From: Campylobacterales bacterium
Lineage (GTDB): Bacteria; Campylobacterota; Campylobacteria; Campylobacterales; Sulfurimonadaceae
Direction of reading: 5' to 3'
DNA: 64,000 nt
NCBI GenBank assembly: GCA_026390115.1
Contig: JAPLGO010000012.1
Span: 1 to 64,000, forward strand
A program made the position numbers and the translations under genes. Positions within the stretch are counted from its first letter, which is position 1; each line of letters opens with the position of its first letter. Shown one piece after another: positions 1 through 64,000 of this stretch. The notes beneath the pieces were generated by a model, which saw only the letters and a list, made by a program, of their open reading frames with translations, was not told the DNA's origin and made no database searches.

Positions 1-2
1 CC

Positions 3-321
3 ACAACTGCTCCAACAGAAGCACCCACAACTGCACCGACAGAATCGCATGAAAATAACGGTCACGGAAATGGTGATCAAGATGCACCTGGAAATTCTGG
101 AAGCCATAACAATGCAGAGAATGTACCGACTCAGGCACCAACAACTGCACCGACAGAAGCTCCAACGACCGCACCGACAGAAGCACCGACTCAGGCTCCA
201 ACAACTGCTCCAACAGAAGCACCCACAACTGCACCGACAGAATCGCATGAAAATAACGGTCACGGAAATGGTGATCAAGATGCACCTGGAAATTCTGGAA
301 GCCATAACAATGCAGAGAATG
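3..321 (+). repeat. 198-bp-period direct repeat inside the secreted protein gene
   Basis: Bases 3-123 and 201-321 are identical over 121 bp at an offset of 198 bp (66 codons). The repeated protein segment holds PTTAPTE motifs followed by SHENNGHGNGDQDAPG. Identity at the DNA level implies recent duplication or gene conversion; more copies probably lie to the left of the window. Confidence 0.9.
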
Positions 322-1448
322 CAGCTACAGAAGTTCCAAAACATGAAGCAGACGAATCAGGAACTCAAACTAAAGAAATAATGGTAGATGCTACCTATAA
401 AACGGTTACCGAAGAATTTCAAAATACTAGAGAAGTCCAAGAAACATTTACTAATTATAAAACTGAAACTCAAACATATACTGAAACAGAAGAAAGAACT
501 GGGACTAGAGATGTTCAAGTAGATGTAGAAAAAACAAGAGATATTCAAGTAGTTGATACTGTAGCAAATACGGCTAATGGTATACATGAAACAAACGGAG
601 CTTTCTTTAAAGATTCAATAGTTACTGAAACTGTTAGCCAAGGCACAGTGATTAATCATGGATCAAAAGAATCGTTTTCGTTAGACCACAGTGGAGATAT
701 TACTATCAACGCTAAACTTACTGGTAATGCATCAGGAGAAGTCCATGTTACTAATTTAAATGGAACTACAGAAGTTCATTCAATAGTTGATGGGGCTAAT
801 ATTTTTCACGGAGTACAATCTATTGAAATAGATACAACTGGAAAATCAGCGATTCATATAGACTCTATAGTCTCTTCTCATACGGAGGCGCATGAAGTTC
901 AGCCTATTATGAAAACCGTATCTGAAACATATACAGTGACAGAAACTCAGCAAGAGCCATACAAATATGATGTTGATGTAGAAAAAACAAGAGAAGTTCA
1001 AGTACCTTTTGAAGATGTTAGAACCGTAACTGAAACATTTACTGATACTAGAGAAGTTCAAGTTGTAGATGTTCCAGCACATACAGAAATAGTACAAGTA
1101 GTAGATAGTCATGAACCAAAAGCTGAAGAGAATAAAAGTGAAGCTCCAAAACATGAGGCGACAGAAGCTCCAAAACATGAGGAAACAGAAGCTCCAAAAC
1201 ATGAGGCAACAGAAGCTCCAGAGAATGAACATAGTAATCAAGGAATCGCCCATGGAATTTTAGAAGATCATTCTAATGATATCCCTGGACTGGAGAATCT
1301 TCCTAAATCCGCAGAGCCTTCTAACCATGTTGAGGCATCTAGTGCGCATGAAAGCAGTGCCCATTCTGAAGTTAGTTTTGTAGGTAGCTCAGGAGATATT
1401 AGCAGTGAATTAATGAACAATTTGGCACAAAATTATGATCATCATTAA
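3..1448 (+). CDS. C-terminal part of a large repetitive secreted protein (partial)
   Basis: The reading frame is open from the left edge, so the N-terminus lies outside the window; 481 codons are visible, and the ATG at 381 is internal. Residues 1-120 are Pro/Thr/Glu/Ala-rich repeats (APTTAPTE, TQAPTTAPTE) alternating with a Gly/Asn/His linker. Next come two related blocks rich in TVTE, REVQ and VDVEKTR at about 380-560 and 905-1110. They flank a beta-type stretch (GDITINAKLTGNASGEVHV). A tandem TEAPKHEA tract and an acidic/His tail ending NYDHH follow. Low complexity, no Cys and a facing type I secretion operon suggest a surface or extracellular adhesin-like substrate. I see no RTX nonapeptide repeats in this part. 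Function is inferred from context only. Confidence 0.7.
   Translation, partial: TTAPTEAPTTAPTESHENNGHGNGDQDAPGNSGSHNNAENVPTQAPTTAPTEAPTTAPTEAPTQAPTTAPTEAPTTAPTESHENNGHGNGDQDAPGNSGSHNNAENAATEVPKHEADESGTQTKEIMVDATYKTVTEEFQNTREVQETFTNYKTETQTYTETEERTGTRDVQVDVEKTRDIQVVDTVANTANGIHETNGAFFKDSIVTETVSQGTVINHGSKESFSLDHSGDITINAKLTGNASGEVHVTNLNGTTEVHSIVDGANIFHGVQSIEIDTTGKSAIHIDSIVSSHTEAHEVQPIMKTVSETYTVTETQQEPYKYDVDVEKTREVQVPFEDVRTVTETFTDTREVQVVDVPAHTEIVQVVDSHEPKAEENKSEAPKHEATEAPKHEETEAPKHEATEAPENEHSNQGIAHGILEDHSNDIPGLENLPKSAEPSNHVEASSAHESSAHSEVSFVGSSGDISSELMNNLAQNYDHH
1140..1223 (+). repeat. 24-bp tandem repeat (EAPKHEAT) near the C-terminus
   Basis: Three full 24-bp units (1140-1163, 1164-1187, 1188-1211) and a half unit encode EAPKHEAT, EAPKHEET, EAPKHEAT and EAPE. 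The units differ at one or two bases. The copy number is likely to vary between strains. Confidence 0.9.
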
Positions 1449-1484
1449 TTATTGAGGCTTACACAGCCTCAATAAAAAATAGTG

Positions 1485-1521
1485 AAGAATAAAAGTGTAA
1501 AAAATGCTTTTATTCTTTTTT
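1485..1521 (+). terminator. Probable terminator after the secreted protein gene
   Basis: An 11-bp A/T-rich stem (1485-1495 AAGAATAAAAG with 1507-1517 CTTTTATTCTT) is followed by a short T run (1518-1521). A second inverted repeat just upstream (1449-1459 with 1465-1475, TTATTGAGGCT) has no T run. Either may end transcription at this convergent junction. Confidence 0.5.
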
Positions 1522-1597
1522 AGCTTTAACTATTCCCTCTTTACCCAGCCTCAAGAGCTAAAGTAATTTCCGCGTGTCAAAGATTTTATAGTTTTGA

Positions 1598-2203
1598 TTA
1601 TTTTAATAAAAGAACAAGAGATACTCTGTCGTTTACATGCATCTTTGAAAAAATTGAGCTCACATGCGCTTTTACTGTTCGGGTTGTTATATCGAGTGCT
1701 GAAGCGATTGCATCGTTTGTATAACCGCCAAGTATTAGCTTTACGACTTCTATCTCTTTTGCAGTGAGTCTGTTGTTTAGGAGAGATTCTGATTCTTCTT
1801 TTAACGGTTCATCTTTTGAAATTTTTGAGAGTGCGGCTGTCAGTTCAGGGTAAGTCCATATTTTATCATCCAAAACCGTTTGAAGCATCTGCATAAAGTG
1901 AATAGTGAGCATTCTCGCATTTCCGTAAGCCTTTATATTACGGGCAATAAGCATCTTCCCTGTCGCAATTTCAGGAGCTTTTTCTAAAATAATCATATTT
2001 TTCGGCAGAGAGTTTGAAGTAATCATTTTATTAATATCACTTGCGACACTATCGTAGTCGGCTATTAAAATGTAATCAGACATCTCCGCTAACACACTTT
2101 TTAAGGAATCTAAATCGTAGCAAGTGATAGAAGAATCTATACCATTTTTTGTTTTCCACTCCTTAATTATCTCCATGTTTGCACTAAAAAATATAATTTT
2201 CAA
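1598..2203 (-). CDS. LuxR-type HTH regulator with degenerate receiver-like N-terminus
   Basis: DNA-binding regulator of about 201 residues. The last ~60 residues form a LuxR/GerE helix-turn-helix (LTAKEIEVVKLILGGYTNDA, then TTRTVKAHVSSIFSKM). The first ~130 residues begin like a receiver domain (LKIIFFSAN) but lack a clear acidic pocket, so phosphorylation is doubtful. I prefer the TTG at 2203: GGAG sits 7 bases before it, while an ATG at 2224 lies inside the upstream gene without a ribosome site. It is the last gene of the type I secretion operon, 1 base after the hlyD stop, so it probably controls this export locus or its substrate. Confidence 0.75.
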   Translation of the reverse strand: MKIIFFSANMEIIKEWKTKNGIDSSITCYDLDSLKSVLAEMSDYILIADYDSVASDINKMITSNSLPKNMIILEKAPEIATGKMLIARNIKAYGNARMLTIHFMQMLQTVLDDKIWTYPELTAALSKISKDEPLKEESESLLNNRLTAKEIEVVKLILGGYTNDAIASALDITTRTVKAHVSSIFSKMHVNDRVSLVLLLK

Positions 2204-2204
2204 G

Positions 2205-3557
2205 TTATTTCTCCGTAAAGACATACTGCTTTGTTTTTAAGATAGGTTTTAAAATATACTGCATTACCGTTTTTTTACCCGTCACTATATCAACACTCAC
2301 CTGCATTCCTGGAATGATTTTAAGAGGTTTCTCTTTTGTTCCTAAATAACTTTTATCTGTTATGACATGTATAAGATAAAAGGTTTCTTCTTTCTTGTCT
2401 GTAATAGTATCTGGAGAAATAGATTCAACTCTTCCTGTAAGACCGCCATGAATATTAAAAGGGTAGGCAGAAACTTTTACCATTGCCTCTGCATCCGGAT
2501 GAATAAATGCTATGTCAGCAGGTTTTATTTTTATTTCTAAATAGAGTTTTTTACTTGATGGAACAACTTCTACTAAGTCGGCACCGGGTTTTATAACGCC
2601 CCCGACAGTATTTACATAAAGTTTTTGAATAACCCCTGCAACAGGTGATTTTACGACAGTTCTATCCACTTGGTCGCTTAATTCTACCTGTTGTGTGCTC
2701 GTTCTTGACAGCTCTGCCGTTACCTTGTTTAGCTCCTCTTTTGCCACGCTGATAAAGAGCTATTTTGCTGCACTTCTGTTCCCCTTAAACTCTTCTATCA
2801 TAGATGCCAAACGAGGGAGAGAAAGTTTTGCAGCTTCTATGTCATTTTCGATGGCACTCGCTTCTCTTTTGAGCTTTAAAAAGTCAACTTTTGATTTTAC
2901 CCCTTCTTTAACCATCGGCTCTGTCATCGCTATCTCTTCGGTTACAAATTCCAGAGATTTTTGCAATGATGATATTCTGGCTCTTGCCTCCGTCAATGCC
3001 TGCTTCTTTTGGTTAATCTGTTCCATTATTGCACCGTCTTTTGCTTCAAATTCTAGTTTATTTGAATCATAGAGCTTTTTAGCGAGTTCTAGTTGCTTAT
3101 TCAGCTCTTCACTATCTGTTTTAACAACTTCAAAAGGAAGGTCATTTGCTTCTGCTTGAAGTCTTTGTCTTTGTGCTTCCAGTTCTTCATACTTCATCTG
3201 GTTTGTAAGAGCAGTCGATACAGATTTGGCATTGCTGATTTTTAATATATCCTGACCCACTTCAACTCTCTCTCCCTCATTTACAAGAATAGCTTCAACT
3301 ATTCCGCCTTCAAGGTTCTGAATAACCTGATTTTTACCATAGGGAACAACTTCTCCGTCCCCTCTTGTAATCTCATCAATCTCTGCAAAAGATGCCCATA
3401 TGATAGATACAAAAATAGTAATAAGCCAAATTTTTATAACTCTGCTTGTTTTAGAAGGGGTAACTTGCAAAATAGCAGAACTAAGACTATTCATAAATTC
3501 ATAGTCTTTTTCAGAATATTCTAATGGTTTGTCAACTTTCTTCAATTTTTTTGCCAC
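2205..3557 (-). pseudogene. HlyD-family type I secretion adaptor, interrupted by in-frame TAG
   Basis: Membrane fusion protein that would link the inner-membrane ABC exporter to the TolC-like channel. The N-terminal half has one membrane segment (IKIWLITIFVSIIWASFAEI), a lipoyl half (QNLEGGIVEAILVNEGERVE) and a long coiled coil. The C-terminal half has the second lipoyl half (SPVAGVIQKLYVNTVGG) and the beta-barrel region. The two halves stay in one frame and are split only by TAG at 2762-2760, which follows NRSAAK and precedes LFISVAKEEL. Without the stop the protein is about 450 residues, normal for the family. A GTG at 2747 could restart translation but has no visible ribosome site. The start overlaps the ABC gene by 26 bases. 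Nonsense mutation, sequencing error and readthrough are all possible. Confidence 0.85.
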
Positions 3558-5703
3558 CGCTTTGTAATTTTTTTAGTGCTACATCTTTTTCTTCATCGAT
3601 GAAAACTTTTCCTTCATTCATAACTATGACTCTGGTGACAATTTTGAGAAGATTCATTTTCTGCGTCACAAGTAGAGCAGTTTTCCCTTTCAAATTTTCA
3701 TCCAAGCTCTCGATAAGTCTGGACTCCGATAGCTGATCCATGGCATTACTAGGCTCATCCATGAGCATAATAGGAGAATCAAGTAAAAATGCACGAGCAA
3801 TTCCGATGCTTTGTTTTTGACCGCCCGACAATCCTTGTCCTCTTTCACCTATCGGCATTTCATAGCCCTTTGGATGTTTTTTCACAAACTCTGAAGTTCC
3901 GCTAATAATTGCAGCTCGCAACATGTCACTATCAGAACAGTGTGAAGCACGATAGGTAATATTATCTTTCACTGTTCCGCGAAAGAGCATTATATCTTGG
4001 GAAACATATCCGATACTTTTTCTTAAATCGGCAGGGTCTATCTGATTAATATCTATGCCATCTATCAATATCTGCCCTGAATCAGGTTCATAAAGACCTA
4101 AAATAAGCTTTTGAATAGTACTTTTACCGGAACCTATACGACCTATAATCGCTACATGCTCTCCCGGTTCTATAGTGAAGGAGACATTTTTGAGTATCTG
4201 AAAACCTGTTTTTGGGTATGAAAATGTTACATCGATAAACTCGATTCTCCCGCTGAAATTCGGTCTTGTAACAAACTTTTTGCCAGCCGGTCTCTCACTC
4301 GGCTGAGATAATATGTCGTTTATAGCATCATAAGAAGCTTTCGTGTTTTCATAATTGGTGAGTATTCCGGCAACCTGTCCCATCGGTCCAAGAGCTCTTC
4401 CTGTTAAAATTCCTATTGCAATTAATCCACCCATTGAGAGTTTAAAATCTTGAATAAGATAAACGCCGTAAATAATTATCATAACTCCATTTAGTTGCAT
4501 AAAAAGCAGTGTTATAGTTGGAATAGAAGCTGATAAAAGACGTGTTTTCATACTTTTTGTAGCTATTTCACCGGTTGATTCTTCCCATTTCCATTGTACC
4601 TGATTGAGAGTGCCCAAAGTTTTGAGTGTTTCGATATTGTTAAGTGTCTCAATTAAAATTGAACTTTTTTGTGCGCCTGCCTCTTTTGTATCTTCTATAC
4701 TGGCTTTTAAAGATTTTTTAAGAATGAGTGCATAACCAATAATCAAAAAAGTAGTTAGGAGAGGAATAGCTACTATTGAACCACCGATATACCAAATAAT
4801 GACTAAAAATATTATTGCAAACGGAAGATCTATAATTGCAGCCATTGTAACATTTGTTAAGAAACTTCTAATATTGTCAAAATCTTTTAAGTGACTTGAA
4901 AATGCACCTACAGATGTTGGAATGTGTGACATTTTTAAGTCAAGAACTTTTTCAAAAATAATAGATGCCATGATAACATCACTTTTTTTTGCAGCACTTT
5001 CCAGTAGATGCGTTCTGGTGAATTTTAAAAATGTATCAATGAAATAGATAATAATAATACCGATTGCAAACACCCAAAGTGTTTCAATAGCATTATTCGG
5101 GACGACTCTATCGTAAACATTCATTGTAAAAAGGGGAGAAGCAACTACAAAAATATTTATCAGTAAAGTTGCATATATGACATCTCTATAAATTCCAAAA
5201 GAGAGTTTTAATGTACTCCAAAACCAATGTTTCTGGTCTAAATGAAGAGTTCTTGTATTATCATCAACATACTCAAAAGCTTTTTTTATCATAAAGCCAA
5301 AGCCGATATACTCATCTTTTAGTACATCTATCTCAACCCATTGCTCAACAGCCTCTTCGGTTGGCATGATTATTTTAGCCTCTAGTCCATCATCACTGAA
5401 TCTGTCAAGAATGCATGAACCTTGATTGGAGAGCAGAATTATCATAGGAAGCTGTAGGGGAGAGATTTGATCGAGAGGTCTTCTTAGTATGCTTGATTTG
5501 AGTCCGGCTCTCTCTGCTGCGCGCGAGAAGAGCCCTTTTGCATTATTTATAGAAAAGAGTTCCGGTGTCTCTTTTCCTATTTCTATAGGTAATCCGGCAG
5601 TCAAAGCCTCTGCAGAAAATGGTTTATGATAAAGTTTTGTAAACAGAACCAAGCAGTCGAGCAAAGAGTCTATTTTTAAATTATCTGCTTTTGTTAAGAA
5701 CAT
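3532..5703 (-). CDS. Type I secretion ABC exporter with C39-like domain
   Basis: Inner-membrane ATPase/permease of a type I secretion system, 723 residues. Residues 1-130 are a C39 peptidase-like domain (LLDCLVLFTKLYHKP, SAEALTAGLP) of the kind found in LapB/LssB-type adhesin exporters; the domain appears to lack the usual catalytic arrangement and probably docks the substrate. Membrane segments follow at about 165-440. The nucleotide-binding domain carries Walker A GRIGSGKST, signature LSGGQKQ and Walker B IMLMDEPSNAMD. It lies 26 bases after the TolC-OmpA gene and overlaps hlyD. The adhesin-like protein encoded opposite is the likely cargo. Confidence 0.92.
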   Translation of the reverse strand: MFLTKADNLKIDSLLDCLVLFTKLYHKPFSAEALTAGLPIEIGKETPELFSINNAKGLFSRAAERAGLKSSILRRPLDQISPLQLPMIILLSNQGSCILDRFSDDGLEAKIIMPTEEAVEQWVEIDVLKDEYIGFGFMIKKAFEYVDDNTRTLHLDQKHWFWSTLKLSFGIYRDVIYATLLINIFVVASPLFTMNVYDRVVPNNAIETLWVFAIGIIIIYFIDTFLKFTRTHLLESAAKKSDVIMASIIFEKVLDLKMSHIPTSVGAFSSHLKDFDNIRSFLTNVTMAAIIDLPFAIIFLVIIWYIGGSIVAIPLLTTFLIIGYALILKKSLKASIEDTKEAGAQKSSILIETLNNIETLKTLGTLNQVQWKWEESTGEIATKSMKTRLLSASIPTITLLFMQLNGVMIIIYGVYLIQDFKLSMGGLIAIGILTGRALGPMGQVAGILTNYENTKASYDAINDILSQPSERPAGKKFVTRPNFSGRIEFIDVTFSYPKTGFQILKNVSFTIEPGEHVAIIGRIGSGKSTIQKLILGLYEPDSGQILIDGIDINQIDPADLRKSIGYVSQDIMLFRGTVKDNITYRASHCSDSDMLRAAIISGTSEFVKKHPKGYEMPIGERGQGLSGGQKQSIGIARAFLLDSPIMLMDEPSNAMDQLSESRLIESLDENLKGKTALLVTQKMNLLKIVTRVIVMNEGKVFIDEEKDVALKKLQSGGKKIEES

Positions 5704-5729
5704 ATGCTACCTTTGATTTTTTTATAAAT

Positions 5730-7583
5730 TCATTTAGTTTTTGCTGCATCTGCATCAGGTAGTTTAAGTTTTCTTACAGCTATATCTACCCTATTATTTA
5801 ATTCTAAACCCTCATTCTCAAATAGCCCGTTTGTAAACATAGGCGCTTTGTTTGACTGTGCATGAATAGTTATGTTTTCCTCTTTTGCTCCGGCTTTTAC
5901 TAGTTTTTCTTTAACTACATTGGCTCTTTGTGCGGACAGGAGAAGCATTTTTGTTTCATTCAGATTCTCATCGTCAACATTTCCGAAAACTTCAAATTTC
6001 ATATTCTCAAAGCCGTAAGGTTGAATCTGTGCGATTAAATCATTAAGTTTTTTCTGACCTTTCTGAGTTAAATCAGCATTTCTTGTTCCAAATACAAATC
6101 CGCTGTATCTTTCAATTTTTAGAGTATCGTCATAGGTAATTTCGCAACCATAAGTGCTTCTCATTTTGTAGGAAAGTGAGTTGTTACATATATCCTGCTC
6201 ATCTACAATTAAATCTTTATCTGCATCAAGCGTTACAGGTAGAGTATCGTTATTTGGCGGGGTTTCACCTTTTAACCCCACTTTTTCATACTCAATATCT
6301 TCGCTGCCCATTACTGAGGGTACAAGAGTACCAAGAGCATCTAATATTCTGTATTTAGCAAAAAGTGCACTATACTCCGTATTGATAATTTGTGATTTTG
6401 AATTACTGAAATCACTCTGAGCAGACAGAAGATCCAAAAGTGTGCGGCGTCCCAAGTCATACTCTTTTTTATAAAGGGTAAGTGTTTTTTCCGCAAACGC
6501 TCTATATCTCTGGAGATGAACCATCTGTTGATTTAACTTTTCATACGCCGACCATGCTAAATTCAGATCTTCTATTGTATTACGTATAAGTTTATTTTTT
6601 ATTTGAACTTCTTTATGCACTTCGCTTACACTTTTTTGTAAGGCAGCAGTATCGGCAAAGCCGTTAAATAAATTATAGGAAAGATATGCCATCGCCCTGA
6701 AATCCCCACTTTCTCCATCCGCCTGTAAAGCACCTTTGTTTTTGCTCATTATTTCTGAGACTTGCACATCCAATTTAGGATAAAAAGGTGCCTTGCTTTT
6801 GTGATTTGTTGCTTCTGCCAATTTAATATTGTATTTGCTAACTAATAGTGATGGGTTGTTTTGCATTGCAAATTGTGCCGCATCTTCAACCGTCTGGGGA
6901 AATCTAATCTCTTCAGTCGGTTTTTCCATGCTCTCAATATCGAGATATCTTCCTAAAACAGCGTGCATGTTATATGTGACATCAAGGAGAGTATTCTCTT
7001 GAACCACATAGTTTGACTTTGCTAATGCCAAGGAGGACTCAATCTTGTTTACTTCAGAGAGAGTTGTTAATCCGGAATCATAGAGCTTTTGAACTTTGGC
7101 AATAATCTCTTCGTTTATATCAATGGTTTCTTTGGCATTATTAAGCAACTCTTTTTGTCTTAGCACCTGCAAATAGGTATTTACCATGGCAAACGAGACG
7201 GCATTTACCTGTTCTATATATTTATAGGCAGCAGCAAGAGTTCTATTCTCATTCTCTTTAATTTGATATGTAGTCTCGAACCCTTTGAAAATGTTTTGGG
7301 TATATGTCACAGAGCTGGTATATAAATTGTAATCAAAAGCGGTGTTCTTTACCACAGGAAAATTCTTTCTGTCCGCATGGTCATATCCTGCGCCAACTGA
7401 TACATCAAGCTTTGGATAGTATCCTGCCTGAGCAATCGTTACATCCTCTTTTGTAGAGTTATAGTTTTTTAGCTGCTCCAAGATGGTTGGGTTTGTCGAT
7501 AAAACTTCTTCTACAGTGGTTTTAAGGTTCTGTGCATTAAGCAAGGTGCATAAAGATAAAGCCAATAATATTTTTTTGTTCAT
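5730..7583 (-). CDS. TolC-like outer-membrane channel fused to an OmpA domain
   Basis: Outer-membrane component of the type I secretion system, 617 residues. A signal peptide (KKILLALSLCTLLNAQ) is followed by a TolC/OEP region (about 20-430) with the repeated helical halves typical of the family, for example LYDSGLTTLSEVNKIESSLA. The C-terminal ~150 residues begin with a Ca2+-site-like DADKDLIVDEQDIC and continue as an OmpA-type peptidoglycan-binding domain (SAQRANVVKEKLVKAGA, NNRVDIAV). TolC proteins are normally about 430-480 residues, so the extra domain is a real fusion. It may anchor the channel to the cell wall. The gene sits 24 bases after the OmpA-like gene. Confidence 0.9.
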   Translation of the reverse strand: MNKKILLALSLCTLLNAQNLKTTVEEVLSTNPTILEQLKNYNSTKEDVTIAQAGYYPKLDVSVGAGYDHADRKNFPVVKNTAFDYNLYTSSVTYTQNIFKGFETTYQIKENENRTLAAAYKYIEQVNAVSFAMVNTYLQVLRQKELLNNAKETIDINEEIIAKVQKLYDSGLTTLSEVNKIESSLALAKSNYVVQENTLLDVTYNMHAVLGRYLDIESMEKPTEEIRFPQTVEDAAQFAMQNNPSLLVSKYNIKLAEATNHKSKAPFYPKLDVQVSEIMSKNKGALQADGESGDFRAMAYLSYNLFNGFADTAALQKSVSEVHKEVQIKNKLIRNTIEDLNLAWSAYEKLNQQMVHLQRYRAFAEKTLTLYKKEYDLGRRTLLDLLSAQSDFSNSKSQIINTEYSALFAKYRILDALGTLVPSVMGSEDIEYEKVGLKGETPPNNDTLPVTLDADKDLIVDEQDICNNSLSYKMRSTYGCEITYDDTLKIERYSGFVFGTRNADLTQKGQKKLNDLIAQIQPYGFENMKFEVFGNVDDENLNETKMLLLSAQRANVVKEKLVKAGAKEENITIHAQSNKAPMFTNGLFENEGLELNNRVDIAVRKLKLPDADAAKTK

Positions 7584-7607
7584 TCGGTCTTCCTAATCAA
7601 TAAGTTA

Positions 7608-8618
7608 TTATTTTGTAGCAGTCGGTTTTAACTCAACTTCTATACGACGGTTTTCTGCACGGCCATTTTTGAGAATGTTGTCTGCTACAGGTCTGTTTTC
7701 ACCCTCTCCGATAGCCCTCAATCTGCCCGCATTCACTCCCTCTTGTATGAGAGCTTTCATGACGGAGTTTGCACGATTTTGGGAGAGGAGCATATTGGAT
7801 TCACTACTTCCTATTGCATCAGTATGACCGGAAATGAGAGCGTTATAGCCGCTGTTCTCTTTTAGAAACTGAGCAAACTTTTTTATATCCTCAGAGTAGT
7901 TCTCTTTAATATCATATTTATTCGTCTCAAAAGTTACTTTTAATATTGCAGTTTGCGGACAGCCGATACTATCAACTTTAAATAATTTTGGAGTAGCAGG
8001 ACATTTGTCGTTTAAATCAAGAACACCGTCCCCGTCTCCGTCAGAGCTATTGCTATTTTCTACTTTCTTTTCAGGCATAGCTGAGTATTTATTTATTGCA
8101 GTTGGAGCTTCTTCATGGCTCTGCTCAGGCTTTGTAGGCTCTTCTTCTGCTACAGTCGGTGCCTCTTCCACAGCTATTGGTACTATGAGTCTGTATTCAC
8201 TTTTATTTATATCTTTGTTGAATTGAAATTTTTGAGTTTTGTTACTCTTGCTTGTTTCTCCTACTGCCATGTTGGCAATTTCCCAATCTTTTTGTACTAT
8301 TTCTGAACTCTTTTTGGCCGCTTCTACTTCCGCCGCATTTCTGACTGCTGCGGCTATTTCTGCTTTTTGAATCATCTCTTCTTTGTATTTTTTAGCTGCT
8401 GCGGCTTCAACTTTTTTTGCTGCCCCTTTCTGTTGCGCATCAACTTCTGCAACTCCAGTTGTTGCATTCTCTTTTTGTATAGGAGATGCTGTTGTCATAG
8501 AAGAGGATGGAGCTGCCGATTTTTCTAGCTCATCTGCGACAGAGGGAGGAATATTCCAGCCGGCATTGAGTGCCACTGCCAGAATTGCTGATGCTACCAT
8601 GGATACTTTTAATCTCAT
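7608..8618 (-). CDS. OmpA-family protein with Ala/Lys-rich coiled coil
   Basis: Envelope protein of 336 residues, first gene of the minus-strand secretion operon. It has an N-terminal signal peptide (KVSMVASAILAVALNAG), an Ala/Lys/Glu-rich helical stretch (about 60-110), a linker rich in EEAPT, a thrombospondin-3-like Ca2+ repeat (DGDGDGVLDLNDKCP) and a C-terminal OmpA domain (ISGHTDAIGSSESNMLLSQ, GRAENRRIEVEL). The OmpA part should bind peptidoglycan. It probably supports the adjacent secretion channel or the displayed adhesin; that role is inferred from position. Confidence 0.88.
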   Translation of the reverse strand: MRLKVSMVASAILAVALNAGWNIPPSVADELEKSAAPSSSMTTASPIQKENATTGVAEVDAQQKGAAKKVEAAAAKKYKEEMIQKAEIAAAVRNAAEVEAAKKSSEIVQKDWEIANMAVGETSKSNKTQKFQFNKDINKSEYRLIVPIAVEEAPTVAEEEPTKPEQSHEEAPTAINKYSAMPEKKVENSNSSDGDGDGVLDLNDKCPATPKLFKVDSIGCPQTAILKVTFETNKYDIKENYSEDIKKFAQFLKENSGYNALISGHTDAIGSSESNMLLSQNRANSVMKALIQEGVNAGRLRAIGEGENRPVADNILKNGRAENRRIEVELKPTATK

Positions 8619-8765
8619 TCTTTTTACTTTCCTTCATCTGGGCAATATTTACGTATGATAATTGATCTTATGTTATAAAGGGTGATTATAACAGATAAAA
8701 ACTGAGTAATAAGTGAATTTGAAACATAAATCCCTCTCTTCCACTTCTCATATTTTTGTTTATGC

Positions 8766-8771
8766 TACAAT
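8766..8771 (+). promoter_or_regulatory. Extended -10 box of mutS7
   Basis: TACAAT preceded by TGC gives an extended -10 element 34 bases before the mutS7 start. No -35 box is obvious, as is common in Campylobacterota. Confidence 0.45.
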
Positions 8772-8804
8772 ATCGAGCTTAAAATTATAAATTAAAGTGG
8801 GTTC

Positions 8805-11800
8805 ATGCGTTCATCCGACCTAGATTCTGTCATCAACAATAAAGAGAAACTTCTCACTCAAACCTACTTTGACCTGCAGAGATATTTTGAAGAGAAATAT
8901 GGAAAAGACACAGTTGTTTTTATGGAAATAGGAACTTTTTTTGAAGTTTATGAGGTAAATAATGATGAAGAGCAGATAGGCAAGGCAAAAGAGATAGCCG
9001 AACTTTTAAATATTCAGCTTACTAAAAAAAATAAAAATATTATAGAAAATTCAGAGAAAAATCCGCTTCTAGCAGGTGTTCCTGCCGTCTCTTTTGAGAG
9101 GTACTTAAGCCGTATAATCTCAGAACAAAAATATACCGTAATCGTCGTAAAACAAAGAGGCAACCCTCCCAATATCAGCCGTTATATCTCTCAAATTGTC
9201 TCTCCCGGCACAAACTTTGACCACATCATTGATAACGATGATAATTTTATTGTTTCAATATTGGTAGATAAACATAGAAATATTTATAACATCGGCTACT
9301 CCGCCATAGATGTTACAACGGGAAAAACATGGCTTTACGAGACGCATGGAACAAGCGAAGATCCGTCGTATGCGCTTGATGAAGTTTTTAACCTCTTAAA
9401 TATTTACAGAACTTCAGAGATTGTTGTTACTTTTTTAGAGGGTGCTGAAAATCAAAAACATGTGATGCAGTATCTTGAAATTGCGGAACACTATCACTAT
9501 AGCGTAAACCATGAACGACCTAAAATAGAGTTTCAAAATGAGCTTTTCCGTGAAGTGTACCAAATAAAATCTCTTCTCTCTGCGGTAGAGCATTTAGATT
9601 TAGAACGCTCTCCTATGATTACTGAATCTCTGGCAATTTTGATTCACTTTATCGTTGAACATGACATCCATATCGTCCAAAAACTCGATTTGCCGCGCAC
9701 CATAGACAACCGCCGTTTTATGTATCTGGGTAACAATGCGCTGGAGCAGGTTGGGATAATCTCAAAAGATAAAAAAGAGTTTACGCTCTTAAAGATGATG
9801 GATAGAAGTGCCACCGCCATAGGAAAAAGACTTCTAAAAGAGAGGCTTCTAAATCCGATTATAGAAAAAGATGAGCTGGAGAGACGATACAATTTAATAG
9901 AAAAAGTTGCTTCACATGTCCGTTTTCTTGATGAGACGATGCGGGGAATTTATGATTTGGAGAGACTCTCCCGCCGTCTTGATTTGGCACGGCTTCACCC
10001 TTTCGAGATGAACCACATCTATGACTCCATGTTGAGTGTTAAAGAGCTCATCGGGTACGCAAAAAAACATAAAATTCAAAAAATACCTTTTCATGAATCG
10101 GAGGTGGATGAATTTTTAAGAGATATTAGCAAAAGCATAGATTTGGATATTTCTCGCCGTTTTACCCATGCAACGGTGGATGATAATTTTTTGATGAGCG
10201 GAGTGGATGAGGCAGTGGATACATTGGTTCGAGAAAACTCAGTGATGCTTGTTGCTTTTGAAGATATTATGATTCAAATAGAGAGCATGTTAGAGAGTTC
10301 TAATGCTGGGAGTTCCAGCCGTTTAGTCACTCTTGGACTTCTTGAAAAGGAGGGTTACTACATCTCTCTGAGTAAAAATCGATTCTCTATGATTGAGGGT
10401 GTCTTTAAAAATGATGAAAGTTTTGCAAAATTCAGTGTCAAAAAACTGACAAACAGTGTAAAAATAACATCCGATTTTACGGACAATCTCTCAGACAAAA
10501 TTATGAAAAACCGCCGCAAAATAGTCTCTCTCGTTAAAGAGAGATTTACTCAGCTTCAAGGGGTGTATGAGAGACGATACTCTCTCCTTTTTGACAGGGT
10601 TATAGCCTATATTGCAGACCTTGACGTGGCACTAAGCTCATCAAAAATTGCACAAACATACAATCACTCCAGACCCATGATAATCGATGCAAAAGAGGAT
10701 GAAAACTTTATGCAAATCATGCAGCTCAGGCACCCGCTTATAGAGTTACAGGAGAGGGGTGGAATCTATGTTCCAAACGACATTGTCATGGGCAATCGTG
10801 CCTACATGGATTTGCCTCACCCAAACAGCGTAATGCTCGATGTTGCAGTACATGACGGACATCCGATAAATGGGGTTTTACTCTACGGCATCAACTCCAG
10901 CGGTAAAAGTTCGTTGATGAAAAGCATAGGAATAGCCATACTCATGGCGCAATCTGGTTTTTTTGTGAGTGCCGCCGTTATGAAATTTACTCTGTTTGAT
11001 TCGCTCTTTACGCGCATTGTCTCGAAGGATAATCTTGCAAAAGGACTTTCGACTTTTGCTGTCGAAATGCTGGAACTGAAAAATATTTTCAACCGTGCCA
11101 CAGTCCGTTCACTTGTGCTCGGCGATGAGATAAGTCACGGGACAGAAACCCTCTCAGGAGTGGCGATAGTCGCAAGTGCCATCATAAAACTCGCAAAACT
11201 TCACTCACTCTTTTTGTTTGCAACCCACCTGCACCAACTCTCAACCATGCAGGAGATTACAAATCTCGATACAGTAGTAGATTTGCACCTAAGCGTGGAG
11301 TATGACGAAGTCAAAGATGCTCTGATTTTTAACAGAGTTTTGCAATCAGGGAGCGGAAGCAGCATTTACGGTCTGGAGTTTGCAAAATCGCTCCACATGG
11401 ACAGCGACTTTTTAGATACCGCAAACCGCATCCGAAAAAGACTTGCAAACGACTTTGACGAGCTGGAACTTTTGGTAAAGAAAAAAACAAGCAAATACAA
11501 TAAAGAGCTTTATGTCACAAAATGTATAATTTGCGGTGCAGTGGCGGAGGATGTGCACCACATTTCGCAGCGTTCACTCGCAGATAAAGCAGGCTTTATA
11601 GGGCACTTTCATCAAAATAATAAACATAATTTAATCCCGTTATGTAAAGAACACCACAATCAAATTCATGAGGGTAAAATCAGGGTGGACGGCTTTTTCA
11701 TGACCTCAAACGGTTTGGAGCTGAAGTTTGAAGAGCAGATGAGTAAGCCCAAATATGTTGAGGTTTTGGAGCCGAAAATAAATGAAGTTAAAGAGGTTGA

Positions 11801-11846
11801 TGAGCTGAAAGTCGAGACTAAAAAGTTTGTTTTGGATGATTGGTAG
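8805..11846 (+). CDS. mutS: MutS7-type mismatch repair ATPase with C-terminal HNH domain
   Basis: DNA mismatch-binding ATPase of 1013 residues. Near the N-terminus, GTFFEVYE (43-50) matches the Phe-x-Glu mismatch-reading motif. Core and clamp domains fill the middle. The ATPase has Walker A GINSSGKSS (695-703), Walker B LVLGDEISHGTE and the ATHLHQL switch. After the ATPase, residues ~905-955 form an HNH nuclease: CIIC, DVHHISQRS, NLIPLCKEHHNQIHEG. This layout is the MutS7 group, described from Campylobacterota relatives and from octocoral mitochondria. Recognition and nicking could therefore sit in one protein, which would suit a lineage lacking MutL/MutH. The gene stands alone, with its own promoter. 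Confidence 0.93.
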   Translation: MRSSDLDSVINNKEKLLTQTYFDLQRYFEEKYGKDTVVFMEIGTFFEVYEVNNDEEQIGKAKEIAELLNIQLTKKNKNIIENSEKNPLLAGVPAVSFERYLSRIISEQKYTVIVVKQRGNPPNISRYISQIVSPGTNFDHIIDNDDNFIVSILVDKHRNIYNIGYSAIDVTTGKTWLYETHGTSEDPSYALDEVFNLLNIYRTSEIVVTFLEGAENQKHVMQYLEIAEHYHYSVNHERPKIEFQNELFREVYQIKSLLSAVEHLDLERSPMITESLAILIHFIVEHDIHIVQKLDLPRTIDNRRFMYLGNNALEQVGIISKDKKEFTLLKMMDRSATAIGKRLLKERLLNPIIEKDELERRYNLIEKVASHVRFLDETMRGIYDLERLSRRLDLARLHPFEMNHIYDSMLSVKELIGYAKKHKIQKIPFHESEVDEFLRDISKSIDLDISRRFTHATVDDNFLMSGVDEAVDTLVRENSVMLVAFEDIMIQIESMLESSNAGSSSRLVTLGLLEKEGYYISLSKNRFSMIEGVFKNDESFAKFSVKKLTNSVKITSDFTDNLSDKIMKNRRKIVSLVKERFTQLQGVYERRYSLLFDRVIAYIADLDVALSSSKIAQTYNHSRPMIIDAKEDENFMQIMQLRHPLIELQERGGIYVPNDIVMGNRAYMDLPHPNSVMLDVAVHDGHPINGVLLYGINSSGKSSLMKSIGIAILMAQSGFFVSAAVMKFTLFDSLFTRIVSKDNLAKGLSTFAVEMLELKNIFNRATVRSLVLGDEISHGTETLSGVAIVASAIIKLAKLHSLFLFATHLHQLSTMQEITNLDTVVDLHLSVEYDEVKDALIFNRVLQSGSGSSIYGLEFAKSLHMDSDFLDTANRIRKRLANDFDELELLVKKKTSKYNKELYVTKCIICGAVAEDVHHISQRSLADKAGFIGHFHQNNKHNLIPLCKEHHNQIHEGKIRVDGFFMTSNGLELKFEEQMSKPKYVEVLEPKINEVKEVDELKVETKKFVLDDW

Positions 11847-11910
11847 GAGTTATTTTACTCTTTGAAAAGATTTCTTTTTTATTTTGGGAGTGTATTTATT
11901 AGTCTATATA

Positions 11911-11928
11911 CTCAATGAGTACATTGAG
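11911..11928. promoter_or_regulatory. Perfect 18-bp inverted repeat before the VOC gene
   Basis: CTCAATG-AGTA-CATTGAG is a perfect 7-bp inverted repeat with a 4-base centre, 27 bases before the VOC start. It has no T run, so an operator is more likely than a terminator. Confidence 0.4.
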
Positions 11929-11954
11929 AACGAAAAAATTATAAAAGGTATTTG

Positions 11955-12326
11955 ATGAACATGAATCAATGTGTATGGTTTGAAATATATGTAGAAGATA
12001 TGCTTCGGGCTAAAAAATTTTATGAAGCAGTATTTCAAACAACATTAGTGCAAATTCCAAGTTCTGAATTGGAGATGTGGTCGTTTCCTCTCGTCAGTGC
12101 ACAATCATATGGAGCGCATGGTGCATTGGTTAAAATGGAAGGTATAAAATCAGGTGGAAATAGCACTGTTGTCTATTTTCATTGTGAAGATTGTGCAATT
12201 GAGGCCAAAAGGGCAGAGCGAAATGATGGAAAATTACTAAAAGAAAAATTTTCAATAGGTGAAAATGGTTTTATCGCTCTTGTCTTTGATACTGAGGGGA
12301 ATGCTATTGGATTACATTCTAGATGA
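11955..12326 (+). CDS. VOC (glyoxalase/bleomycin-resistance) superfamily protein
   Basis: Small cytoplasmic protein of 123 residues with the vicinal-oxygen-chelate fold: FEIYVEDMLRAKKFYEAVF at the start and FIALVFDTEGNAIGLHSR at the end. The internal CEDC motif replaces part of the usual beta-strand wording of related VOC proteins. The substrate cannot be told. AAAAGG lies 6 bases before the ATG at 11955, so I reject the TTG one codon earlier. Confidence 0.82.
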   Translation: MNMNQCVWFEIYVEDMLRAKKFYEAVFQTTLVQIPSSELEMWSFPLVSAQSYGAHGALVKMEGIKSGGNSTVVYFHCEDCAIEAKRAERNDGKLLKEKFSIGENGFIALVFDTEGNAIGLHSR

Positions 12327-12343
12327 GAAAAAAAAAGCTTTCT

Positions 12344-12379
12344 TTTTCATTCCCAAGCTCTGGAGTTTGGGAATGAAAA
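12344..12379 (-). terminator. Strong hairpin terminator between convergent genes
   Basis: A perfect 13-bp stem (12344-12356 TTTTCATTCCCAA with 12367-12379) and a 10-base loop lie between the VOC gene and the convergent PDF-like gene. Read on the minus strand it is followed by a T-rich run (complement of 12331-12336). It could also stop + strand transcription. Confidence 0.7.
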
Positions 12380-12417
12380 TAATGTTGCTTATTGTAAAGA
12401 TAGAGTAGAGTGACTCC

Positions 12418-13227
12418 TTACCAAAGCAAGAAAAAGTTCAGTAAAAACAGAACACCTAGTTTGATGAGTGAGACTATGGTTGTGCCGATAATATTTCCAA
12501 TTTGACAGGATGTGCAGTGTTTGTACTGTTTGCCTTCGTATTGTGCATAGAAGAAGTAGATAATAATCAACAAACTCATCAATAGCATAGTGTAATTTTC
12601 TGCAGATACCAATGTACCCAGCATCTCTTGGCTTATGAAGAATTTGGATGTTACACCGAGCAGTCCGCCTACAAAAAGGTACTTAAAAAGGTGCAGAATT
12701 CTGTCTCGTTTAAAAACCGTAGGGCAGTCATTTTGCGTAATTGAGTCTGTTCCAAACTCCAGTTTTGAGTCAAAAAGTTTTTTCTCATTAGCACCTAATC
12801 TTATTCTGAAGTTTGAGCCAAACAGATAGTCTATTTTTCTCTGAATTGTTATAGATAAATCACCCTCTGCTTCCAAAAACTTTTGATTAGCATTCCTGTC
12901 TTCATACATAACTTTGATTTTTTCATATCTTATTGTTTCTGCACTTAGCCCCGGAAAATAGGCCGTTATTTCAGTCGGTGTCACCGTTCCTGCTCTTGTT
13001 AGAACCTTAGGATTAATTAACTCCAAGAACTCATCTTTTTCATCTTTTATGACTATCACACCAAGAGGAGAACCTATCTGAAATCCGGCAAGTGCATTTA
13101 AACCGTTCGCTTCCATCGTGTCTTTTAAATCTTGAATCAAATTGAAGAGCTCATTGTTAAAGTGTCGAACATTCGCACCAAACTCTAAACTTGCGGTTGT
13201 TGGGTATTTTGTAATCTCTTTTATCAT
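12418..13227 (-). CDS. Catalytically degenerate peptide deformylase-like protein with membrane tail
   Basis: Protein of 269 residues in two parts. Residues 1-150 resemble peptide deformylase: GLNALAGFQIG (42-52) matches motif 1 (GLAAPQIG), followed by GVIVI and INPKVL. TEITAYFPGLS sits where motif 2 (EGCLS) belongs, so the metal-binding Cys is lost, and the HExxH helix is replaced by ITIQRKIDYL. Residues ~175-269 hold two or three membrane segments (LHLFKYLFVGGLLGV, MLLMSLLIIIYFFYA, LIKLGVLFLLNFFLLW) with an HCTSC pair between them. It is probably not an active deformylase; the role is unknown. It lies 46 bases after the AhpD-like gene. Confidence 0.65.
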   Translation of the reverse strand: MIKEITKYPTTASLEFGANVRHFNNELFNLIQDLKDTMEANGLNALAGFQIGSPLGVIVIKDEKDEFLELINPKVLTRAGTVTPTEITAYFPGLSAETIRYEKIKVMYEDRNANQKFLEAEGDLSITIQRKIDYLFGSNFRIRLGANEKKLFDSKLEFGTDSITQNDCPTVFKRDRILHLFKYLFVGGLLGVTSKFFISQEMLGTLVSAENYTMLLMSLLIIIYFFYAQYEGKQYKHCTSCQIGNIIGTTIVSLIKLGVLFLLNFFLLW

Positions 13228-13273
13228 TTTATATTCCTAATTTAAAGTATATAGAGGCTTTTTTTCATTAACA

Positions 13274-13804
13274 CTACTCTCCCAACGAAAAAACATTAGA
13301 GAGCGTGTTAATGTAGTTAAAATATCCTGTGATGGCTACTGCTTCCAAAATCTGAACATCACTGAAGCCAAGCTCTTTGAGTGCATCTATCTCACCTTTT
13401 AAGATTTTATAGTTATCTTTTTGAGAAGCTTTGATACAAAATTTCAAAAGCTCTTTATCTGCTTGGGAAGTTTTGATTGAGTCTATTCCTTGTAAAATCT
13501 CTTCTATCTGAGCATCACTCAAACCAAGCATTTTTGCTATGCTTTTATGGACATCAACGCACATTTTGCACCCATTTTCTTTTGAGATTAAAAGTGCGAT
13601 AGCTTCCTTAATGTGGTAAGAGAGAGTAGTTTCATCGAGCAGGTATTTTTGAATCATTTCATCCGTAGCAAAATAGATTTTTTCATCTATGGCAAGTAGT
13701 TTAAATATATCGCCAAGTTTTCCTGTTTTTTCTAAAATAGGTTTTGCTTTTGCTTGAATTGCCGGACTCATGTCCTCGAATTCCGGTAGATTTATATGTG
13801 CCAT
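13274..13804 (-). CDS. AhpD / carboxymuconolactone decarboxylase-like protein
   Basis: Protein of 176 residues from the AhpD-like superfamily. The redox motif ENGCKMCVDVHKSIAKMLG (Cys-x2-Cys with a following His) matches the AhpD peroxidase-reductase site. The family reduces peroxiredoxins or handles small carbonyl compounds. The gene is divergent from a MerR-type regulator across a short promoter region, so peroxide or redox control is plausible. Confidence 0.85.
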   Translation of the reverse strand: MAHINLPEFEDMSPAIQAKAKPILEKTGKLGDIFKLLAIDEKIYFATDEMIQKYLLDETTLSYHIKEAIALLISKENGCKMCVDVHKSIAKMLGLSDAQIEEILQGIDSIKTSQADKELLKFCIKASQKDNYKILKGEIDALKELGFSDVQILEAVAITGYFNYINTLSNVFSLGE

Positions 13805-13839
13805 TTTTATTCCTTAATTAGTATGTATAAAAAAACGTT

Positions 13840-13850
13840 AAGTTAAACTT
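13840..13850. promoter_or_regulatory. Candidate MerR operator
   Basis: AAGTT-A-AACTT is a perfect 11-base palindrome in the 100-base gap between the divergent AhpD-like and MerR genes. Its place just upstream of a -10 box at 13869-13874 fits a MerR site. Confidence 0.35.
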
Positions 13851-13868
13851 TACGATAAAATTATAGGG

Positions 13869-13874
13869 TATAAT
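13869..13874 (+). promoter_or_regulatory. -10 box of the MerR gene
   Basis: A perfect TATAAT lies 30 bases before the TTG start of the MerR gene. Confidence 0.5.
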
Positions 13875-13903
13875 TCTTATGAAAATATTAAAAAGAGAAC
13901 AAC

Positions 13904-14581
13904 TTGGAATATAAAATATCTGAACTTGTAGAAAGAACTGGTGTACCAAAATCGACCATATTGTATTATATTCGAGAGGGTTTGTTGCCTGAAGCAAAAA
14001 AGCTTAAATCGAATGTGCATAGATACGGTGATGAGCATGTGGAACTGATAAAATATATAATGTATATGAAGGAGCATATTGGCAGTTCAAACGAGCAGGT
14101 AAAGTATGCTCTGCAAAATAAAAATCAATCTATGTCGAGCTCTTTTGCCATGCTGGAGCCACTTATGAATACACTCAGCTCGGTTCCAAAAGAGGCTCTT
14201 CACTATACAAAAGAGGAGTTTTTAAAAACTTTTAGTATTGATATAAAAGTGTTGGAAAAACTTTTAAAAGATGGTGTTTTAATGCCTTTAAGCGGTGATG
14301 ATTTTACAGATAAGGAAGCATCGATTATTAAACTTGTTGGGTATTTTCAAGAAGTTGGAGTTGAGTATGAGATACTTACATCTTATGTGCATCATGCTCA
14401 AATTTTATGTAAACTTGAACATGAGATGCAAATACAGCTCTGTACTAAGAGAAGTGACGAAACTTTTTCTATTTTATGGAAAATCATGTTTGAGACTCTT
14501 TTTAATGCAAAAGAGTACATTTTCAAAAGAAATACGTACAAAATTCTTTTAGGTGCACTTAAAAGCGAAATTTTAAAATAG
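13904..14581 (+). CDS. MerR-family transcriptional regulator
   Basis: Regulator of 225 residues. The N-terminal winged helix-turn-helix is clear: YKISELVERTGVPKSTILYY, then IREGLLPEA and a second wing HRYGDEHVELIKYI. The remaining ~150 residues are helical with no recognised ligand motif and few Cys. Start is TTG, preceded by AAAAGAGAAC. It is divergent from the AhpD-like gene, which it probably controls. Confidence 0.85.
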   Translation: MEYKISELVERTGVPKSTILYYIREGLLPEAKKLKSNVHRYGDEHVELIKYIMYMKEHIGSSNEQVKYALQNKNQSMSSSFAMLEPLMNTLSSVPKEALHYTKEEFLKTFSIDIKVLEKLLKDGVLMPLSGDDFTDKEASIIKLVGYFQEVGVEYEILTSYVHHAQILCKLEHEMQIQLCTKRSDETFSILWKIMFETLFNAKEYIFKRNTYKILLGALKSEILK

Positions 14582-15292
14582 TTACATTTTTTTCATTTCG
14601 ATAAAAAGAAAATGCGATTTTTTCAAAGCTCTAATAGATAGAGAATTTTCATCCGTAATTTCCATAGCATCCGAATCATTTACTAAAGTGCCGTTTATCT
14701 CTGATGTGCCTTCTATCTGAACAAAGTATATCTGTCTCTGTTCTTGGAGTGAATATTCTACGCTTTTACCCGCCTCAAGCTCACAAACATAGATGTTTAC
14801 ATCTTGATGAATTTTGACTTTAGCATTGCCGTCTTTGGAGGAGACAATGTTTAAGAGTCTGTTTTGCCGTTCACTCTCGGTATATAACTCCTCTCCATAC
14901 ATTGGTTCTAAGCCTTTTTGTGGAGGCAAAATCCAGATTTGAAGAAGCCTCAAATCTTTTTCTTTGCTATGGTTGTATTCGGAGTGCAAAACACCTCTTC
15001 CGGCACTCATGTACTGAACTTCGCCGCGTTTTAGAGTTCTTTCGTTGTCCATAGAGTCTTTGTGTGTTATTTCCCCATTCACGATATAGGAAATTATCTC
15101 CATATCTCGATGCGGATGCATCCCAAAGCCGCTGTTAGTATGGACGATATCGTCATTTAAAACTCTCAGTACTCCAAAATGCATATTTTGCGGGTTGTGA
15201 TACTCGGCGAATGAAAAATGAAATCTACTCTCAAGCCAGCCTTGATTTGAGAGATGCATCGCATCTTTTGATATTTTTTTTAACATCTTCAA
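14582..15292 (-). CDS. Pirin-family (YhhW-like) cupin
   Basis: Protein of 236 residues with the pirin double-cupin fold. The metal ligands in the first cupin are visible: HPHRDMEIISY and, later, GRGVLHSEYNH. YhhW-type pirins can act as quercetinases; the true substrate here is unknown. It is the last gene of a three-gene minus-strand group (yceI-like, ygiD-like, pirin), 4 bases after the dioxygenase gene. The same gene pairing with MarR control is consistent with a detoxification or redox stress set. Confidence 0.87.
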   Translation of the reverse strand: MKMLKKISKDAMHLSNQGWLESRFHFSFAEYHNPQNMHFGVLRVLNDDIVHTNSGFGMHPHRDMEIISYIVNGEITHKDSMDNERTLKRGEVQYMSAGRGVLHSEYNHSKEKDLRLLQIWILPPQKGLEPMYGEELYTESERQNRLLNIVSSKDGNAKVKIHQDVNIYVCELEAGKSVEYSLQEQRQIYFVQIEGTSEINGTLVNDSDAMEITDENSLSIRALKKSHFLFIEMKKM

Positions 15293-15296
15293 CTCC

Positions 15297-16136
15297 TTAT
15301 GTAAGCAGCCAGTTACGCATGCTTATGCTTCCATTCTCTATACCTTCATAGATAAAGTTACTCTCATCATCTTCATAAGAAGCACCCGCAATGTAGAGCA
15401 GAGGAATGTAATGTTCCGTTGTCGGGTGTGCGAGCCTTGCATGACGCTGTCTATTTTCAAAATCTATAAGTGAACTGAAATCTCGTTTGAGTATCGCATT
15501 TTTTACAAAATCATCAAACTCTTTTGCCCAAGGAGCAATCGGCGCATCTTTTTGAGATGACATTTCTCTAAGATTATGCGTGATGTTGCCGCTGCCGATT
15601 ATCATAACTCCGTTCTCGCGCAGTGCTCTGATTTTTCTGCTCATTTCAAAATGCTCTTGCATAGAGAGTCTGCTGTTAATTGCTAATTGCATCACTGGAA
15701 TATCGGTTTGCGCAAACAGATGCACTAAAACGCTCCATACTCCGTGGTCGAGGTTTCTATTTTCAACTTGTAAATATGGAACTATTTTTTGCAAATCAGG
15801 CACTAAAAAGTCGGCATTCGGAGCAGGGTACTTCACTTCGTACAAGGCATTTGGAAATCCATACATGTCATACATAAGTTCATCGCTGTCATGAATATTG
15901 ACAGCATTGTACGAAGTAGTCCAGTGTGCCGAGATAACCAGAATGGCTTTTGGTTTGCTTATATTCTCACCTACATCTTTGAGTGATTTAGAAAATTCAT
16001 TCTGCTGTATAGCGTTCATCGGGTTTCCATGACCGACAAAAAAAGCAGGAGCTCTTTTTGTCTCATCGGCAAAGAGTGGCATAGCAAAGCCTCCTAAAGT
16101 TAAAGCAACAAGCTTTAAAAAATATTTTCTCGTCAT
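15297..16136 (-). CDS. ygiD: LigB-type extradiol dioxygenase (YgiD/DODA-like)
   Basis: Non-haem metal dioxygenase of 279 residues, related to 4,5-DOPA extradiol dioxygenase. Conserved features are FFVGHGNPMNAI, ISAHWTT, LDHGVWSVL and IIGSGNITHNLR, which supply the three metal-binding His. The N-terminus reads MTRKYFLKLVALTLGGFAMP, a signal-peptide-like leader not normal for cytoplasmic YgiD, so the enzyme may be exported. It lies between yceI-like and pirin genes, 14 bases after the former. Confidence 0.85.
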   Translation of the reverse strand: MTRKYFLKLVALTLGGFAMPLFADETKRAPAFFVGHGNPMNAIQQNEFSKSLKDVGENISKPKAILVISAHWTTSYNAVNIHDSDELMYDMYGFPNALYEVKYPAPNADFLVPDLQKIVPYLQVENRNLDHGVWSVLVHLFAQTDIPVMQLAINSRLSMQEHFEMSRKIRALRENGVMIIGSGNITHNLREMSSQKDAPIAPWAKEFDDFVKNAILKRDFSSLIDFENRQRHARLAHPTTEHYIPLLYIAGASYEDDESNFIYEGIENGSISMRNWLLT

Positions 16137-16150
16137 GGTCTGCCCATGTG

Positions 16151-16720
16151 TTACTTAGCTAAAATACCTTCTAGCTCAAGAGTGATTTTCACCTCGTCTG
16201 CAACCACTACACCGCCTGCCTCAAGCGCTTGATTCCAGTTCAGTCCAAAATCTTTTCTGTTTATTTTACCCGATAGGGATAATCCTGTTCTTGTGCTTCC
16301 CCATGGGTCTTTGACCACTACGCCGTTTGTTTCAAGCTCCATTTGTACATCTTTTGTAACTCCATGCATTGTGAGTTTCAGATACGCTGTATTTCCTTTT
16401 ACTTTCTCAAGAACCAAATTCATAGACGGATATTTTGCAACATCAAAAAAATCCGCACTTCTGAGGTGTGCATCTCTTTTGTCAATTTGCGTATTTATGG
16501 AGTTTACATCCACATCGCCATGGAGGGCTACTAAAGATTTTGTTTTTTCATCATACTCAAATGTACCGCTGAACTTGTCAAATTGACCTTTTACATTCGA
16601 TATCATCAAGTGCTGAACTTTAAAAGCAACATTAGAATGGGACACATCAACATTGTAATTTCCCGCAAACAGAGTTCCCGCACTTAGCAAAGAAGCTAAT
16701 AGTATCGTTCTTATTTTCAT
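16151..16720 (-). CDS. YceI-family periplasmic lipid-binding-like protein
   Basis: Protein of 189 residues with a signal peptide (RTILLASLLSAGTLFAG) and the YceI lipocalin-like barrel: NYNVDVSHSNVAFKVQHLM, GTFEYDE, DFGLNWNQALEAGGVVVADE. YceI proteins bind isoprenoid chains in the periplasm. It is the first gene of the minus-strand group and has a perfect palindrome just upstream, matching one near the marR gene. Confidence 0.92.
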   Translation of the reverse strand: MKIRTILLASLLSAGTLFAGNYNVDVSHSNVAFKVQHLMISNVKGQFDKFSGTFEYDEKTKSLVALHGDVDVNSINTQIDKRDAHLRSADFFDVAKYPSMNLVLEKVKGNTAYLKLTMHGVTKDVQMELETNGVVVKDPWGSTRTGLSLSGKINRKDFGLNWNQALEAGGVVVADEVKITLELEGILAK

Positions 16721-16734
16721 CTTATATCCTTTAA

Positions 16735-16750
16735 ATTACTAATTAGTAAT
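16735..16750. promoter_or_regulatory. MarR-type operator of the yceI group
   Basis: ATTACTAATTAGTAAT is a perfect 16-bp palindrome, 15 bases before the yceI-like start. A near copy lies before the marR gene (17246-17261), which strongly suggests that MarR regulates both. Confidence 0.65.
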
Positions 16751-16767
16751 ATTTAATTAAAAAAAAG

Positions 16768-17220
16768 CTAATGTGACTTTTGCAGTTTTCTTAATAGGTT
16801 AAATAACGTATCCATCTCATCATCGCTCAGAACCTCAAAATAGCTTTCAAGGTTTTTAGCATGCTCCGGAAACAACTTTTCAATAACATCTTTGCCTTTT
16901 GGCGTAATAGATAGCATTGAAGTTCTTTTATCTTTTGAATGTGGAATAACGCTGATAAAACCGTCTCTTTTTAAGTTCCGTACAACAACGGTGACATTTC
17001 CCGGTGTTCCCATCGTTAGTTTAGTGATGGCACCGACACTTAAATCACCTCTGTGATATAAAACCTCTAAAACCTGAAACTGATTCATAGTCAAATCAAA
17101 TGACTGAATATAAATGGACTCTTTGGCTCTTATTTTATTGAAAGACCTAAAAAGCTGTATCCAAGTTGTCATGGCTTTGTCTGTTCTAAAACCATAACTT
17201 TTAAGTGTATTTATTTTCAT
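16768..17220 (-). CDS. MarR-family transcriptional regulator
   Basis: Winged-helix regulator of 150 residues. It has the MarR core: LTMNQFQVLEVLYHRGDLS, ITKLTMGTPGNVTVVVRNL, then the wing RDGFISVIPHSKDKRTSMLS and a dimerising C-terminal helix. No Cys switch is seen. It lies directly before the yceI-like gene on the same strand, and the palindromes at 16735-16750 and 17246-17261 are its likely sites, so it should control itself and the yceI-ygiD-pirin group. Confidence 0.9.
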   Translation of the reverse strand: MKINTLKSYGFRTDKAMTTWIQLFRSFNKIRAKESIYIQSFDLTMNQFQVLEVLYHRGDLSVGAITKLTMGTPGNVTVVVRNLKRDGFISVIPHSKDKRTSMLSITPKGKDVIEKLFPEHAKNLESYFEVLSDDEMDTLFNLLRKLQKSH

Positions 17221-17245
17221 CTTTTTTATTCCTCAACAACATAAT

Positions 17246-17261
17246 ACTACTAGTTAGTAAT
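17246..17261. promoter_or_regulatory. MarR-type operator before marR
   Basis: ACTACTAGTTAGTAAT lies 25 bases before the marR start and matches the perfect palindrome at 16735-16750 at 14 of 16 bases when read on the other strand. Confidence 0.6.
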
Positions 17262-17276
17262 AATGTCAACTGTTTT

Positions 17277-17438
17277 TTAGTCAATAGGATTAAAATACTC
17301 CTTTTCAGCGCCGCATCCCGGGCAAACCCAATTATCAGGTAAATCTTCAAATGCAGTACCCGCAGGTATCCCATGCTTCTCATCACCAACTTCTGGGTTA
17401 TATACCCAACCGCAAAAAGCACATTTGTATTTTTTCAT
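17277..17438 (-). CDS. Rubredoxin
   Basis: Short iron protein of 53 residues. Both Fe-binding Cys pairs are present: [12 protein letters not shown] near the start and [13 protein letters not shown] near the end, with the usual [19 protein letters not shown] between. Rubredoxins carry single electrons, in many anaerobes and microaerophiles to oxygen- or peroxide-reducing enzymes. The gene is upstream of marR on the same strand, with a MarR-type palindrome in the gap. It is too short for many gene finders. Confidence 0.95.
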
Positions 17439-17466
17439 TTTTTATCCTTTGCTATTGATTTTACAC

Positions 17467-18000
17467 TTAAAGTATATCTTTTTTATCTGTTTTAGAGTTG
17501 GATGAACTTAGCATTTGTTTTAAAAAATCAGGTACATATTTAGATGTTTTTTCTGTATCTTTTGCTACTTTAACTGTTGATAAAATGTCTGAAGTAGAGA
17601 GTGATTGTTTGGTATTGTCTTTGAGTGCTTGTTCGGCTTTTTGTGCCTCCATCAAATCCTCCATCAGTTTTTTCTTAAAATCGTTCACCATTTTCTCAAT
17701 ATCCATTGGTTTCGTTGGATCGGCTTTTTGCTCTTCTAAAAGTTTTTGTCTGTATTTTTCAACAAGTGCATTAATCTTCTCTTCATTCAAATCTTTGAGA
17801 AATTCTGTAGCACCTTTTGTTTTTAAATCTTTTTTAAATTGAGCCAACTCAGCGTCACTATTATTTATTTCATCGCGTGTTTTATATGCAACGGTTGGAA
17901 ATAATCTGTTCATTACTTTGAGATACTCACTGTCAACACTTTTATCTTCTTTTGATAATTCGGTGTTGCTTGTAGAGTTTAAAAGAGAGGAAACTTGCAT
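17467..18000 (-). CDS. Unknown hydrophilic helical protein
   Basis: I do not recognise this protein of 177 residues. It has no signal peptide or membrane segment and is rich in Lys, Glu, Asp and Ser. Long helices are likely at about 45-135 (EKYRQKLLEEQKAD, NDFKKKLMEDLMEAQKAEQA). It lies 28 bases upstream of rubredoxin on the same strand. Codon use is like its neighbours, so it is likely a real gene. Confidence 0.65.
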   Translation of the reverse strand: MQVSSLLNSTSNTELSKEDKSVDSEYLKVMNRLFPTVAYKTRDEINNSDAELAQFKKDLKTKGATEFLKDLNEEKINALVEKYRQKLLEEQKADPTKPMDIEKMVNDFKKKLMEDLMEAQKAEQALKDNTKQSLSTSDILSTVKVAKDTEKTSKYVPDFLKQMLSSSNSKTDKKDIL

Positions 18001-18090
18001 TTGTAACTCCTAGTAGTGATACTTTATGTCAATTTTATCAGCAAAAAAAGTTCCATTTTATATACTAAATTTGCTCTGGAACAATAAATG

Positions 18091-18125
18091 CTTAGTTTAA
18101 ATATATTAAATATAATTAAACTAAG
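18091..18125. promoter_or_regulatory. Inverted repeat before the 46-residue gene
   Basis: CTTAGTTTAA (18091-18100) and TTAAACTAAG (18116-18125) form a perfect 10-bp inverted repeat with a 15-base A/T spacer, ending 9 bases before the small gene. The 25-bp centre spacing fits a dimeric or paired-site operator over the promoter. Confidence 0.4.
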
Positions 18126-18134
18126 GTTGGCAAA

Positions 18135-18275
18135 ATGAGTGCTTTTGATAAAATAGTAAAACAGATTAAAAACCCACCGCAAAGCGGACATGTTCTTGGA
18201 AATATTAAAAATATTAAAAGTTTGACACAAGCGAAAGATGAGATAGAGAAGATGTTAAAAACAAATAGTAAATAG
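18135..18275 (+). CDS. Small hypothetical protein (46 residues)
   Basis: ATG at 18135 follows AAGG 7 bases upstream. The product starts MSAFDKIVKQIKNPPQSGHV and ends as a Lys/Glu-rich helix (SLTQAKDEIEKMLKTNSK). It is basic and soluble, with no signal peptide. The ribosome site, balanced composition and upstream inverted repeat argue for a real gene; the function is unknown. Confidence 0.5.
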   Translation: MSAFDKIVKQIKNPPQSGHVLGNIKNIKSLTQAKDEIEKMLKTNSK

Positions 18276-18359
18276 ATTCGAGTAGAAAATATCATCGTAA
18301 ACCCTCTTCTTTACGCAGATTTATTTGCAGCCAATTTTTTTAAAATTTTTTAAATACAG

Positions 18360-18365
18360 TATAAT
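18360..18365 (+). promoter_or_regulatory. -10 box of the lipoprotein-dapE group
   Basis: A perfect TATAAT lies 28 bases before the lipoprotein start. Confidence 0.5.
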
Positions 18366-18392
18366 TTGCTCATTACAACATAGGAGAGTGAA

Positions 18393-18746
18393 TTGAAAAA
18401 ATTGGTATTTATTTGTGGTCTGGCAGTAGCGATTTTATTTACCGCATGCACGCAAGAGACACAAAATAAAATGGGCAGAAGTATCCAAAACTGGACTGGA
18501 ACCAACGGCGTTTTAGACATTTACATGGGTGAAAAGCTCGTTCAGAGATTTATAAAAATAGATAAACTCTCAACCGCAGATGCGACACAGGGCGAAAGTA
18601 GCAGAAATTACCGTTACGGCTACGGGTATCTGGATTTAAACTTCAACTACAAAGTGGATGAGGGTGAGAAAAAGCTCTATTTTGAGATTAGCGAATATTC
18701 AACTCCCTATATATTCTATGAAAATCCGGGTGTAGCGCAACCATGA
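18393..18746 (+). CDS. Small lipoprotein of unknown function
   Basis: Protein of 117 residues with a lipoprotein signal (KKLVFICGLAVAILFTAC; lipobox LFTAC). The mature part is short, Tyr-rich and beta-like (YRYGYGYLDLNFNYKVDEGE). The start is TTG, with GGAGAG 5 bases before it; an ATG does not fit. It overlaps dapE by 4 bases (ATGA), so translation is coupled. Confidence 0.75.
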   Translation: MKKLVFICGLAVAILFTACTQETQNKMGRSIQNWTGTNGVLDIYMGEKLVQRFIKIDKLSTADATQGESSRNYRYGYGYLDLNFNYKVDEGEKKLYFEISEYSTPYIFYENPGVAQP

Positions 18747-19840
18747 ACGTTATCGAACTTTTTAAATATATGATTGCCTGTAAAAGCGAAACTCCAGATG
18801 ACGGGGGGCTTTTGGAATTTATAGCTGCGTATCTGCCGGATTTCACCGCTGTTCGAGTGGATGTTGCGGATGTCAAAAATCTCTTTATCTACAAAAAATT
18901 CGGCGAAGGAGAGCATCTCTGCTTTGCAGGACATGTGGATGTTGTTCCCGCCGGAGACGGCTGGGATACAGACCCTTACGAAGCGGTAGAAAAAGAAGGA
19001 TATATTTACGGTCGTGGCACGCAGGATATGAAAAGTGGAGTGGCGGCTTTTGTTCAGGCAGTTAAAGAGGCCAAAAATTTCATTGGAACTTTGTCACTGT
19101 TGCTCACTTCGGACGAAGAGGGCGATGCAATAAACGGAACCGTGAAAGTTTTGGAATATCTCAAAGAAAACAACTTACTTCCAGATGCCGTAGTCGTGGC
19201 TGAACCTACATGCGAAGAGGAGTTTGGCGATGCAATCAAGGTGGGGCGAAGAGGCTCAATCAACGGCTATATCACAATTAAGGGGAAGCAGGGGCATGCA
19301 GCATATCCAGAGAAAGCTGTTAATCCTGTAAACCTGATTGCTCCAAGACTTGTAAACATGGCAGGAGTAGATTTGGACAGCGGCGATGCGTTTTTCAGCC
19401 CAAGTAAATTTGTTATAACTGATATAAGAGCGGGGATGCAGGTCACAAATGTAACCCCGAATGAGCTGAACATGATGTTTAATGTCCGCAACACTACTCT
19501 CACTTCGCAAAAAGAAGTGAGCGAGTTTGTAGCAAAAAATTTTGTCGGGCTTGATTACGAGCTTAAACTCTCGCAAGGCTCCTACCCGTTTCGCACAAAT
19601 ACAGAGACAAAACTTGTCCGCAACATCGACATGGCAATAGAAAAAATAACAGGATTAAAACCCCGCCACTCCACTGCAGGAGGAACAAGCGATGCGAGAT
19701 TTATAGCTCCTCTTGGCATATCTGTTATAGAATTCGGCGTAAAAAACGATACAATTCACTCTGTAAATGAGAGGACAACCCTCAAAGAGGTGGAAGATTT
19801 ACATGAAGTTTTCAAAATATTAATTGAGATGTGGAGTTAG
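18743..19840 (+). CDS. dapE: Succinyl-diaminopimelate desuccinylase
   Basis: Zn2+ amidohydrolase of 365 residues that removes succinate from N-succinyl-LL-diaminopimelate in lysine and cell-wall synthesis. M20 peptidase motifs are visible: CFAGHVDVVPAGDGWDTDP (metal His and Asp), GRGTQDMKSGVAAFV, LTSDEEGDA (catalytic Glu), RRGSINGYITIKGKQGHAAY and the late HSTAGGTSDARF. Length is normal. It is the second gene of the group. Confidence 0.95.
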   Translation: MNVIELFKYMIACKSETPDDGGLLEFIAAYLPDFTAVRVDVADVKNLFIYKKFGEGEHLCFAGHVDVVPAGDGWDTDPYEAVEKEGYIYGRGTQDMKSGVAAFVQAVKEAKNFIGTLSLLLTSDEEGDAINGTVKVLEYLKENNLLPDAVVVAEPTCEEEFGDAIKVGRRGSINGYITIKGKQGHAAYPEKAVNPVNLIAPRLVNMAGVDLDSGDAFFSPSKFVITDIRAGMQVTNVTPNELNMMFNVRNTTLTSQKEVSEFVAKNFVGLDYELKLSQGSYPFRTNTETKLVRNIDMAIEKITGLKPRHSTAGGTSDARFIAPLGISVIEFGVKNDTIHSVNERTTLKEVEDLHEVFKILIEMWS

Positions 19841-19847
19841 GAGATAG

Positions 19848-20243
19848 ATGAAATTTTTACTATTGGCAGCAATGCTTATTTCAACTCTTTTGAGTGCAGA
19901 GATTGATTGGATAAATGATTACAAAAAAGCCCTCTCTCAGGCAACTAAAGATAAGAAACAGCTCTACATACTCATAACATCAAGCAGTTGCGGATGGTGC
20001 AGAAAGTTTGAAAACACAACCCTCAAAGATGAAGCAGTTCTTAAACGATTGAAGCAAAAGTTTGTTCTTGTTCATGTGGATAAAGACATGGATGAATTAC
20101 CGGCAATGTTCAAAATGGAGAGAGTTCCAAGACACTATTTTGTGACTCCAAAAAGCGAAATAATCCACACATTTATGGGATACTGGAGCAGCGAGGATTT
20201 TAACTCGCTTTTGGATGATGTAGATCAAAAAATAAAAAAATAA
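19848..20243 (+). CDS. Periplasmic thioredoxin-like protein
   Basis: Protein of 131 residues with a signal peptide (KFLLLAAMLISTLLSA) and a thioredoxin fold. The active site SSSCGWCRKFE is Cys-Gly-Trp-Cys, as in the SoxW/thioredoxin_7 type. Later features are FVLVHVDKDMDELP and the cis-Pro loop VPRHYF. It may act as a disulphide reductase in the periplasm. It lies 7 bases after dapE. Confidence 0.85.
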   Translation: MKFLLLAAMLISTLLSAEIDWINDYKKALSQATKDKKQLYILITSSSCGWCRKFENTTLKDEAVLKRLKQKFVLVHVDKDMDELPAMFKMERVPRHYFVTPKSEIIHTFMGYWSSEDFNSLLDDVDQKIKK

Positions 20244-20255
20244 GGAAAAAAAATA

Positions 20256-20630
20256 ATGAAATTCGTACAAACAAACAGAGCGCCCTCGGCGATAGGACCA
20301 TACTCTCAGGCGGTTGTGGCAAACGGAATGGTATTCACTTCAGGGCAGATTGCACTCACACCGGAGGGTGTTATGCTTGAAAATGATGTGCTCATTCAGA
20401 CCAAACAGGTTTTAAAAAATCTGAGTGCTGTTTTAGAGGAGGCGGGAAGTTCTCTCGGCGATGTTTTAAAAACAACCATCTTTTTAGCAGATATGGATGA
20501 TTTCGCAGCGGTAAACGAGATATATGCAGAAGCTTTCGGATCACACAAACCGGCTCGTTCAACAGTGGCTGTAAAAACTTTGCCAAAAAATGCTTTGGTC
20601 GAAATAGATGCGGTGGCTTTGGTTAAATAA
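20256..20630 (+). CDS. ridA: RidA-family enamine/imine deaminase
   Basis: Protein of 124 residues, near-complete match to the RidA/YjgF pattern: APSAIGPYSQAVVANGMVFT, SGQIALTPEG, the Arg of PARSTVAVKTLPKNALVEID. It hydrolyses reactive 2-aminoacrylate and related enamines made by PLP enzymes. It is in the same run of + strand genes as dapE. Confidence 0.95.
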   Translation: MKFVQTNRAPSAIGPYSQAVVANGMVFTSGQIALTPEGVMLENDVLIQTKQVLKNLSAVLEEAGSSLGDVLKTTIFLADMDDFAAVNEIYAEAFGSHKPARSTVAVKTLPKNALVEIDAVALVK

Positions 20631-20668
20631 AATATTTCATTTTTTTGATAAAATTTTAAGGCTGATGA

Positions 20669-21799
20669 ATGAACAAAAATATTTACTATTTAGGATTTGT
20701 CAGTCTCTTTACCGATTTAGCCTCGGCCATGATAACTCCTATTTTGCCTATCTATATCGTATATGTCCTGCATGACTCCATTGACAAACTCGGTGTTGTT
20801 GTTGCCATGGCTACTTTTGTATCCTACTTCTTTAGAATACTCTTCGGATACCTGAGCGACAAATATCAAATTACAAAACCCTTTATTCTAGTTGGTTATC
20901 TCCTCTCCGCCATCACAAAACCGCTTTTTGCTTTTTCATCTTCCTTCGCGAATATCGCCATTTTACAGTCCACTGAGAGATTAGGCAAAGCGATAAGAAG
21001 CGCTCCAAAAGATACATTAATCTCCTACTATGTCAAAGAAAACGAGAGCGGAAAGACTTTTGGATTTCACAAAACCATGGACATTGGCGGAGAACTTTTG
21101 GGTGCAACCCTGATTTTTCTTATATTCTATTTTTATGGCGACAGCGTAGAGGTGTTCAAAAACATATTTTTACTCACTTTTATCCCCAGTCTGCTTGGTA
21201 TTTTAATCGTCTGGTTATTAGTAGAAGATTCAGAGCCCAAAATTGGAGCCGTGAAATATGAGTTTCAAAAGGCGGATTACAAACTTTTTCCTCTCTTGTT
21301 TAGCTACTTCTTCTTTATTTTCTTTATATTCAGTGATGCTTTTTTCATAATTATTGCAAAAGAGAGCGGCTATATCACGGCTTTTATTCCGCTCTTTGTG
21401 ATAGTTTTGACACTTACCCAAACGCTTTGCAGCTACTGTTTTGGTGTGATGAATGATAAAAAAAGCAGTGCATTTGTGCTGAAACTTTCTTACCTTTTCG
21501 GTATTTTCTCCATGGTGGCACTCATGTTCAATCTTTTATGGCTGGGATTTATATTTTTGGGAATATTCACAGTCTCCTCACTCAACGCAACAAGAAGTTA
21601 TATCTCAGCCAATGCAATAAATAAAGCCTCAATATACGGCATATTTTATGCAGGCATTGCATTTTTTAGCTCACTCGGCGCACTGACCGTCGGTTATATC
21701 TGGCAATATTTCGGGCAGAGCAATACCCTCTATTTCTCACTTTTCGGGATGACTTCAGTCTTCCTGATTTCTTTGTTAAATCATAAAACAGTACAATAA
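20669..21799 (+). CDS. Major facilitator superfamily transporter
   Basis: Membrane protein of 376 residues with about 11-12 hydrophobic segments. The MFS loop motif between helices 2 and 3 is seen as FGYLSDKYQITKPFILVGYL. ERLGKAIRSAPKDTLIS is typical for a group of drug-exporter-like MFS proteins. The substrate cannot be told. It lies 19 bases before the YbhG-like gene and may form one export operon with it. Confidence 0.87.
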   Translation: MNKNIYYLGFVSLFTDLASAMITPILPIYIVYVLHDSIDKLGVVVAMATFVSYFFRILFGYLSDKYQITKPFILVGYLLSAITKPLFAFSSSFANIAILQSTERLGKAIRSAPKDTLISYYVKENESGKTFGFHKTMDIGGELLGATLIFLIFYFYGDSVEVFKNIFLLTFIPSLLGILIVWLLVEDSEPKIGAVKYEFQKADYKLFPLLFSYFFFIFFIFSDAFFIIIAKESGYITAFIPLFVIVLTLTQTLCSYCFGVMNDKKSSAFVLKLSYLFGIFSMVALMFNLLWLGFIFLGIFTVSSLNATRSYISANAINKASIYGIFYAGIAFFSSLGALTVGYIWQYFGQSNTLYFSLFGMTSVFLISLLNHKTVQ

Positions 21800-21818
21800 A
21801 GCCAAACAAGGAGTTTTA

Positions 21819-22787
21819 ATGAGTAAATATTTTTTAATTGTTTTGATAATTGTAACACTTGGTGGCTGTTATAAAAAAGGGGAAGGAGAGGTTAAATTTT
21901 ACGGAAATATAGATGTAAGAACGGTCTCTTTGGCATTTGAAGTAGGCGGTAAGATTAATGCTGTCAACTTTGATGAGGGGCAGAAGGTTAAAAAGGGCGA
22001 TACCATTGCTACGATTGATGACGCACTTTATAAAGAGTATCTCAATCAGATAAATGCTCAAGTAGAGATGCAAAAAGCCCAGCTTCAAAAGCTTGAAAAG
22101 GGCTACAGAGCAGAGGAGATTGAAAAAGCAAAAGCTACCATGGAACAAAAAAAGGTTCTGTTGCAAAATGATAAAAATGCGTATTTGAGGTACGATAAGC
22201 TTTACAGATCAAACTCCATATCGCAAGAGAAGTTTGACGATGTAAAAACTGCGTATGAGAGTTCGAATGCGCTTTACATGTTTGCAAAAAACAGTTACGA
22301 ACTTCTACAAAACGGCTATGAGAAAGAGGATATTTTGGGGGCAAAAGCACAACTCGACTCTTTAATGGCACAAAAAAATCAGAGCAAGATACGACTGGAT
22401 AATACAACGCTCTATGCACCAGCAAACGGGACACTTTTGAGTAGAATATATGAAGTGGGTTCTATTGTTAATCCTTCGCAGGTGGTTGTTGAGATTGCAA
22501 AAGAGGATGAGTATTGGGTGAGAAGTTATATCTCCGAGAAATATTTGGGACTTATAAAACAGGGAATGAAAGCTTTGGTTTACACGGACGGAGGACAGAG
22601 TTACGAAGGTGTCGTGAGCTTTATCTCGCCTCTGGCTGAATTTACTCCAAAGAGCGTGCAGACCGAGGATTTGAGAACGGATTTGGTCTACAGATTCAGA
22701 ATTATTTTAAACGCACATGACGACAGGATAAAGCAGGGAATGCCGGTGACCATCAAGTTTCCTGAACTCAAATCAGATAAAAAATAA
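21819..22787 (+). CDS. ybhG: HlyD-type membrane fusion lipoprotein (YbhG-like)
   Basis: Periplasmic adaptor of 322 residues with a lipobox (IVTLGGC). A lipoyl half (VGGKINAVNFDEGQKVKKGD) is followed by a long helical hairpin (about 75-190), the second lipoyl half (LYAPANGTLLSRIYEVG) and a beta-barrel. With the following tandem ATPase and two ABC-2 permeases it matches the order ybhG-ybhF-ybhS-ybhR of E. coli, which exports drugs or cations. Confidence 0.88.
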   Translation: MSKYFLIVLIIVTLGGCYKKGEGEVKFYGNIDVRTVSLAFEVGGKINAVNFDEGQKVKKGDTIATIDDALYKEYLNQINAQVEMQKAQLQKLEKGYRAEEIEKAKATMEQKKVLLQNDKNAYLRYDKLYRSNSISQEKFDDVKTAYESSNALYMFAKNSYELLQNGYEKEDILGAKAQLDSLMAQKNQSKIRLDNTTLYAPANGTLLSRIYEVGSIVNPSQVVVEIAKEDEYWVRSYISEKYLGLIKQGMKALVYTDGGQSYEGVVSFISPLAEFTPKSVQTEDLRTDLVYRFRIILNAHDDRIKQGMPVTIKFPELKSDKK

Positions 22788-22796
22788 GTATTTCAG

Positions 22797-24497
22797 ATGC
22801 CCTTAGTAGTAGCGAAAAATCTGACAAAATTTTTTGAGAGTATCAAGGCTGTTGACGGCATTAATTTGAAGGTTTTGAGAGGAAAAATCACTGGGCTCGT
22901 AGGACCTGACGGTGCAGGAAAAACTACACTTATAAGGCTTATGGCAGGTTTGCTCATTCAAGATAACGGGGAGCTGAGTGTGCTTGGTCTGCACATGCCA
23001 AAAGATACCTTTGAAGTGCAGTCACTTATTGGGTACATGCCCCAAAAGTTCGGTCTCTATGAGGATTTGAGCGTAGAGGAGAATTTAAACCTCTATGCAA
23101 ACCTGCAATCCATTGACAAAAAAATCCAAGGACATAGAATAGATGAGCTTTTGGAGTTCACTTCACTGACTCCCTTTAAATCTTTTTTGGCTGGTGAACT
23201 TTCAGGCGGTATGAAGCAGAAGCTGGGGTTGGCATGTGCTTTGATTAAAAAACCGCAACTTCTGCTTTTGGATGAGCCTGGAGTAGGGGTTGACCCAATC
23301 TCAAGGCGTGAACTTTGGCGCATGGTAAAAGAGCTTATAAGTGAGGATGTAGGCGTTGTCTGGAGTACCGCGTATCTGGATGAAGCGTCACACTTTGATG
23401 ATGTAATACTGCTGAGCGAAGGGAAGATTCTTTTTCAGGGTAAGCCGAAAAAACTGACCGATACGATGCAGGGCAGAGTATTTAAAATAGTCGGAGATAT
23501 AAAAGACAAAAGAAAAACACTGAAGCTCTCTCTTTCACATGAAAGCGTGCGAGACGGCATAATTCTGGGCAATAAAATAAAACTCATCTGTGATGCAAAA
23601 GAGCATTTGCCGCGCCTTGAAGAGATAGAAGCGCAGAACTGCAGATACGAGGATGAAAACCCTAATTTTGAAGATGGTTTTATCAACATACTCGGCGGAA
23701 ATTTTGACGGAACCTCCGCTTTGGCAAACCAGATGCAGGAGACAACAATCACAAATCAGTTTTTCATAGAGGCAAAAAATCTCACTAAAAAGTTCGGTTC
23801 ATTTGTAGCTGCGGAGAGTGTGAATTTTGAGATAAAAAGAGGGGAGATATTCGGATTTCTGGGACCAAACGGAGCCGGAAAATCTACAACCTTTAAAATG
23901 CTTTGCGGACTTATGACTCCAACGAGCGGAATCTCCTATGTTTTGGGGCAAAGCCTTGAAAAATCATCCTATAAATCAAGGGCAAAAATCGGCTACATGT
24001 CTCAGAAATTCTCTCTTTACGGAGATATATCCGTACTTGAAAACTTGAGATTTTTTGCAGGTGTTTATGGATTAAAGGGAAAAATAAAAGAGAAAAAAAT
24101 AGCAGACATGTTAGATATTTTTGATTTGAAAAAGTATCAAAAAACGGCTTCAAAAAATCTGCCTTTGGGGTACAAACAGAGGCTCTCCTTGGCATGTGCG
24201 GTAATGCATGACCCGACAGTTCTCTTTTTGGATGAGCCGACCTCCGGCGTTGACCCAATCACAAGAAGAGAATTTTGGAACCACATTTATGCCATGGTGC
24301 AAAAAGGGATGACGATAATGGTTACAACCCATTTTATGGATGAGGCTGAGTATTGCGACCGCATTGCTTTGATTTACAAAGGAGTTTCTATAGCTTTGGG
24401 AACACCGCACTCCCTTATTGCTCAAGTTTCGGAAGATGCGACTATGGAAGAGGCATTTATAGAACTTATTAAAAGAAGTGACAATGGAAAGACCTAG
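22797..24497 (+). CDS. ybhF: Tandem ABC-transporter ATPase (YbhF-like)
   Basis: Single chain of 566 residues with two nucleotide-binding domains, as in YbhF. Domain 1 has Walker A GPDGAGKTT, signature LSGGMKQ and Walker B LLLDEPGVGVD. Domain 2 has Walker A GPNGAGKST, Walker B LFLDEPTSGVD and a changed signature LPLGYKQ in place of LSGGxxQ. The two ATP sites are thus unlike each other. It overlaps the next gene by 14 bases. Confidence 0.93.
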   Translation: MPLVVAKNLTKFFESIKAVDGINLKVLRGKITGLVGPDGAGKTTLIRLMAGLLIQDNGELSVLGLHMPKDTFEVQSLIGYMPQKFGLYEDLSVEENLNLYANLQSIDKKIQGHRIDELLEFTSLTPFKSFLAGELSGGMKQKLGLACALIKKPQLLLLDEPGVGVDPISRRELWRMVKELISEDVGVVWSTAYLDEASHFDDVILLSEGKILFQGKPKKLTDTMQGRVFKIVGDIKDKRKTLKLSLSHESVRDGIILGNKIKLICDAKEHLPRLEEIEAQNCRYEDENPNFEDGFINILGGNFDGTSALANQMQETTITNQFFIEAKNLTKKFGSFVAAESVNFEIKRGEIFGFLGPNGAGKSTTFKMLCGLMTPTSGISYVLGQSLEKSSYKSRAKIGYMSQKFSLYGDISVLENLRFFAGVYGLKGKIKEKKIADMLDIFDLKKYQKTASKNLPLGYKQRLSLACAVMHDPTVLFLDEPTSGVDPITRREFWNHIYAMVQKGMTIMVTTHFMDEAEYCDRIALIYKGVSIALGTPHSLIAQVSEDATMEEAFIELIKRSDNGKT

Positions 24498-25596
24498 AAG
24501 GTTCCGTGCACTTTTTTTAAAAGAAACTTTCCAAATCATAAGAGACCCAAGCTCGATTCTGATAGCGGTCTTTCTGCCTCTGATACTTCTTTTTTTAATG
24601 GGGTACGCAATATCGCTCGATTCAAAAAATATACCACTCGGCATCGTGGTGGAGCAGTCAAGCCGATATACTCAGAGTTTAGTGGACGCATTTAAGATGT
24701 CGCCCAGTTTTCATGTATATGAGGGCAAAAACAGAGAAGTATTTAACGAATCAATCCAAAGAGGCGATATCCGTTCCATCATCGTGATACCCTCTACTTT
24801 CGCAAAAGATTTGCTTACCAATTCAGTGAAAATACAAATCATAGCAGACGCTACAGAGCCGAACATTGCGGGATATGTGCAGAAATACAGCAGTGAAGTG
24901 TGGCAAAATTGGCTCTTACTAGAGGGATTTGACAAAAAAAGCGGCTCCACATTTGTTGAAGTAAACAGCAGATACTGGTTTAATGCACCGCTCTACAGCC
25001 GTTATTTTTTACTTTCAGGTTCTATCGCCATAATTCTGACTCTCATAGGCACACTCTTGACCGCACTTGTAGTCTCACGGGAGTGGGAGAGGGGAACAAT
25101 GGAAGCGATTATGTCCACTCCGATAACCATTGTCGAACTCCTTTTGGGAAAACTTTTTCCCTACTTTGTGCTTGGCATGGTATCGCTGCTAATTTGTGTG
25201 GCTATTACGATAGCTTGGTTTGAGGTGCCTTTTCGCGGCTCTTATTGGCTTTTGTTTGTCACATCGAGCATCTATCTTTTTCCGGCGCTCAGTCTCGGTC
25301 TGCTAATCTCTACTCTGGCTAAAAATCAGTTCGTAGCAGCACAGGCAGCTCTTATTGTCGGCTTCTTGCCTGCCTTTCTGCTCTCTGGCTTTCTTTTTCA
25401 AATCAGCTCTATGCCTTTATGGTTGCAGTACATTACACATTCTATACCTGCAAGATATTTTATAGAGATTTTACAGACGCTCTTTTTGGCAGGAGATATT
25501 TACGAGGTTATTATTCCAAATCTTTTAGCAATGCTTTTTATAGGTTCTCTCCTCTTTACAATCATTTTGAAAATCACAAGAAAAAGGCTCGACTGA
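24484..25596 (+). CDS. ybhS: ABC-2 type permease (YbhS-like)
   Basis: Membrane protein of 370 residues. Short N-terminal cytoplasmic part (RALFLKETFQIIRDPSSI), one membrane helix, a large periplasmic loop (about 45-175) and five C-terminal helices with the ABC-2 signature WERGTMEAIMSTPITIVELL. ATG at 24484 follows AAGAAG; a GTG two codons earlier is possible. It pairs with the next permease. Confidence 0.92.
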   Translation: MERPRRFRALFLKETFQIIRDPSSILIAVFLPLILLFLMGYAISLDSKNIPLGIVVEQSSRYTQSLVDAFKMSPSFHVYEGKNREVFNESIQRGDIRSIIVIPSTFAKDLLTNSVKIQIIADATEPNIAGYVQKYSSEVWQNWLLLEGFDKKSGSTFVEVNSRYWFNAPLYSRYFLLSGSIAIILTLIGTLLTALVVSREWERGTMEAIMSTPITIVELLLGKLFPYFVLGMVSLLICVAITIAWFEVPFRGSYWLLFVTSSIYLFPALSLGLLISTLAKNQFVAAQAALIVGFLPAFLLSGFLFQISSMPLWLQYITHSIPARYFIEILQTLFLAGDIYEVIIPNLLAMLFIGSLLFTIILKITRKRLD

Positions 25597-26681
25597 TGTA
25601 TCAACTTTTAGCATTGATTAAAAAAGAGTTTTTGGCTATCTGGAGCGATAAAAAATCAAGAACTATTATCATCATTCCTCCGCTTCTTCAGCTTATACTC
25701 TTCTCTTTTGCCGTCACGCTTGAGGTTAAAAATATCAGCATCGGAGTGCTTGACCGTGACAATACGCCGCAGAGTCAGGAGATAATCAGAACGCTTGCCC
25801 TGAGCAATACTTTTACAACTGTTTACATGTTAAAAAGCGAGACGGAGCTTACTTCGTACATAGATTCGCAAAAAGTATTGGCGACTCTCTACATTCCGCA
25901 AAACTTTGCACAAAAAGTGAGTGCAGGGCAGAAGACATCCCTTCAAATCATAGCTGACGGAAGAAAATCAAATACGGCTCAAATAGCAGAGTCTTACATG
26001 CAGATGGCAATAACGAAAACATTTCCTAACTCTAAGAGCATGGATACCTTTGTTAGCAGAAACTGGTATAACCCAAACTTGGATAACTTTTGGTGGATAC
26101 TTCCAAATCTGATGGGAACTTTATCTATGACCATTGCAATACTTCTTACTTCTCTCTCCGTTGCAAGAGAGCGGGAACTTGGCACGTTTGAACAGATATT
26201 GGTCTCGCCTCTTTCACCGACTGTTCTGATTGTTGGTAAAACAATTCCACCTCTGATTATAAGCACAATAGAAGCGAGTCTTATCTTCTTTGCCACTACT
26301 ACATTTTTTGGTGTCCCTTTTGTAGGCTCTATCTTTATCTTGTATCTTGGGTTACTCTCTTTCTTATTTTCTATTGTTGGAATGGGACTCTTTATCTCAT
26401 CTATCTCATCCACGCAGCAACAGGGAATTCTAGGTGCTTTTGTTCTTCTTGTTCCCTATATTTTGATGTCAGGCTTTGCAACGCCTGTTGAGAATATGCC
26501 TTCATGGCTTATTCCCGTGACGGATTTTGTCTCTCTAAAATATTTTTTGGTGCTTTTAAAGGGTGTATTTTTGAAAGATATCTCTTTTGGTATTGCACTG
26601 GGACTTATCATCCCGATGCTTCTGCTTGGCTTTTTCTCTTTACTTGTCGCCTCTTGGATGTTCAGAAGAAAAATAGCTTAA
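25596..26681 (+). CDS. ybhR: ABC-2 type permease (YbhR-like)
   Basis: Second permease, 361 residues, same layout as the first: LLALIKKEFLAIWSDKKSRT, periplasmic loop with QIIADGRKSNTAQIAESYMQ, and ARERELGTFEQILVSPLSP before the last helices. Start is the ATG overlapping the previous stop (TGATG at 25594-25598); the open frame extends further upstream only because that gene is read in another frame there. The two permeases with YbhF form the membrane complex. Confidence 0.92.
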   Translation: MYQLLALIKKEFLAIWSDKKSRTIIIIPPLLQLILFSFAVTLEVKNISIGVLDRDNTPQSQEIIRTLALSNTFTTVYMLKSETELTSYIDSQKVLATLYIPQNFAQKVSAGQKTSLQIIADGRKSNTAQIAESYMQMAITKTFPNSKSMDTFVSRNWYNPNLDNFWWILPNLMGTLSMTIAILLTSLSVARERELGTFEQILVSPLSPTVLIVGKTIPPLIISTIEASLIFFATTTFFGVPFVGSIFILYLGLLSFLFSIVGMGLFISSISSTQQQGILGAFVLLVPYILMSGFATPVENMPSWLIPVTDFVSLKYFLVLLKGVFLKDISFGIALGLIIPMLLLGFFSLLVASWMFRRKIA

Positions 26682-26683
26682 AA

Positions 26684-29344
26684 CTATCTGCTTCTTACCC
26701 ATTTATATATCTCGGTGATTATAAAGAGAGGCAGTGCAACCAAAAGTATAATTCCCCAATCTTCCCATGCAAGAGCAGTTGTGTGAAGAGCCTCTTGTAA
26801 AAATGGAACATAGACGGCACACATTTGTAAAGTGATTGTAGAGGTAACCGCCATAAGAAGCCATTTATTAGAGAAAAATCCTACAATACTTATTGGTTCA
26901 TGCAGAGAACGGAAATTAAATACATTGATCTGTTCTAGTATAATAATGCCGGTAAATGCCACTGTTTGGGCAACTAAAAGAGCATTCTGCGACTCTTTTG
27001 CAAGGTAGTAGTGAAAGAGCCAAAGCGTTGCCACACCGATGTAACTTCCCAACAAAGCTATCATGATAACAGCATGGCGATTTAAAATCGGCTCATGAAC
27101 CTCTCTTGGAGGTCGTTTCATAACTCCTTTTTCAGCAGGTTCTATGCCAAGTGCAATAGCGGTCACTCCGTCTGTCACAAGGTTCATCCAAAGAATTTGT
27201 ACCGGAATTAAAATGAGCGGCCCATCAAGTAAAATATTGAAGAATATAGCAAAAACTTCTCCGCTGTTGGATGCCAAAAGATACAATACAAATTTTTTGA
27301 TATTGTCATACTCTCTCCTTCCTTCTCTTACGGCATTGATTATTGATGCAAAATTGTCATCGGCTAAGACCATGTCCGAAGCGCTTTTAGCGACATCCGT
27401 TCCTTTTCTACCCATAGCAATACCAATATGAGCCTCTTTGAGAGCCGGAGCATCATTCACCCCATCACCGGTCATAGCAACTATCTCATCTATACTCTTG
27501 AGTACTTTTATGATTCTGAGCTTATCCTCCGGTTTGGCTCTTGCAAAAATGACGCTTCCCTCAAGAGCTTTTTTCAGGGCTTCATCATCCATGGCAGAGA
27601 GTTCATCGGATGATACTGCAGAATGTGTTTGTAAACCGATAGATTTGCCAATTGCAAGCGCAGTATCTGGGTTGTCACCTGTAATCATGATGATTTTGAT
27701 ACCAGCATTTTTAGCCATTATTATGGCTTGGGGCACCTCTTCATGCGGCGGGTCGATTATGCCTACGATACCCAGTAAAATGAGCTCATTTTCAACACTT
27801 TCTTCGGATAAATTTATATCCTCAGGGAGTTTTCTAAAAGCGATAGCCAGAGTTCTCAGCCCGTTACCTGCCATATTCTCATAAGCCTTCTGCACCTCTT
27901 TTCTTGACACTTCATCTAACGGAATAATTGAGTTATCTCTGAAAATTTGTGAAGACCTCTCCAAAATAACTTCAGGAGCACCTTTGACATAGGCTGTTAA
28001 AACACCATTTTCACGAATAATTATGCTCATTCGTTTGCGAGAAGAGTTAAAAGAGAACTCATTGATAATGCTATCTTCGTCTGCATTGCTAAGCCACGCT
28101 TTGTACGCGGCAACGATTAATGCCGCTTCAGTCGGCTCTCCGATAATTTCCCAATCCGAATCACTCTTTTGCAGTTTTGCATGGTTGCACATCATTGCAC
28201 TTTTTAAAAGTAAAAGAAGGTTTTTGCTTTTTTTGTAATCAAACTTTTCTCCGGCAACTTCAAAGTGTCCTGCGGGGTCGTAGCCGTTTCCAGTAACTTC
28301 TATCTCTGTTCCCAAAAGCCAAATCTTTTTTACAGTCATCTGATTCTGCGTGAGTGTTCCGGTTTTATCTGTGCAGATTGTGGTTGCGGCTCCGAGCGTT
28401 TCAGCAGCCTGAAGACGCCTAAGAAGTGCCTTCTCTTTTGCCATCGCTTTGATGCCCAGTGCAAGTGTGATAGTTACAACAGCAGGAAGCCCCTCGGGTA
28501 CGACAGCAACAGCCAAAGCAACTCCGGTTAGAAACATCTCAAGAAGCCCCTTTCCTAAAAGCAATCCGACGATTGCAACAAATATGGAGATTGCAACAGA
28601 GTAGATTCCCAGTTTCTTACCTAAAACCGCCAGCTTTTTTTGCAAAGGAGTCGGTTCTGCTTCGACGTTCTGTGTCATAAATGCTATTTTTCCAAATTGA
28701 GTGTTCATTCCGGTTGCAACAACCATGGCTTTTGCACGCCCGTTTACTATGGATGTTCCCATCCAAGCCATGTTTGACTCTTTTTTGTTTGACTGATTTA
28801 GCAGGCTGTTTTTAGAGACAGAGTCGGATTCACCGGTGAGAGCAGACTCATCGGCTTTAAGATTAAAACACTCTATAAGTCTTAAATCAGCAGGAACTCT
28901 GTCTCCGACATTGAGCAGTACAAGATCTCCTTTTACAAGCAGTTTTGCATCGATAATCTTCTCATAGGAGTCACGGATTACCAAACATGTCGGATGCAAC
29001 ATCTCTTTAAGTGCCTCAATTGCATTTTCTGCTTTGAACTCCTGAAAAAACCCAAGAAGTCCATTAAGCAGAATAATAATTAAGATAGTTACAGTATCTC
29101 CGACCTCACCAACTGCGAGTGAAATTACTGCTGCGATAAAGAGTATGATGATGAGAACATCTGTAAATTGTCGCAAAAACACCATGTACCAAGGTGTTTT
29201 ATTGATACCTACAAGCTCATTCTTTCCATATATCTCAACTCTTTTTTGGGCTTCCTCTTCACTCAAACCAACTTTTCTGTCACTTTTCAAAGTTTTTAAG
29301 AGTTTAGATTCGTCATAACTCTGCCATTGAATGTTATTTAGCAT
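26684..29344 (-). CDS. P-type cation-transporting ATPase (Ca2+ ATPase-like, P2 type)
   Basis: Ion pump of 886 residues. Key motifs are ALTGES (actuator), ICTDKTGTLTQNQM (phosphorylated Asp), KGAPEVILER (nucleotide site) and AMTGDGVNDAPALKEAHIGI (hinge). The membrane helix M4 motif VPEGLPAVVTITLALG fits PMR1/SERCA-like Ca2+ or Mn2+ pumps; no heavy-metal-binding CPx motif is seen. The cation is inferred. It follows the DUF308 gene by 12 bases and converges with the ABC exporter. Confidence 0.92.
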   Translation of the reverse strand: MLNNIQWQSYDESKLLKTLKSDRKVGLSEEEAQKRVEIYGKNELVGINKTPWYMVFLRQFTDVLIIILFIAAVISLAVGEVGDTVTILIIILLNGLLGFFQEFKAENAIEALKEMLHPTCLVIRDSYEKIIDAKLLVKGDLVLLNVGDRVPADLRLIECFNLKADESALTGESDSVSKNSLLNQSNKKESNMAWMGTSIVNGRAKAMVVATGMNTQFGKIAFMTQNVEAEPTPLQKKLAVLGKKLGIYSVAISIFVAIVGLLLGKGLLEMFLTGVALAVAVVPEGLPAVVTITLALGIKAMAKEKALLRRLQAAETLGAATTICTDKTGTLTQNQMTVKKIWLLGTEIEVTGNGYDPAGHFEVAGEKFDYKKSKNLLLLLKSAMMCNHAKLQKSDSDWEIIGEPTEAALIVAAYKAWLSNADEDSIINEFSFNSSRKRMSIIIRENGVLTAYVKGAPEVILERSSQIFRDNSIIPLDEVSRKEVQKAYENMAGNGLRTLAIAFRKLPEDINLSEESVENELILLGIVGIIDPPHEEVPQAIIMAKNAGIKIIMITGDNPDTALAIGKSIGLQTHSAVSSDELSAMDDEALKKALEGSVIFARAKPEDKLRIIKVLKSIDEIVAMTGDGVNDAPALKEAHIGIAMGRKGTDVAKSASDMVLADDNFASIINAVREGRREYDNIKKFVLYLLASNSGEVFAIFFNILLDGPLILIPVQILWMNLVTDGVTAIALGIEPAEKGVMKRPPREVHEPILNRHAVIMIALLGSYIGVATLWLFHYYLAKESQNALLVAQTVAFTGIIILEQINVFNFRSLHEPISIVGFFSNKWLLMAVTSTITLQMCAVYVPFLQEALHTTALAWEDWGIILLVALPLFIITEIYKWVRSR

Positions 29345-29356
29345 GGTGACTTCAGA

Positions 29357-29902
29357 TTATCGCATCATTTTTGTAAAGATTGAGCTGCCGATTAAAAGTG
29401 CGATTCCGTCAAAAAAGAGGCTGAAGCCTACGAGTAGTCCTACAAGATAGCTAGAGGTAAAGGGCCAGCCAAATATAAAGATAGCCCCCATTATAAAGGA
29501 AAAAATTGCATTTATTATCCATATTATCCAGAGCTTGTCTGGACGTATAAAAAGTGCAAGCCAAACGCTGGTAAATCCGTCAATAAAAAAGTAGATTGAG
29601 AGTAAAAGACCGACAGTCGCCGCCCCTCCCGCTGGATAGTAGAGCAAAAAGAGAGAGATTATAATCAGAATAAAACTCTTAATCCAACCCATAACATCAC
29701 CTTTATTGCTGTAATAGGTAAAGGAGCCTGCTATGAGACCTGCAAGCAGCATCAGCCATGCTACGAAAGTGACGGTTGCGAGCGTCATAAAAACAGGGTA
29801 AAAAATCCCGACTAATCCTAAAGCAACAAATATCAAACCCGTAATCCTTGCATAATTACCGAATTTTTCAAATAAATTATTTTCGCTCGGATATTTCCAC
29901 AT
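29357..29902 (-). CDS. DUF308/HdeD-like membrane protein
   Basis: Protein of 181 residues with about six membrane helices, repeated in pairs (LIFVALGLVGIFYPVFMTLA, LFLLYYPAGGAATVGLLLSI, LVGLLVGFSLFFDGIALLI). The layout matches the HdeD/DUF308 family linked to acid or envelope stress. It is the first gene of a two-gene group with the P-type ATPase. Confidence 0.85.
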   Translation of the reverse strand: MWKYPSENNLFEKFGNYARITGLIFVALGLVGIFYPVFMTLATVTFVAWLMLLAGLIAGSFTYYSNKGDVMGWIKSFILIIISLFLLYYPAGGAATVGLLLSIYFFIDGFTSVWLALFIRPDKLWIIWIINAIFSFIMGAIFIFGWPFTSSYLVGLLVGFSLFFDGIALLIGSSIFTKMMR

Positions 29903-30094
29903 ATATTCCCCTTTCTTTCTTGAATAGGTTATTGTACAACTTTTTTAATATTTTGTTTATATTTATTCTTTTATGTCAAATAAACATATGGATTGAAGAG
30001 TCCATAACAAGGGGTAAACACTCTGTAAAATATCGCAGCAAATAGAACTGATTTAAGCAAGAGTTAATCGTAGAAAATATACAATCATTTTAAT

Positions 30095-30111
30095 TGACTG
30101 ATGGTCGGTCA
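30095..30111. promoter_or_regulatory. TetR/AcrR operator of the RND operon
   Basis: TGACTGA-TGG-TCGGTCA is an imperfect palindrome (6 of 7 paired bases) 20 bases before the TetR start. TGAC...GTCA half-sites are typical of AcrR-like regulators, so this should be the autoregulatory site controlling the whole efflux operon. Confidence 0.6.
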
Positions 30112-30131
30112 TTTTTAAATAGGTAGGTTGA

Positions 30132-30728
30132 ATGGCAATAATTGTTGATAAAGTACAAAAGAGAAAAGATATAGCACTCTCATGCAAGGAGTTGTTTATA
30201 AAAAATGGAATAAAAGATTTGACTATTTCCGAGGTCGCAAAAGAGGCTGGTGTAGGGAAGGGTACAATATATGAGTATTTTAAAAACAAAGAGGAGATAG
30301 TTTTTGAGATAGTCAATATTTTGCTTCAAGAGCATAACATACAAAAAAAACTAAGAATTGATTCTAAAGAGAAGACAAAAGAGAAAATTATAGAGTTTTT
30401 CGGTGTGTTTTATAGAGTGGAAGATGTTGAGCTTCGAGAGCTTTATAAGGAGTTTATCTCTATCAATCTTGCAAATCCGCAAAATGAGATGATAAAGTTT
30501 CAAAGTGCATGCTCTGCTACATATTTTAAGTGGTTTGAAGAGATAATTCAAACTGGAATTGACAAAGGGGAGCTTATTTTGGCTTCAAAAAATTTGGCGA
30601 GAGGGCTATTTGTTATGGGTGAAGGTTTGTTTGTATCAAGCTGCACGACAACTACGATAGATAATTTAAAAAAAGAGTTAGATACTTTTTATAATACTTT
30701 ATTTGAACTTATGGAGGTAAAAAAATGA
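30132..30728 (+). CDS. TetR/AcrR-family repressor
   Basis: Regulator of 198 residues. The N-terminal HTH is clear: LFIKNGIKDLTISEVAKEAG, VGKGTIYEYFKNKEEI. The C-terminal helices form the ligand pocket, with two Cys (residues ~131 and 180). It is the first gene of an efflux operon and overlaps the next gene by 4 bases (ATGA), so the repressor is coupled to the pump it likely controls. Confidence 0.92.
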   Translation: MAIIVDKVQKRKDIALSCKELFIKNGIKDLTISEVAKEAGVGKGTIYEYFKNKEEIVFEIVNILLQEHNIQKKLRIDSKEKTKEKIIEFFGVFYRVEDVELRELYKEFISINLANPQNEMIKFQSACSATYFKWFEEIIQTGIDKGELILASKNLARGLFVMGEGLFVSSCTTTTIDNLKKELDTFYNTLFELMEVKK

Positions 30729-31951
30729 GAAGATTGCTCTTTTTGTTAGCACCTGTTTTGATGTTTGGGGATGATTTAAAATCACTCTTAGAATTTGCAA
30801 AAAAAAATAATGACCTTTTGGTTTCAAGCAAGCTCACGCAAGATGCGAAGGCACAAGATGTTGAGTCAAAAAAGAGCGCCTATTTTCCGACCATTGATGT
30901 TGGAGTATTCTATAAAACTATGGATGAGAGAAATCTCATGCAGGCCGGTGATGTTTACAGCGGATACGCAAAAACCGGTTTGGATATTTACGATGGCGGC
31001 AGAAAATCATCCCAACTTGATCAAGCAAAAAATGAGCACAAAGCGAGTGAACATGACACCATCGAGATGAAAAAAGCTTTAAGCTTAGATATAACGAAAG
31101 ATTTTTATTCCATTAAAAATTTTGAAGCCTCTTTGGTCGCAAAACAGGATGCAAACAAATCTTTGCAGGAACAGCTCACTCGAATAAAAAAATATGTTGA
31201 AGCCAAGCTTGCAACAAAAGATGATATAGACAGACTTCAGGCAGCGTACGACACAAATATGTATGATATTGAAGCTTTAAGATTTCAGATACTCTCAACT
31301 CATAAACTCTTAGAGTTAAAGGTTGGAAAAAGTATTGATTCTCTAGATGCTTCAAATTTTAACGATACGCTTCTGCAAAACATGGAAAATAGTGATGCTA
31401 TTGCCTCTATGATGGCAAAAGAGAGTTCACTTATTAATAGTGCAGAGTCTATAAACAGTGCCTATTATCCTCAAATAAGAGTAGAAGAGAGTTATAATAT
31501 TTATGGCTACGATAGAGCAGATGCAGCTCATTTGGCAGGGGTTGATAAGCAAAATATTTTTATGGTAAGTGCAAATATGAGAATTTTCGATTATGGAACT
31601 CTAAACGATGCAAAACAGGCAGTTTTAATAAACTCCTATGCTCTCAAATCACAAGTGGCATATAAAACAAAAGAGCAAAAAATGCAGTACGATTTGGCTC
31701 TCTTTAGAATAGAAACAAGCGAAATAAAAATAAAAAGTGCAAAAAGTGCTTTAGTTGCGGCTACGAGTGCATTTACTACAATAAATGAAAAATATAATGT
31801 CGGCATTGTCGATTATGTAGTTTATCTGAATGCCCTGAGTGCAAAAACAAGTGCAAAAGCTTTGTATGAAACGTCGTTAAACGAGCTTGAAGTTGCCTAT
31901 GCATCTTATTATTACTACAGTGGAAAAAATTTAGAGGAGTTTATAAAATGA
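30725..31951 (+). CDS. TolC-family outer-membrane efflux protein
   Basis: Outer-membrane channel of 408 residues with a short signal (RRLLFLLAPVLMFG) and two OEP halves: VESKKSAYFPTIDVGVFYKT and SINSAYYPQIRVEESYNI begin the beta-strands, and long helices follow. It forms the exit duct for the RND pump. It is flanked by 4-base overlaps on both sides, so the operon is tightly coupled. Confidence 0.92.
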   Translation: MRRLLFLLAPVLMFGDDLKSLLEFAKKNNDLLVSSKLTQDAKAQDVESKKSAYFPTIDVGVFYKTMDERNLMQAGDVYSGYAKTGLDIYDGGRKSSQLDQAKNEHKASEHDTIEMKKALSLDITKDFYSIKNFEASLVAKQDANKSLQEQLTRIKKYVEAKLATKDDIDRLQAAYDTNMYDIEALRFQILSTHKLLELKVGKSIDSLDASNFNDTLLQNMENSDAIASMMAKESSLINSAESINSAYYPQIRVEESYNIYGYDRADAAHLAGVDKQNIFMVSANMRIFDYGTLNDAKQAVLINSYALKSQVAYKTKEQKMQYDLALFRIETSEIKIKSAKSALVAATSAFTTINEKYNVGIVDYVVYLNALSAKTSAKALYETSLNELEVAYASYYYYSGKNLEEFIK

Positions 31952-32700
31952 TAAAAATAGTACTTGGTTTAATGAGTTTGGTTTTAGTGATGAGTGCGGA
32001 CGATATCTATGCTAGCTTTAATTGTGCCGCACAAAAGAGTGCAAATCTTGCTTTTGATGCGAGCGGGGTGGTAAAGAGTGTTTTTGTGGATGCTTCAAGC
32101 ATTGTCAAAAAAGGAGACAAACTTGCAGAACTTTATAGTGATGATATTAAAGCTTCTCTAGAGATTGCAAAAGTTGCTGTACAGAGTGCAGAGGTTACGC
32201 TGAAATATGCACAAAAAGATTATGACAGACAAGTTGTTATAAAACATCTCATTGATGAGGCACAATTTGATAAATATGCCATGAATTATGAGAGTGCAAA
32301 AGTGGCACTTATCTCAGCAAAGGCAAATCTTGCTTATAGACAAGCTTTATATGATAAAACAGTTCTTTATGCACCATTTGATGGAGTAATTTTTGAAAAA
32401 GCTGTTGAAGTAGGCGATGTTGTAAACGGAATGGTTTTAAGAACAATCTTTAAAGTTCAGAGCCAGAGTGAGAGAAAACTTGTTTTAGAGTTTGACCAGA
32501 AGTATTGGAAAAATGTTGCGATTGGGCAAACATTCAAATATACTATTGATGGAGACAAACAGAGTTATGAGGGGAAAATAACAAACATATATCCACATGC
32601 TAATGATGCAAACAGAAAACTGATTGCTGAAGTAAAAGCAAAAGATTTTATAGTAGGACTTGTGGGGAACGGCTATATAAATACAGCTGCAAAAGAGTAA
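31948..32700 (+). CDS. RND efflux periplasmic adaptor
   Basis: Short adaptor of 250 residues with a signal peptide (KIVLGLMSLVLVMSA). It has lipoyl halves (DASGVVKSVFVDASSIVKKG and LYAPFDGVIFEKAVEVG) around a hairpin, then a beta-barrel (YTIDGDKQSYEGKITNIYP). It is shorter than the usual 350-400 residues and seems to lack most of the membrane-proximal domain. Confidence 0.88.
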   Translation: MIKIVLGLMSLVLVMSADDIYASFNCAAQKSANLAFDASGVVKSVFVDASSIVKKGDKLAELYSDDIKASLEIAKVAVQSAEVTLKYAQKDYDRQVVIKHLIDEAQFDKYAMNYESAKVALISAKANLAYRQALYDKTVLYAPFDGVIFEKAVEVGDVVNGMVLRTIFKVQSQSERKLVLEFDQKYWKNVAIGQTFKYTIDGDKQSYEGKITNIYPHANDANRKLIAEVKAKDFIVGLVGNGYINTAAKE

Positions 32701-32704
32701 AAGT

Positions 32705-35700
32705 ATGTATAAATTAGCAATAAAAAGACCGATTACAACGCTGATGTACGTGTTGACGATGATCATATTCGGATACATGAGTTTTAAATCTATGCCATCA
32801 GCGCTCTTTCCAAATATAGATTTTCCGATAGTTACAATAAAAACAACCTATCCGGGTGCCGAGGCAGGCACTATGGAATCTCAGGTAACAGATAAAATTG
32901 AAGAGGCAATATCTCAAATTGGAGGAGTCGATAGTATCACTTCAACAAGTGCGGACAATGTAAGTATTATTATCGTGAAATTCTTTTTAGAAAGAAAGAT
33001 GGACGAGTGTGCCAACGATGTAAGAGATAAAGTTTCAGCAGTCGTCCTTCCAAAAAATGCAGATGCACCTCTTGTCAGTAAGCTCGACATAGGTGGAGCT
33101 TCTGTTATAAATGTTTTTTTAACAGCCAAAAATGACAGCATCAAAAATCTTATGCTTTTTGCAGATGAAAAAGTAAAACCAAAGATTCAAAAAATCAACG
33201 GAGTAGGTGCAATTAACATTATTGGCTATAAAGATAGGGAGATAAAAATATTTCCGCGTGCCGAGGATCTGAATAAATACGGCATCACAATCGCAGAATT
33301 AAACTCTATTGTAGCAAAAGAGAATGTAAAAATTGGTGGCGGTAAACTCATCACTTCCACGAAGGAATTTACTCTCAAAACAAAAGCGGATGCTTTGAGT
33401 GTGAGTGAACTTGAAGAGATTGAGATAAAAAGTAATGTAAAATTAAAAGACTTAGCAACCGTAAAAGATGGGCTGAGTGACTCAAAAAGCTATGCTTCAT
33501 TTAACGGTGTTGAGGGAGTTATGCTTGAGGTTCAAAAAATTTCCGGTACAAATACACTTGAAATAGTGGACATGGTAAAAAAAGTTGTTCCTGAGCTTAA
33601 AGGAATGGCGGGAGACAAATATGATGTTCAAATACTGAGCGACACATCCCCTTTTATTTTAGAATCACTCAAAAGTGTTGAATTTGACCTTGTGTATGGA
33701 GCGATTCTGGCGGCTCTCATCGTCTTTGTTTTTTTGAGAAACTTCACAATCACAATGGTTTCGGCTCTTTCGATTCCGGCTTCTATCATGGGTACATTTG
33801 CTCTTATGGATTACATGGGATTTGAGCTAAATAAGATGACGCTTATCGGTCTTACTCTGGCTATCGGGATTATCATTGATGATGCCATCGTCGTTATAGA
33901 GAACATCTACAAAAAGATGGAAGCTGGAATGACTAAATACGATGCAGCATATGAGGGAACAAAAGAGATGGCTTTTACTATTTTGGCAATCTCCGCCATG
34001 CTTTTAGCTGTTTTTATTCCTGTATCGTTTATGAGCGGAATCGTTGGAAAGTTCTTTGAGAGTTTTGCCATGACGGTTGGTTTTGCAATCATTATCTCCT
34101 ACTCCATTGCTTTAAGTTTTATCCCGAGTTTGAGTGCAAGAACACTTCATAAGGGTGAGAGCAGATTTTATAATATGACAGAGCCGATATTTAAGGCGAT
34201 TGAGAGAACTTACGAGAGAACTTTAAAAGCTGTTTTGCGATTTAAAGTGATTACTTTGATTCTGGTATTTATTGTCTTTTTTGCTTCACTGAGCCTTTTT
34301 CCAAAAATCGGTATGGATTTTATACCAAAAGAGGACAAAGGAGAATTTGAAATAGCTCTTAAAGCAAATGCAGGTATATCGCTTGAAGAGATGGTGAGGA
34401 AATCAAAACTAGTAGAGGAAATGGTAAAGAAAAATCCTGCTGTAGAATATACAACTTTGAGTGTGGGGAACAACTCTTCACAGGAAAAACATAAAGCGAC
34501 CATCTATGTAAAACTTGTAGAGAAGACAAAAAGAGCCCTCAATCAGGAGCATATAATTCAAGAGTTTCGAGGAGAACTTACACCCTTTAAAAAAGATATG
34601 TTCATAACCGCTGCAGCTATTCCAAACATTAAGGGTGCTGGGGTTTCTGTGCCCTATCAGATAGTTCTAAAATCAGATTCGTTTGAAGATTTGATGACTG
34701 CAAAGAAAAATTTGACGGAGTATTTAGCAAAGAAAAAAGGGTTTGTGGATATTGACACAAATCTTGATGATTTAAAACCTCAGATTGATATAAAAATATT
34801 AAGAGATAATGCTTCTAGATTAGGCATCTCAGCGTCACAAATTGCTGAGGCAATATCTGTTGCATTCTCAAGCGACATGGAGATTTCTTACTTTGAAGAG
34901 AATGGGAAACAGTACGACATTACTCTGAGATTCAGTGATGAAAACAGAATGAGTCTGGAGGATATTAAAAAACTTCAGCTAAGAACAAACAGTGGAGATT
35001 TAGTTTATCTCGATGGGCTTGTTGAATTTAGTAAAAGTACGACACTTGGGGCTATAAACCACTTTGACAGACAGAGACAGGTTATAGTTTACTCAGACCT
35101 TTTCGGACTCGATTTGGGTGGAGCGGTGGCATATACAAAAGCAGAAATCGACAATCTTATGCCAAAAGGCGTTATCTACAGATTTACAGGTTTTGCCGAA
35201 GAGATGGTAAAAACAGGACAAGCTTTTGGTACGGCGCTTGGGCTCTCTGTAATTTTGATGTTTATAATTTTGGCAATTTTGTATGAGTCTTTGATTCAGC
35301 CGATTATCATCATGGTTGCACTTCCTTTGAGTATCATCGGGGTTATGCTGGCTCTGTATCTCAGTGGATTGCAGTTTAGCCTATTTGTCATGATTGGATT
35401 TATGCTTCTTATGGGAATGGTAGGCAAAAATGCCGTCTTGCTTGTGGACTTTGCAAACAATGCCGTAGCAAAGGGAAAGAGTGCAGATGAAGCACTTATA
35501 GAAGCGGGAGAGAAGAGACTTCGCCCGATTCTTATGACAACAATTGCCATGGTTTTTGCAATGTTGCCATTAGCGTTAGGCACAGGTTTGGGAAGTGAAA
35601 CAAAAGCACCGATGGCAATTTCAATCATCGGCGGACTTTTAAGCTCCATGCTTCTTACTCTGCTCGTTGTTCCGGTAATTTACAGATTGATAAGCCCACT

Positions 35701-35746
35701 CGACAGATGGCTGAGAAAGTTTTATGAGACGGATAAAATTCAATAA
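32705..35746 (+). CDS. RND efflux transporter, HAE1/AcrB family
   Basis: Inner-membrane proton antiporter of 1013 residues, full length. Features are the N-terminal KRPITTLMYVLTMIIFGYMS, porter domain PNIDFPIVTIKTTYPGA, helix 4 with the proton-relay Asp pair (LAIGIIIDDAIVVIENIY), the repeat half GFMLLMGMVGKNAVLLVDF, and the end motif RLRPILMTTIAMVFAMLPLA. It should pump drugs, bile-like compounds or lipids through the TolC-like channel encoded upstream. Confidence 0.95.
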   Translation: MYKLAIKRPITTLMYVLTMIIFGYMSFKSMPSALFPNIDFPIVTIKTTYPGAEAGTMESQVTDKIEEAISQIGGVDSITSTSADNVSIIIVKFFLERKMDECANDVRDKVSAVVLPKNADAPLVSKLDIGGASVINVFLTAKNDSIKNLMLFADEKVKPKIQKINGVGAINIIGYKDREIKIFPRAEDLNKYGITIAELNSIVAKENVKIGGGKLITSTKEFTLKTKADALSVSELEEIEIKSNVKLKDLATVKDGLSDSKSYASFNGVEGVMLEVQKISGTNTLEIVDMVKKVVPELKGMAGDKYDVQILSDTSPFILESLKSVEFDLVYGAILAALIVFVFLRNFTITMVSALSIPASIMGTFALMDYMGFELNKMTLIGLTLAIGIIIDDAIVVIENIYKKMEAGMTKYDAAYEGTKEMAFTILAISAMLLAVFIPVSFMSGIVGKFFESFAMTVGFAIIISYSIALSFIPSLSARTLHKGESRFYNMTEPIFKAIERTYERTLKAVLRFKVITLILVFIVFFASLSLFPKIGMDFIPKEDKGEFEIALKANAGISLEEMVRKSKLVEEMVKKNPAVEYTTLSVGNNSSQEKHKATIYVKLVEKTKRALNQEHIIQEFRGELTPFKKDMFITAAAIPNIKGAGVSVPYQIVLKSDSFEDLMTAKKNLTEYLAKKKGFVDIDTNLDDLKPQIDIKILRDNASRLGISASQIAEAISVAFSSDMEISYFEENGKQYDITLRFSDENRMSLEDIKKLQLRTNSGDLVYLDGLVEFSKSTTLGAINHFDRQRQVIVYSDLFGLDLGGAVAYTKAEIDNLMPKGVIYRFTGFAEEMVKTGQAFGTALGLSVILMFIILAILYESLIQPIIIMVALPLSIIGVMLALYLSGLQFSLFVMIGFMLLMGMVGKNAVLLVDFANNAVAKGKSADEALIEAGEKRLRPILMTTIAMVFAMLPLALGTGLGSETKAPMAISIIGGLLSSMLLTLLVVPVIYRLISPLDRWLRKFYETDKIQ

Positions 35747-35756
35747 ATAGAGCCTA

Positions 35757-35794
35757 TTTGCTTGTTCCACCTCTCCCGAGGTGGAACAAGCAAA
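35757..35794 (+). terminator. Perfect 17-bp hairpin after the RND operon
   Basis: TTTGCTTGTTCCACCTC (35757-35773) pairs with 35778-35794 around the loop TCCC, 11 bases after the pump stop codon. No T run follows on the + strand, so it may be a factor-independent terminator variant, an RNA stabiliser or a palindromic element. Confidence 0.5.
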
Positions 35795-36077
35795 AATATT
35801 CTTCTGAAAAAAAGGAAACAGACAAAGGAATTTTTTTTACTTCTTCTTCGTTCAACCCCTGCAGGGGAGGGATGCATACTTGCTCCTTAAGTCAAACTCA
35901 ACTACTTTATGAAGAGATAAAAACACTTATACCCACGGCTTAAAATGAAGTGGTACGGGAGGTTGATTATGTAAGAGTTTTTCAATTGAGAACGCACTGC
36001 ATTCACAATTCAAATAGTATGATTGACATTAAAAGATTATAGTGATTTAGGTTTGTTGTAGTTTTCACTCTCTATGC

Positions 36078-36083
36078 TATACT
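36078..36083 (+). promoter_or_regulatory. Extended -10 box before the MFS-hyp genes
   Basis: TATACT preceded by TGC lies 36 bases before the MFS start; TTGTAG, 16-17 bases upstream, could be a weak -35. Confidence 0.45.
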
Positions 36084-36119
36084 TCTTTAATATCGGATGA
36101 TTCGAGGATAAAAAATAAA

Positions 36120-37274
36120 ATGACTAATATAAACAACGTAACAAAATTCACACTTCTGCTTATGTCAATGATGACAATGATGTCCAATGTTGCTATTGTG
36201 ACGACCTTGCCGCACCTTAGTTCTGTTTTTAAAGATGTAGAAAATATTGAGTTTTTATCGAGGCTTATGATAACGCTTCCCTCTTTGGCGATAGCTTTTC
36301 TTGCACCGTTTTTGGGGCATATTATAAGTCGATTTGGCAAAAAAAGTTCGGCGATGGTCGCTTTGGTTTTTTTCTCTCTCTTTGGAAGTGCGGGGCTCTA
36401 TTTAGAAACCATCTATGAACTTTTAGCTTCAAGATTCTTCTTTGGAATAGCAATTGCAGTTTTGATGATAGTTTCAACCTCTTTGATAGGTGATTACTTC
36501 AAAGATGAGGCGAGACATAAATTCATGGGACTTCAGAGTGCTTTTATGGCTGTTGGTGGAGTCTTTTTTCTTGTTGGCGGCGGTTTTTTATCGGACATGA
36601 GCTGGAGATACCCTTTTGGAATCTATCTAGTTGGATTTTTAATTATTATCTTCGTAGCAAAATTTTTGGTTCAAAGTGATGCTCATACAGTGCAAGAAGA
36701 AACTGAAATCATTCATAATCTTTTTCCAATCTACATCTTAGCTTTTTTACTTATGATGATTTTTTATATATTGCCGACGCAAATGCCGTTTTTGATTATC
36801 AATGTTTTTCATGCAAGCGGTACACTCGCAGGCGAAATTATAGCAACGGCATTTATCTTCAATGCTCTGGGTGCCATGAGTTTCATGTTTTTAAAAAAAC
36901 GGTTTAATTTCAAAACTATCTACATGATAGGAATGAGCATAGTTGCCATAGGTTTTATACTGATTGGATTAGTAGAAAATGTTTATCTCTTCTTTTTTAC
37001 ATCGCCTATTATGGGCTTTGGTGGCGGAGTGCTTATGACAAATGTTACAGCATGGATGTTAAGCCATGCGCACCATACAAAAAGAGTAAAATCATCAAGC
37101 TACTTAACAAGTGCACTTTTTCTTGGACAATTCAGTTCACCGATTGTTTTTCACCCCTTTGTGAGCTACTTTGGAGTGGAGCACTTTTTTGAAGTTGTCG
37201 GAGTGCTACTCCTCACAATTTTGGCGGCTCTTTATTTTTATAGACGTTCTCTTAGCCCTAACGGAGTTATATGA
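36120..37274 (+). CDS. Major facilitator superfamily transporter
   Basis: Membrane protein of 384 residues with about 12 helices. MFS features are PFLGHIISRFGKKSSAMVAL (loop 2-3) and GGVFFLVGGGFLSDMSWRYP (helix 4-5 region, as in DHA1 drug exporters). The stop overlaps the maturation protease start by 4 bases (ATGA), so it is cotranscribed with the hydrogenase maturation genes; a role in hydrogenase supply is only an inference. Confidence 0.87.
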   Translation: MTNINNVTKFTLLLMSMMTMMSNVAIVTTLPHLSSVFKDVENIEFLSRLMITLPSLAIAFLAPFLGHIISRFGKKSSAMVALVFFSLFGSAGLYLETIYELLASRFFFGIAIAVLMIVSTSLIGDYFKDEARHKFMGLQSAFMAVGGVFFLVGGGFLSDMSWRYPFGIYLVGFLIIIFVAKFLVQSDAHTVQEETEIIHNLFPIYILAFLLMMIFYILPTQMPFLIINVFHASGTLAGEIIATAFIFNALGAMSFMFLKKRFNFKTIYMIGMSIVAIGFILIGLVENVYLFFFTSPIMGFGGGVLMTNVTAWMLSHAHHTKRVKSSSYLTSALFLGQFSSPIVFHPFVSYFGVEHFFEVVGVLLLTILAALYFYRRSLSPNGVI

Positions 37275-37804
37275 AAACTGCTATTATCGGGGTAGGGAGC
37301 ATACTTTTCCAAGATGAGGGCGTCGGTGTTTATGCCTCAAAATATCTTGATAAGAACTACACATTCAGTGGCAATGTGACGCTGGTTGACGGTGGCGTTT
37401 TAGGATTCCACCTTATTGGGTACTATCTTGATTACGATAAGGTGCTGATACTAGATACCATAACCATAGATGATATAGCAGGTTCCATCTACAATTTCCC
37501 CTCCAGAGAGCTTTTGGGGCTTGGGAGTTACAAGCAGAGCGTACATGAAGTGGAAGTTGTTGAGATGCTGGAGATAGCTTCGCTTCATGAGAAGAGTGCC
37601 GATGTAAATGTCATCGGTATTGTCCCGGAAGATATTAAAAATATAAATATAGGGCTGAGCGATGTGATTGTGGCAAAATTCAGTGCTTTTATTGATGTAG
37701 CTTTAGATGAGCTTGAACATTTTGGTGTAAAATATACAAAAAACACAACCGAGTTCTCGCTTGAGAGTGTTATAGAGAGTTACAGGAATCCACAAAATGA
37801 TTAG
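37271..37804 (+). CDS. [NiFe]-hydrogenase maturation protease (HupD/HyaD type)
   Basis: Endopeptidase of 177 residues that trims the C-terminus of the hydrogenase large subunit after nickel insertion. The family pattern is visible: IGVGSILFQDEGVGVYA (first acidic nickel ligand), LVDGGVLGFHL, VLILDTITID (Asp) and YKQSVHEVEVVEML (His). It overlaps hypF by 8 bases. The structural hydrogenase genes are not in this window. Confidence 0.9.
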   Translation: MKTAIIGVGSILFQDEGVGVYASKYLDKNYTFSGNVTLVDGGVLGFHLIGYYLDYDKVLILDTITIDDIAGSIYNFPSRELLGLGSYKQSVHEVEVVEMLEIASLHEKSADVNVIGIVPEDIKNINIGLSDVIVAKFSAFIDVALDELEHFGVKYTKNTTEFSLESVIESYRNPQND

Positions 37805-40139
37805 AAAAAGCTTTCTTATTTATGGAGTTGTTCAGGGCGTTGGATTCCGCCCCTTTATTTATAAGATAGCATGCAAAAATAAACTTTGCGGATTTGTGAA
37901 AAATGATAGTAACGGAGTGGAGTTGGAAGTTGAAGGGTATGAAGAGAATATAAATATATTTGAAGAGCAACTTCACTCACAACTCCCGCCACTTGCAAGA
38001 GTTGATACAATAGAGACTAAAGAGTTGGTACCGCTTTATGAACAAAGTTTTGAAATTAGAGAGAGTTCAATTAACACACAAAATGCAAAAACGGCTCTAA
38101 TTTCACCCGACATTGCTACATGTCACGAGTGTTTGGAAGATATAAAAAAAGAGGGCAAATATCACAACTATTTTGCCACAAACTGCACAAACTGCGGGCC
38201 AAGATATAGTATTGTAAAAACTGTACCCTATGACAGAATCAATACTTCGATGGATAAGTTTGAGATGTGTCAATCGTGCGCCGTGAGCGCTAGCGAGGAA
38301 GTGCCCTTGGGGTGCGCCGTGAGCGCTAGCGAGGAAGTACTCTTGGGGTGCTCGGATGAGTATAAAAATCCAAACAGCAGAAGATACCATGCACAGCCAA
38401 TTTCTTGTAATTATTGTGGACCGAGTTTAAAGTTAACGGTAAAAAATGAAGAGTTGAATATCAGTGATAATAAAAAGTTTAGAGAGCTCGCAAACTTTAT
38501 AAAAGAGGGTGCAATTGTTGCCATAAAAGGCATCGGCGGCTTTCACATTGTTTGTGACGCTACAAATGATGAGGTCATTTCAAAGTTAAGAGCGTTCAAA
38601 AACAGACCTACAAAACCATTCGCAATAATGTGCAAAGACATTGTGCAGATAAAATCTTTGGCATGTGTGAATGAGAAAGAGGAGGAGTTGCTAACTTCAA
38701 AAGAAGCACCGATAGTTATTTTGAAAAAAAGTGTATTTTCCTACATAAAACTATCAAAGTTTTTGGCTCCAAATATAGACAGAATAGGGTGCATGTTAGC
38801 CTACACGCCTCTTCATCATCTTTTATTTAAGCATTTACACACTCCAATAGTTGCCACAAGCGCGAACTTGGGAGATGAACCTGTCATAACTAAAATGGAA
38901 GATATAATTGCCAAGCTTTCGTTTGTTTCTATTGTTTTAGATTTTGACAGAGATATTTTAAACGGGGTGGATGATTCTCTTCTTCAAGTCATTAATAAAA
39001 AAACTCAGACATTAAGACTAGCGCGCGGATACACTCCAAAGGTTATAAAACTCCCCTTTAAATCAGAGAAAAGAATTCTTGCAGTTGGTGCAAATCAAAA
39101 AAACTCTATTGCTTTTGTAATAGATGATAATATCATACTCTCCCCGCATATAGGCGATTTAAACAGTCTCAAAGCTTTTGAATATTTTGAGCGCACAATT
39201 GATACTTTCAAAAGATTTTATGATTTTGAACCGGATATTATTGTGCATGACAAACATCCAAATTACGAAACAACGAAATGGGCGAAAAAGCAGCAAAAAG
39301 TGCTTGTAGAAGTTGGTCACCATTTGGCACACATTTACGCATGTATGGCTGAGTTTGGGTTGAGCGGTGATTACTTAGGATTTAGTTTTGACGGAACCGG
39401 TTATGGTGAAGAGAAGGTGAATGGCGAAGCCAGAGAATCTGCCTTGGGGCATGGAACCCTTTGGGGCGGGGAGGTTTTTGTAGGCGATGTCAGAAAATAC
39501 CACTTCAAACCAATAAAATTGTTAGGCGGTGAAAAAGCGATAAAAGAGCCGAGACGCGTGGCGCTCAGCATGCTTTTTGATGCACTGAGTTTAGAAGAGG
39601 TGCAAGAGCTTGATTTGGCATGCGTAAAAGAGTTTTCACCTGTCAACATAAAACTACTGCATCAAAGCCACATAAAAAATCTAAACGCACCGCAAAGCTC
39701 TTCTGTAGGCAGAATGTTTGATGCCATCGCTTCATTTTCAGACATTGCCCAAATTATAAGCTACGAGGGAGAAAGCGGACTTTTATGTGAGAGCTACTAC
39801 GATGAAGATAAAATTAAAAGTTTCAATTACGCTATAACGGATGGTGTCATTGATATTAAAATAGTAGAATATATTTTAAATAATAAGTTTGATAAAAAAG
39901 AACTCAATAGCATGTTTATAAATACTCTGGTAGAAATTATAATAAGTATCTCAAAAAAAGAAAAACTAGAAGTCATTCTCAGCGGTGGGGTGTTTCAGAA
40001 CAAAACTCTTCTTGAACTTGCTGAAAATAGATTAAAAAAAGAAAATATCACTTGTTTTTACCAACAAAACAGTGCAATTAATGATGGTGGAATTGCCCTC
40101 GGGCAGGCATATTTTTGCATCAAAAACAATATAGGATAA
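37797..40139 (+). CDS. hypF: Carbamoyltransferase HypF, with an in-frame 24-residue insertion
   Basis: HypF (780 residues) makes the carbamoyl group that becomes the CN ligands of the hydrogenase iron. Domains: acylphosphatase (GVVQGVGFRPFIYKIA), two zinc fingers (CHECL...CTNCGP and CQSC...CNYCGP), YrdC-like (GFHIVCDATN) and Kae1-like (VEVGHHLAHIYACMAE, LSGGVFQNKTLL). Between the Cys pairs of the second finger lies an extra tandem CAVSASEEVPLG/CAVSASEEVLLG that relatives lack; the usual following text resumes at DEYKNPNSRRYHAQP. It adds two Cys. The frame is intact, so the protein may still work. Confidence 0.95.
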   Translation: MIRKSFLIYGVVQGVGFRPFIYKIACKNKLCGFVKNDSNGVELEVEGYEENINIFEEQLHSQLPPLARVDTIETKELVPLYEQSFEIRESSINTQNAKTALISPDIATCHECLEDIKKEGKYHNYFATNCTNCGPRYSIVKTVPYDRINTSMDKFEMCQSCAVSASEEVPLGCAVSASEEVLLGCSDEYKNPNSRRYHAQPISCNYCGPSLKLTVKNEELNISDNKKFRELANFIKEGAIVAIKGIGGFHIVCDATNDEVISKLRAFKNRPTKPFAIMCKDIVQIKSLACVNEKEEELLTSKEAPIVILKKSVFSYIKLSKFLAPNIDRIGCMLAYTPLHHLLFKHLHTPIVATSANLGDEPVITKMEDIIAKLSFVSIVLDFDRDILNGVDDSLLQVINKKTQTLRLARGYTPKVIKLPFKSEKRILAVGANQKNSIAFVIDDNIILSPHIGDLNSLKAFEYFERTIDTFKRFYDFEPDIIVHDKHPNYETTKWAKKQQKVLVEVGHHLAHIYACMAEFGLSGDYLGFSFDGTGYGEEKVNGEARESALGHGTLWGGEVFVGDVRKYHFKPIKLLGGEKAIKEPRRVALSMLFDALSLEEVQELDLACVKEFSPVNIKLLHQSHIKNLNAPQSSSVGRMFDAIASFSDIAQIISYEGESGLLCESYYDEDKIKSFNYAITDGVIDIKIVEYILNNKFDKKELNSMFINTLVEIIISISKKEKLEVILSGGVFQNKTLLELAENRLKKENITCFYQQNSAINDGGIALGQAYFCIKNNIG
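38277..38348 (+). repeat. GC-rich 36-bp tandem duplication inside hypF
   Basis: Units 38277-38312 and 38313-38348 match at 34 of 36 bases. Each holds GTGAGCGCTAGCGAGG, with the palindromes AGCGCT and GCTAGC. The G+C is much higher than in the surrounding gene. Both units keep the frame and code for 12 residues. Confidence 0.9.
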
Positions 40140-40151
40140 GAGAAAAAAAAG

Positions 40152-40712
40152 ATGTTTGATAAATTTATGATTTATATTAAAAGAATGAATGGGTTTGAGA
40201 AAAGTCCGCCTCGAAAGCCTTTTTCAAAAATTTTTTGGTCATGGCTGGGTGCATTTTTGGGCATTTATATTGTTTCAATTTTAAATGACAGTATTCACTC
40301 CAATGTAATAGATAAAATTTTTCTTATTGGCTCATTTGGTGCATCGGCAGTATTGATATATGGTGCGCCGCAAGTGGAATTCTCTCAGCCTCGAAATGTT
40401 TTTTTTGGGCATGTTATATCAGCGTTAGTTGGGGTGAGTGTTTATAGATTTTTACCTTATGATCCTTCTGTTTTAAGTGCTATTGCTGTCTCAATTGCTA
40501 TTGCAGCTATGCATTTTACAGGGACTCTCCATCCGCCTGGCGGTGCTACTTCATTAATTGCAGTCATCGGAAGTTCACAAATACATGACATTGGATATAC
40601 ATTTGTTTTTCTTCCGGTTGCGCTGGATGCCTTCGTGATGCTGCTAGTTGCATTACTTGTTAATAATTTATCAAAAAATCCAAAGAGACACTATCCGCGT
40701 TATTGGTTTTAA
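40152..40712 (+). CDS. HPP-family membrane protein
   Basis: Integral membrane protein of 186 residues with four or five helices and the family signature LHPPGGATSLIAVIGSSQ. HPP proteins are linked to nitrite transport in chloroplasts and cyanobacteria; some bacterial ones also have CBS domains, absent here. It sits between intact hypF and a hypF tail remnant, so it is probably an insertion in the hyp region. Confidence 0.88.
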   Translation: MFDKFMIYIKRMNGFEKSPPRKPFSKIFWSWLGAFLGIYIVSILNDSIHSNVIDKIFLIGSFGASAVLIYGAPQVEFSQPRNVFFGHVISALVGVSVYRFLPYDPSVLSAIAVSIAIAAMHFTGTLHPPGGATSLIAVIGSSQIHDIGYTFVFLPVALDAFVMLLVALLVNNLSKNPKRHYPRYWF

Positions 40713-40768
40713 ATGAGGGCGGAATAGCAGAGGGACAGATTTATTACGCATTTTTCCATAAATTTTAA
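40712..40768 (+). pseudogene. Remnant resembling the C-terminus of HypF
   Basis: Codons from 40712 read NEGGIAEGQIYYAFFHKF and stop. The intact hypF ends NDGGIALGQAYFCIKNNIG, so 8 of the first 12 residues match. No other hypF sequence is seen before it. It overlaps the last base of the HPP stop. This looks like the end of a second, older or foreign hypF left behind by insertion or replacement. Confidence 0.7.
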
Positions 40769-40811
40769 ATCTGTTTGATATAATTTCAATATTATATCAA
40801 AGGAATTTATC

Positions 40812-41480
40812 GTGATACAACTAAGAAAAGTTTTTAATATTGCAGCTTCGGGTGTTTTACTTGCTCTGCTTGGCGGTGGGTGTGCAAGTACTGTTTCCAG
40901 TCCACAGGTGAAATCGGAGTGCATGCAAGAGGGTGTGAGTGCACCATCTTGGGTATGTAAACCACAGGTTATGAATGGGTATGCAAGCTTGGGAATAGCA
41001 GAAAACTATAAAGCTGATTCAGCTCAAGCGGTAAAAGAGGCCCTTAAAGATGGACGTATAGAGATTGTAAAACAAATACAATTACAAATTAAAGATAAAA
41101 TCAATAATTTTTCCCGTATAACCGAAACAAGCAGTAAAGAAAAAGTTGATAATCTTTATGCATCCATTGCAGAGGAAGTGAAGCCCATGAATATTATTCT
41201 TGAAAAAGAGCTAAAATCTTGGATCTCTCCTTCGGGTAAATTGTATGTACATGTCATAGCTCCAAAATCAACTTCTGATGAAGAGATTAAGACAGCAGTT
41301 AAAGCTAGCTATGCAAATGACAGGGTAACATGGCTCAGTTTTAAATCCAAACAGGCTTTGAATAATCTTGAAAAAGAGTTTGGTGTTGCAATGCCAATAC
41401 AGCAGCAGGTAAATGTGGCAGAAATGTTTCGGACAGAAAAGGTAACCCAGAGCTCAGTAGGACGCAATAGAAAAAAATAG
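40812..41480 (+). CDS. LPP20-like outer-membrane lipoprotein
   Basis: Lipoprotein of 222 residues (signal FNIAASGVLLALLGGGC). The pattern APSWVCKP...GYASLGIAE, followed by QAVKEALKDGRIEIVKQIQ, matches the LPP20 family of Helicobacter and relatives. No direct tie to hydrogenase is known. AAAGGAAT lies before the GTG start... the frame opens at ATG 40812. Confidence 0.8.
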   Translation: MIQLRKVFNIAASGVLLALLGGGCASTVSSPQVKSECMQEGVSAPSWVCKPQVMNGYASLGIAENYKADSAQAVKEALKDGRIEIVKQIQLQIKDKINNFSRITETSSKEKVDNLYASIAEEVKPMNIILEKELKSWISPSGKLYVHVIAPKSTSDEEIKTAVKASYANDRVTWLSFKSKQALNNLEKEFGVAMPIQQQVNVAEMFRTEKVTQSSVGRNRKK

Positions 41481-41572
41481 TGATAAAAAATTTCACATTA
41501 AAAACTGATGCTACGCACTCTGAAATTCTCGAAAAATAAAGTTTTTCGTAGCTTTAGTGGGCGTAATATTAA

Positions 41573-42235
41573 TTAAAAACTTTGATATAAATTTATCAAA
41601 ATTTTTTCTTGTTGACTCTCTTCATAATTAAACTTAAACTCAATCTCTTTTAAATAATAGAAAAAGTTCTCACCGCTCACTCCTTTATACTTCAGAATTG
41701 ATTTCTCAAAAAAAAGCCAAAACTGCGTTATAAAATTTTCTTTTTTTTGTGTTTTAGAGATTTTGTTAAGTATCATAAATTTTGAGAACTCTTTGAAGTA
41801 AATAGCATCTGACCCATTTTCTAAAAACTGTTTTTTGTATCTGCTCAGATTTGGCATGAGAAGATTATAGACTCTGCTTTCATAATGAAATGTTAAAAAA
41901 TTTTGAGCATCAAAAATATTCTCTTTTACCTTCTTTTTGCTTTTCTCCAGATAGAGATATTCGTCATATTCTAGAACAGTTTTTTCTCTGTATTCATCTT
42001 CTAAAAAGTTCGCAATTAATTGGCGAAATAGCTTATATCTACTTTTTACAGTCACATAATTTATGGCTAGTTTTTTACTCGCCTGGTTGGCTGTGAGGTT
42101 TTCACAAAAACACGCTATCAGTGCTGAATCAGTTTCTGTTCTTTTTGCAGAGAACTTTTTTTTGCACTTTGCACATTTCAGTTATCCTGATTTAAGTTCA
42201 TAGAGTTTTTCATGATTACAATAGATACATTTCAT
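41573..42235 (-). pseudogene. IS1595/ISXO2-like transposase remnant with in-frame stop
   Basis: Reading from the ATG at 42235 gives a zinc ribbon (KCIYCNHEKLYELKSG, then LKCAKCKKKFSAKR) broken by TAA at 42184-42182 between its two Cys pairs. The frame then continues to 41573 without another stop (221 codons in total). The end WLFFEKSILKYKGVSGENFF and YYLKEIEFKFNY matches the C-terminus of IS1595-type transposases (LxKFxG...FYLHLKECEFRFN). The DDE residues are poorly kept. No clear terminal inverted repeats are seen. I take it to be dead. Confidence 0.65.
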
Positions 42236-42348
42236 AATGGATTTTAACACAAGTTGGTGCCAAAAGTAACTAAGAAATAGAGAAATTAATAATACTTTTA
42301 CAATAATGATATAGAATAGTGAGAGTTATTACTATGAAGAGGGTAAAG

Positions 42349-42990
42349 ATGGAAAACTTAGGATTGGTTTTTATATTCTGGTACGGTGTTTTACATGCTT
42401 TTGGAGCTGACCATCTAACTGCAATTACAGATTTTTCTATCGGTAAAAACAAAAAAAAGACTATGCTTATTACAACTCTCTTTGCAATAGGGCATGGATT
42501 ATCTCTTTTTATATTTGCAAAAATTTTAGAGAGTTATCATATAAGTGAAACTATTTTGGGTTATGGAGATGTGATTTCTTCAACTGTAATACTTGGAATG
42601 GGAGTCTATCTTCTATTTATGGTTTTTACAGACCGTATTCAGCTAAAAAAGCATATCCACCACGGAGAGGAACATGTCCACATCTGGTTTGGCAAAGAGC
42701 ATATTCACAACAACACAGACACAACTTCGGCGTTCACTATCGGCGCATTAATGGGTATAGGTGGAGTTCGCGGCATGCTTATAACTCTTGGTGCGATTGA
42801 AGGGCAGAGTGTTGATTTTATGATGGTTCTTTCTTTTACTCTCGGAGTGATGAGTATATTTGTAGGTTTTGGCATTGTGATACTCTTTATTAATAAAAAT
42901 CTACTAAACTCTAAACAAAATTTAAAAAGAGTCTTCGCAACCGCAGGAGTTATTTCGGTAGTTGTCGGCTCAAATATGTTACTAAATTAA
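42349..42990 (+). CDS. Nickel/cobalt permease-like membrane protein
   Basis: Membrane protein of 213 residues with about six helices. The helix motif LHAFGADHLTAITDFSIGKN resembles the HAxDADH nickel motif of NiCoT/RcnA transporters, and a second His-rich loop follows (HIHHGEEHVHIWFGKEHIHN). Being 11 bases before hypB it very likely brings nickel to the hydrogenase. The ATG at 42349 has GAGGG before it; a GTG at 42319 has none. Confidence 0.75.
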   Translation: MENLGLVFIFWYGVLHAFGADHLTAITDFSIGKNKKKTMLITTLFAIGHGLSLFIFAKILESYHISETILGYGDVISSTVILGMGVYLLFMVFTDRIQLKKHIHHGEEHVHIWFGKEHIHNNTDTTSAFTIGALMGIGGVRGMLITLGAIEGQSVDFMMVLSFTLGVMSIFVGFGIVILFINKNLLNSKQNLKRVFATAGVISVVVGSNMLLN

Positions 42991-43001
42991 GGAAATAAAA
43001 T

Positions 43002-43787
43002 ATGTGTAAAGATTGCGGTTGCAGTATAGTTGAGCATAGTCACGAAAAAAGTCATTCTCACGGACATCACCACCATGGAGATTCTCACAAACATCATGAA
43101 GCACACCAGCATCTGCATGACAATCCTCAGCTCAATGACCCTAAAACAATTTCGGTTATTACAAAGATATTGGATAAAAATGACCAAGAGGCTGGGCACA
43201 ATCGCGACCATTTTAACTCGAATGGAGTGTTGTGCATCAATCTTATGAGTAGTCCCGGAAGCGGAAAAACAGCTCTGCTTGAGGCTTTGTCAAAAATTGC
43301 AGAGTTTAAATTCGGTGTTATCGAGGGCGACTTGGAGACAAGCAAAGATGCCGACAGACTCACCGCATGCGGAGTTCAGGCACACCAGATTCAAACAGGT
43401 TCTGCCTGTCATCTGGACGCTTTTATGGTGCATAAAGCTCTGCATCACATGGATTTAGAGAAGATGGATGTCTGTTTTATAGAGAATGTAGGAAACCTTG
43501 TCTGTCCGGCGAGTTATGATGTGGGAAGCCACTTAAATATTGTACTTGTAAGTATTCCGGAGGGTGAAGATAAAATTGCAAAATATCCGGTCATGTTTCG
43601 ACAGGCAGACTTGATTTTGTTTACGAAAACAGACCTTCTTCCATATTTTGAGTATGACATGGAGAAAGAGAAAGAGATGGCAAGAAGACTCAAGCCGAGT
43701 GTTGATATACTCGAAGTCAGCACTAAAGATGAAGCATCGCTTAAAAAAGTGGCTTCATGGATTAAGTTCAAAATGGAGCTGAGATAA
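43002..43787 (+). CDS. hypB: Hydrogenase nickel-insertion GTPase HypB
   Basis: GTPase of 261 residues that delivers nickel to the large subunit. It has the N-terminal CKDCGC high-affinity metal site, a His-rich stretch (SHSHGHHHHGDSHKHHEAHQ) for nickel storage, P-loop MSSPGSGKTALLEAL, and SACHLDAFMV with the intersubunit Cys. It overlaps hypC by one base (TAATG). Confidence 0.97.
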   Translation: MCKDCGCSIVEHSHEKSHSHGHHHHGDSHKHHEAHQHLHDNPQLNDPKTISVITKILDKNDQEAGHNRDHFNSNGVLCINLMSSPGSGKTALLEALSKIAEFKFGVIEGDLETSKDADRLTACGVQAHQIQTGSACHLDAFMVHKALHHMDLEKMDVCFIENVGNLVCPASYDVGSHLNIVLVSIPEGEDKIAKYPVMFRQADLILFTKTDLLPYFEYDMEKEKEMARRLKPSVDILEVSTKDEASLKKVASWIKFKMELR

Positions 43788-44077
43788 TGTGCCTTTCAAT
43801 ACCGAGTAAAGTTGTAAAAATAAACAAAGAAAACAACATGGCAACGGTTGACACCATGGGTGTTCAGAGGGAAGCAAGTTTAGGTTTAATGGGTGAAGAT
43901 GATGTGAAGATAGGCGATTATGTACTTCTGCACATCGGTTTTGTTATGAATAAGATTGATGAAGAAGATGCACTTCTTTCTCTTGAAACATACAGACAAA
44001 TCATAGAAGCTATGGATGAAGAAGATAGACAAAGAGCGATTTTAGAAGGGGATGAATGTCCTAATAGAGGTGATTAA
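43787..44077 (+). CDS. hypC: Hydrogenase maturation chaperone HypC
   Basis: Small chaperone of 96 residues that starts MCLSIPSKVVKI, with the essential Cys2. It carries the Fe(CN)2CO unit between HypD and the large subunit. It precedes hypD by one base. Confidence 0.96.
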   Translation: MCLSIPSKVVKINKENNMATVDTMGVQREASLGLMGEDDVKIGDYVLLHIGFVMNKIDEEDALLSLETYRQIIEAMDEEDRQRAILEGDECPNRGD

Positions 44078-44078
44078 A

Positions 44079-45221
44079 ATGGGACTGGAACTTAAAAATC
44101 TTTATGATGATTTTAGAGATGCAGCGACCATTAAGGCGTTCGCAAGAGTCATAAAAGAAGATGCTAAAAAGTTAGAAAGAAACATCAATATCATGGAAGT
44201 TTGCGGTGGACATACACATACTATTATGAAATATGGACTTCCTCAGCTTTTGCCTTCAAATATAAAGTTTATTCACGGTCCCGGCTGTCCTGTTTGTATT
44301 ATGCCAAAAGAGCGAATTGACCATGCCTATGTTTTGAGTATGCAACCGGATGTTATTCTTGTGACTTTGGGCGACATGATAAAAGTGCCCGGAAGTAACG
44401 GAAGCCTTCAAGATGCGAGAAGCAAGGGGGCAGATGTGCGTTTTGTTTACTCTCCGCTTGAGTGTATAAAAATTGCAAAAGAGAATCCCTCAGCCAAAGT
44501 GATATTTTTTGCCATCGGTTTTGAGACGACTACGCCCATGACGGCTGCACTTCTTGATGCAGTGATAAAACAAGGTATAAAAAATGTTTTTTTTCATATA
44601 AACCATGTAACAGTTCCGGAGGTTATGAAAGAGCTTATAGATTCCAGAGATATCCATGTCGACAGTTACAATAACAAAATAGATGCATTTCTTGGACCTT
44701 CACATGTCAGTGTAATAAGCGGAAGCAAGATTTATGAAGAGTTTCCAAGAGACTATAATCGTCCGGTAGTTGTCGCAGGATTTGAGCCGGTTGATGTTAT
44801 GCAGGCAATAAGCATGATAGTAAAACAGTTTATAGAAGGTAGATGCGAGCTTGAAGTGGAGTACAAAAGACTTGTAACCTACGATGGAAACATTAAAGCC
44901 CAAGAGCTGGTAAACAGGTATTTTGAAAAAACGGACCTTTTTAAATGGAGAGGCTTGGGCAATATCCCTAAAAGCGGACTCAAACTCAGGGCAGAGTTTA
45001 AAGCGTACGATGCAGAAGTTATTTACAAAGATGTTCTGCCTCTTCAAGAGATAGAAGACCATAAGCTGTGCATATGCGGAGATATATTAAGAGGTATGGC
45101 GAATCCGCCGGAGTGTACTATTTTTGGAACTGCATGTAAACCGACCAGTCCAGTGGGAAGCTGCATGGTAAGCAGTGAAGGTGCATGTGCAGCGTACTAT
45201 AAATACGGAAATCTTTTATAA
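44079..45221 (+). CDS. hypD: Hydrogenase maturation protein HypD
   Basis: Iron-sulphur scaffold of 380 residues on which the Fe(CN)2CO group is built. Conserved motifs are MEVCGGHTHTIMKYGL, FIHGPGCPVCIMPKERID, AIGFETTTP, and the C-terminal 4Fe-4S ligands (CICGDILRG, TPECTIFG-like PPECTIFGTAC). The ATG at 44079 follows GAGGTG; an ATG at 44052 lies in hypC. Confidence 0.96.
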   Translation: MGLELKNLYDDFRDAATIKAFARVIKEDAKKLERNINIMEVCGGHTHTIMKYGLPQLLPSNIKFIHGPGCPVCIMPKERIDHAYVLSMQPDVILVTLGDMIKVPGSNGSLQDARSKGADVRFVYSPLECIKIAKENPSAKVIFFAIGFETTTPMTAALLDAVIKQGIKNVFFHINHVTVPEVMKELIDSRDIHVDSYNNKIDAFLGPSHVSVISGSKIYEEFPRDYNRPVVVAGFEPVDVMQAISMIVKQFIEGRCELEVEYKRLVTYDGNIKAQELVNRYFEKTDLFKWRGLGNIPKSGLKLRAEFKAYDAEVIYKDVLPLQEIEDHKLCICGDILRGMANPPECTIFGTACKPTSPVGSCMVSSEGACAAYYKYGNLL

Positions 45222-45232
45222 GTGAAGATATT

Positions 45233-46417
45233 ATGGATACTACCGAGTGGCTCAAAAAACTAAAAGAGTTTAAAAAATATGTTAATAACTTTTTAAAACA
45301 TCAAAAAGAGAGCATTGAAGATATTCATAAACTCAGAGTGATGAGCAGAGAGCTGTTTTCATTACTTGGAACTGATGAGCCTTTTTCTAGAGGTGTGAAA
45401 AAAGTAATTAAAACAAGCAACAAGGTAAGAGATATTGATGTGTTTTCTGAGATTTACCTCAAATCTTTGCCAAAACAATATCTCAACGAACTGGACACAA
45501 AAAGTCTAATAAAGTCTGTACATGAGAGTAGAAAAAAAGAGATAGGCAACCTGCACGCTTATCTCAAAACTTTAGTTATACCGGAGAGTGCGGAGTTTCA
45601 CCATGAGAATCAAGAGATTGATGTAATAAATGGTGAGGATATAAAGTTAGATAAGGAAGAGTTACACACATATAGAATTTATATAAAAAAAATATTATTC
45701 ATGGAAAAAAATAGTTCTGCAAAAGATGAAAAAAAGATTAAAACGCTGAACAAAATAAAAGATATTTTAGGCACTATAAATGACAACTATAATGGAGTGA
45801 AAGAATTGAGCAATTTTGATATAAAGCCAAATATATTCAAAAAAATAGAAATGTTCACCCAAAAGCAAAATTTAAAATTATTTAAACAATTCAAATATTT
45901 TAATCAAAAGGTAAAGAAGGGGTCTTCGATGAAAAAACTGTACATAATCAGACATGCAAAATCAAGCTGGGAAGAGATTTCTCTGGATGATTTTGAGCGA
46001 CCTTTAAACAAAAGAGGCAAAGCAGATGCTCCTTTGATGGGAAGTAAACTCAAAGAAAAAAGAGTCATGCCCGATCTAATATTGTCAAGTCCTGCACTAA
46101 GAGCAAAAACCACGGCAGAGATAATTGCAAAACAACTAGAGTTTAAAAAAGAGATTGTGTTTGATGAAAATATCTATGAATCAAGCGTGAGTGAACTCCA
46201 TAAAATAGTGAGTGAAATAGATGATAAAAACAGGGTCGTATTTTTGTTTGGACATAATCCAAGTCTCAACATGCTTGCCCAAAATTATCTAAATTTTAAC
46301 GAAAACATCCCGACATGCGGGGTCGTGGAGATAGAGTTTGATTGTGACAGTTGGGCGGATATAAGTGCAGAAAATGCAAGGTTGGTTTCGTTTGATTATC
46401 CGAAGAAAGAGAAGTGA
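45233..46417 (+). CDS. CHAD domain fused to SixA-type histidine phosphatase
   Basis: Protein of 394 residues with two modules. Residues ~1-230 form a CHAD domain (IHKLRVMSRELFSLL; ELHTYRIYIKKILFM), an inorganic polyphosphate-binding helical bundle rich in Lys. Residues 233-385 form a SixA-like phosphatase: LYIIRHAKSSWEE (catalytic His), LILSSPALRAKTTAEI and FLFGHNPSLN. An internal ATG at 45929, with AAGAAGGGG before it, could also start the phosphatase alone. It separates hypD from hypE. A polyphosphate-linked phosphatase is an inference. Confidence 0.85.
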   Translation: MDTTEWLKKLKEFKKYVNNFLKHQKESIEDIHKLRVMSRELFSLLGTDEPFSRGVKKVIKTSNKVRDIDVFSEIYLKSLPKQYLNELDTKSLIKSVHESRKKEIGNLHAYLKTLVIPESAEFHHENQEIDVINGEDIKLDKEELHTYRIYIKKILFMEKNSSAKDEKKIKTLNKIKDILGTINDNYNGVKELSNFDIKPNIFKKIEMFTQKQNLKLFKQFKYFNQKVKKGSSMKKLYIIRHAKSSWEEISLDDFERPLNKRGKADAPLMGSKLKEKRVMPDLILSSPALRAKTTAEIIAKQLEFKKEIVFDENIYESSVSELHKIVSEIDDKNRVVFLFGHNPSLNMLAQNYLNFNENIPTCGVVEIEFDCDSWADISAENARLVSFDYPKKEK

Positions 46418-46433
46418 ATAGAGTTGAAATAAA

Positions 46434-46439
46434 TATAAT
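46434..46439 (+). promoter_or_regulatory. -10 box before the KAP gene
   Basis: TATAAT lies 21 bases before the KAP start, in a 43-base gap. It suggests that the KAP gene has its own promoter rather than only the hyp promoter. Confidence 0.35.
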
Positions 46440-46460
46440 ATATTACATAAAGGTTGAAGC

Positions 46461-47891
46461 ATGATGAATAAAAATAAACAGTTTGAAATTAATGAAGCTG
46501 ATATTTTTAGTAATGACAAACTAAAAAGAATAGCTGCAATAGAAAATTTATCTGATCTAATAGTTTCTACAAAGGAGGCATTTACTCTTGGTATTAATGC
46601 TGATTGGGGTGCTGGCAAAACAACTTTTGTAAAACTTTGGCAAAAATATCTCAAAAAAGAACATAATGTAAATAGTATTTATTTTAGTGCTTGGGAAGAT
46701 GATTTTTCAAAAGAACCTTTAATATCAATACTTGGAGAGATAAATAAGTATATTTCAGATAATTTTGAAAATACAAGTGAAGTTGCACAAAAATTTGACA
46801 AAGTTAAAGAGTTTGGTGGAAAAGTTTTAAAACGAGGAATACCAGCTTTTGTAAAAGGTGCAACAAGTGGTTTACTTGATATAGATAAAGGTTTAGAAGA
46901 TGCAATCGGAGCAATCAGCGAACAAGCTACTAAAGAGTTGATTGATAAATATTCTAAAGATAAAGAAGTTACACAAAAATTTAAAGAAGCTATCTCAGAG
47001 TTGCTAGAAAATATAGATAATACAAAACCATTTGTGGTTTTTATTGATGAACTGGATAGATGCCGTCCTCTGTATGCAATAGAACTGCTTGAGAGAGTAA
47101 AACATATATTTGGGATTGATGGTTTAATATTTGTATTGTCAATTGACAAAAAACAACTTTCAGAATCAATTAAATCACAATATGGAAATATTGATGCAAA
47201 CAGTTATCTAAAACGCTTTATTGACTTAGAATACAATCTTACCAACAATAATATTGATGAATTTTGTGACAATCTTTATTATTCAGTTTATGAACTAGAT
47301 AATGTTTTGACTTCAAAAGAGATAAAAAAAGAATCTAGAGAATACAATGAACTTTCAATATTAAAGTATTTGGTAAGTTCAATGAAATTGAATTTACGTG
47401 AAGTTGAACAAGTATTTATTCAAATAAATATAATCTTTAAAACAATAAATCCTAGATTATTTGAAATGCATTTTAAGGTTATAGTTTTTTTTGTTGTTTT
47501 AAAGTTAAAAAATTCAAGGTTGTACGATGAATTAGTTAATCAAGAAACATCTGCCGAAGAAATACTTAACAATATTTTAGACAACAAAGAAGAAGCGGAT
47601 ATGCAGAAGAGATATATTTATCAATATTTTAAAATTCTAATAAAAGCTATAGTATTTGCTACTTCTAAGGCGGACGATGAGATGAATTTAGAAATAAAAA
47701 AGTAAAATGATATACTTAAAACTTTAGAAAACGGAACAGATATATATAAAGAACAAAATCAGTTAGTTCGTATAATTACAAATGGTGAAAATCATGGAAT
47801 TTATAGGTTGAATCGAGCTATTGATACAGTGTTAAAAAAGATTGACTTTGTAGATAAATTTAATTTTGATGAGATAAAAGAGAGTAATTAA
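46461..47891 (+). pseudogene. KAP-family P-loop NTPase, broken by an in-frame stop
   Basis: KAP NTPase with Walker A NADWGAGKTTFVKLW, the FSAWEDD motif and Walker B FVVFIDELDRCRP, followed by LDLEY-like YLKRFIDLEYNL. The frame stops at TAA 47703-47705 after EIKK, then goes on in the same frame through NDILKTLENGTDI and INRAIDTVLKKIDF-like text to TAA 47889-47891 (476 codons). One base change would explain this. The first 414 residues hold all ATPase motifs and may remain active. KAP proteins often occur in phage-defence and mobile islands. Upstream is CHAD-SixA; its end overlaps the hypE remnant start (TAATG). Confidence 0.75.
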
Positions 47892-47968
47892 TGAACAAAA
47901 CAATCAGCTTGGCATGTGGAAACGGTGGAGAAGAGAATAATGAACTTATCTCTCAAGTATTTTACAAA
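47891..47968 (+). pseudogene. 5' remnant of hypE (26 codons)
   Basis: Bases 47891-47968 match the first 78 bases of the intact hypE at 49108 at 69 positions, and 8 of the 9 differences are silent. The residues agree (MNKTISLACGNGGEENNELI) but for Gln/Lys at residue 22. The match ends abruptly at codon 26 and the frame stops ten codons later. It starts on the KAP stop codon as TAATG. Confidence 0.93.
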
Positions 47969-48002
47969 CCATGCAAGAGTCAAAACAAAAAGCTTTAAAA
48001 CA

Positions 48003-48866
48003 ATGAACAACATTATAACTGATAACCATACTATCCAAAACAAAATATTTACCGTTAGAGATGTGCAAGTAATGCTTGATGCAGATTTGGCGGAGCTTTA
48101 TGGCGTGGAGACAAAACAGCTTAACAAAGCCGTGAGTAGAAATTTGGATAGATTCCCTGAAAGTTTTAGATTTCAGTTAACACAACATGAGTTTGATAAC
48201 TTGAGGTTCCAAAATGGAACCTCAAGTGAACATGGCGGTAGAAGATATTTACCTTTTGTATTTACAGAACAAGGAGTGTCAATGCTCTCAGCTGTTCTTA
48301 GAAGCACAACGGCGGTGCAAGTTAGCATAAGAATTATTGAAACATTTGTGGTAATGAGAAGATTTATAACTCAAAATGCAGGAATATTTGAAAGATTTGA
48401 AAGGATAGAGCAACGACTATCAATCCATGATGAAAATTTCAATAAAATATTTGATGCCATAGAAGACAAAACCATAAAACCAAAACAAGGCATTTTTTAT
48501 AATGGACAAATTTTTGATGCGTATATTTTTGTCAATGACTTGATTAAAAGTGCAAAAAATACAATAACTCTTTTTGACAACTACATAGACGAATCGGTTT
48601 TAACACTGCTTAGCAAAAACCAAACAGTAAAAATAACTATTTATACAAAAAATATCTCGAAACAATTGAAACTAGATGTAGAAAAATACAATAGTCAGTA
48701 CAAACAAATAGAACTTAAAAAATTTGACCTATCTCACGATAGATTTTTACTGGTAGATGACGAAGTCTATCATATAGGAACATCTCTAAAAGATTTAGGT
48801 AAAAAATGGTTTGCATTTTCAAAAATGGATAAAGCAAGCTTTGAGATAATGGAGCGGCTGAAGTGA
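48003..48866 (+). CDS. ORF6N-domain protein with PLD-like C-terminus
   Basis: Protein of 287 residues. Residues ~10-110 are an ORF6N (KilA-N-like) DNA-binding domain: FTVRDVQVMLDADLAELYGV, FTEQGVSMLSAVLRS. Residues ~175-285 hold a PLD-like half: LFDNYIDESVLTLLS and HDRFLLVDDEVYHIGTSLKD. The domain is common in phage and mobile islands, where it may regulate or nick DNA. ATG 48003 lacks a ribosome site; ATG 47940, inside the hypE remnant, has GGAGAAGAG 6 bases before it and would add 21 residues. Its insertion parts two copies of hypE sequence. Confidence 0.8.
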   Translation: MNNIITDNHTIQNKIFTVRDVQVMLDADLAELYGVETKQLNKAVSRNLDRFPESFRFQLTQHEFDNLRFQNGTSSEHGGRRYLPFVFTEQGVSMLSAVLRSTTAVQVSIRIIETFVVMRRFITQNAGIFERFERIEQRLSIHDENFNKIFDAIEDKTIKPKQGIFYNGQIFDAYIFVNDLIKSAKNTITLFDNYIDESVLTLLSKNQTVKITIYTKNISKQLKLDVEKYNSQYKQIELKKFDLSHDRFLLVDDEVYHIGTSLKDLGKKWFAFSKMDKASFEIMERLK

Positions 48867-49107
48867 GAAGTTTGGAATATTCAAAAATAAGTCAGACAGT
48901 GTCTGACAAATTGAGTGTTGCAAAAGTGCCATTGGCTGTGGCACAAAATAAAGATGGGCAAAATAGGCAACTGTTAGTTGCACAAAGTATTTGAACTCAT
49001 ACATAAGAATAGCCCATGAAAATATATGAAAAAAGTAATGTGCAAAAAAAGTATATTTCAAATTTTGACAATTTTATTATAGATATAAAAATAATGGAGA
49101 AAACTAT
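48867..49107. other. Gap before hypE with a palindrome and a weak 43-codon frame
   Basis: A GTG at 48863 opens a 43-codon frame (to 48994, reading LSVAKVPLAVAQNKDGQNRQ) that overlaps the ORF6N stop. I do not recognise it and give it low trust. A palindrome lies at 48891-48907, and the A/T-rich end carries the hypE ribosome site (AATGGAGAAA). Confidence 0.4.
48891..48907. promoter_or_regulatory. 17-base perfect palindrome
   Basis: GTCAGACA-G-TGTCTGAC, 25 bases after the ORF6N stop and inside the weak 43-codon frame. It may be an operator or an element boundary. Confidence 0.45.
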
Positions 49108-50106
49108 ATGAACAAAACAATTAGCTTAGCATGCGGAAACGGTGGGGAAGAAAATAATGAACTTATCTCCAAAGTTTTTTACAAGGCGTTTAAAAACGAG
49201 ATATTAGAAAAAAGTGAAGATGCGGCGATTATCCATGGTGGTGCGTTGGCGTTTTCTACTGACAGTTTTACGGTTTCACCTCTGTTTTTTGCAGGTGCAG
49301 ACATAGGTAAACTTGCAGTTTGCGGTACATGTAACGACCTTGCTATGATGGGTGCGCAACCGAAGTATCTTACATGCAGTGTGATTATAGAAGAGGGTTT
49401 TGAGACGAGAGAGCTTGAGCGGATTGTGCGAAGTATGAAACAAGAGCTTGAAATTAACGGTGCTATTGTTGTAAGCGGCGATACAAAGGTTGTTCCACGC
49501 GGAAGTGTTGACAAGATTTTTATCAACACTAGCGGAATCGGTGAAGTTTTAAGAAAAGGTATCAGTTCTAACAACATCAGCGAAGATGACCTCATTCTTG
49601 TAAACCGTGATATCGGCTGTCACGGTGCTACTATCTTTGCTGCACGTGAGGGTATTGAGATGAACAGTCCGCTCAAAAGTGATTGTGAGTCACTTTTTCC
49701 TCAGGTAAAAGCTCTTTTGGATGCCGAGATAAAAATAACTGCCATGCGAGATGCAACTAGAGGCGGGGTAAGTGCTGTTTTAAATGAGTGGGCGAAGCAG
49801 TCAAATATTTGCATAGAAATTGAAGAAGAGAAAATTCCTGTAAGCGATGAAGTAAACGGCATTTGTGAAATGCTTGGTTTTGAAGCGGCTGCTTTGGCGA
49901 ATGAGGGTACTTTTGTATTGGCTGTTAAAAAAGGGGATGCCGATAGGGCAATAGAAATTTTAAAAACATTTGAGAACTGCTCAAAAGCAACAATAATCGG
50001 TAAAGTGACAGATGCACATTTGAAAAAAGTGATTTTAAACAGCAGTTGGGGAACAAAAAGATTCTTAGATACTCCAAGCGGTGAGTTGCTTCCTAGAATC
50101 TGCTAA
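49108..50106 (+). CDS. hypE: Hydrogenase maturation protein HypE
   Basis: ATP-dependent dehydratase of 332 residues that turns the carbamoyl group from HypF into thiocyanate on its last Cys. It shows the AIR-synthase fold: FTVSPLFFAGADIGKLAVCG, MRDATRGGVSAVLNEWA, and the C-terminal PRIC with the acceptor Cys. It lies 4 bases before hypX. Confidence 0.97.
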   Translation: MNKTISLACGNGGEENNELISKVFYKAFKNEILEKSEDAAIIHGGALAFSTDSFTVSPLFFAGADIGKLAVCGTCNDLAMMGAQPKYLTCSVIIEEGFETRELERIVRSMKQELEINGAIVVSGDTKVVPRGSVDKIFINTSGIGEVLRKGISSNNISEDDLILVNRDIGCHGATIFAAREGIEMNSPLKSDCESLFPQVKALLDAEIKITAMRDATRGGVSAVLNEWAKQSNICIEIEEEKIPVSDEVNGICEMLGFEAAALANEGTFVLAVKKGDADRAIEILKTFENCSKATIIGKVTDAHLKKVILNSSWGTKRFLDTPSGELLPRIC

Positions 50107-50110
50107 ATAG

Positions 50111-51757
50111 ATGAAAATACTTCTGCTTGTATCTGCATTCAATTCTCTTACGCAGAGAGTTTTTTGTGAGCTTAAAGAGATGAATCACACCGTGTCTGTA
50201 CAGTTTGCTATCAATGATAAGGTGATGATAGACGAAGTAAAAAGGTTCCAACCTGACATTGTTTTTTGCCCTTATCTTAAAAAATTTATTCCTCAAGAGA
50301 TATTTCTAAAAACTCCTACATTTATACTTCACCCTGGCATTCGAGGTGACAGAGGACATAACGCAATAGACCATGCACTGCGAGATGAGAGAAAGGAGTG
50401 GGGAGTTGTCATACTCAAAGCCAATGAAGAGTTTGATGGCGGAGAAATATACAGCGAAGTAAGATTTAAGATGAGAGATGCAACAAAGGCTTCCGTATAT
50501 AGAGCTGAGGTTGCAGATGCCGCTTTAATGGCACTCAAAGAACTGCTGAACAATTTGGAAGATAAAGCGTTCCTACCAACTCCCCAGCTTAAAACAGAGA
50601 TGCATCATTATCTGACGCAGAATGACAGAGCAATAGATTGGCAAAAAGAGAGTACAAAAGAGATAATCAAAAAGATTAGACTCAGCGACAGTTTTCCCGG
50701 TGTGAAAGAAACGCTGCTTGGAGTAGAGTGTTATCTCTTTGGAGCGTGGCAAGAGGATAAATTAAAAGGTAACCCAAAAGAGATTATTGCTAAAAGAGAT
50801 GGCGCTGTTTGCATAGGTACAGTGGATGGAGCAATCTGGATAAGTCACCTTCAAGAAGTAGGGAAGTTTAAACTTCCTGCTACTTATGTTTTGAAGGAGA
50901 AAATCAAAGGTGTTAAAGAAGAGAGACTTCCTCTGCTATTTGATATGAGTTATAAAACATTTTATGAAATTAGCTCGCATAAAGATGGTGATGTGGCGTA
51001 TCTATATTTTAATTTTCACAATGGTGCAATGGGCGCTGAACAGTGTATCAGACTAAAGTATGCTTTTGAATATCTGCAAGAGAGTGCGAAAGTGATTGTG
51101 TTTATGGGAGCAGATGAGTTCTTTAGTAATGGAATAAATCTAAATATTCTAGAAGACTCTCAAAAGCAGGGAGAGGATGGCTGGAGCAACATTAATGCGA
51201 TGAATGATTTGATAAAGTCGATTCTGTTTGCAGATGAAGTTATAACTGTTGTATCACTTCATAAAAATGCCGGAGCCGGCGGAGTATTTTTGGCACTGGC
51301 ATGTGACTATGTCTTGGCATGTGGAAGCGCAGTTTTAAACCCCCACTATAAAACAATAGGTCTGAGTGGGAGCGAATATCACACTTACACATTGCCAAAA
51401 AGAGTGGGTGCTCATAAGGCGGAAAAGTTACTTAGCAGTTGTTTGCCAATAAATGCTTACAGAGCGAAAGAGATTGGCATGATTGATGAGGTATTTGAAA
51501 AAGAGAATTATTTTGAAGAAGTTAGAAGTTTTACGCACAAATTAGTAGAAAATGAAGATAAATATGATGACTTTCTTTATAGTAAGAAAGACTATTTGGA
51601 AGAAAACAGAGAGTTTATAAACGAGTGTAAAGAGAGTGAATTAAAAGTGATGTATCCGGAATTTTGGGATAAAGAGAGTTGCTTTCATCAATCAAGACGG
51701 GATTTTGTTTATAAAAGATGCCCAATCCAAACACCTCAAAGATTAAAGGAAATATGA
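50111..51757 (+). CDS. hypX: Hydrogenase maturation factor HypX/HoxX
   Basis: Protein of 548 residues with a formyl-tetrahydrofolate hydrolase-like N-terminal half ([39 protein letters not shown]) and an enoyl-CoA hydratase-like C-terminal half ([19 protein letters not shown]-like [36 protein letters not shown]). HypX makes the CO ligand of the active site when oxygen is present. Its presence points to a hydrogenase assembled under air or low oxygen. It overlaps hypA by one base (TGATG). Confidence 0.93.
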
Positions 51758-52098
51758 TGCATGAGTATAGTATTGTACAGTCGCTTTTAGACTCTTGTGA
51801 AGAGAATGCACAAAAAAACAGTGCGACTAAAGTGACTAAAGTTGTCGTCAAGATTGGTGTCATGAGCGGAGTAGAACCGGAGCTTTTAAAAACAGCTTTT
51901 GACACTTTTAAAGAGCAAACAATTTGTGATGGTGCTGAGTTTATTATGAACATTCAGCCGGTAGTTATAAAGTGTAATAGCTGCTTGAATGAATCTATTT
52001 TAAAAAAGTTGGAGTACTCTTGCCCAAGATGCAAGAGTGTAGAGCTTGATATAATAGATGGCGAAGATATGTACCTTATGCAGTTGGAGTTAGAGTAA
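51757..52098 (+). CDS. hypA: Hydrogenase nickel-incorporation protein HypA
   Basis: Nickel chaperone of 113 residues. It begins [16 protein letters not shown], with His2 as the nickel ligand, and has a zinc site of two Cys pairs (CNSC and CPRC). I use the ATG at 51757, which gives the conserved MHE start; the frame opens further upstream in hypX. It closes the hyp gene group. Confidence 0.96.
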
Positions 52099-52149
52099 AG
52101 AAGCGAAAAATTACTTATTTTCTCGATATGTTGCAATTAATTATTAGTT

Positions 52150-52170
52150 TCGGTGCCATATCGGTGCCAT
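52150..52170. repeat. Direct repeat of TCGGTGCCAT
   Basis: TCGGTGCCAT occurs at 52150-52159 and 52161-52170, an 11-base step. It lies between hypA and the toxin-antitoxin genes. A related spaced repeat (TGTACC at 53564-53569 and 53575-53580, also an 11-base step) closes the other side. Such repeats may mark the edges of a small island. Confidence 0.45.
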
Positions 52171-52336
52171 CAATTAGCATTAAATCTACATTTTATAGTA
52201 AGTTTATTTTTTGAAGACTCAGTAAATACGGTATTTAATGGTATTGTTTAATTTATTCAGCTAGCTCCAGTATTCGAAGTCATTAAATACATAAAATTTA
52301 AAAGTTTGGAATTACATCAATAATATAGGCAAAAAC

Positions 52337-52627
52337 TTATTCAGTAAATCTACCATGCAACAGATTATAAATTTTGTTGTTCTCTCTTTTACCAACCGCC
52401 AAAACTAAGATAGTTATACTCTCATCTTCAACTTTATAAGCAAGTCTAAAACCCGCAGTTTTGAGCTTGATTTTATAGACATCATCAAAACCGCTTAATT
52501 TATCTTTTGGAATTTTTGGATTTATGAGTCTCTCAGCAAGCTTTTTTTTGAATTGTTCACTAATGGCAGTATCAAGGCTCTTCCACTCTTTGAGTGCCTT
52601 GGGATGAAAAGTGAGTTTATAAGTCAT
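52337..52627 (-). CDS. stbE: RelE/StbE-like toxin
   Basis: Toxin of 96 residues of the RelE/ParE superfamily: YKLTFHPKALKEWKSLD, KKKLAERLINPKIPKDKLSG, YKIKLKTAGFRLAYKVED, VLAVGKREN. RelE-type toxins cut mRNA on the ribosome. It overlaps the antitoxin gene by 11 bases. All core residues look present. Confidence 0.9.
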   Translation of the reverse strand: MTYKLTFHPKALKEWKSLDTAISEQFKKKLAERLINPKIPKDKLSGFDDVYKIKLKTAGFRLAYKVEDESITILVLAVGKRENNKIYNLLHGRFTE

Positions 52628-52868
52628 CTAAAGAAACTTCTACGGATGCAAAATTCTCTTTCAATCTATTTCTTACATCTTTTGAAAGCATATAATCATC
52701 CAGCATATCCATCAATTTTTCATATGTTTTTGCAGGAACTAAATAAGCAGATGGAATGTTGTGATTTAAAATTGCAATCGTCTCATCACCGGCATTTTTT
52801 AAAAGCTCACTTGGAGATTTCTTCAGCTCTGTTATACTAGCTGTATAGTTTGATAATATAGGTTGCAT
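52617..52868 (-). CDS. stbD: StbD/Phd-like antitoxin
   Basis: Antitoxin of 83 residues. The pattern ASITELKKSPSELLKNAG followed by AILNHNIPSAYLVPAKTYEK is the StbD/Phd-YefM family. It would bind DNA and block the StbE-like toxin. First gene of the pair. Confidence 0.88.
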   Translation of the reverse strand: MQPILSNYTASITELKKSPSELLKNAGDETIAILNHNIPSAYLVPAKTYEKLMDMLDDYMLSKDVRNRLKENFASVEVSLDDL

Positions 52869-53008
52869 TTAAGTGCCTTTTTTAGTATTTTATTTGACAC
52901 TGATATTATATATAAAAAAAGTAATAATGCATATATTGGAATAATAAAGTGTTCATAATTAATTGATATAATATCCCATTTGGTATACAATAAGAAAAGG
53001 GATTGATG

Positions 53009-53263
53009 ATGAGCAAAATACAAACTAGTTTACGTCTTGATGAAGATAAGTTTTCAGAAGCCAAAGTGATATTGAAAAGTTTAGGTTTAAATTTTACAGA
53101 TGCAGTTAATATTTTTACAAATATGGTTGTAGCAACTAGAGGTTTGCCTTTTGATGTAAAGCTACCTACAAAAGAGTTTAAAAAATCTATTGATGAGCTT
53201 GAAAATAGAGATGGTAAAAGTTTTAAGAATGTAGATGAACTTTTTAAAGATTTAGATAACTGA
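53009..53263 (+). CDS. dinJ: DinJ/RelB-family antitoxin
   Basis: Antitoxin of 84 residues: IQTSLRLDEDKFSEAKVILK and the ribbon-helix-helix segment LGLNFTDAVNIFTNMVV, then LPFDVKLPTKEF. It is coupled to a frameshifted YafQ-like toxin (TGATG). AAAAGGG precedes the start; ATGs at 53006 and 53009 are both possible. Confidence 0.87.
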   Translation: MSKIQTSLRLDEDKFSEAKVILKSLGLNFTDAVNIFTNMVVATRGLPFDVKLPTKEFKKSIDELENRDGKSFKNVDELFKDLDN

Positions 53264-53537
53264 TGTATTCAATATTTAGAACTATTTCTTTTAAAAAACA
53301 GTATAAAAAATTATCTTTTATAGATAAAGAGTTAGTGAAAGAGATTATTATTTTATTGGCAGAAAATAAAAAAACTTGATGACAAATATAAAGACCATAA
53401 ACTCACTGGAAATTTTAAAGATTTAAAAGAGTGTCATGTTAAACCTGACTTACTTCTAATATATAAAATAAACAACGAGATTTTAGAACTTGCACTTATT
53501 CAAGTGGGGGGGGAATCATAATTCACTCTTTAGATAA
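53263..53537 (+). pseudogene. yafQ: YafQ-like toxin gene with A7 and G8 frameshifts
   Basis: The frame starts MYSIFRTISFKKQYKKLSFI and breaks at a run of seven A (53368-53374); six A would restore it. The corrected frame reads KYKDHKLTGNFKDLKECHVK then PDLLLIYKINNE, the YafQ core. A run of eight G (53506-53513) then shifts it again; seven or four G would give GNHNSLFR, the normal YafQ-like end (GSHSELF). As it stands the toxin is off. Poly-G tracts of this size are phase-variable switches in Campylobacter and Helicobacter. Confidence 0.85.
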
Positions 53538-53563
53538 ATAATTATAGAATTTAAAAAAAGCAG

Positions 53564-53580
53564 TGTACCGTTTTTGTACC
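53564..53580. repeat. Spaced TGTACC repeat
   Basis: TGTACC at 53564-53569 and 53575-53580, an 11-base step like the repeat at 52150-52170 on the other side of the toxin-antitoxin genes. Confidence 0.4.
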
Positions 53581-53600
53581 TCTTTTTTTCAAGAGGTTTT
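53579..53600 (+). terminator. Probable terminator after yafQ
   Basis: CCTCTT (53579-53584) pairs with AAGAGG (53591-53596) and is followed by TTTT. Confidence 0.5.
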
Positions 53601-53710
53601 CAATAAGGGTAAGAAGCGTTGTTTATAGGGAATGCTACTTTCTTGTATTCCGTGAAATGCAAATGTAAAAATTTGTGTTTAGGTTAAACAAAACTTAAAG
53701 CTTAGATGGT

Positions 53711-53716
53711 TATAAT
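53711..53716 (+). promoter_or_regulatory. -10 box of rplU
   Basis: A perfect TATAAT lies 90 bases before rplU, leaving an 80-base leader. Confidence 0.5.
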
Positions 53717-53739
53717 TCCGGACTTTTTGTAGAAATTGG

Positions 53740-53779
53740 ACTTCTGGGTGCGTGATTTTTCTACACTCAGAAGTTTTTG
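53740..53779 (+). promoter_or_regulatory. Leader hairpin before rplU
   Basis: ACTTCTGGGTG (53740-53750) pairs with CACTCAGAAGT (53764-53774), one G-T pair, followed by TTTTT. It could work as an attenuator or an L21 binding site controlling rplU-rpmA. Confidence 0.5.
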
Positions 53780-53806
53780 TTAATATAATATATTTAAGGA
53801 CTATAG

Positions 53807-54115
53807 ATGTACGCAATTATTAAAAATGGTGGTAAGCAGTATAAAGTTCAAGAGGGTGATGTCTTAAAATTTGACAACATGTCTCTTGAGCCAAAAACTA
53901 TCATCGAAATCAAAGAAGTTCTAGCTGTAAATGCTGGTGAACTTAAAATGGGAACACCTTTCGTTGAAGGTGCTATTGTGACTGCTGAAGTTATCAATGA
54001 AGGTCGTGACAAAAAAGTTATTACTTTTAAAAAGCGTCGTCGTAAAGATAGTAAAGTTAAAAGAGGTTTCAGAAGAGACTTCACTCGTGTTCGTATCACG
54101 AAAATAGCTGCGTAA
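53807..54115 (+). CDS. rplU: Ribosomal protein L21
   Basis: Large-subunit protein of 102 residues: [20 protein letters not shown], then HRQ-like [16 protein letters not shown] that binds 23S rRNA. It is followed by rpmA after 20 bases, the usual pair. Confidence 0.98.
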
Positions 54116-54135
54116 TTAAGATTAAGGAGTAAAGT

Positions 54136-54393
54136 ATGGCACATAAGAAAGGTCAAGGTAGTACACAGAATAATCGTGACTCGGCTGGTAGAAGACTTGG
54201 TGTTAAGAAGTATGGTGGTGAGGCTGTAATAGCTGGTAATATCATTATTCGTCAAAGAGGAACGAAAGTTCACCCAGGCAAAAATGTTGGTATGGGAAAA
54301 GATCATACAATCTATGCACTTATTGAAGGTGTTGTTAAATTCGAAAGAAAAGACAAAAATCGTCAACAAGTTTCTATAGTAGCTGCTGCGTAA
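54136..54393 (+). CDS. rpmA: Ribosomal protein L27
   Basis: Protein of 85 residues: [20 protein letters not shown] and [20 protein letters not shown]. The N-terminus reaches the peptidyl-transferase centre. Confidence 0.98.
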
Positions 54394-54530
54394 TTCTACA
54401 ATGTTTGGGCTCTGCCCGAATATTCTACTTCAATCATAGGTTTTACACCTAAATAAATAAAATATTTAACAGTTTACTCTTTTTTAAAATCAAGTGAATT
54501 TTTAAGTATTATCAACTAAGGATATCTACA

Positions 54531-55637
54531 ATGTTTACAGATAGTGTTGAATTAACCGTTTCATCTGGAAAAGGCGGACAGGGATGCGTTGCATTTCGTC
54601 GTGAAAAATTTGTTCTTAATGGCGGACCAAACGGGGGCGATGGCGGAAAAGGTGGCGACATCTGGTTTAAGTGTGACAACAATACGCATACACTTTCTCA
54701 TTTTCAAAAAAAGATGCACATAAAAGCTGAAAACGGTGTTCAGGGTGAAGGTCGAAATATGACTGGGCGTTCCGGTGCTAAAGAGGTTATTATCGTTCCA
54801 CCTGGAACACAGATTATTGATGCTGAGAGCGGTGAAGTTCTTTTTGACATGTTAACTGACGGACAAGAGGTGGAGTTTATTACGGGCGGAAAAGGCGGGC
54901 TTGGAAATACCCGTTTTAAATCTTCTACAAACCAGAGGCCAACATATGCGCAGCCTGGTGAAAAAGGCAAAACAAGACAGATTAAGTTAGACTTGAAACT
55001 TATTGCTGATGTTGGACTTGTAGGTTTTCCTAATGTTGGAAAGTCAACTCTCATCTCAACGGTTTCAAATGCCCGTCCAGAGATTGCAAACTATGAATTT
55101 ACTACGCTTACTCCAAAACTAGGTCAAGTAAATATAGGTGATTTTGAGTCATTTGTTATGGCTGATATTCCCGGAATTATAGGCGGAGCGCATGAGGGTA
55201 AAGGTTTAGGAATTCAATTTTTACAACACATTGAGAGAACTGAAATACTTTTGTACATGATAGATCTGGCTTCTTACAGAGATTTAAAAGAGCAGATAGA
55301 GACTCTAAAAAGTGAGATTGCCGCATTTTCTGCAAAAATGGGTGAAAGTAGGTTTGCAATTGCTTTAACAAGAGTAGATATTGTGCCACCTGAAGAAGTT
55401 TCTGCATTGGTAAATGGTTTTTTAAATCTTATTGGCGTGAGTGCAAATAAAGCAAGTGAATTTGATTTTGACCCTGAAATTCCATATTTTATTCAAGAGA
55501 GTGCTGATGAAACACTTGGGTTTGATAAATCTTTACCATATTTTATAACCGCAATCTCCTCTGCAACAAGCAAAAATATTGAAGCATTGAAGTACTCCCT
55601 ATTTAATTTAGTACATACAAATAGAAAAGTTTACTAG
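54531..55637 (+). CDS. obgE: Obg GTPase
   Basis: Ribosome-assembly GTPase of 368 residues. The Gly-rich Obg fold is clear (GGPNGGDGGKGGDIWF), then G1 GFPNVGKSTLIS, G3 DIPGIIGGAHEGKGLG and TRVD (G4). The 138-base gap before it has a weak hairpin (54404-54420) without a T run. It is in the conserved rplU-rpmA-obgE order. Confidence 0.97.
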   Translation: MFTDSVELTVSSGKGGQGCVAFRREKFVLNGGPNGGDGGKGGDIWFKCDNNTHTLSHFQKKMHIKAENGVQGEGRNMTGRSGAKEVIIVPPGTQIIDAESGEVLFDMLTDGQEVEFITGGKGGLGNTRFKSSTNQRPTYAQPGEKGKTRQIKLDLKLIADVGLVGFPNVGKSTLISTVSNARPEIANYEFTTLTPKLGQVNIGDFESFVMADIPGIIGGAHEGKGLGIQFLQHIERTEILLYMIDLASYRDLKEQIETLKSEIAAFSAKMGESRFAIALTRVDIVPPEEVSALVNGFLNLIGVSANKASEFDFDPEIPYFIQESADETLGFDKSLPYFITAISSATSKNIEALKYSLFNLVHTNRKVY

Positions 55638-55647
55638 TTTTACGAAG

Positions 55648-56415
55648 ATGAAAAGAGTAGTTGTAAAAGTTGGAAGTGCAGTTTTAGCACAAAATGGCGT
55701 TATTGCACTTGATAGAATGAGAGCATTGGTTGATTTTTTGAGTGAGCTTCAAAAAGAGAATGAAGTTATTTTAGTCTCTTCAGGAGCTGTTGCAGCGGGT
55801 TATACAAAGCTAAAGTTAGACAGAAGTATATTAAAAAACAAACAGGCATTGGCAGCTATTGGGCAACCGATTTTAATGAAAACCTATGCTAAAAAATTTG
55901 CAATGTATGATATTATCACGGCTCAAGTTTTAGTATCCGCAGCAAACTTTAGTAAAATTGATGATATAGAAAGAATTAAAAATACCGTTGACACTCTTCT
56001 TTTCAGCGGCGTTATTCCAATCGTGAATGAAAATGATGCAACTGCGACAGAAGAGCTTGTAGTGGGCGATAATGACCAACTCTCTGCTTACATGACAAAG
56101 CACACAGATTCAAATATTTTGATAATACTCTCAGACATAGATGCCTTCTATGACAGCGACCCGCGACAAAATCCAGATGCAAATATTTTAAAAGTTGTAA
56201 ATAGTATTGACAAAAGTGAGCTTGAAAAAGAGGTTAATCCAAATAATGTTTTTGCAACGGGCGGTATAGTTACTAAACTAAAAGCGGCAGATTATCTGCT
56301 CTCATGTGGAATTGACATGTTTTTATCGAGTGGATTTGATTTGTCAAATGTAAAAAGTTTTATGTTGAATGGCAAACATGTTGGCGGAACCTTTTTTACA
56401 AGTGGTAATAAATGA
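55648..56415 (+). CDS. proB: Glutamate 5-kinase
   Basis: First enzyme of proline synthesis, 255 residues. VVVKVGSAVLAQNG and VSSGAVAAGY are the kinase motifs; NENDATATEELVVGDNDQL binds glutamate. The PUA domain found in E. coli ProB (367 residues) is absent, as usual in Campylobacterota. It overlaps fmt by 4 bases. Confidence 0.96.
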   Translation: MKRVVVKVGSAVLAQNGVIALDRMRALVDFLSELQKENEVILVSSGAVAAGYTKLKLDRSILKNKQALAAIGQPILMKTYAKKFAMYDIITAQVLVSAANFSKIDDIERIKNTVDTLLFSGVIPIVNENDATATEELVVGDNDQLSAYMTKHTDSNILIILSDIDAFYDSDPRQNPDANILKVVNSIDKSELEKEVNPNNVFATGGIVTKLKAADYLLSCGIDMFLSSGFDLSNVKSFMLNGKHVGGTFFTSGNK

Positions 56416-57320
56416 AAATTATTTTCATGGGTACACCTGATTATGCAAAAAAAATTTTGCAAAGACTTATCGACACAAAAGGGATGGAAGTAGTTGCTGT
56501 TTACACTCAGCCAGATAAGCCCGTTGGAAGAAAAAAAGTGATGACTGCTCCAGAGGTTAAAACTTTGGCATGCGAATTAAACATACCGGTATATCAGCCA
56601 AATAAACTTCGTGACAGTGAGGTTGTAAAAGAGCTTTTAAAAATAGAATGTGATTATATAATTGTGGCGGCGTATGGGCAGATTCTTTCAAGAGAAATTT
56701 TAGACCATGCTCCTTGTATTAATCTTCATGCTTCAATTTTGCCGCAGTATCGTGGGGCGAGTCCGATTCAGCAAACGCTTTTGAAAGCAGATAAGCAAAC
56801 AGGTGTCACGGCCATGCTTATGGAAGAGGGGTTAGATACCGGTGCAATTCTTAAAATAGAAACTATAAATGTTAGCAATGATGAGATGGTAGAATCACTT
56901 TTTGATAGATTGACGCAAGTGGCTGCTGATTTAACGATAGATGTATTGAAAAATTTTAATTTGTATACACCGTTGAAGCAGAATAATTCACAAGCTACTT
57001 ACTGCTCAAAAATAACAAAACAAGATGGTGAAGTAGGCTTTGAGAATGCAGTTGAAATTTATAACAAATATCGTGCATTCACCCCATGGCCTGGAATTTA
57101 CATGTCAAATGGACTGAAGTTTAAAAAAATATCTTTAGAAGAGAGAAGAGGCAAAAATGAGATGGGTAAAATTTTAGAAATTGGCTCTTCGAGTATTGTT
57201 GTTGGATGTAAAGAGGGAAGTATCAGAATTTTTAAGGTTCAGCCAGAGTCAAAAAATGAGATGGATATTATTTCATATATCAACGGTAAAAGATTGGCTC
57301 TTGAAGACATCTTATCTTGA
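56412..57320 (+). CDS. fmt: Methionyl-tRNA formyltransferase
   Basis: Transfers formyl from 10-formyl-THF to initiator Met-tRNA, 302 residues. IIFMGTPDYAKKIL opens the Rossmann fold; the active loop is NLHASILPQYRGASPIQ with His and the later Asp (EEGLDTGAIL). The C-terminal OB domain binds tRNA. It overlaps birA. Confidence 0.97.
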   Translation: MKIIFMGTPDYAKKILQRLIDTKGMEVVAVYTQPDKPVGRKKVMTAPEVKTLACELNIPVYQPNKLRDSEVVKELLKIECDYIIVAAYGQILSREILDHAPCINLHASILPQYRGASPIQQTLLKADKQTGVTAMLMEEGLDTGAILKIETINVSNDEMVESLFDRLTQVAADLTIDVLKNFNLYTPLKQNNSQATYCSKITKQDGEVGFENAVEIYNKYRAFTPWPGIYMSNGLKFKKISLEERRGKNEMGKILEIGSSSIVVGCKEGSIRIFKVQPESKNEMDIISYINGKRLALEDILS

Positions 57321-57936
57321 GAGTATTCCTTCAACTCAAAATTATTTAAAAGAGTTAGTTCGAGAGGGTTCTATCGAACTTCCATATGCTATTGTTGCTG
57401 ATATACAAACAAATGGTATTGGCAGTAGGGGGAACTCTTGGAGCGGAATAAAAGGAAATTTATTTTTATCTTTTGCCATGCGTATAAAAGATCTGCCTTC
57501 TGATTTAAAGCTAGAATCATCATCTATCTTTTTTGCATATATTTTGAAAGAGAGTTTAGCAGAGTTAAATTCGCGAGTTTGGCTAAAGTGGCCGAATGAT
57601 TTTTATGTAGATGAACTAAAAGTAGGCGGAATGATTACCAATGTTGTAAAAGAGTCTATTATATGTGGTGTTGGATTAAATTTAGTTATAGCACCAGAAG
57701 GTTTTGGAGTTCTGGATATAGCAGTTTCAAGAGAAGAGTTGTTGAAGAAATATTTTAAAAATATTGAAAGTCATACAACATGGAAGCAAGTTTTTAGTAA
57801 ATATAAGTTAGAATTCTTCAAGAACGAAAACTTTTTTACACACACAGATAACATAAAAATTTCATTAGCTGAGGCAACACTTCAAGGTGACGGCTCAATA
57901 ATTAGCAACTCCAAGAGGATATTTAGTTTAAGATGA
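57301..57936 (+). CDS. birA: Biotin--[acetyl-CoA carboxylase] ligase
   Basis: Attaches biotin to the carboxyl-carrier protein, 211 residues. Motifs: LESIPSTQNYLKELV, QTNGIGSRGNSWSGIKGNLF (biotin loop), WLKWPNDFYVDELKVGGMI. The N-terminal HTH repressor domain of E. coli BirA is missing. I choose the TTG at 57301; the open frame starts earlier in fmt. The stop overlaps parA by 4 bases. Confidence 0.9.
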   Translation: MKTSYLESIPSTQNYLKELVREGSIELPYAIVADIQTNGIGSRGNSWSGIKGNLFLSFAMRIKDLPSDLKLESSSIFFAYILKESLAELNSRVWLKWPNDFYVDELKVGGMITNVVKESIICGVGLNLVIAPEGFGVLDIAVSREELLKKYFKNIESHTTWKQVFSKYKLEFFKNENFFTHTDNIKISLAEATLQGDGSIISNSKRIFSLR

Positions 57937-58715
57937 GCGAAGTAATAGTAATAGCAAATCAAAAAGGTGGAGTCGGTAAAACGACAACCGCTGTAAATTT
58001 AGCAGCTTCTCTTGCAGTTGCAGAAAAAAAAGTGCTTTTGATTGACTCAGACCCTCAAGCAAACGCTACAACTTCATTGGGCTTTCATAGAAATGATTAT
58101 GAATTTAATATTTATCATGTACTCATTGGTACTAAAAAAATTAAAGATATTATACTAAAGTCAGATTTGCCGACTCTTCATTTAGCTCCATCGAATATAG
58201 GTTTGGTTGGAATCGAAAAAGAGTATTATGATGCAAGTAAAACACAGGGTCGTGAGCTTGTTTTAAAAAGAGCGATTGAGAGTATAAGAAAAGATTACGA
58301 TTATATTATTATTGACTCACCACCGGCTCTTGGACCGATGACAATCAACGCACTCTCTGCCTCTAACTCGGTAATAATTCCTATTCAATGTGAATTCTTT
58401 GCACTAGAGGGCTTGGCGCAACTTTTGAATACTGTAAAGTTGGTAAGAAAATCAATAAATCCAAAGTTGAGTGTAAAAGGTTTTTTACCAACTATGTTCA
58501 GCGCACAAAATAATCTTTCAAAACAAGTTTTTGCAGATTTACGACAACATTTTAAAAGCAAACTCTTTAAAGATGAAGATGATAGATACATAGTAGTTCC
58601 TAGAAATGTTAAGTTGGCAGAATCACCATCTTTTGGGAAACCAGCTATATTGTATGATGTAAAATCGAGCGGAACTGTTGCATATCAAAATTTAGCACAA
58701 GCGATAATGAAGTAA
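57933..58715 (+). CDS. parA: Chromosome partition ATPase ParA/Soj
   Basis: Protein of 260 residues with the deviant Walker A NQKGGVGKTTTAVNLA, LLIDSDPQANATTSLG and IIIDSPPALGPMTINAL. It moves ParB-parS complexes along the nucleoid. It overlaps parB by one base (TAATG). Confidence 0.97.
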   Translation: MSEVIVIANQKGGVGKTTTAVNLAASLAVAEKKVLLIDSDPQANATTSLGFHRNDYEFNIYHVLIGTKKIKDIILKSDLPTLHLAPSNIGLVGIEKEYYDASKTQGRELVLKRAIESIRKDYDYIIIDSPPALGPMTINALSASNSVIIPIQCEFFALEGLAQLLNTVKLVRKSINPKLSVKGFLPTMFSAQNNLSKQVFADLRQHFKSKLFKDEDDRYIVVPRNVKLAESPSFGKPAILYDVKSSGTVAYQNLAQAIMK

Positions 58716-59557
58716 TGAAATCTCAAAAGTTAGGCAGGGGATTGGATGCACTTTTTGGTGAGATAAATGAAGCGTATGAGAATGAAGGTACCCATCAAGA
58801 TGCTATATTGGAATTGTCAATTAAAGAGATTCGACCAAATCCATTTCAACCAAGAAAAACTTTTGATGAAGCTTCTTTAGCAGAGTTAGCAGAATCGATT
58901 AAAAAAGATGGTTTAATCCAGCCAATTGTTGTTACTGAAGATATGGATGGTTATATATTGATAGCTGGAGAAAGAAGACTTCGTGCATCAAAGTTGGCTA
59001 AACTTAAAACTATTCGTTCAGTAGTTTTAAAGAGAGATGAGCAAAAAATGAGACAATTTGCTCTTATTGAAAATATTCAAAGAGAAGATTTAAACTCGAT
59101 AGAACTTGCAGATGCTTATAATGAACTTATAAAATTGCATAATATAACGCATGAAGAGTTGGCTCTTATGATTAATAAAAGTAGAACTCATATTACAAAT
59201 AGTTTAAGACTTTTGCAACTTTCTCAAAAAACACAAAAATCACTTATAGAAAAAAAAATAACTGCAGGGCATGCTAAGGTTTTGGTTGGGCTAGATGAAA
59301 AACAGCAGCAACTGATGGTGAATTCTATCATTGGGCAAAAACTAAGTGTGAGAGAAGTTGAAAGTACTATAAAAAATATAAAAGATGAAAAGCAGACTTT
59401 TGAGAATAAAGAAATTGTTAAGTCATACGATTTTTCTAAGATTAAAAATGAGTTTAACTCTTTAGGTTATAAAACAAACTCTTCCAGAAATAAATTAACC
59501 ATTGAGTTTGAGAGCGAAACCCAAGTTAAAGAATTTTTAAACAATTTTTTCAAATAA
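58715..59557 (+). CDS. parB: Chromosome partition protein ParB
   Basis: CTP-dependent DNA clamp of 280 residues. IRPNPFQPRKTFDEASLAEL, the CTP-binding IAGERRLRASKLAKL and IENIQREDLNSIELA, and an HTH (ELALMINKSRTHITNSLRL) that reads parS. Follows parA. No parS-like palindrome (TGTTTCACGTGAAAC type) was noticed in the window. Confidence 0.97.
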   Translation: MKSQKLGRGLDALFGEINEAYENEGTHQDAILELSIKEIRPNPFQPRKTFDEASLAELAESIKKDGLIQPIVVTEDMDGYILIAGERRLRASKLAKLKTIRSVVLKRDEQKMRQFALIENIQREDLNSIELADAYNELIKLHNITHEELALMINKSRTHITNSLRLLQLSQKTQKSLIEKKITAGHAKVLVGLDEKQQQLMVNSIIGQKLSVREVESTIKNIKDEKQTFENKEIVKSYDFSKIKNEFNSLGYKTNSSRNKLTIEFESETQVKEFLNNFFK

Positions 59558-59655
59558 TGCCGATATTAATATGGAATATTGCTAATTCTTTATAAAAAAT
59601 ATAAAATTCTTTTATTTTTTTTCTTACTTTAACTATCCTTTCAATTTTCTCATAG

Positions 59656-59661
59656 TATAAT
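59656..59661 (+). promoter_or_regulatory. -10 box of the ATP synthase operon
   Basis: A perfect TATAAT, 23 bases before atpF', followed by a perfect ribosome site AGGAGG (59674-59679). It gives the atp genes their own promoter after parB. Confidence 0.6.
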
Positions 59662-59683
59662 CACGCAACTTTTAGGAGGTGCT

Positions 59684-60106
59684 ATGTTAGATATAAATCC
59701 GATACTACTTTTGGCTACATTTGTTGTATTTCTTTCACTTATTGTCGGTCTGAACAGTTGGCTTTATAATCCATTATTTGCTTATATGAAAAAACGTGAT
59801 GAAGATATCAAGAAAGACTTGGAAAAAGTCGGTTCTAATGATGACGAGATTCATGAGTTATATTCAAAAGCTGAATCAATAGTTATGAATGCTAAACTGG
59901 AAGCTGCAGCCCTAAGAGAGAAAGTAATTGCGGATGCTAAGGAATTGGCTGATAGTAAGTTAGAAGCTAAGCGAGCTGAATTAGCAAATGAGTATTTAGA
60001 GTTTGAAAAATCTCTTCATAATTCTAGAAAACAGTTGAGTGATGAGTTGATGTCTCAAATCCCAATGTTTAAAGAAGCTGTAAAAGCTAAATTTAGTCAA
60101 ATATAA
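59684..60106 (+). CDS. atpF': ATP synthase subunit b'
   Basis: First atp gene here, 140 residues. One N-terminal membrane helix (PILLLATFVVFLSLIVGLNS) then a long charged coiled coil. Having both b' and b is typical of Campylobacterota, so the stator is a b/b' heterodimer. Confidence 0.92.
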   Translation: MLDINPILLLATFVVFLSLIVGLNSWLYNPLFAYMKKRDEDIKKDLEKVGSNDDEIHELYSKAESIVMNAKLEAAALREKVIADAKELADSKLEAKRAELANEYLEFEKSLHNSRKQLSDELMSQIPMFKEAVKAKFSQI

Positions 60107-60116
60107 AGGATGTAAT

Positions 60117-60635
60117 GTGAGTAGAATTTTAGTATTTATGCTAATGATATCAACTTATGCATTGGCATCTGGTGGTAGTGCAGAAGGTGCCGGTACAGAT
60201 ATCGTTCAAAGAACGGTCAACTTTGTACTATTTGCAGGTCTAGTTTGGTATCTTGTTGCTGAACCGGTAAAAAATTATTTTGTATCAAGAAGTCAAGCTA
60301 TTGCTGATGAATTGAAAAAAGTTCAAGATAAGTTGAATGAAACTATTGCTTTAAAAAAAGAGGCATTGTCTAAGATTTCTGATGCTGAAAAGTATGCAGA
60401 TGGATTGGCTCTTTCTTTAAAAAAAGAGAATAAAATCATAAGTGATAGTATCATATCTCAGTGTGAAGGTGAGCTGGAAACATTATCTAAGCAACATGCA
60501 GTAATGAAAGAATTCGAACAGAGAAAAATGGTTCGTAATGTTGTAAAAGATGTGTTAAATCAAGTTTTGGCTGAAAGTAGTGATGATTTTGATATAGAAG
60601 CTATGGCTAATGTTATCTTAAAGAAGGTGGCATAG
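60117..60635 (+). CDS. atpF: ATP synthase subunit b
   Basis: Stator arm of 172 residues. GTG start. A cleavable-looking leader (RILVFMLMISTYALASGG) precedes the membrane helix (VNFVLFAGLVWYLVAEPV) and a coiled coil (about 60-150). The leader is unusual for b subunits outside this phylum. Confidence 0.93.
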   Translation: MSRILVFMLMISTYALASGGSAEGAGTDIVQRTVNFVLFAGLVWYLVAEPVKNYFVSRSQAIADELKKVQDKLNETIALKKEALSKISDAEKYADGLALSLKKENKIISDSIISQCEGELETLSKQHAVMKEFEQRKMVRNVVKDVLNQVLAESSDDFDIEAMANVILKKVA

Positions 60636-60636
60636 T

Positions 60637-61170
60637 ATGGAAAAATTGATTGCAAAACGATATATTAAAGCTCTAAAAGATGGTTCTGATACTAAAGTTG
60701 TTGAAATCACTACGTATGTTTTTTCTGCTTTAGCTGAATTATTTAAAGATAAAAAGTTTGTTCAAATTATGGATAATCCAAATGTTTCTGTTAGTGATAA
60801 ATCAACTATTTTACTAAAAGCAGTTGAGTCTGTAAAATCTGAGAAGATTAATAATTTTATTAAACTTCTTGCTGAAAACAGACGAATCAATGTCATTCCT
60901 GCAATAGCGGAAGCATTGCGAAAAGATGTTGCGTTGTCAACAAAAACTTACGAAGGTATTATTTATAGTAACAATAACATTGATACAAAAGTAATAGAAG
61001 AGCTAAGTAGCGGTTTGAGTAAAAAATTTGATTCTAAAATATCATTAATATTTGTAAAAAATAATTTTGATGGCATAAAAGTTGATGTTGAAGACCTTGG
61101 GATAGAGATTAATTTTTCTAAAACTAGAATTAATAATCAACTAATAGAACATATAATAAAAGCAATTTAA
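60637..61170 (+). CDS. atpH: ATP synthase subunit delta
   Basis: Protein of 177 residues that joins the stator to F1. LIAKRYIKALKDGSDTK at the start and the C-terminal strand NNFDGIKVDVEDLGIEINFS fit the family. It starts 1 base after atpF. Confidence 0.93.
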   Translation: MEKLIAKRYIKALKDGSDTKVVEITTYVFSALAELFKDKKFVQIMDNPNVSVSDKSTILLKAVESVKSEKINNFIKLLAENRRINVIPAIAEALRKDVALSTKTYEGIIYSNNNIDTKVIEELSSGLSKKFDSKISLIFVKNNFDGIKVDVEDLGIEINFSKTRINNQLIEHIIKAI

Positions 61171-61191
61171 CTTCATGAGAGGAAAACAATA

Positions 61192-62709
61192 GTGATAGCA
61201 AAAATTCAAGCTGATGAAATCAGCTCAATAATTAAAGAGCGTATCAATAACTTTGAATTAAGTGTTGATATTAATGAAACAGGTAAAATTGTTTCTTATG
61301 CTGATGGTGTTGCACAAGTTTACGGACTTAACAATGTTATGGCGGGAGAAATGGTAGAGTTTGAAGAGGGAACTCAGGGTTTAGTTATGAACCTTGAAGA
61401 GAGTAAAGTCGGTGTTGTTATACTTGGTGGAGGAACACAACTTAAAGAGGGAATGTCTGTTAAAAGATTAGGTAAGCTTCTTAAAGTTCCAGTAGGTGAA
61501 GCCCTTCTTGGAAGAGTTGTGAATGCACTTGGTGAACCAATTGACGGTAAAGGTCCAATTGAGACAACAGAGACTAGATTTGTTGAAGAAAAAGCACCTG
61601 GTATTATGAATAGAAAATCTGTTCATGAGCCTATGGCAACTGGTATTAAGTCAATTGATGCACTAGTTCCAATTGGTCGTGGACAAAGAGAGCTAATTAT
61701 CGGAGACAGACAAACTGGTAAAACTACAATCGCACTAGATACTATCATTAATCAAAAAGGTAATGGTGTTGTTTGTATTTATGTAGCCATTGGTCAAAAA
61801 GAGTCAACAGTAGCTCAAATTATTCGTCGTTTAGAAGATCATGGCGCTTTAGAATATACAATTATTGTATCTTCAACAGCTGCTGAAGCTGCTGCGTTGC
61901 AATTTTTAGCTCCATATACTGGCGTTGCAATGGGTGAATATTTCCGTGATAATGCTAGACATGGCTTAATTGTGTATGATGATTTATCTAAACATGCTGT
62001 TGCTTACCGCGAAATGTCACTCATTCTTCGTCGTCCTCCGGGTCGTGAAGCATATCCTGGAGATGTATTTTATATTCACTCTCGTTTGTTAGAACGTGCT
62101 GCTAAAATGAGTGATGAGGATGGAGCTGGTTCATTAACTGCACTTCCTATTATTGAAACACAAGCGGGAGATGTTGCTGCATATATTCCTACAAATGTTA
62201 TCTCTATTACAGATGGTCAAATTTTCTTAGAGACTGATCTTTTCAACTCTGGTATTCGTCCGGCAATTAATGTTGGTTTATCCGTGTCTCGTGTTGGTGG
62301 TGCCGCTCAAATTAAAGCTACTAAACAAGTTGCTGGTACTTTAAGACTTGATCTTGCTCAGTATCGTGAGCTTCAAGCATTTGCTCAATTTGCATCAGAT
62401 TTAGATGAAGTGTCTCGTAATCAGCTAGAACGTGGTCAAAGAATGGTTGAAGTGCTTAAACAAGGACCTTTCTCTCCTCTATCAGTTGAGAAACAAGTTC
62501 TTATCATTTTTGCTGGTAATGAAGGCTTTTTAGATAATATGCATGCATCAAATGTTGTTCGTTTTGAGTCTGAACTTTATCCGTTTATTGAAGCATCTTA
62601 CCCTCAAATTTTTGAGAGTATAAAAAGTACTTCTAAAGTAGATGATGATATTAAGATACTGATGATTAAAGCACTTGAAGAATTTAAAGCTAGCTTTATA
62701 GCAGCATAA
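61192..62709 (+). CDS. atpA: ATP synthase subunit alpha
   Basis: F1 regulatory subunit of 505 residues, GTG start. P-loop [22 protein letters not shown] and the arginine finger region ([20 protein letters not shown]) are present. Full length. Confidence 0.97.
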
Positions 62710-62719
62710 GGGATACTTT

Positions 62720-63607
62720 ATGGCAAACTTGAAAGATATTCAAAGACAGATTAAGAGTGTTTCTAATACTCAAAAGACGACTCGTGCGATGAAACTAGTA
62801 TCAACTGCTAAACTTCGTCGTGCTGAAGAGTTAGCAAAACGCTCTCGTCTTTATGCTGCAAAAATGAATCAGGTTATTGCCGAAATAGCTGGACGCATTA
62901 AATGTAACAAAGTTGGAGGAATTGACAATCGTTGTTTTCTTAAGATTGAAAATCCAAAAATTGTTGATGTAATCTTTGTAACTGCAGATAAGGGTTTATG
63001 TGGCGGTTTTAATATTCAAACCATTAAAGCTGTTAAAAAATTACTTTCAGAGTATGAAGAGCGAAATGTAAAAGTGCGTTTACGTGGAATCGGTAAAAAA
63101 GGTATTGAGTTTTTTAAATATAATGAGGTCGAAATTTTTGACTCAGTTACAGATCTTAGCTCAAAACCTGATAAAAAAAGATCTGATAATTTCATTTTAT
63201 CTTCAATAGAAGATTTTAATGATGGGAAAATTGATGGTCTTCATATTGTGTATAATGGATACAAAAACATAATAACTCAAGAGTTACATGTAAACCATTT
63301 ATTACCGGTTGATTCAGATCAGTTTGAGTGTACTGAAGTTCAAAATTCAATACTTGAAATTGAGGCGCAAGATGAAGAGCATATGCTAACTTCTTTAGTT
63401 AACAAATATGTTGAGTACAATATGTATTACTCTCTAATAGATTCGCTGGCTGCTGAACATAGTGCTAGAATGCAGGCTATGGATGCAGCTACAAATAATG
63501 CTAAAGAGATGGTAAAAACACTTAATGTTAAATATAATAAAGCTAGACAAGCAGCTATTACTACAGAACTTATAGAAATTATAAGTGGTGTGGAGTCAAT
63601 GAAATAA
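62720..63607 (+). CDS. atpG: ATP synthase subunit gamma
   Basis: Central rotor shaft of 295 residues. It begins with [20 protein letters not shown] and ends with the long helix containing [19 protein letters not shown]. It overlaps the frame of atpD. Confidence 0.97.
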
Positions 63608-63618
63608 TGGAGAAAAAT

Positions 63619-64000
63619 ATGATTGGTAAAATTAGCCAGGTTATGGGCCCGGTTGTTGATGTTGATTTTGATGGTTACCTTCCAATAATCAATGAGGCAA
63701 TTGAAGTTAATATAAGTATTGAAGGCAAAATAACGCGTTTAGTACTAGAAGTTGCAGCTCACTTAGGTGATGGTCGTGTTAGAACGATTGCAATGGATAT
63801 GAGTGAAGGTTTAGTTCGTGGCATGCAAGCCGTAGCTACAGGTTCACCTATAAAAGTTCCAGTTGGAGAAAAAGTACTAGGTCGTATTTTTAATGTAATC
63901 GGTGAAACTATTGATGGTGGTGATCAAGTAACTGATGCACCTACATGGTCAATTCACCGTGCACCGCCACCATTGGTTGATCAGTCAACTACAACTGAAA
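63619..64000 (+). CDS. atpD: ATP synthase subunit beta (partial)
   Basis: The N-terminal 127 residues of the catalytic subunit: [64 protein letters not shown] lies 7 bases before the ATG at 63619; an ATG at 63607 (on the atpG stop) is less likely. The gene runs past the right edge before its P-loop. Confidence 0.97.

What the first reader, a model, noticed from the sequence alone, without database searches (positions are those of the whole stretch)
47891..49185. Truncated hypE copy and an ORF6N-PLD gene inserted before an intact hypE
The first 78 bases of hypE occur twice (47891-47968 and 49108-49185), 69/78 identical, with 8 of 9 changes silent. Between them is an ORF6N/PLD-like gene and a 17-base palindrome. 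The remnant starts on the KAP stop codon (TAATG), as if hypE once followed KAP directly. A mobile module may have entered hypE and been repaired by a related hypE, or a homologous hypE was brought in. The many silent differences speak against a very recent tandem duplication.
Basis: partly seen in the sequence, partly recalled or inferred. Interest (0 to 1): 0.8.

Follow-up and report, generated by a model that had tools for sequence, protein, structure and literature searches.

The report
Gene-start scar at a defence-gene hotspot
A broken copy of the start of a hydrogenase-maturation gene marks where a bacterium probably picked up a foreign (perhaps anti-virus) gene beside the intact gene; similar scars in a few related bacteria show that this spot has been loaded this way more than once.

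Summary
Confirmed: the first 78 nt of hypE occur twice (69/78 identical, 8 of 9 changed codons silent). It is not a lone oddity. The hypD-hypE junction is an insertion hotspot: of 103 distinct loci, 44 have the genes within 30 nt and 48 carry >300 nt between them, part of it defence-type (Fic, McrBC, DUF1016/YhcG, KAP). Three other occupied sites also hold a second hypE start between two cassettes (G401, G419, a Sulfuricurvum), each beginning at an ATG and fading near nt 45-50. G419 also carries a duplicated hypD 3' end (112 nt, 88%). No recombinase ORF lies in the window's insert. Best reading: cassettes are added by one-sided homology with a related donor's hypE or hypD, the other end joining illegitimately and leaving a gene-end scar. 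The "17-base palindrome" lies in a DUF1016-gene fragment; KAP has lost its last 61 codons to a stop. I also found a dispersed word, TGGCATGTGGAA, hundreds of copies in some genomes of this genus, with hallmarks of a DNA uptake sequence. It occurs in both hypE starts but does not demonstrably mark the joints.

The parts
44079..45221 (+). hypD, left border of the hotspot (the listed ORF opens at 44052; start taken as the later ATG)
   Evidence: ORF list; synteny in relatives
45233..46417 (+). CHAD + SixA-type histidine phosphatase ORF, a cargo gene also present at this site in G401/L129 and, as separate or single ORFs, in others
   Evidence: PF00300 3.3e-11, PF05235 5.4e-6
46461..47705 (+). KAP P-loop NTPase ORF (414 aa), PADLOC candidate family PDC-S20; cut short by TAA at 47703-47705
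   Evidence: PF07693 5.5e-39; PDLC04959 4.5e-122; homologues with frames of 474-475 aa
47706..47891 (+). rest of the KAP reading frame after the premature stop, ending in a TAA that overlaps the remnant's ATG (TAATG)
   Evidence: sequence
47891..47968 (+). truncated hypE start (26 codons), the scar
   Evidence: 69/78 identical to 49108-49185, 8 of 9 changed codons silent; also found by the full-length hypE search, 3.6e-10
48003..48866 (+). ORF6N-domain gene (287 aa from this ATG; the listed ORF opens at a GTG at 47916 inside the remnant), PADLOC PDC-S05
   Evidence: PF10543 1.7e-34; PDLC04869 2e-122
48875..49071 (+). spacer with short matches to other cassette genes: 48875-48911 and 48938-48999 to DUF1016/YhcG genes, 49026-49071 to an ORF directly before hypE in L099
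   Evidence: blastn E 5e-8 to 2e-6; Pfam of the L054 and L156 partners; ORF in L099
48891..48907 (.). 17-nt palindrome GTCAGACAGTGTCTGAC, inside the first DUF1016-like fragment
49108..50106 (+). intact hypE (332 aa)
   Evidence: PF02769 5e-26, PF00586 3.3e-23
47909..47923 (+). copy of the dispersed word, TTGGCATGTGGAAAC, inside the hypE remnant (codons 7-11)
49126..49140 (+). corresponding word in intact hypE, TTAGCATGCGGAAAC (one mismatch to TTGGCATGYGGAAAY)

Best explanation
The hypD-hypE junction in Sulfurimonas and relatives is a hotspot where accessory genes, many of them defence-type, are stacked. A new cassette arrives on DNA from a related cell in which it already sits next to its own hypE (or hypD). 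The donor hypE crosses over homologously with the resident hypE (inferred); the other end joins illegitimately inside the resident hypE (inferred). The result is resident cassette - truncated resident hypE start - new cassette - intact hypE with a donor 5' end. The mirror event at hypD leaves a hypD 3' end. Here the older state was hypD-[CHAD/SixA]-KAP-hypE, and the ORF6N-bearing cassette (with DUF1016-like debris behind it) was added, cutting the resident hypE at about nt 78. The intact outer genes are kept by selection for hydrogenase maturation (inferred). Shown: duplicated gene ends at four occupied sites, their position between cassettes, the divergence of the window's pair, empty sites in relatives, no recombinase ORF in this insert. 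Inferred: the route (natural transformation is likeliest) and which copy is the resident one.
For: Two hypE starts with 8 of 9 changes silent, so both evolved as working hypE before they came together. Empty sites: 44 of 103 loci within 30 nt, and L166 (outside that count), whose hypE start is the closest seen to the remnant, 72/78. Second hypE starts between cassettes at 3 more sites: G401/L129 (McrBC | scar | nucleotidyltransferase-like ORF + HepT), G419/L156 (PifA/KAP-like | scar | DUF1016), L111 (DUF6166 | scar | KilA-N). Mirror scar in G419: last 112 nt of hypD, 88%. Control: 11 hypE and 4 hypD segments of 90 nt searched in 50 intervals (141,545 nt): hypE 1-90 gave the 4 scars and 1 rejected hit, hypD last 90 gave 1 strong hit (3.6e-22), hypE 271-360 gave 4 weak hits (E 0.013-0.04), the other 12 gave none. 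Cargo differs between sites.
Against: Only 4 of 48 occupied sites show a hypE scar, so most cargo settled another way or scars are lost. By the profile alone G419's scar (E 0.022-0.029) is no stronger than the rejected L103 hit or the weak 271-360 hits; it rests on direct comparison with its own hypE (1.9e-9). The donor origin of the intact 5' end is not shown: the 78-nt tree is unresolved (AU p = 0.43) and intact hypE shows no clear identity jump at nt 78. In G401 and G419 the first 33 nt differ by 1 silent and 2 replacement codons, which says little. Micro-homology at the window's joint cannot be tested without the donor. In the own genome comEC matches only residues 168-418 of G401's 421, so transformation may not work there now.
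Confidence: 0.62

Rival explanations
1. The whole nested arrangement was built in another lineage and imported here in one piece by ordinary double crossover in hypD and hypE, as in minimal mobile elements. The scar then records an older event elsewhere.
For: Fits a flank-homology hotspot without recombinase. In G307 an array with two hypE scars lies away from hypE, beside a UvrD-type helicase gene, so scarred arrays can persist as blocks; an McrB-like gene followed by a scar is seen in both G401 and G307.
Against: The window remnant is hardly decayed (1 replacement in 26 codons), which favours a fairly recent truncation; G401, the closest full-length hypE (0.907 of nt), has the same CHAD-SixA gene but other cargo.
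Confidence: 0.2
2. A site-specific integrating element uses the 5' end of hypE as its attachment site and restores the gene on insertion, as some integrases do at protein genes (recalled).
For: Repeats begin at the gene start and the gene is restored; three scars fade within a narrow stretch (about nt 45-50).
Against: No integrase among the insert's ORFs; endpoints differ (about nt 33 in G307, 45-50, 78 here); the window's repeats are 88% identical; cargo differs; a mirror scar exists at hypD.
Confidence: 0.08
3. In-place tandem duplication of the hypE start, later invaded by the ORF6N gene.
For: The AU test does not reject sister copies (p = 0.43).
Against: 8 of 9 changes silent although one copy would have been free to decay; the remnant is nearer to other genomes' hypE (L166 72/78, L097 and L093 71/78) than to the intact copy (69/78).
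Confidence: 0.05
4. Copies of the dispersed word TGGCATGTGGAA act as short homologies at which cassettes are joined into hypE.
For: hypE codons 7-11 hold the word; both scars in G307 stop right at its end and pass into the leader of an ORF6N gene.
Against: In G401 and G419 weak similarity to hypE continues past the word to about nt 45 (11 and 9 of 15 nt), the window joint lies 45 nt beyond it, and L111's hypE has no word. The two G307 scars are copies of one another over 108 nt, so this is one joint, not two.
Confidence: 0.05

Closest known systems
Homology-facilitated illegitimate recombination (HFIR) in naturally transformable bacteria (PMC3240628: abstract and passages seen)
   Same: Foreign DNA enters with homologous crossover at one end and illegitimate joining at the other; that leaves this kind of one-sided gene-end scar.
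   Different: The accounts seen are laboratory ones; here the process is inferred from natural loci, with repeated use of one operon junction and both of its borders.
Minimal mobile elements of Neisseria (PMC2649163: passages seen; fuller definition recalled)
   Same: Interchangeable cassettes between conserved genes, exchanged horizontally, no recombinase needed (the last recalled).
   Different: Cassettes here are, at some sites, added in series with gene-end scars rather than only swapped.
DNA uptake sequences: DUS of Neisseriaceae, USS of Pasteurellaceae (PMC3630211: passages seen)
   Different: Other phylum and other sequence; copy number varies from 0 to 576 inside one genus; effect on uptake untested.

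Membership tests
HFIR product | truncated copy of the anchoring gene left beside an intact one, with foreign DNA between | tested here: met
   hypE start scars at four sites, hypD end scar at one
HFIR product | homologous crossover in the anchoring gene, seen as a donor/recipient mosaic | tested here: inconclusive
   no clear identity jump in intact hypE, tree of 78 nt unresolved
HFIR product | a few bases of micro-homology at the illegitimate joint (recalled) | tested here: inconclusive
   donor of the joint unknown; only the G307 joint could be set against free-standing ORF6N leaders
HFIR product | occurs during DNA uptake by transformation | not testable with these tools
   comEC found in 10 of 10 genomes tested, but the own copy lacks its N-terminal part
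Minimal mobile element | conserved flanking genes with different cassettes between them in different genomes | tested here: met
   103 hypD-hypE loci: 44 within 30 nt, 11 with 31-300 nt, 48 with >300 nt and varied cargo; compared between species, not strains
Minimal mobile element | no recombinase in the cassette | tested here: met
   window insert: only CHAD-SixA, KAP and ORF6N genes among the ORFs of 80 aa or more. For the other sites 25 of 54 matched Pfam families were displayed, none a recombinase, so that part is incomplete
Site-specific integrative element | integrase gene and identical attachment repeats | tested here: not met
   no integrase ORF; repeats 88% identical; endpoints differ between sites
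DNA uptake sequence | word strongly over-represented, on both strands | tested here: met
   GGCATGTGGA is the top 10-mer, 434 to 997 times expectation from base composition, in samples of G401, G307 and G419; whole-genome counts up to 576 with backward-pattern controls 0-2
DNA uptake sequence | arises by point substitution, not by insertion | tested here: met
   38 of 185 copies could be aligned; 37 are gap-free, 8 of these with the word in both sequences and 29 differing by substitution, 1 has a gap. The comparison set of 20 loci included genomes with some copies (own, G451, G503), and local alignments favour gap-free cases
DNA uptake sequence | raises uptake of DNA that carries it; specific receptor | not testable with these tools
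   needs transformation assays; receptor not searched for

The most novel reading that the evidence does not exclude
Part of the genus Sulfurimonas uses TGGCATGTGGAA as a genuine DNA uptake sequence, the first in Campylobacterota as far as my searches of the held library show, and this kin-biased uptake feeds defence cassettes into operon-junction hotspots such as hypD-hypE, where one-sided integrations leave datable gene-end scars.
Probability: 0.42. Interest if true: 0.82.

Novelty: new variant of a known kind. Interest (0 to 1): 0.52.

Why it matters
Gene-end scars record the order in which accessory and defence genes were stacked, and by what kind of recombination, without any mobile-element machinery in the insert. 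That makes 'how are defence islands built without integrases' testable at one operon in many genomes. The uptake-sequence-like word, if functional, would add a third bacterial lineage to a requirement that a passage of PMC3630211 calls unique to Neisseria and the Pasteurellaceae.

Tried and rejected
Rejected: the L103 hit to hypE 1-90 is the start of an unrelated ORF, MKKKTVSLVLGSGGARG (patatin-type by eye). Four hits to hypE 271-360 (E 0.013-0.04) were taken as chance and not followed up. In the comparison of each locus's own hypE start with its interval, matches of 11-31 nt in seven further loci were dropped (L094, L108, L116, L130, L134, L149, L154; best E 0.002; L094's 19 nt cover hypE 3-21). 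TGCAAAAGAG, the top 10-mer of the window, is not an uptake word: ATGCAAAAGAGA has 8-17 copies in each of six genomes, word-rich or not. I first thought that scars stop exactly at the word; identity past it in G401 and G419 and the shared 108 nt in G307 removed that claim. The tree of the 78-nt copies has no power. On a hypE protein tree of 39 rows the word-rich genomes do not form one clade: seven fall together, G307 and the pair own genome + G401 lie outside it, and one of two G503 copies lies elsewhere; hypE may itself have been transferred. The spacer 48861-49107 has no second copy in the own genome. The literal word found only unrelated papers among the 10 listed of 83. The 400 kb of own genome used were chosen in part because they hold word copies, so that enrichment is biased upward; the whole-genome counts are not. 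In the window itself the 10-mer occurs only twice.
Full report
Observation. The window (G000:C18:1-64000) holds a hyp operon with 3.9 kb between hypD and hypE. The first 78 nt of hypE are present at 47891-47968 and 49108-49185, 69/78 identical, 8 of 9 changed codons silent. A dead copy would show about 19-26% silent changes; P for 8 or more of 9 is 1.2e-5 to 1.5e-4. So most of the difference accrued while both sequences were starts of working hypE genes, which points to two lineages whose sequences were brought together afterwards.

Genes before and between the copies. Upstream lie a CHAD-SixA ORF and a KAP NTPase. The KAP ORF stops at 47703-47705, but its frame runs on for 61 codons to the TAATG that overlaps the remnant; two homologues at 63-64% identity have open frames of 474 and 475 aa, so KAP looks truncated here. 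The 61-codon piece alone matched no PADLOC family. Between the copies is an ORF6N-domain gene. KAP and ORF6N match the PADLOC candidate families PDC-S20 and PDC-S05; these are candidates, not tested defence systems. The spacer behind ORF6N holds debris: 37 nt at 89% and 62 nt at 79% to DUF1016/YhcG genes of G419 and G004, and 46 nt at 85% to an ORF of L099; in all three the matched gene lies directly before hypE. The reported palindrome is inside the first fragment.

The site in relatives. hypE gave a match in 42 of 60 genomes including the own one, a few of them only weak and partial, and 78 named loci were fetched. After removing duplicates I had 119 hypE starts, 103 with hypD upstream on the same strand: gap 30 nt or less in 44, 31-300 in 11, more than 300 in 48. 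The relative L166 (97% protein identity over the 111 residues on its contig) fell outside this count because its hypE is cut by the contig end; there hypD and hypE overlap. From the 47 occupied sites other than the window I scanned 114 ORFs of 140 aa or more: SixA-type phosphatase 17, aldo/keto reductase 11, Fic 10, McrBC 9, DUF1016 6, KAP 5, one NgoPII-type restriction enzyme, one cytosine methylase; PADLOC matches include SoFic 9 and PDC-S02 6. So cargo is partly defence-type and partly not. Only 25 of 54 Pfam families and 25 of 214 PADLOC models were displayed.

Scars recur. A profile of hypE nt 1-90 searched in the intervals finds the window copy (4.8e-17), L111 (4.5e-7), G401/L129 (0.0034) and G419/L235 (0.029), plus a false hit in L103 (0.028) and a reverse-strand hit at 0.26. 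Each accepted scar begins at an ATG right behind a cassette gene and is followed by another cassette and the intact hypE. The 30 nt before the two ATGs match in only 11-16 places. In the control, 10 other hypE segments and 3 other hypD segments gave no hit except four weak ones for hypE 271-360; the last 90 nt of hypD gave one, in G419, where 112 nt of hypD 3' end (88%) lie between ORFs that look like a restriction-modification cassette (a cytosine methylase by its motifs, read by eye) and the older cargo. So cassettes can be added at both borders.

G307 is a special case. Two hypE-start scars of 33 nt lie in an array that reads McrBC-like, scar, broken ORF6N, HTH, HipA, scar, DUF1016-like, next to a UvrD-type helicase gene, while hypD and hypE lie on other contigs (the McrBC-like and DUF1016-like genes are named by resemblance to L129 and L156). 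The two scars share 108 nt at 88%; the part after the hypE-derived 33 nt resembles the leader of ORF6N genes elsewhere. Its ORF6N fragments are 81-84% identical in protein to the window's. This is a draft genome, so the breaks could be assembly effects.

Mechanism. The pattern is what homology-facilitated illegitimate recombination leaves: one end homologous, one end illegitimate (PMC3240628, abstract and passages seen). The resident copy should be the remnant and the donor copy the intact start. Weak support: the remnant is nearer to L166 (0.923) than the intact start is (0.872), and intact hypE is 0.846 to L129 over nt 1-78 but 0.90-0.92 over the rest. Neither is decisive, and the tree is not. 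Import of a ready-made block remains the main rival.

An uptake-like word. hypE codons 7-11 of the remnant read TTGGCATGTGGAAAC. The 15-mer TTGGCATGTGGAAAT with at most one mismatch occurs 576 times in G307, 559 in G441, 546 in G419, 347 in G436, 346 in G459, 279 in G401 and 53 in the own genome; 17 of 135 genus genomes have 25 or more, 108 have 0-3, and backward controls are 0-2. [quoted passage not shown] flanks carry little information; copies lie on both strands, inside and outside ORFs, with 10 inverted pairs within 50 nt in the three samples. Of 185 copies, 38 could be aligned to other loci: 37 gap-free (8 with the word in both, 29 with substitutions), 1 with a gap. So the word mostly arises by substitution, unlike a mobile repeat. 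These are properties of DNA uptake sequences (PMC3630211, passages). ComEC is present in 10 of 10 genomes tested, word-rich and word-poor alike, so it does not discriminate; the own genome's copy matches only residues 168-418 of G401's 421, which may go with its lower word count. Searches for 'uptake sequence' with 'Sulfurimonas' found 0 papers; two related searches listed nothing on it among the 12 shown of 135 and of 43. This covers only the held open-access library. Function is untested.

Verdict. The event looks like a new variant of known processes; the recurrence of gene-end scars at one junction and the uptake-like word are the parts worth following.

Noticed in passing
genus-wide; window 47909, 49126, 51314: Dispersed word TGGCATGTGGAA with the hallmarks of a DNA uptake sequence, up to 576 copies per genome (15-mer, at most one mismatch) in part of the genus.
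   Followed up: partly
L327:3355-4119 (G000:C15): Own-genome comEC matches only residues 168-418 of G401's 421; G419, G307 and G366 match nearly the whole length; the stretch just upstream has stops in all three frames shown.
   Followed up: partly
window 47703-47705: TAA cuts the KAP reading frame by 61 codons; the two nearest homologues have longer open frames.
   Followed up: yes
window 38277-38351: HypF carries an internal tandem peptide repeat (CAVSASEEVPLG / CAVSASEEVLLG); a similar stretch (CAESVSEEVLLGC) is in the UvrD-type helicase of L199. May be an in-protein repeat family.
   Followed up: no
L235 reversed, 720-831 and 5540-5651: hypD 3' end duplicated (112 nt, 88%) across what looks like a restriction-modification cassette in G419.
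   Followed up: yes
L032, L033, L047, L049, L184, L199: A similar leader (about TATTACAAAATGACATA) precedes ORF6N genes in several genomes and another ORF in L184; it is not seen before the window's ORF6N gene.
   Followed up: no
G439: Four hypE-start pattern matches on three contigs, perhaps several hyp loci or a mixed bin.
   Followed up: no
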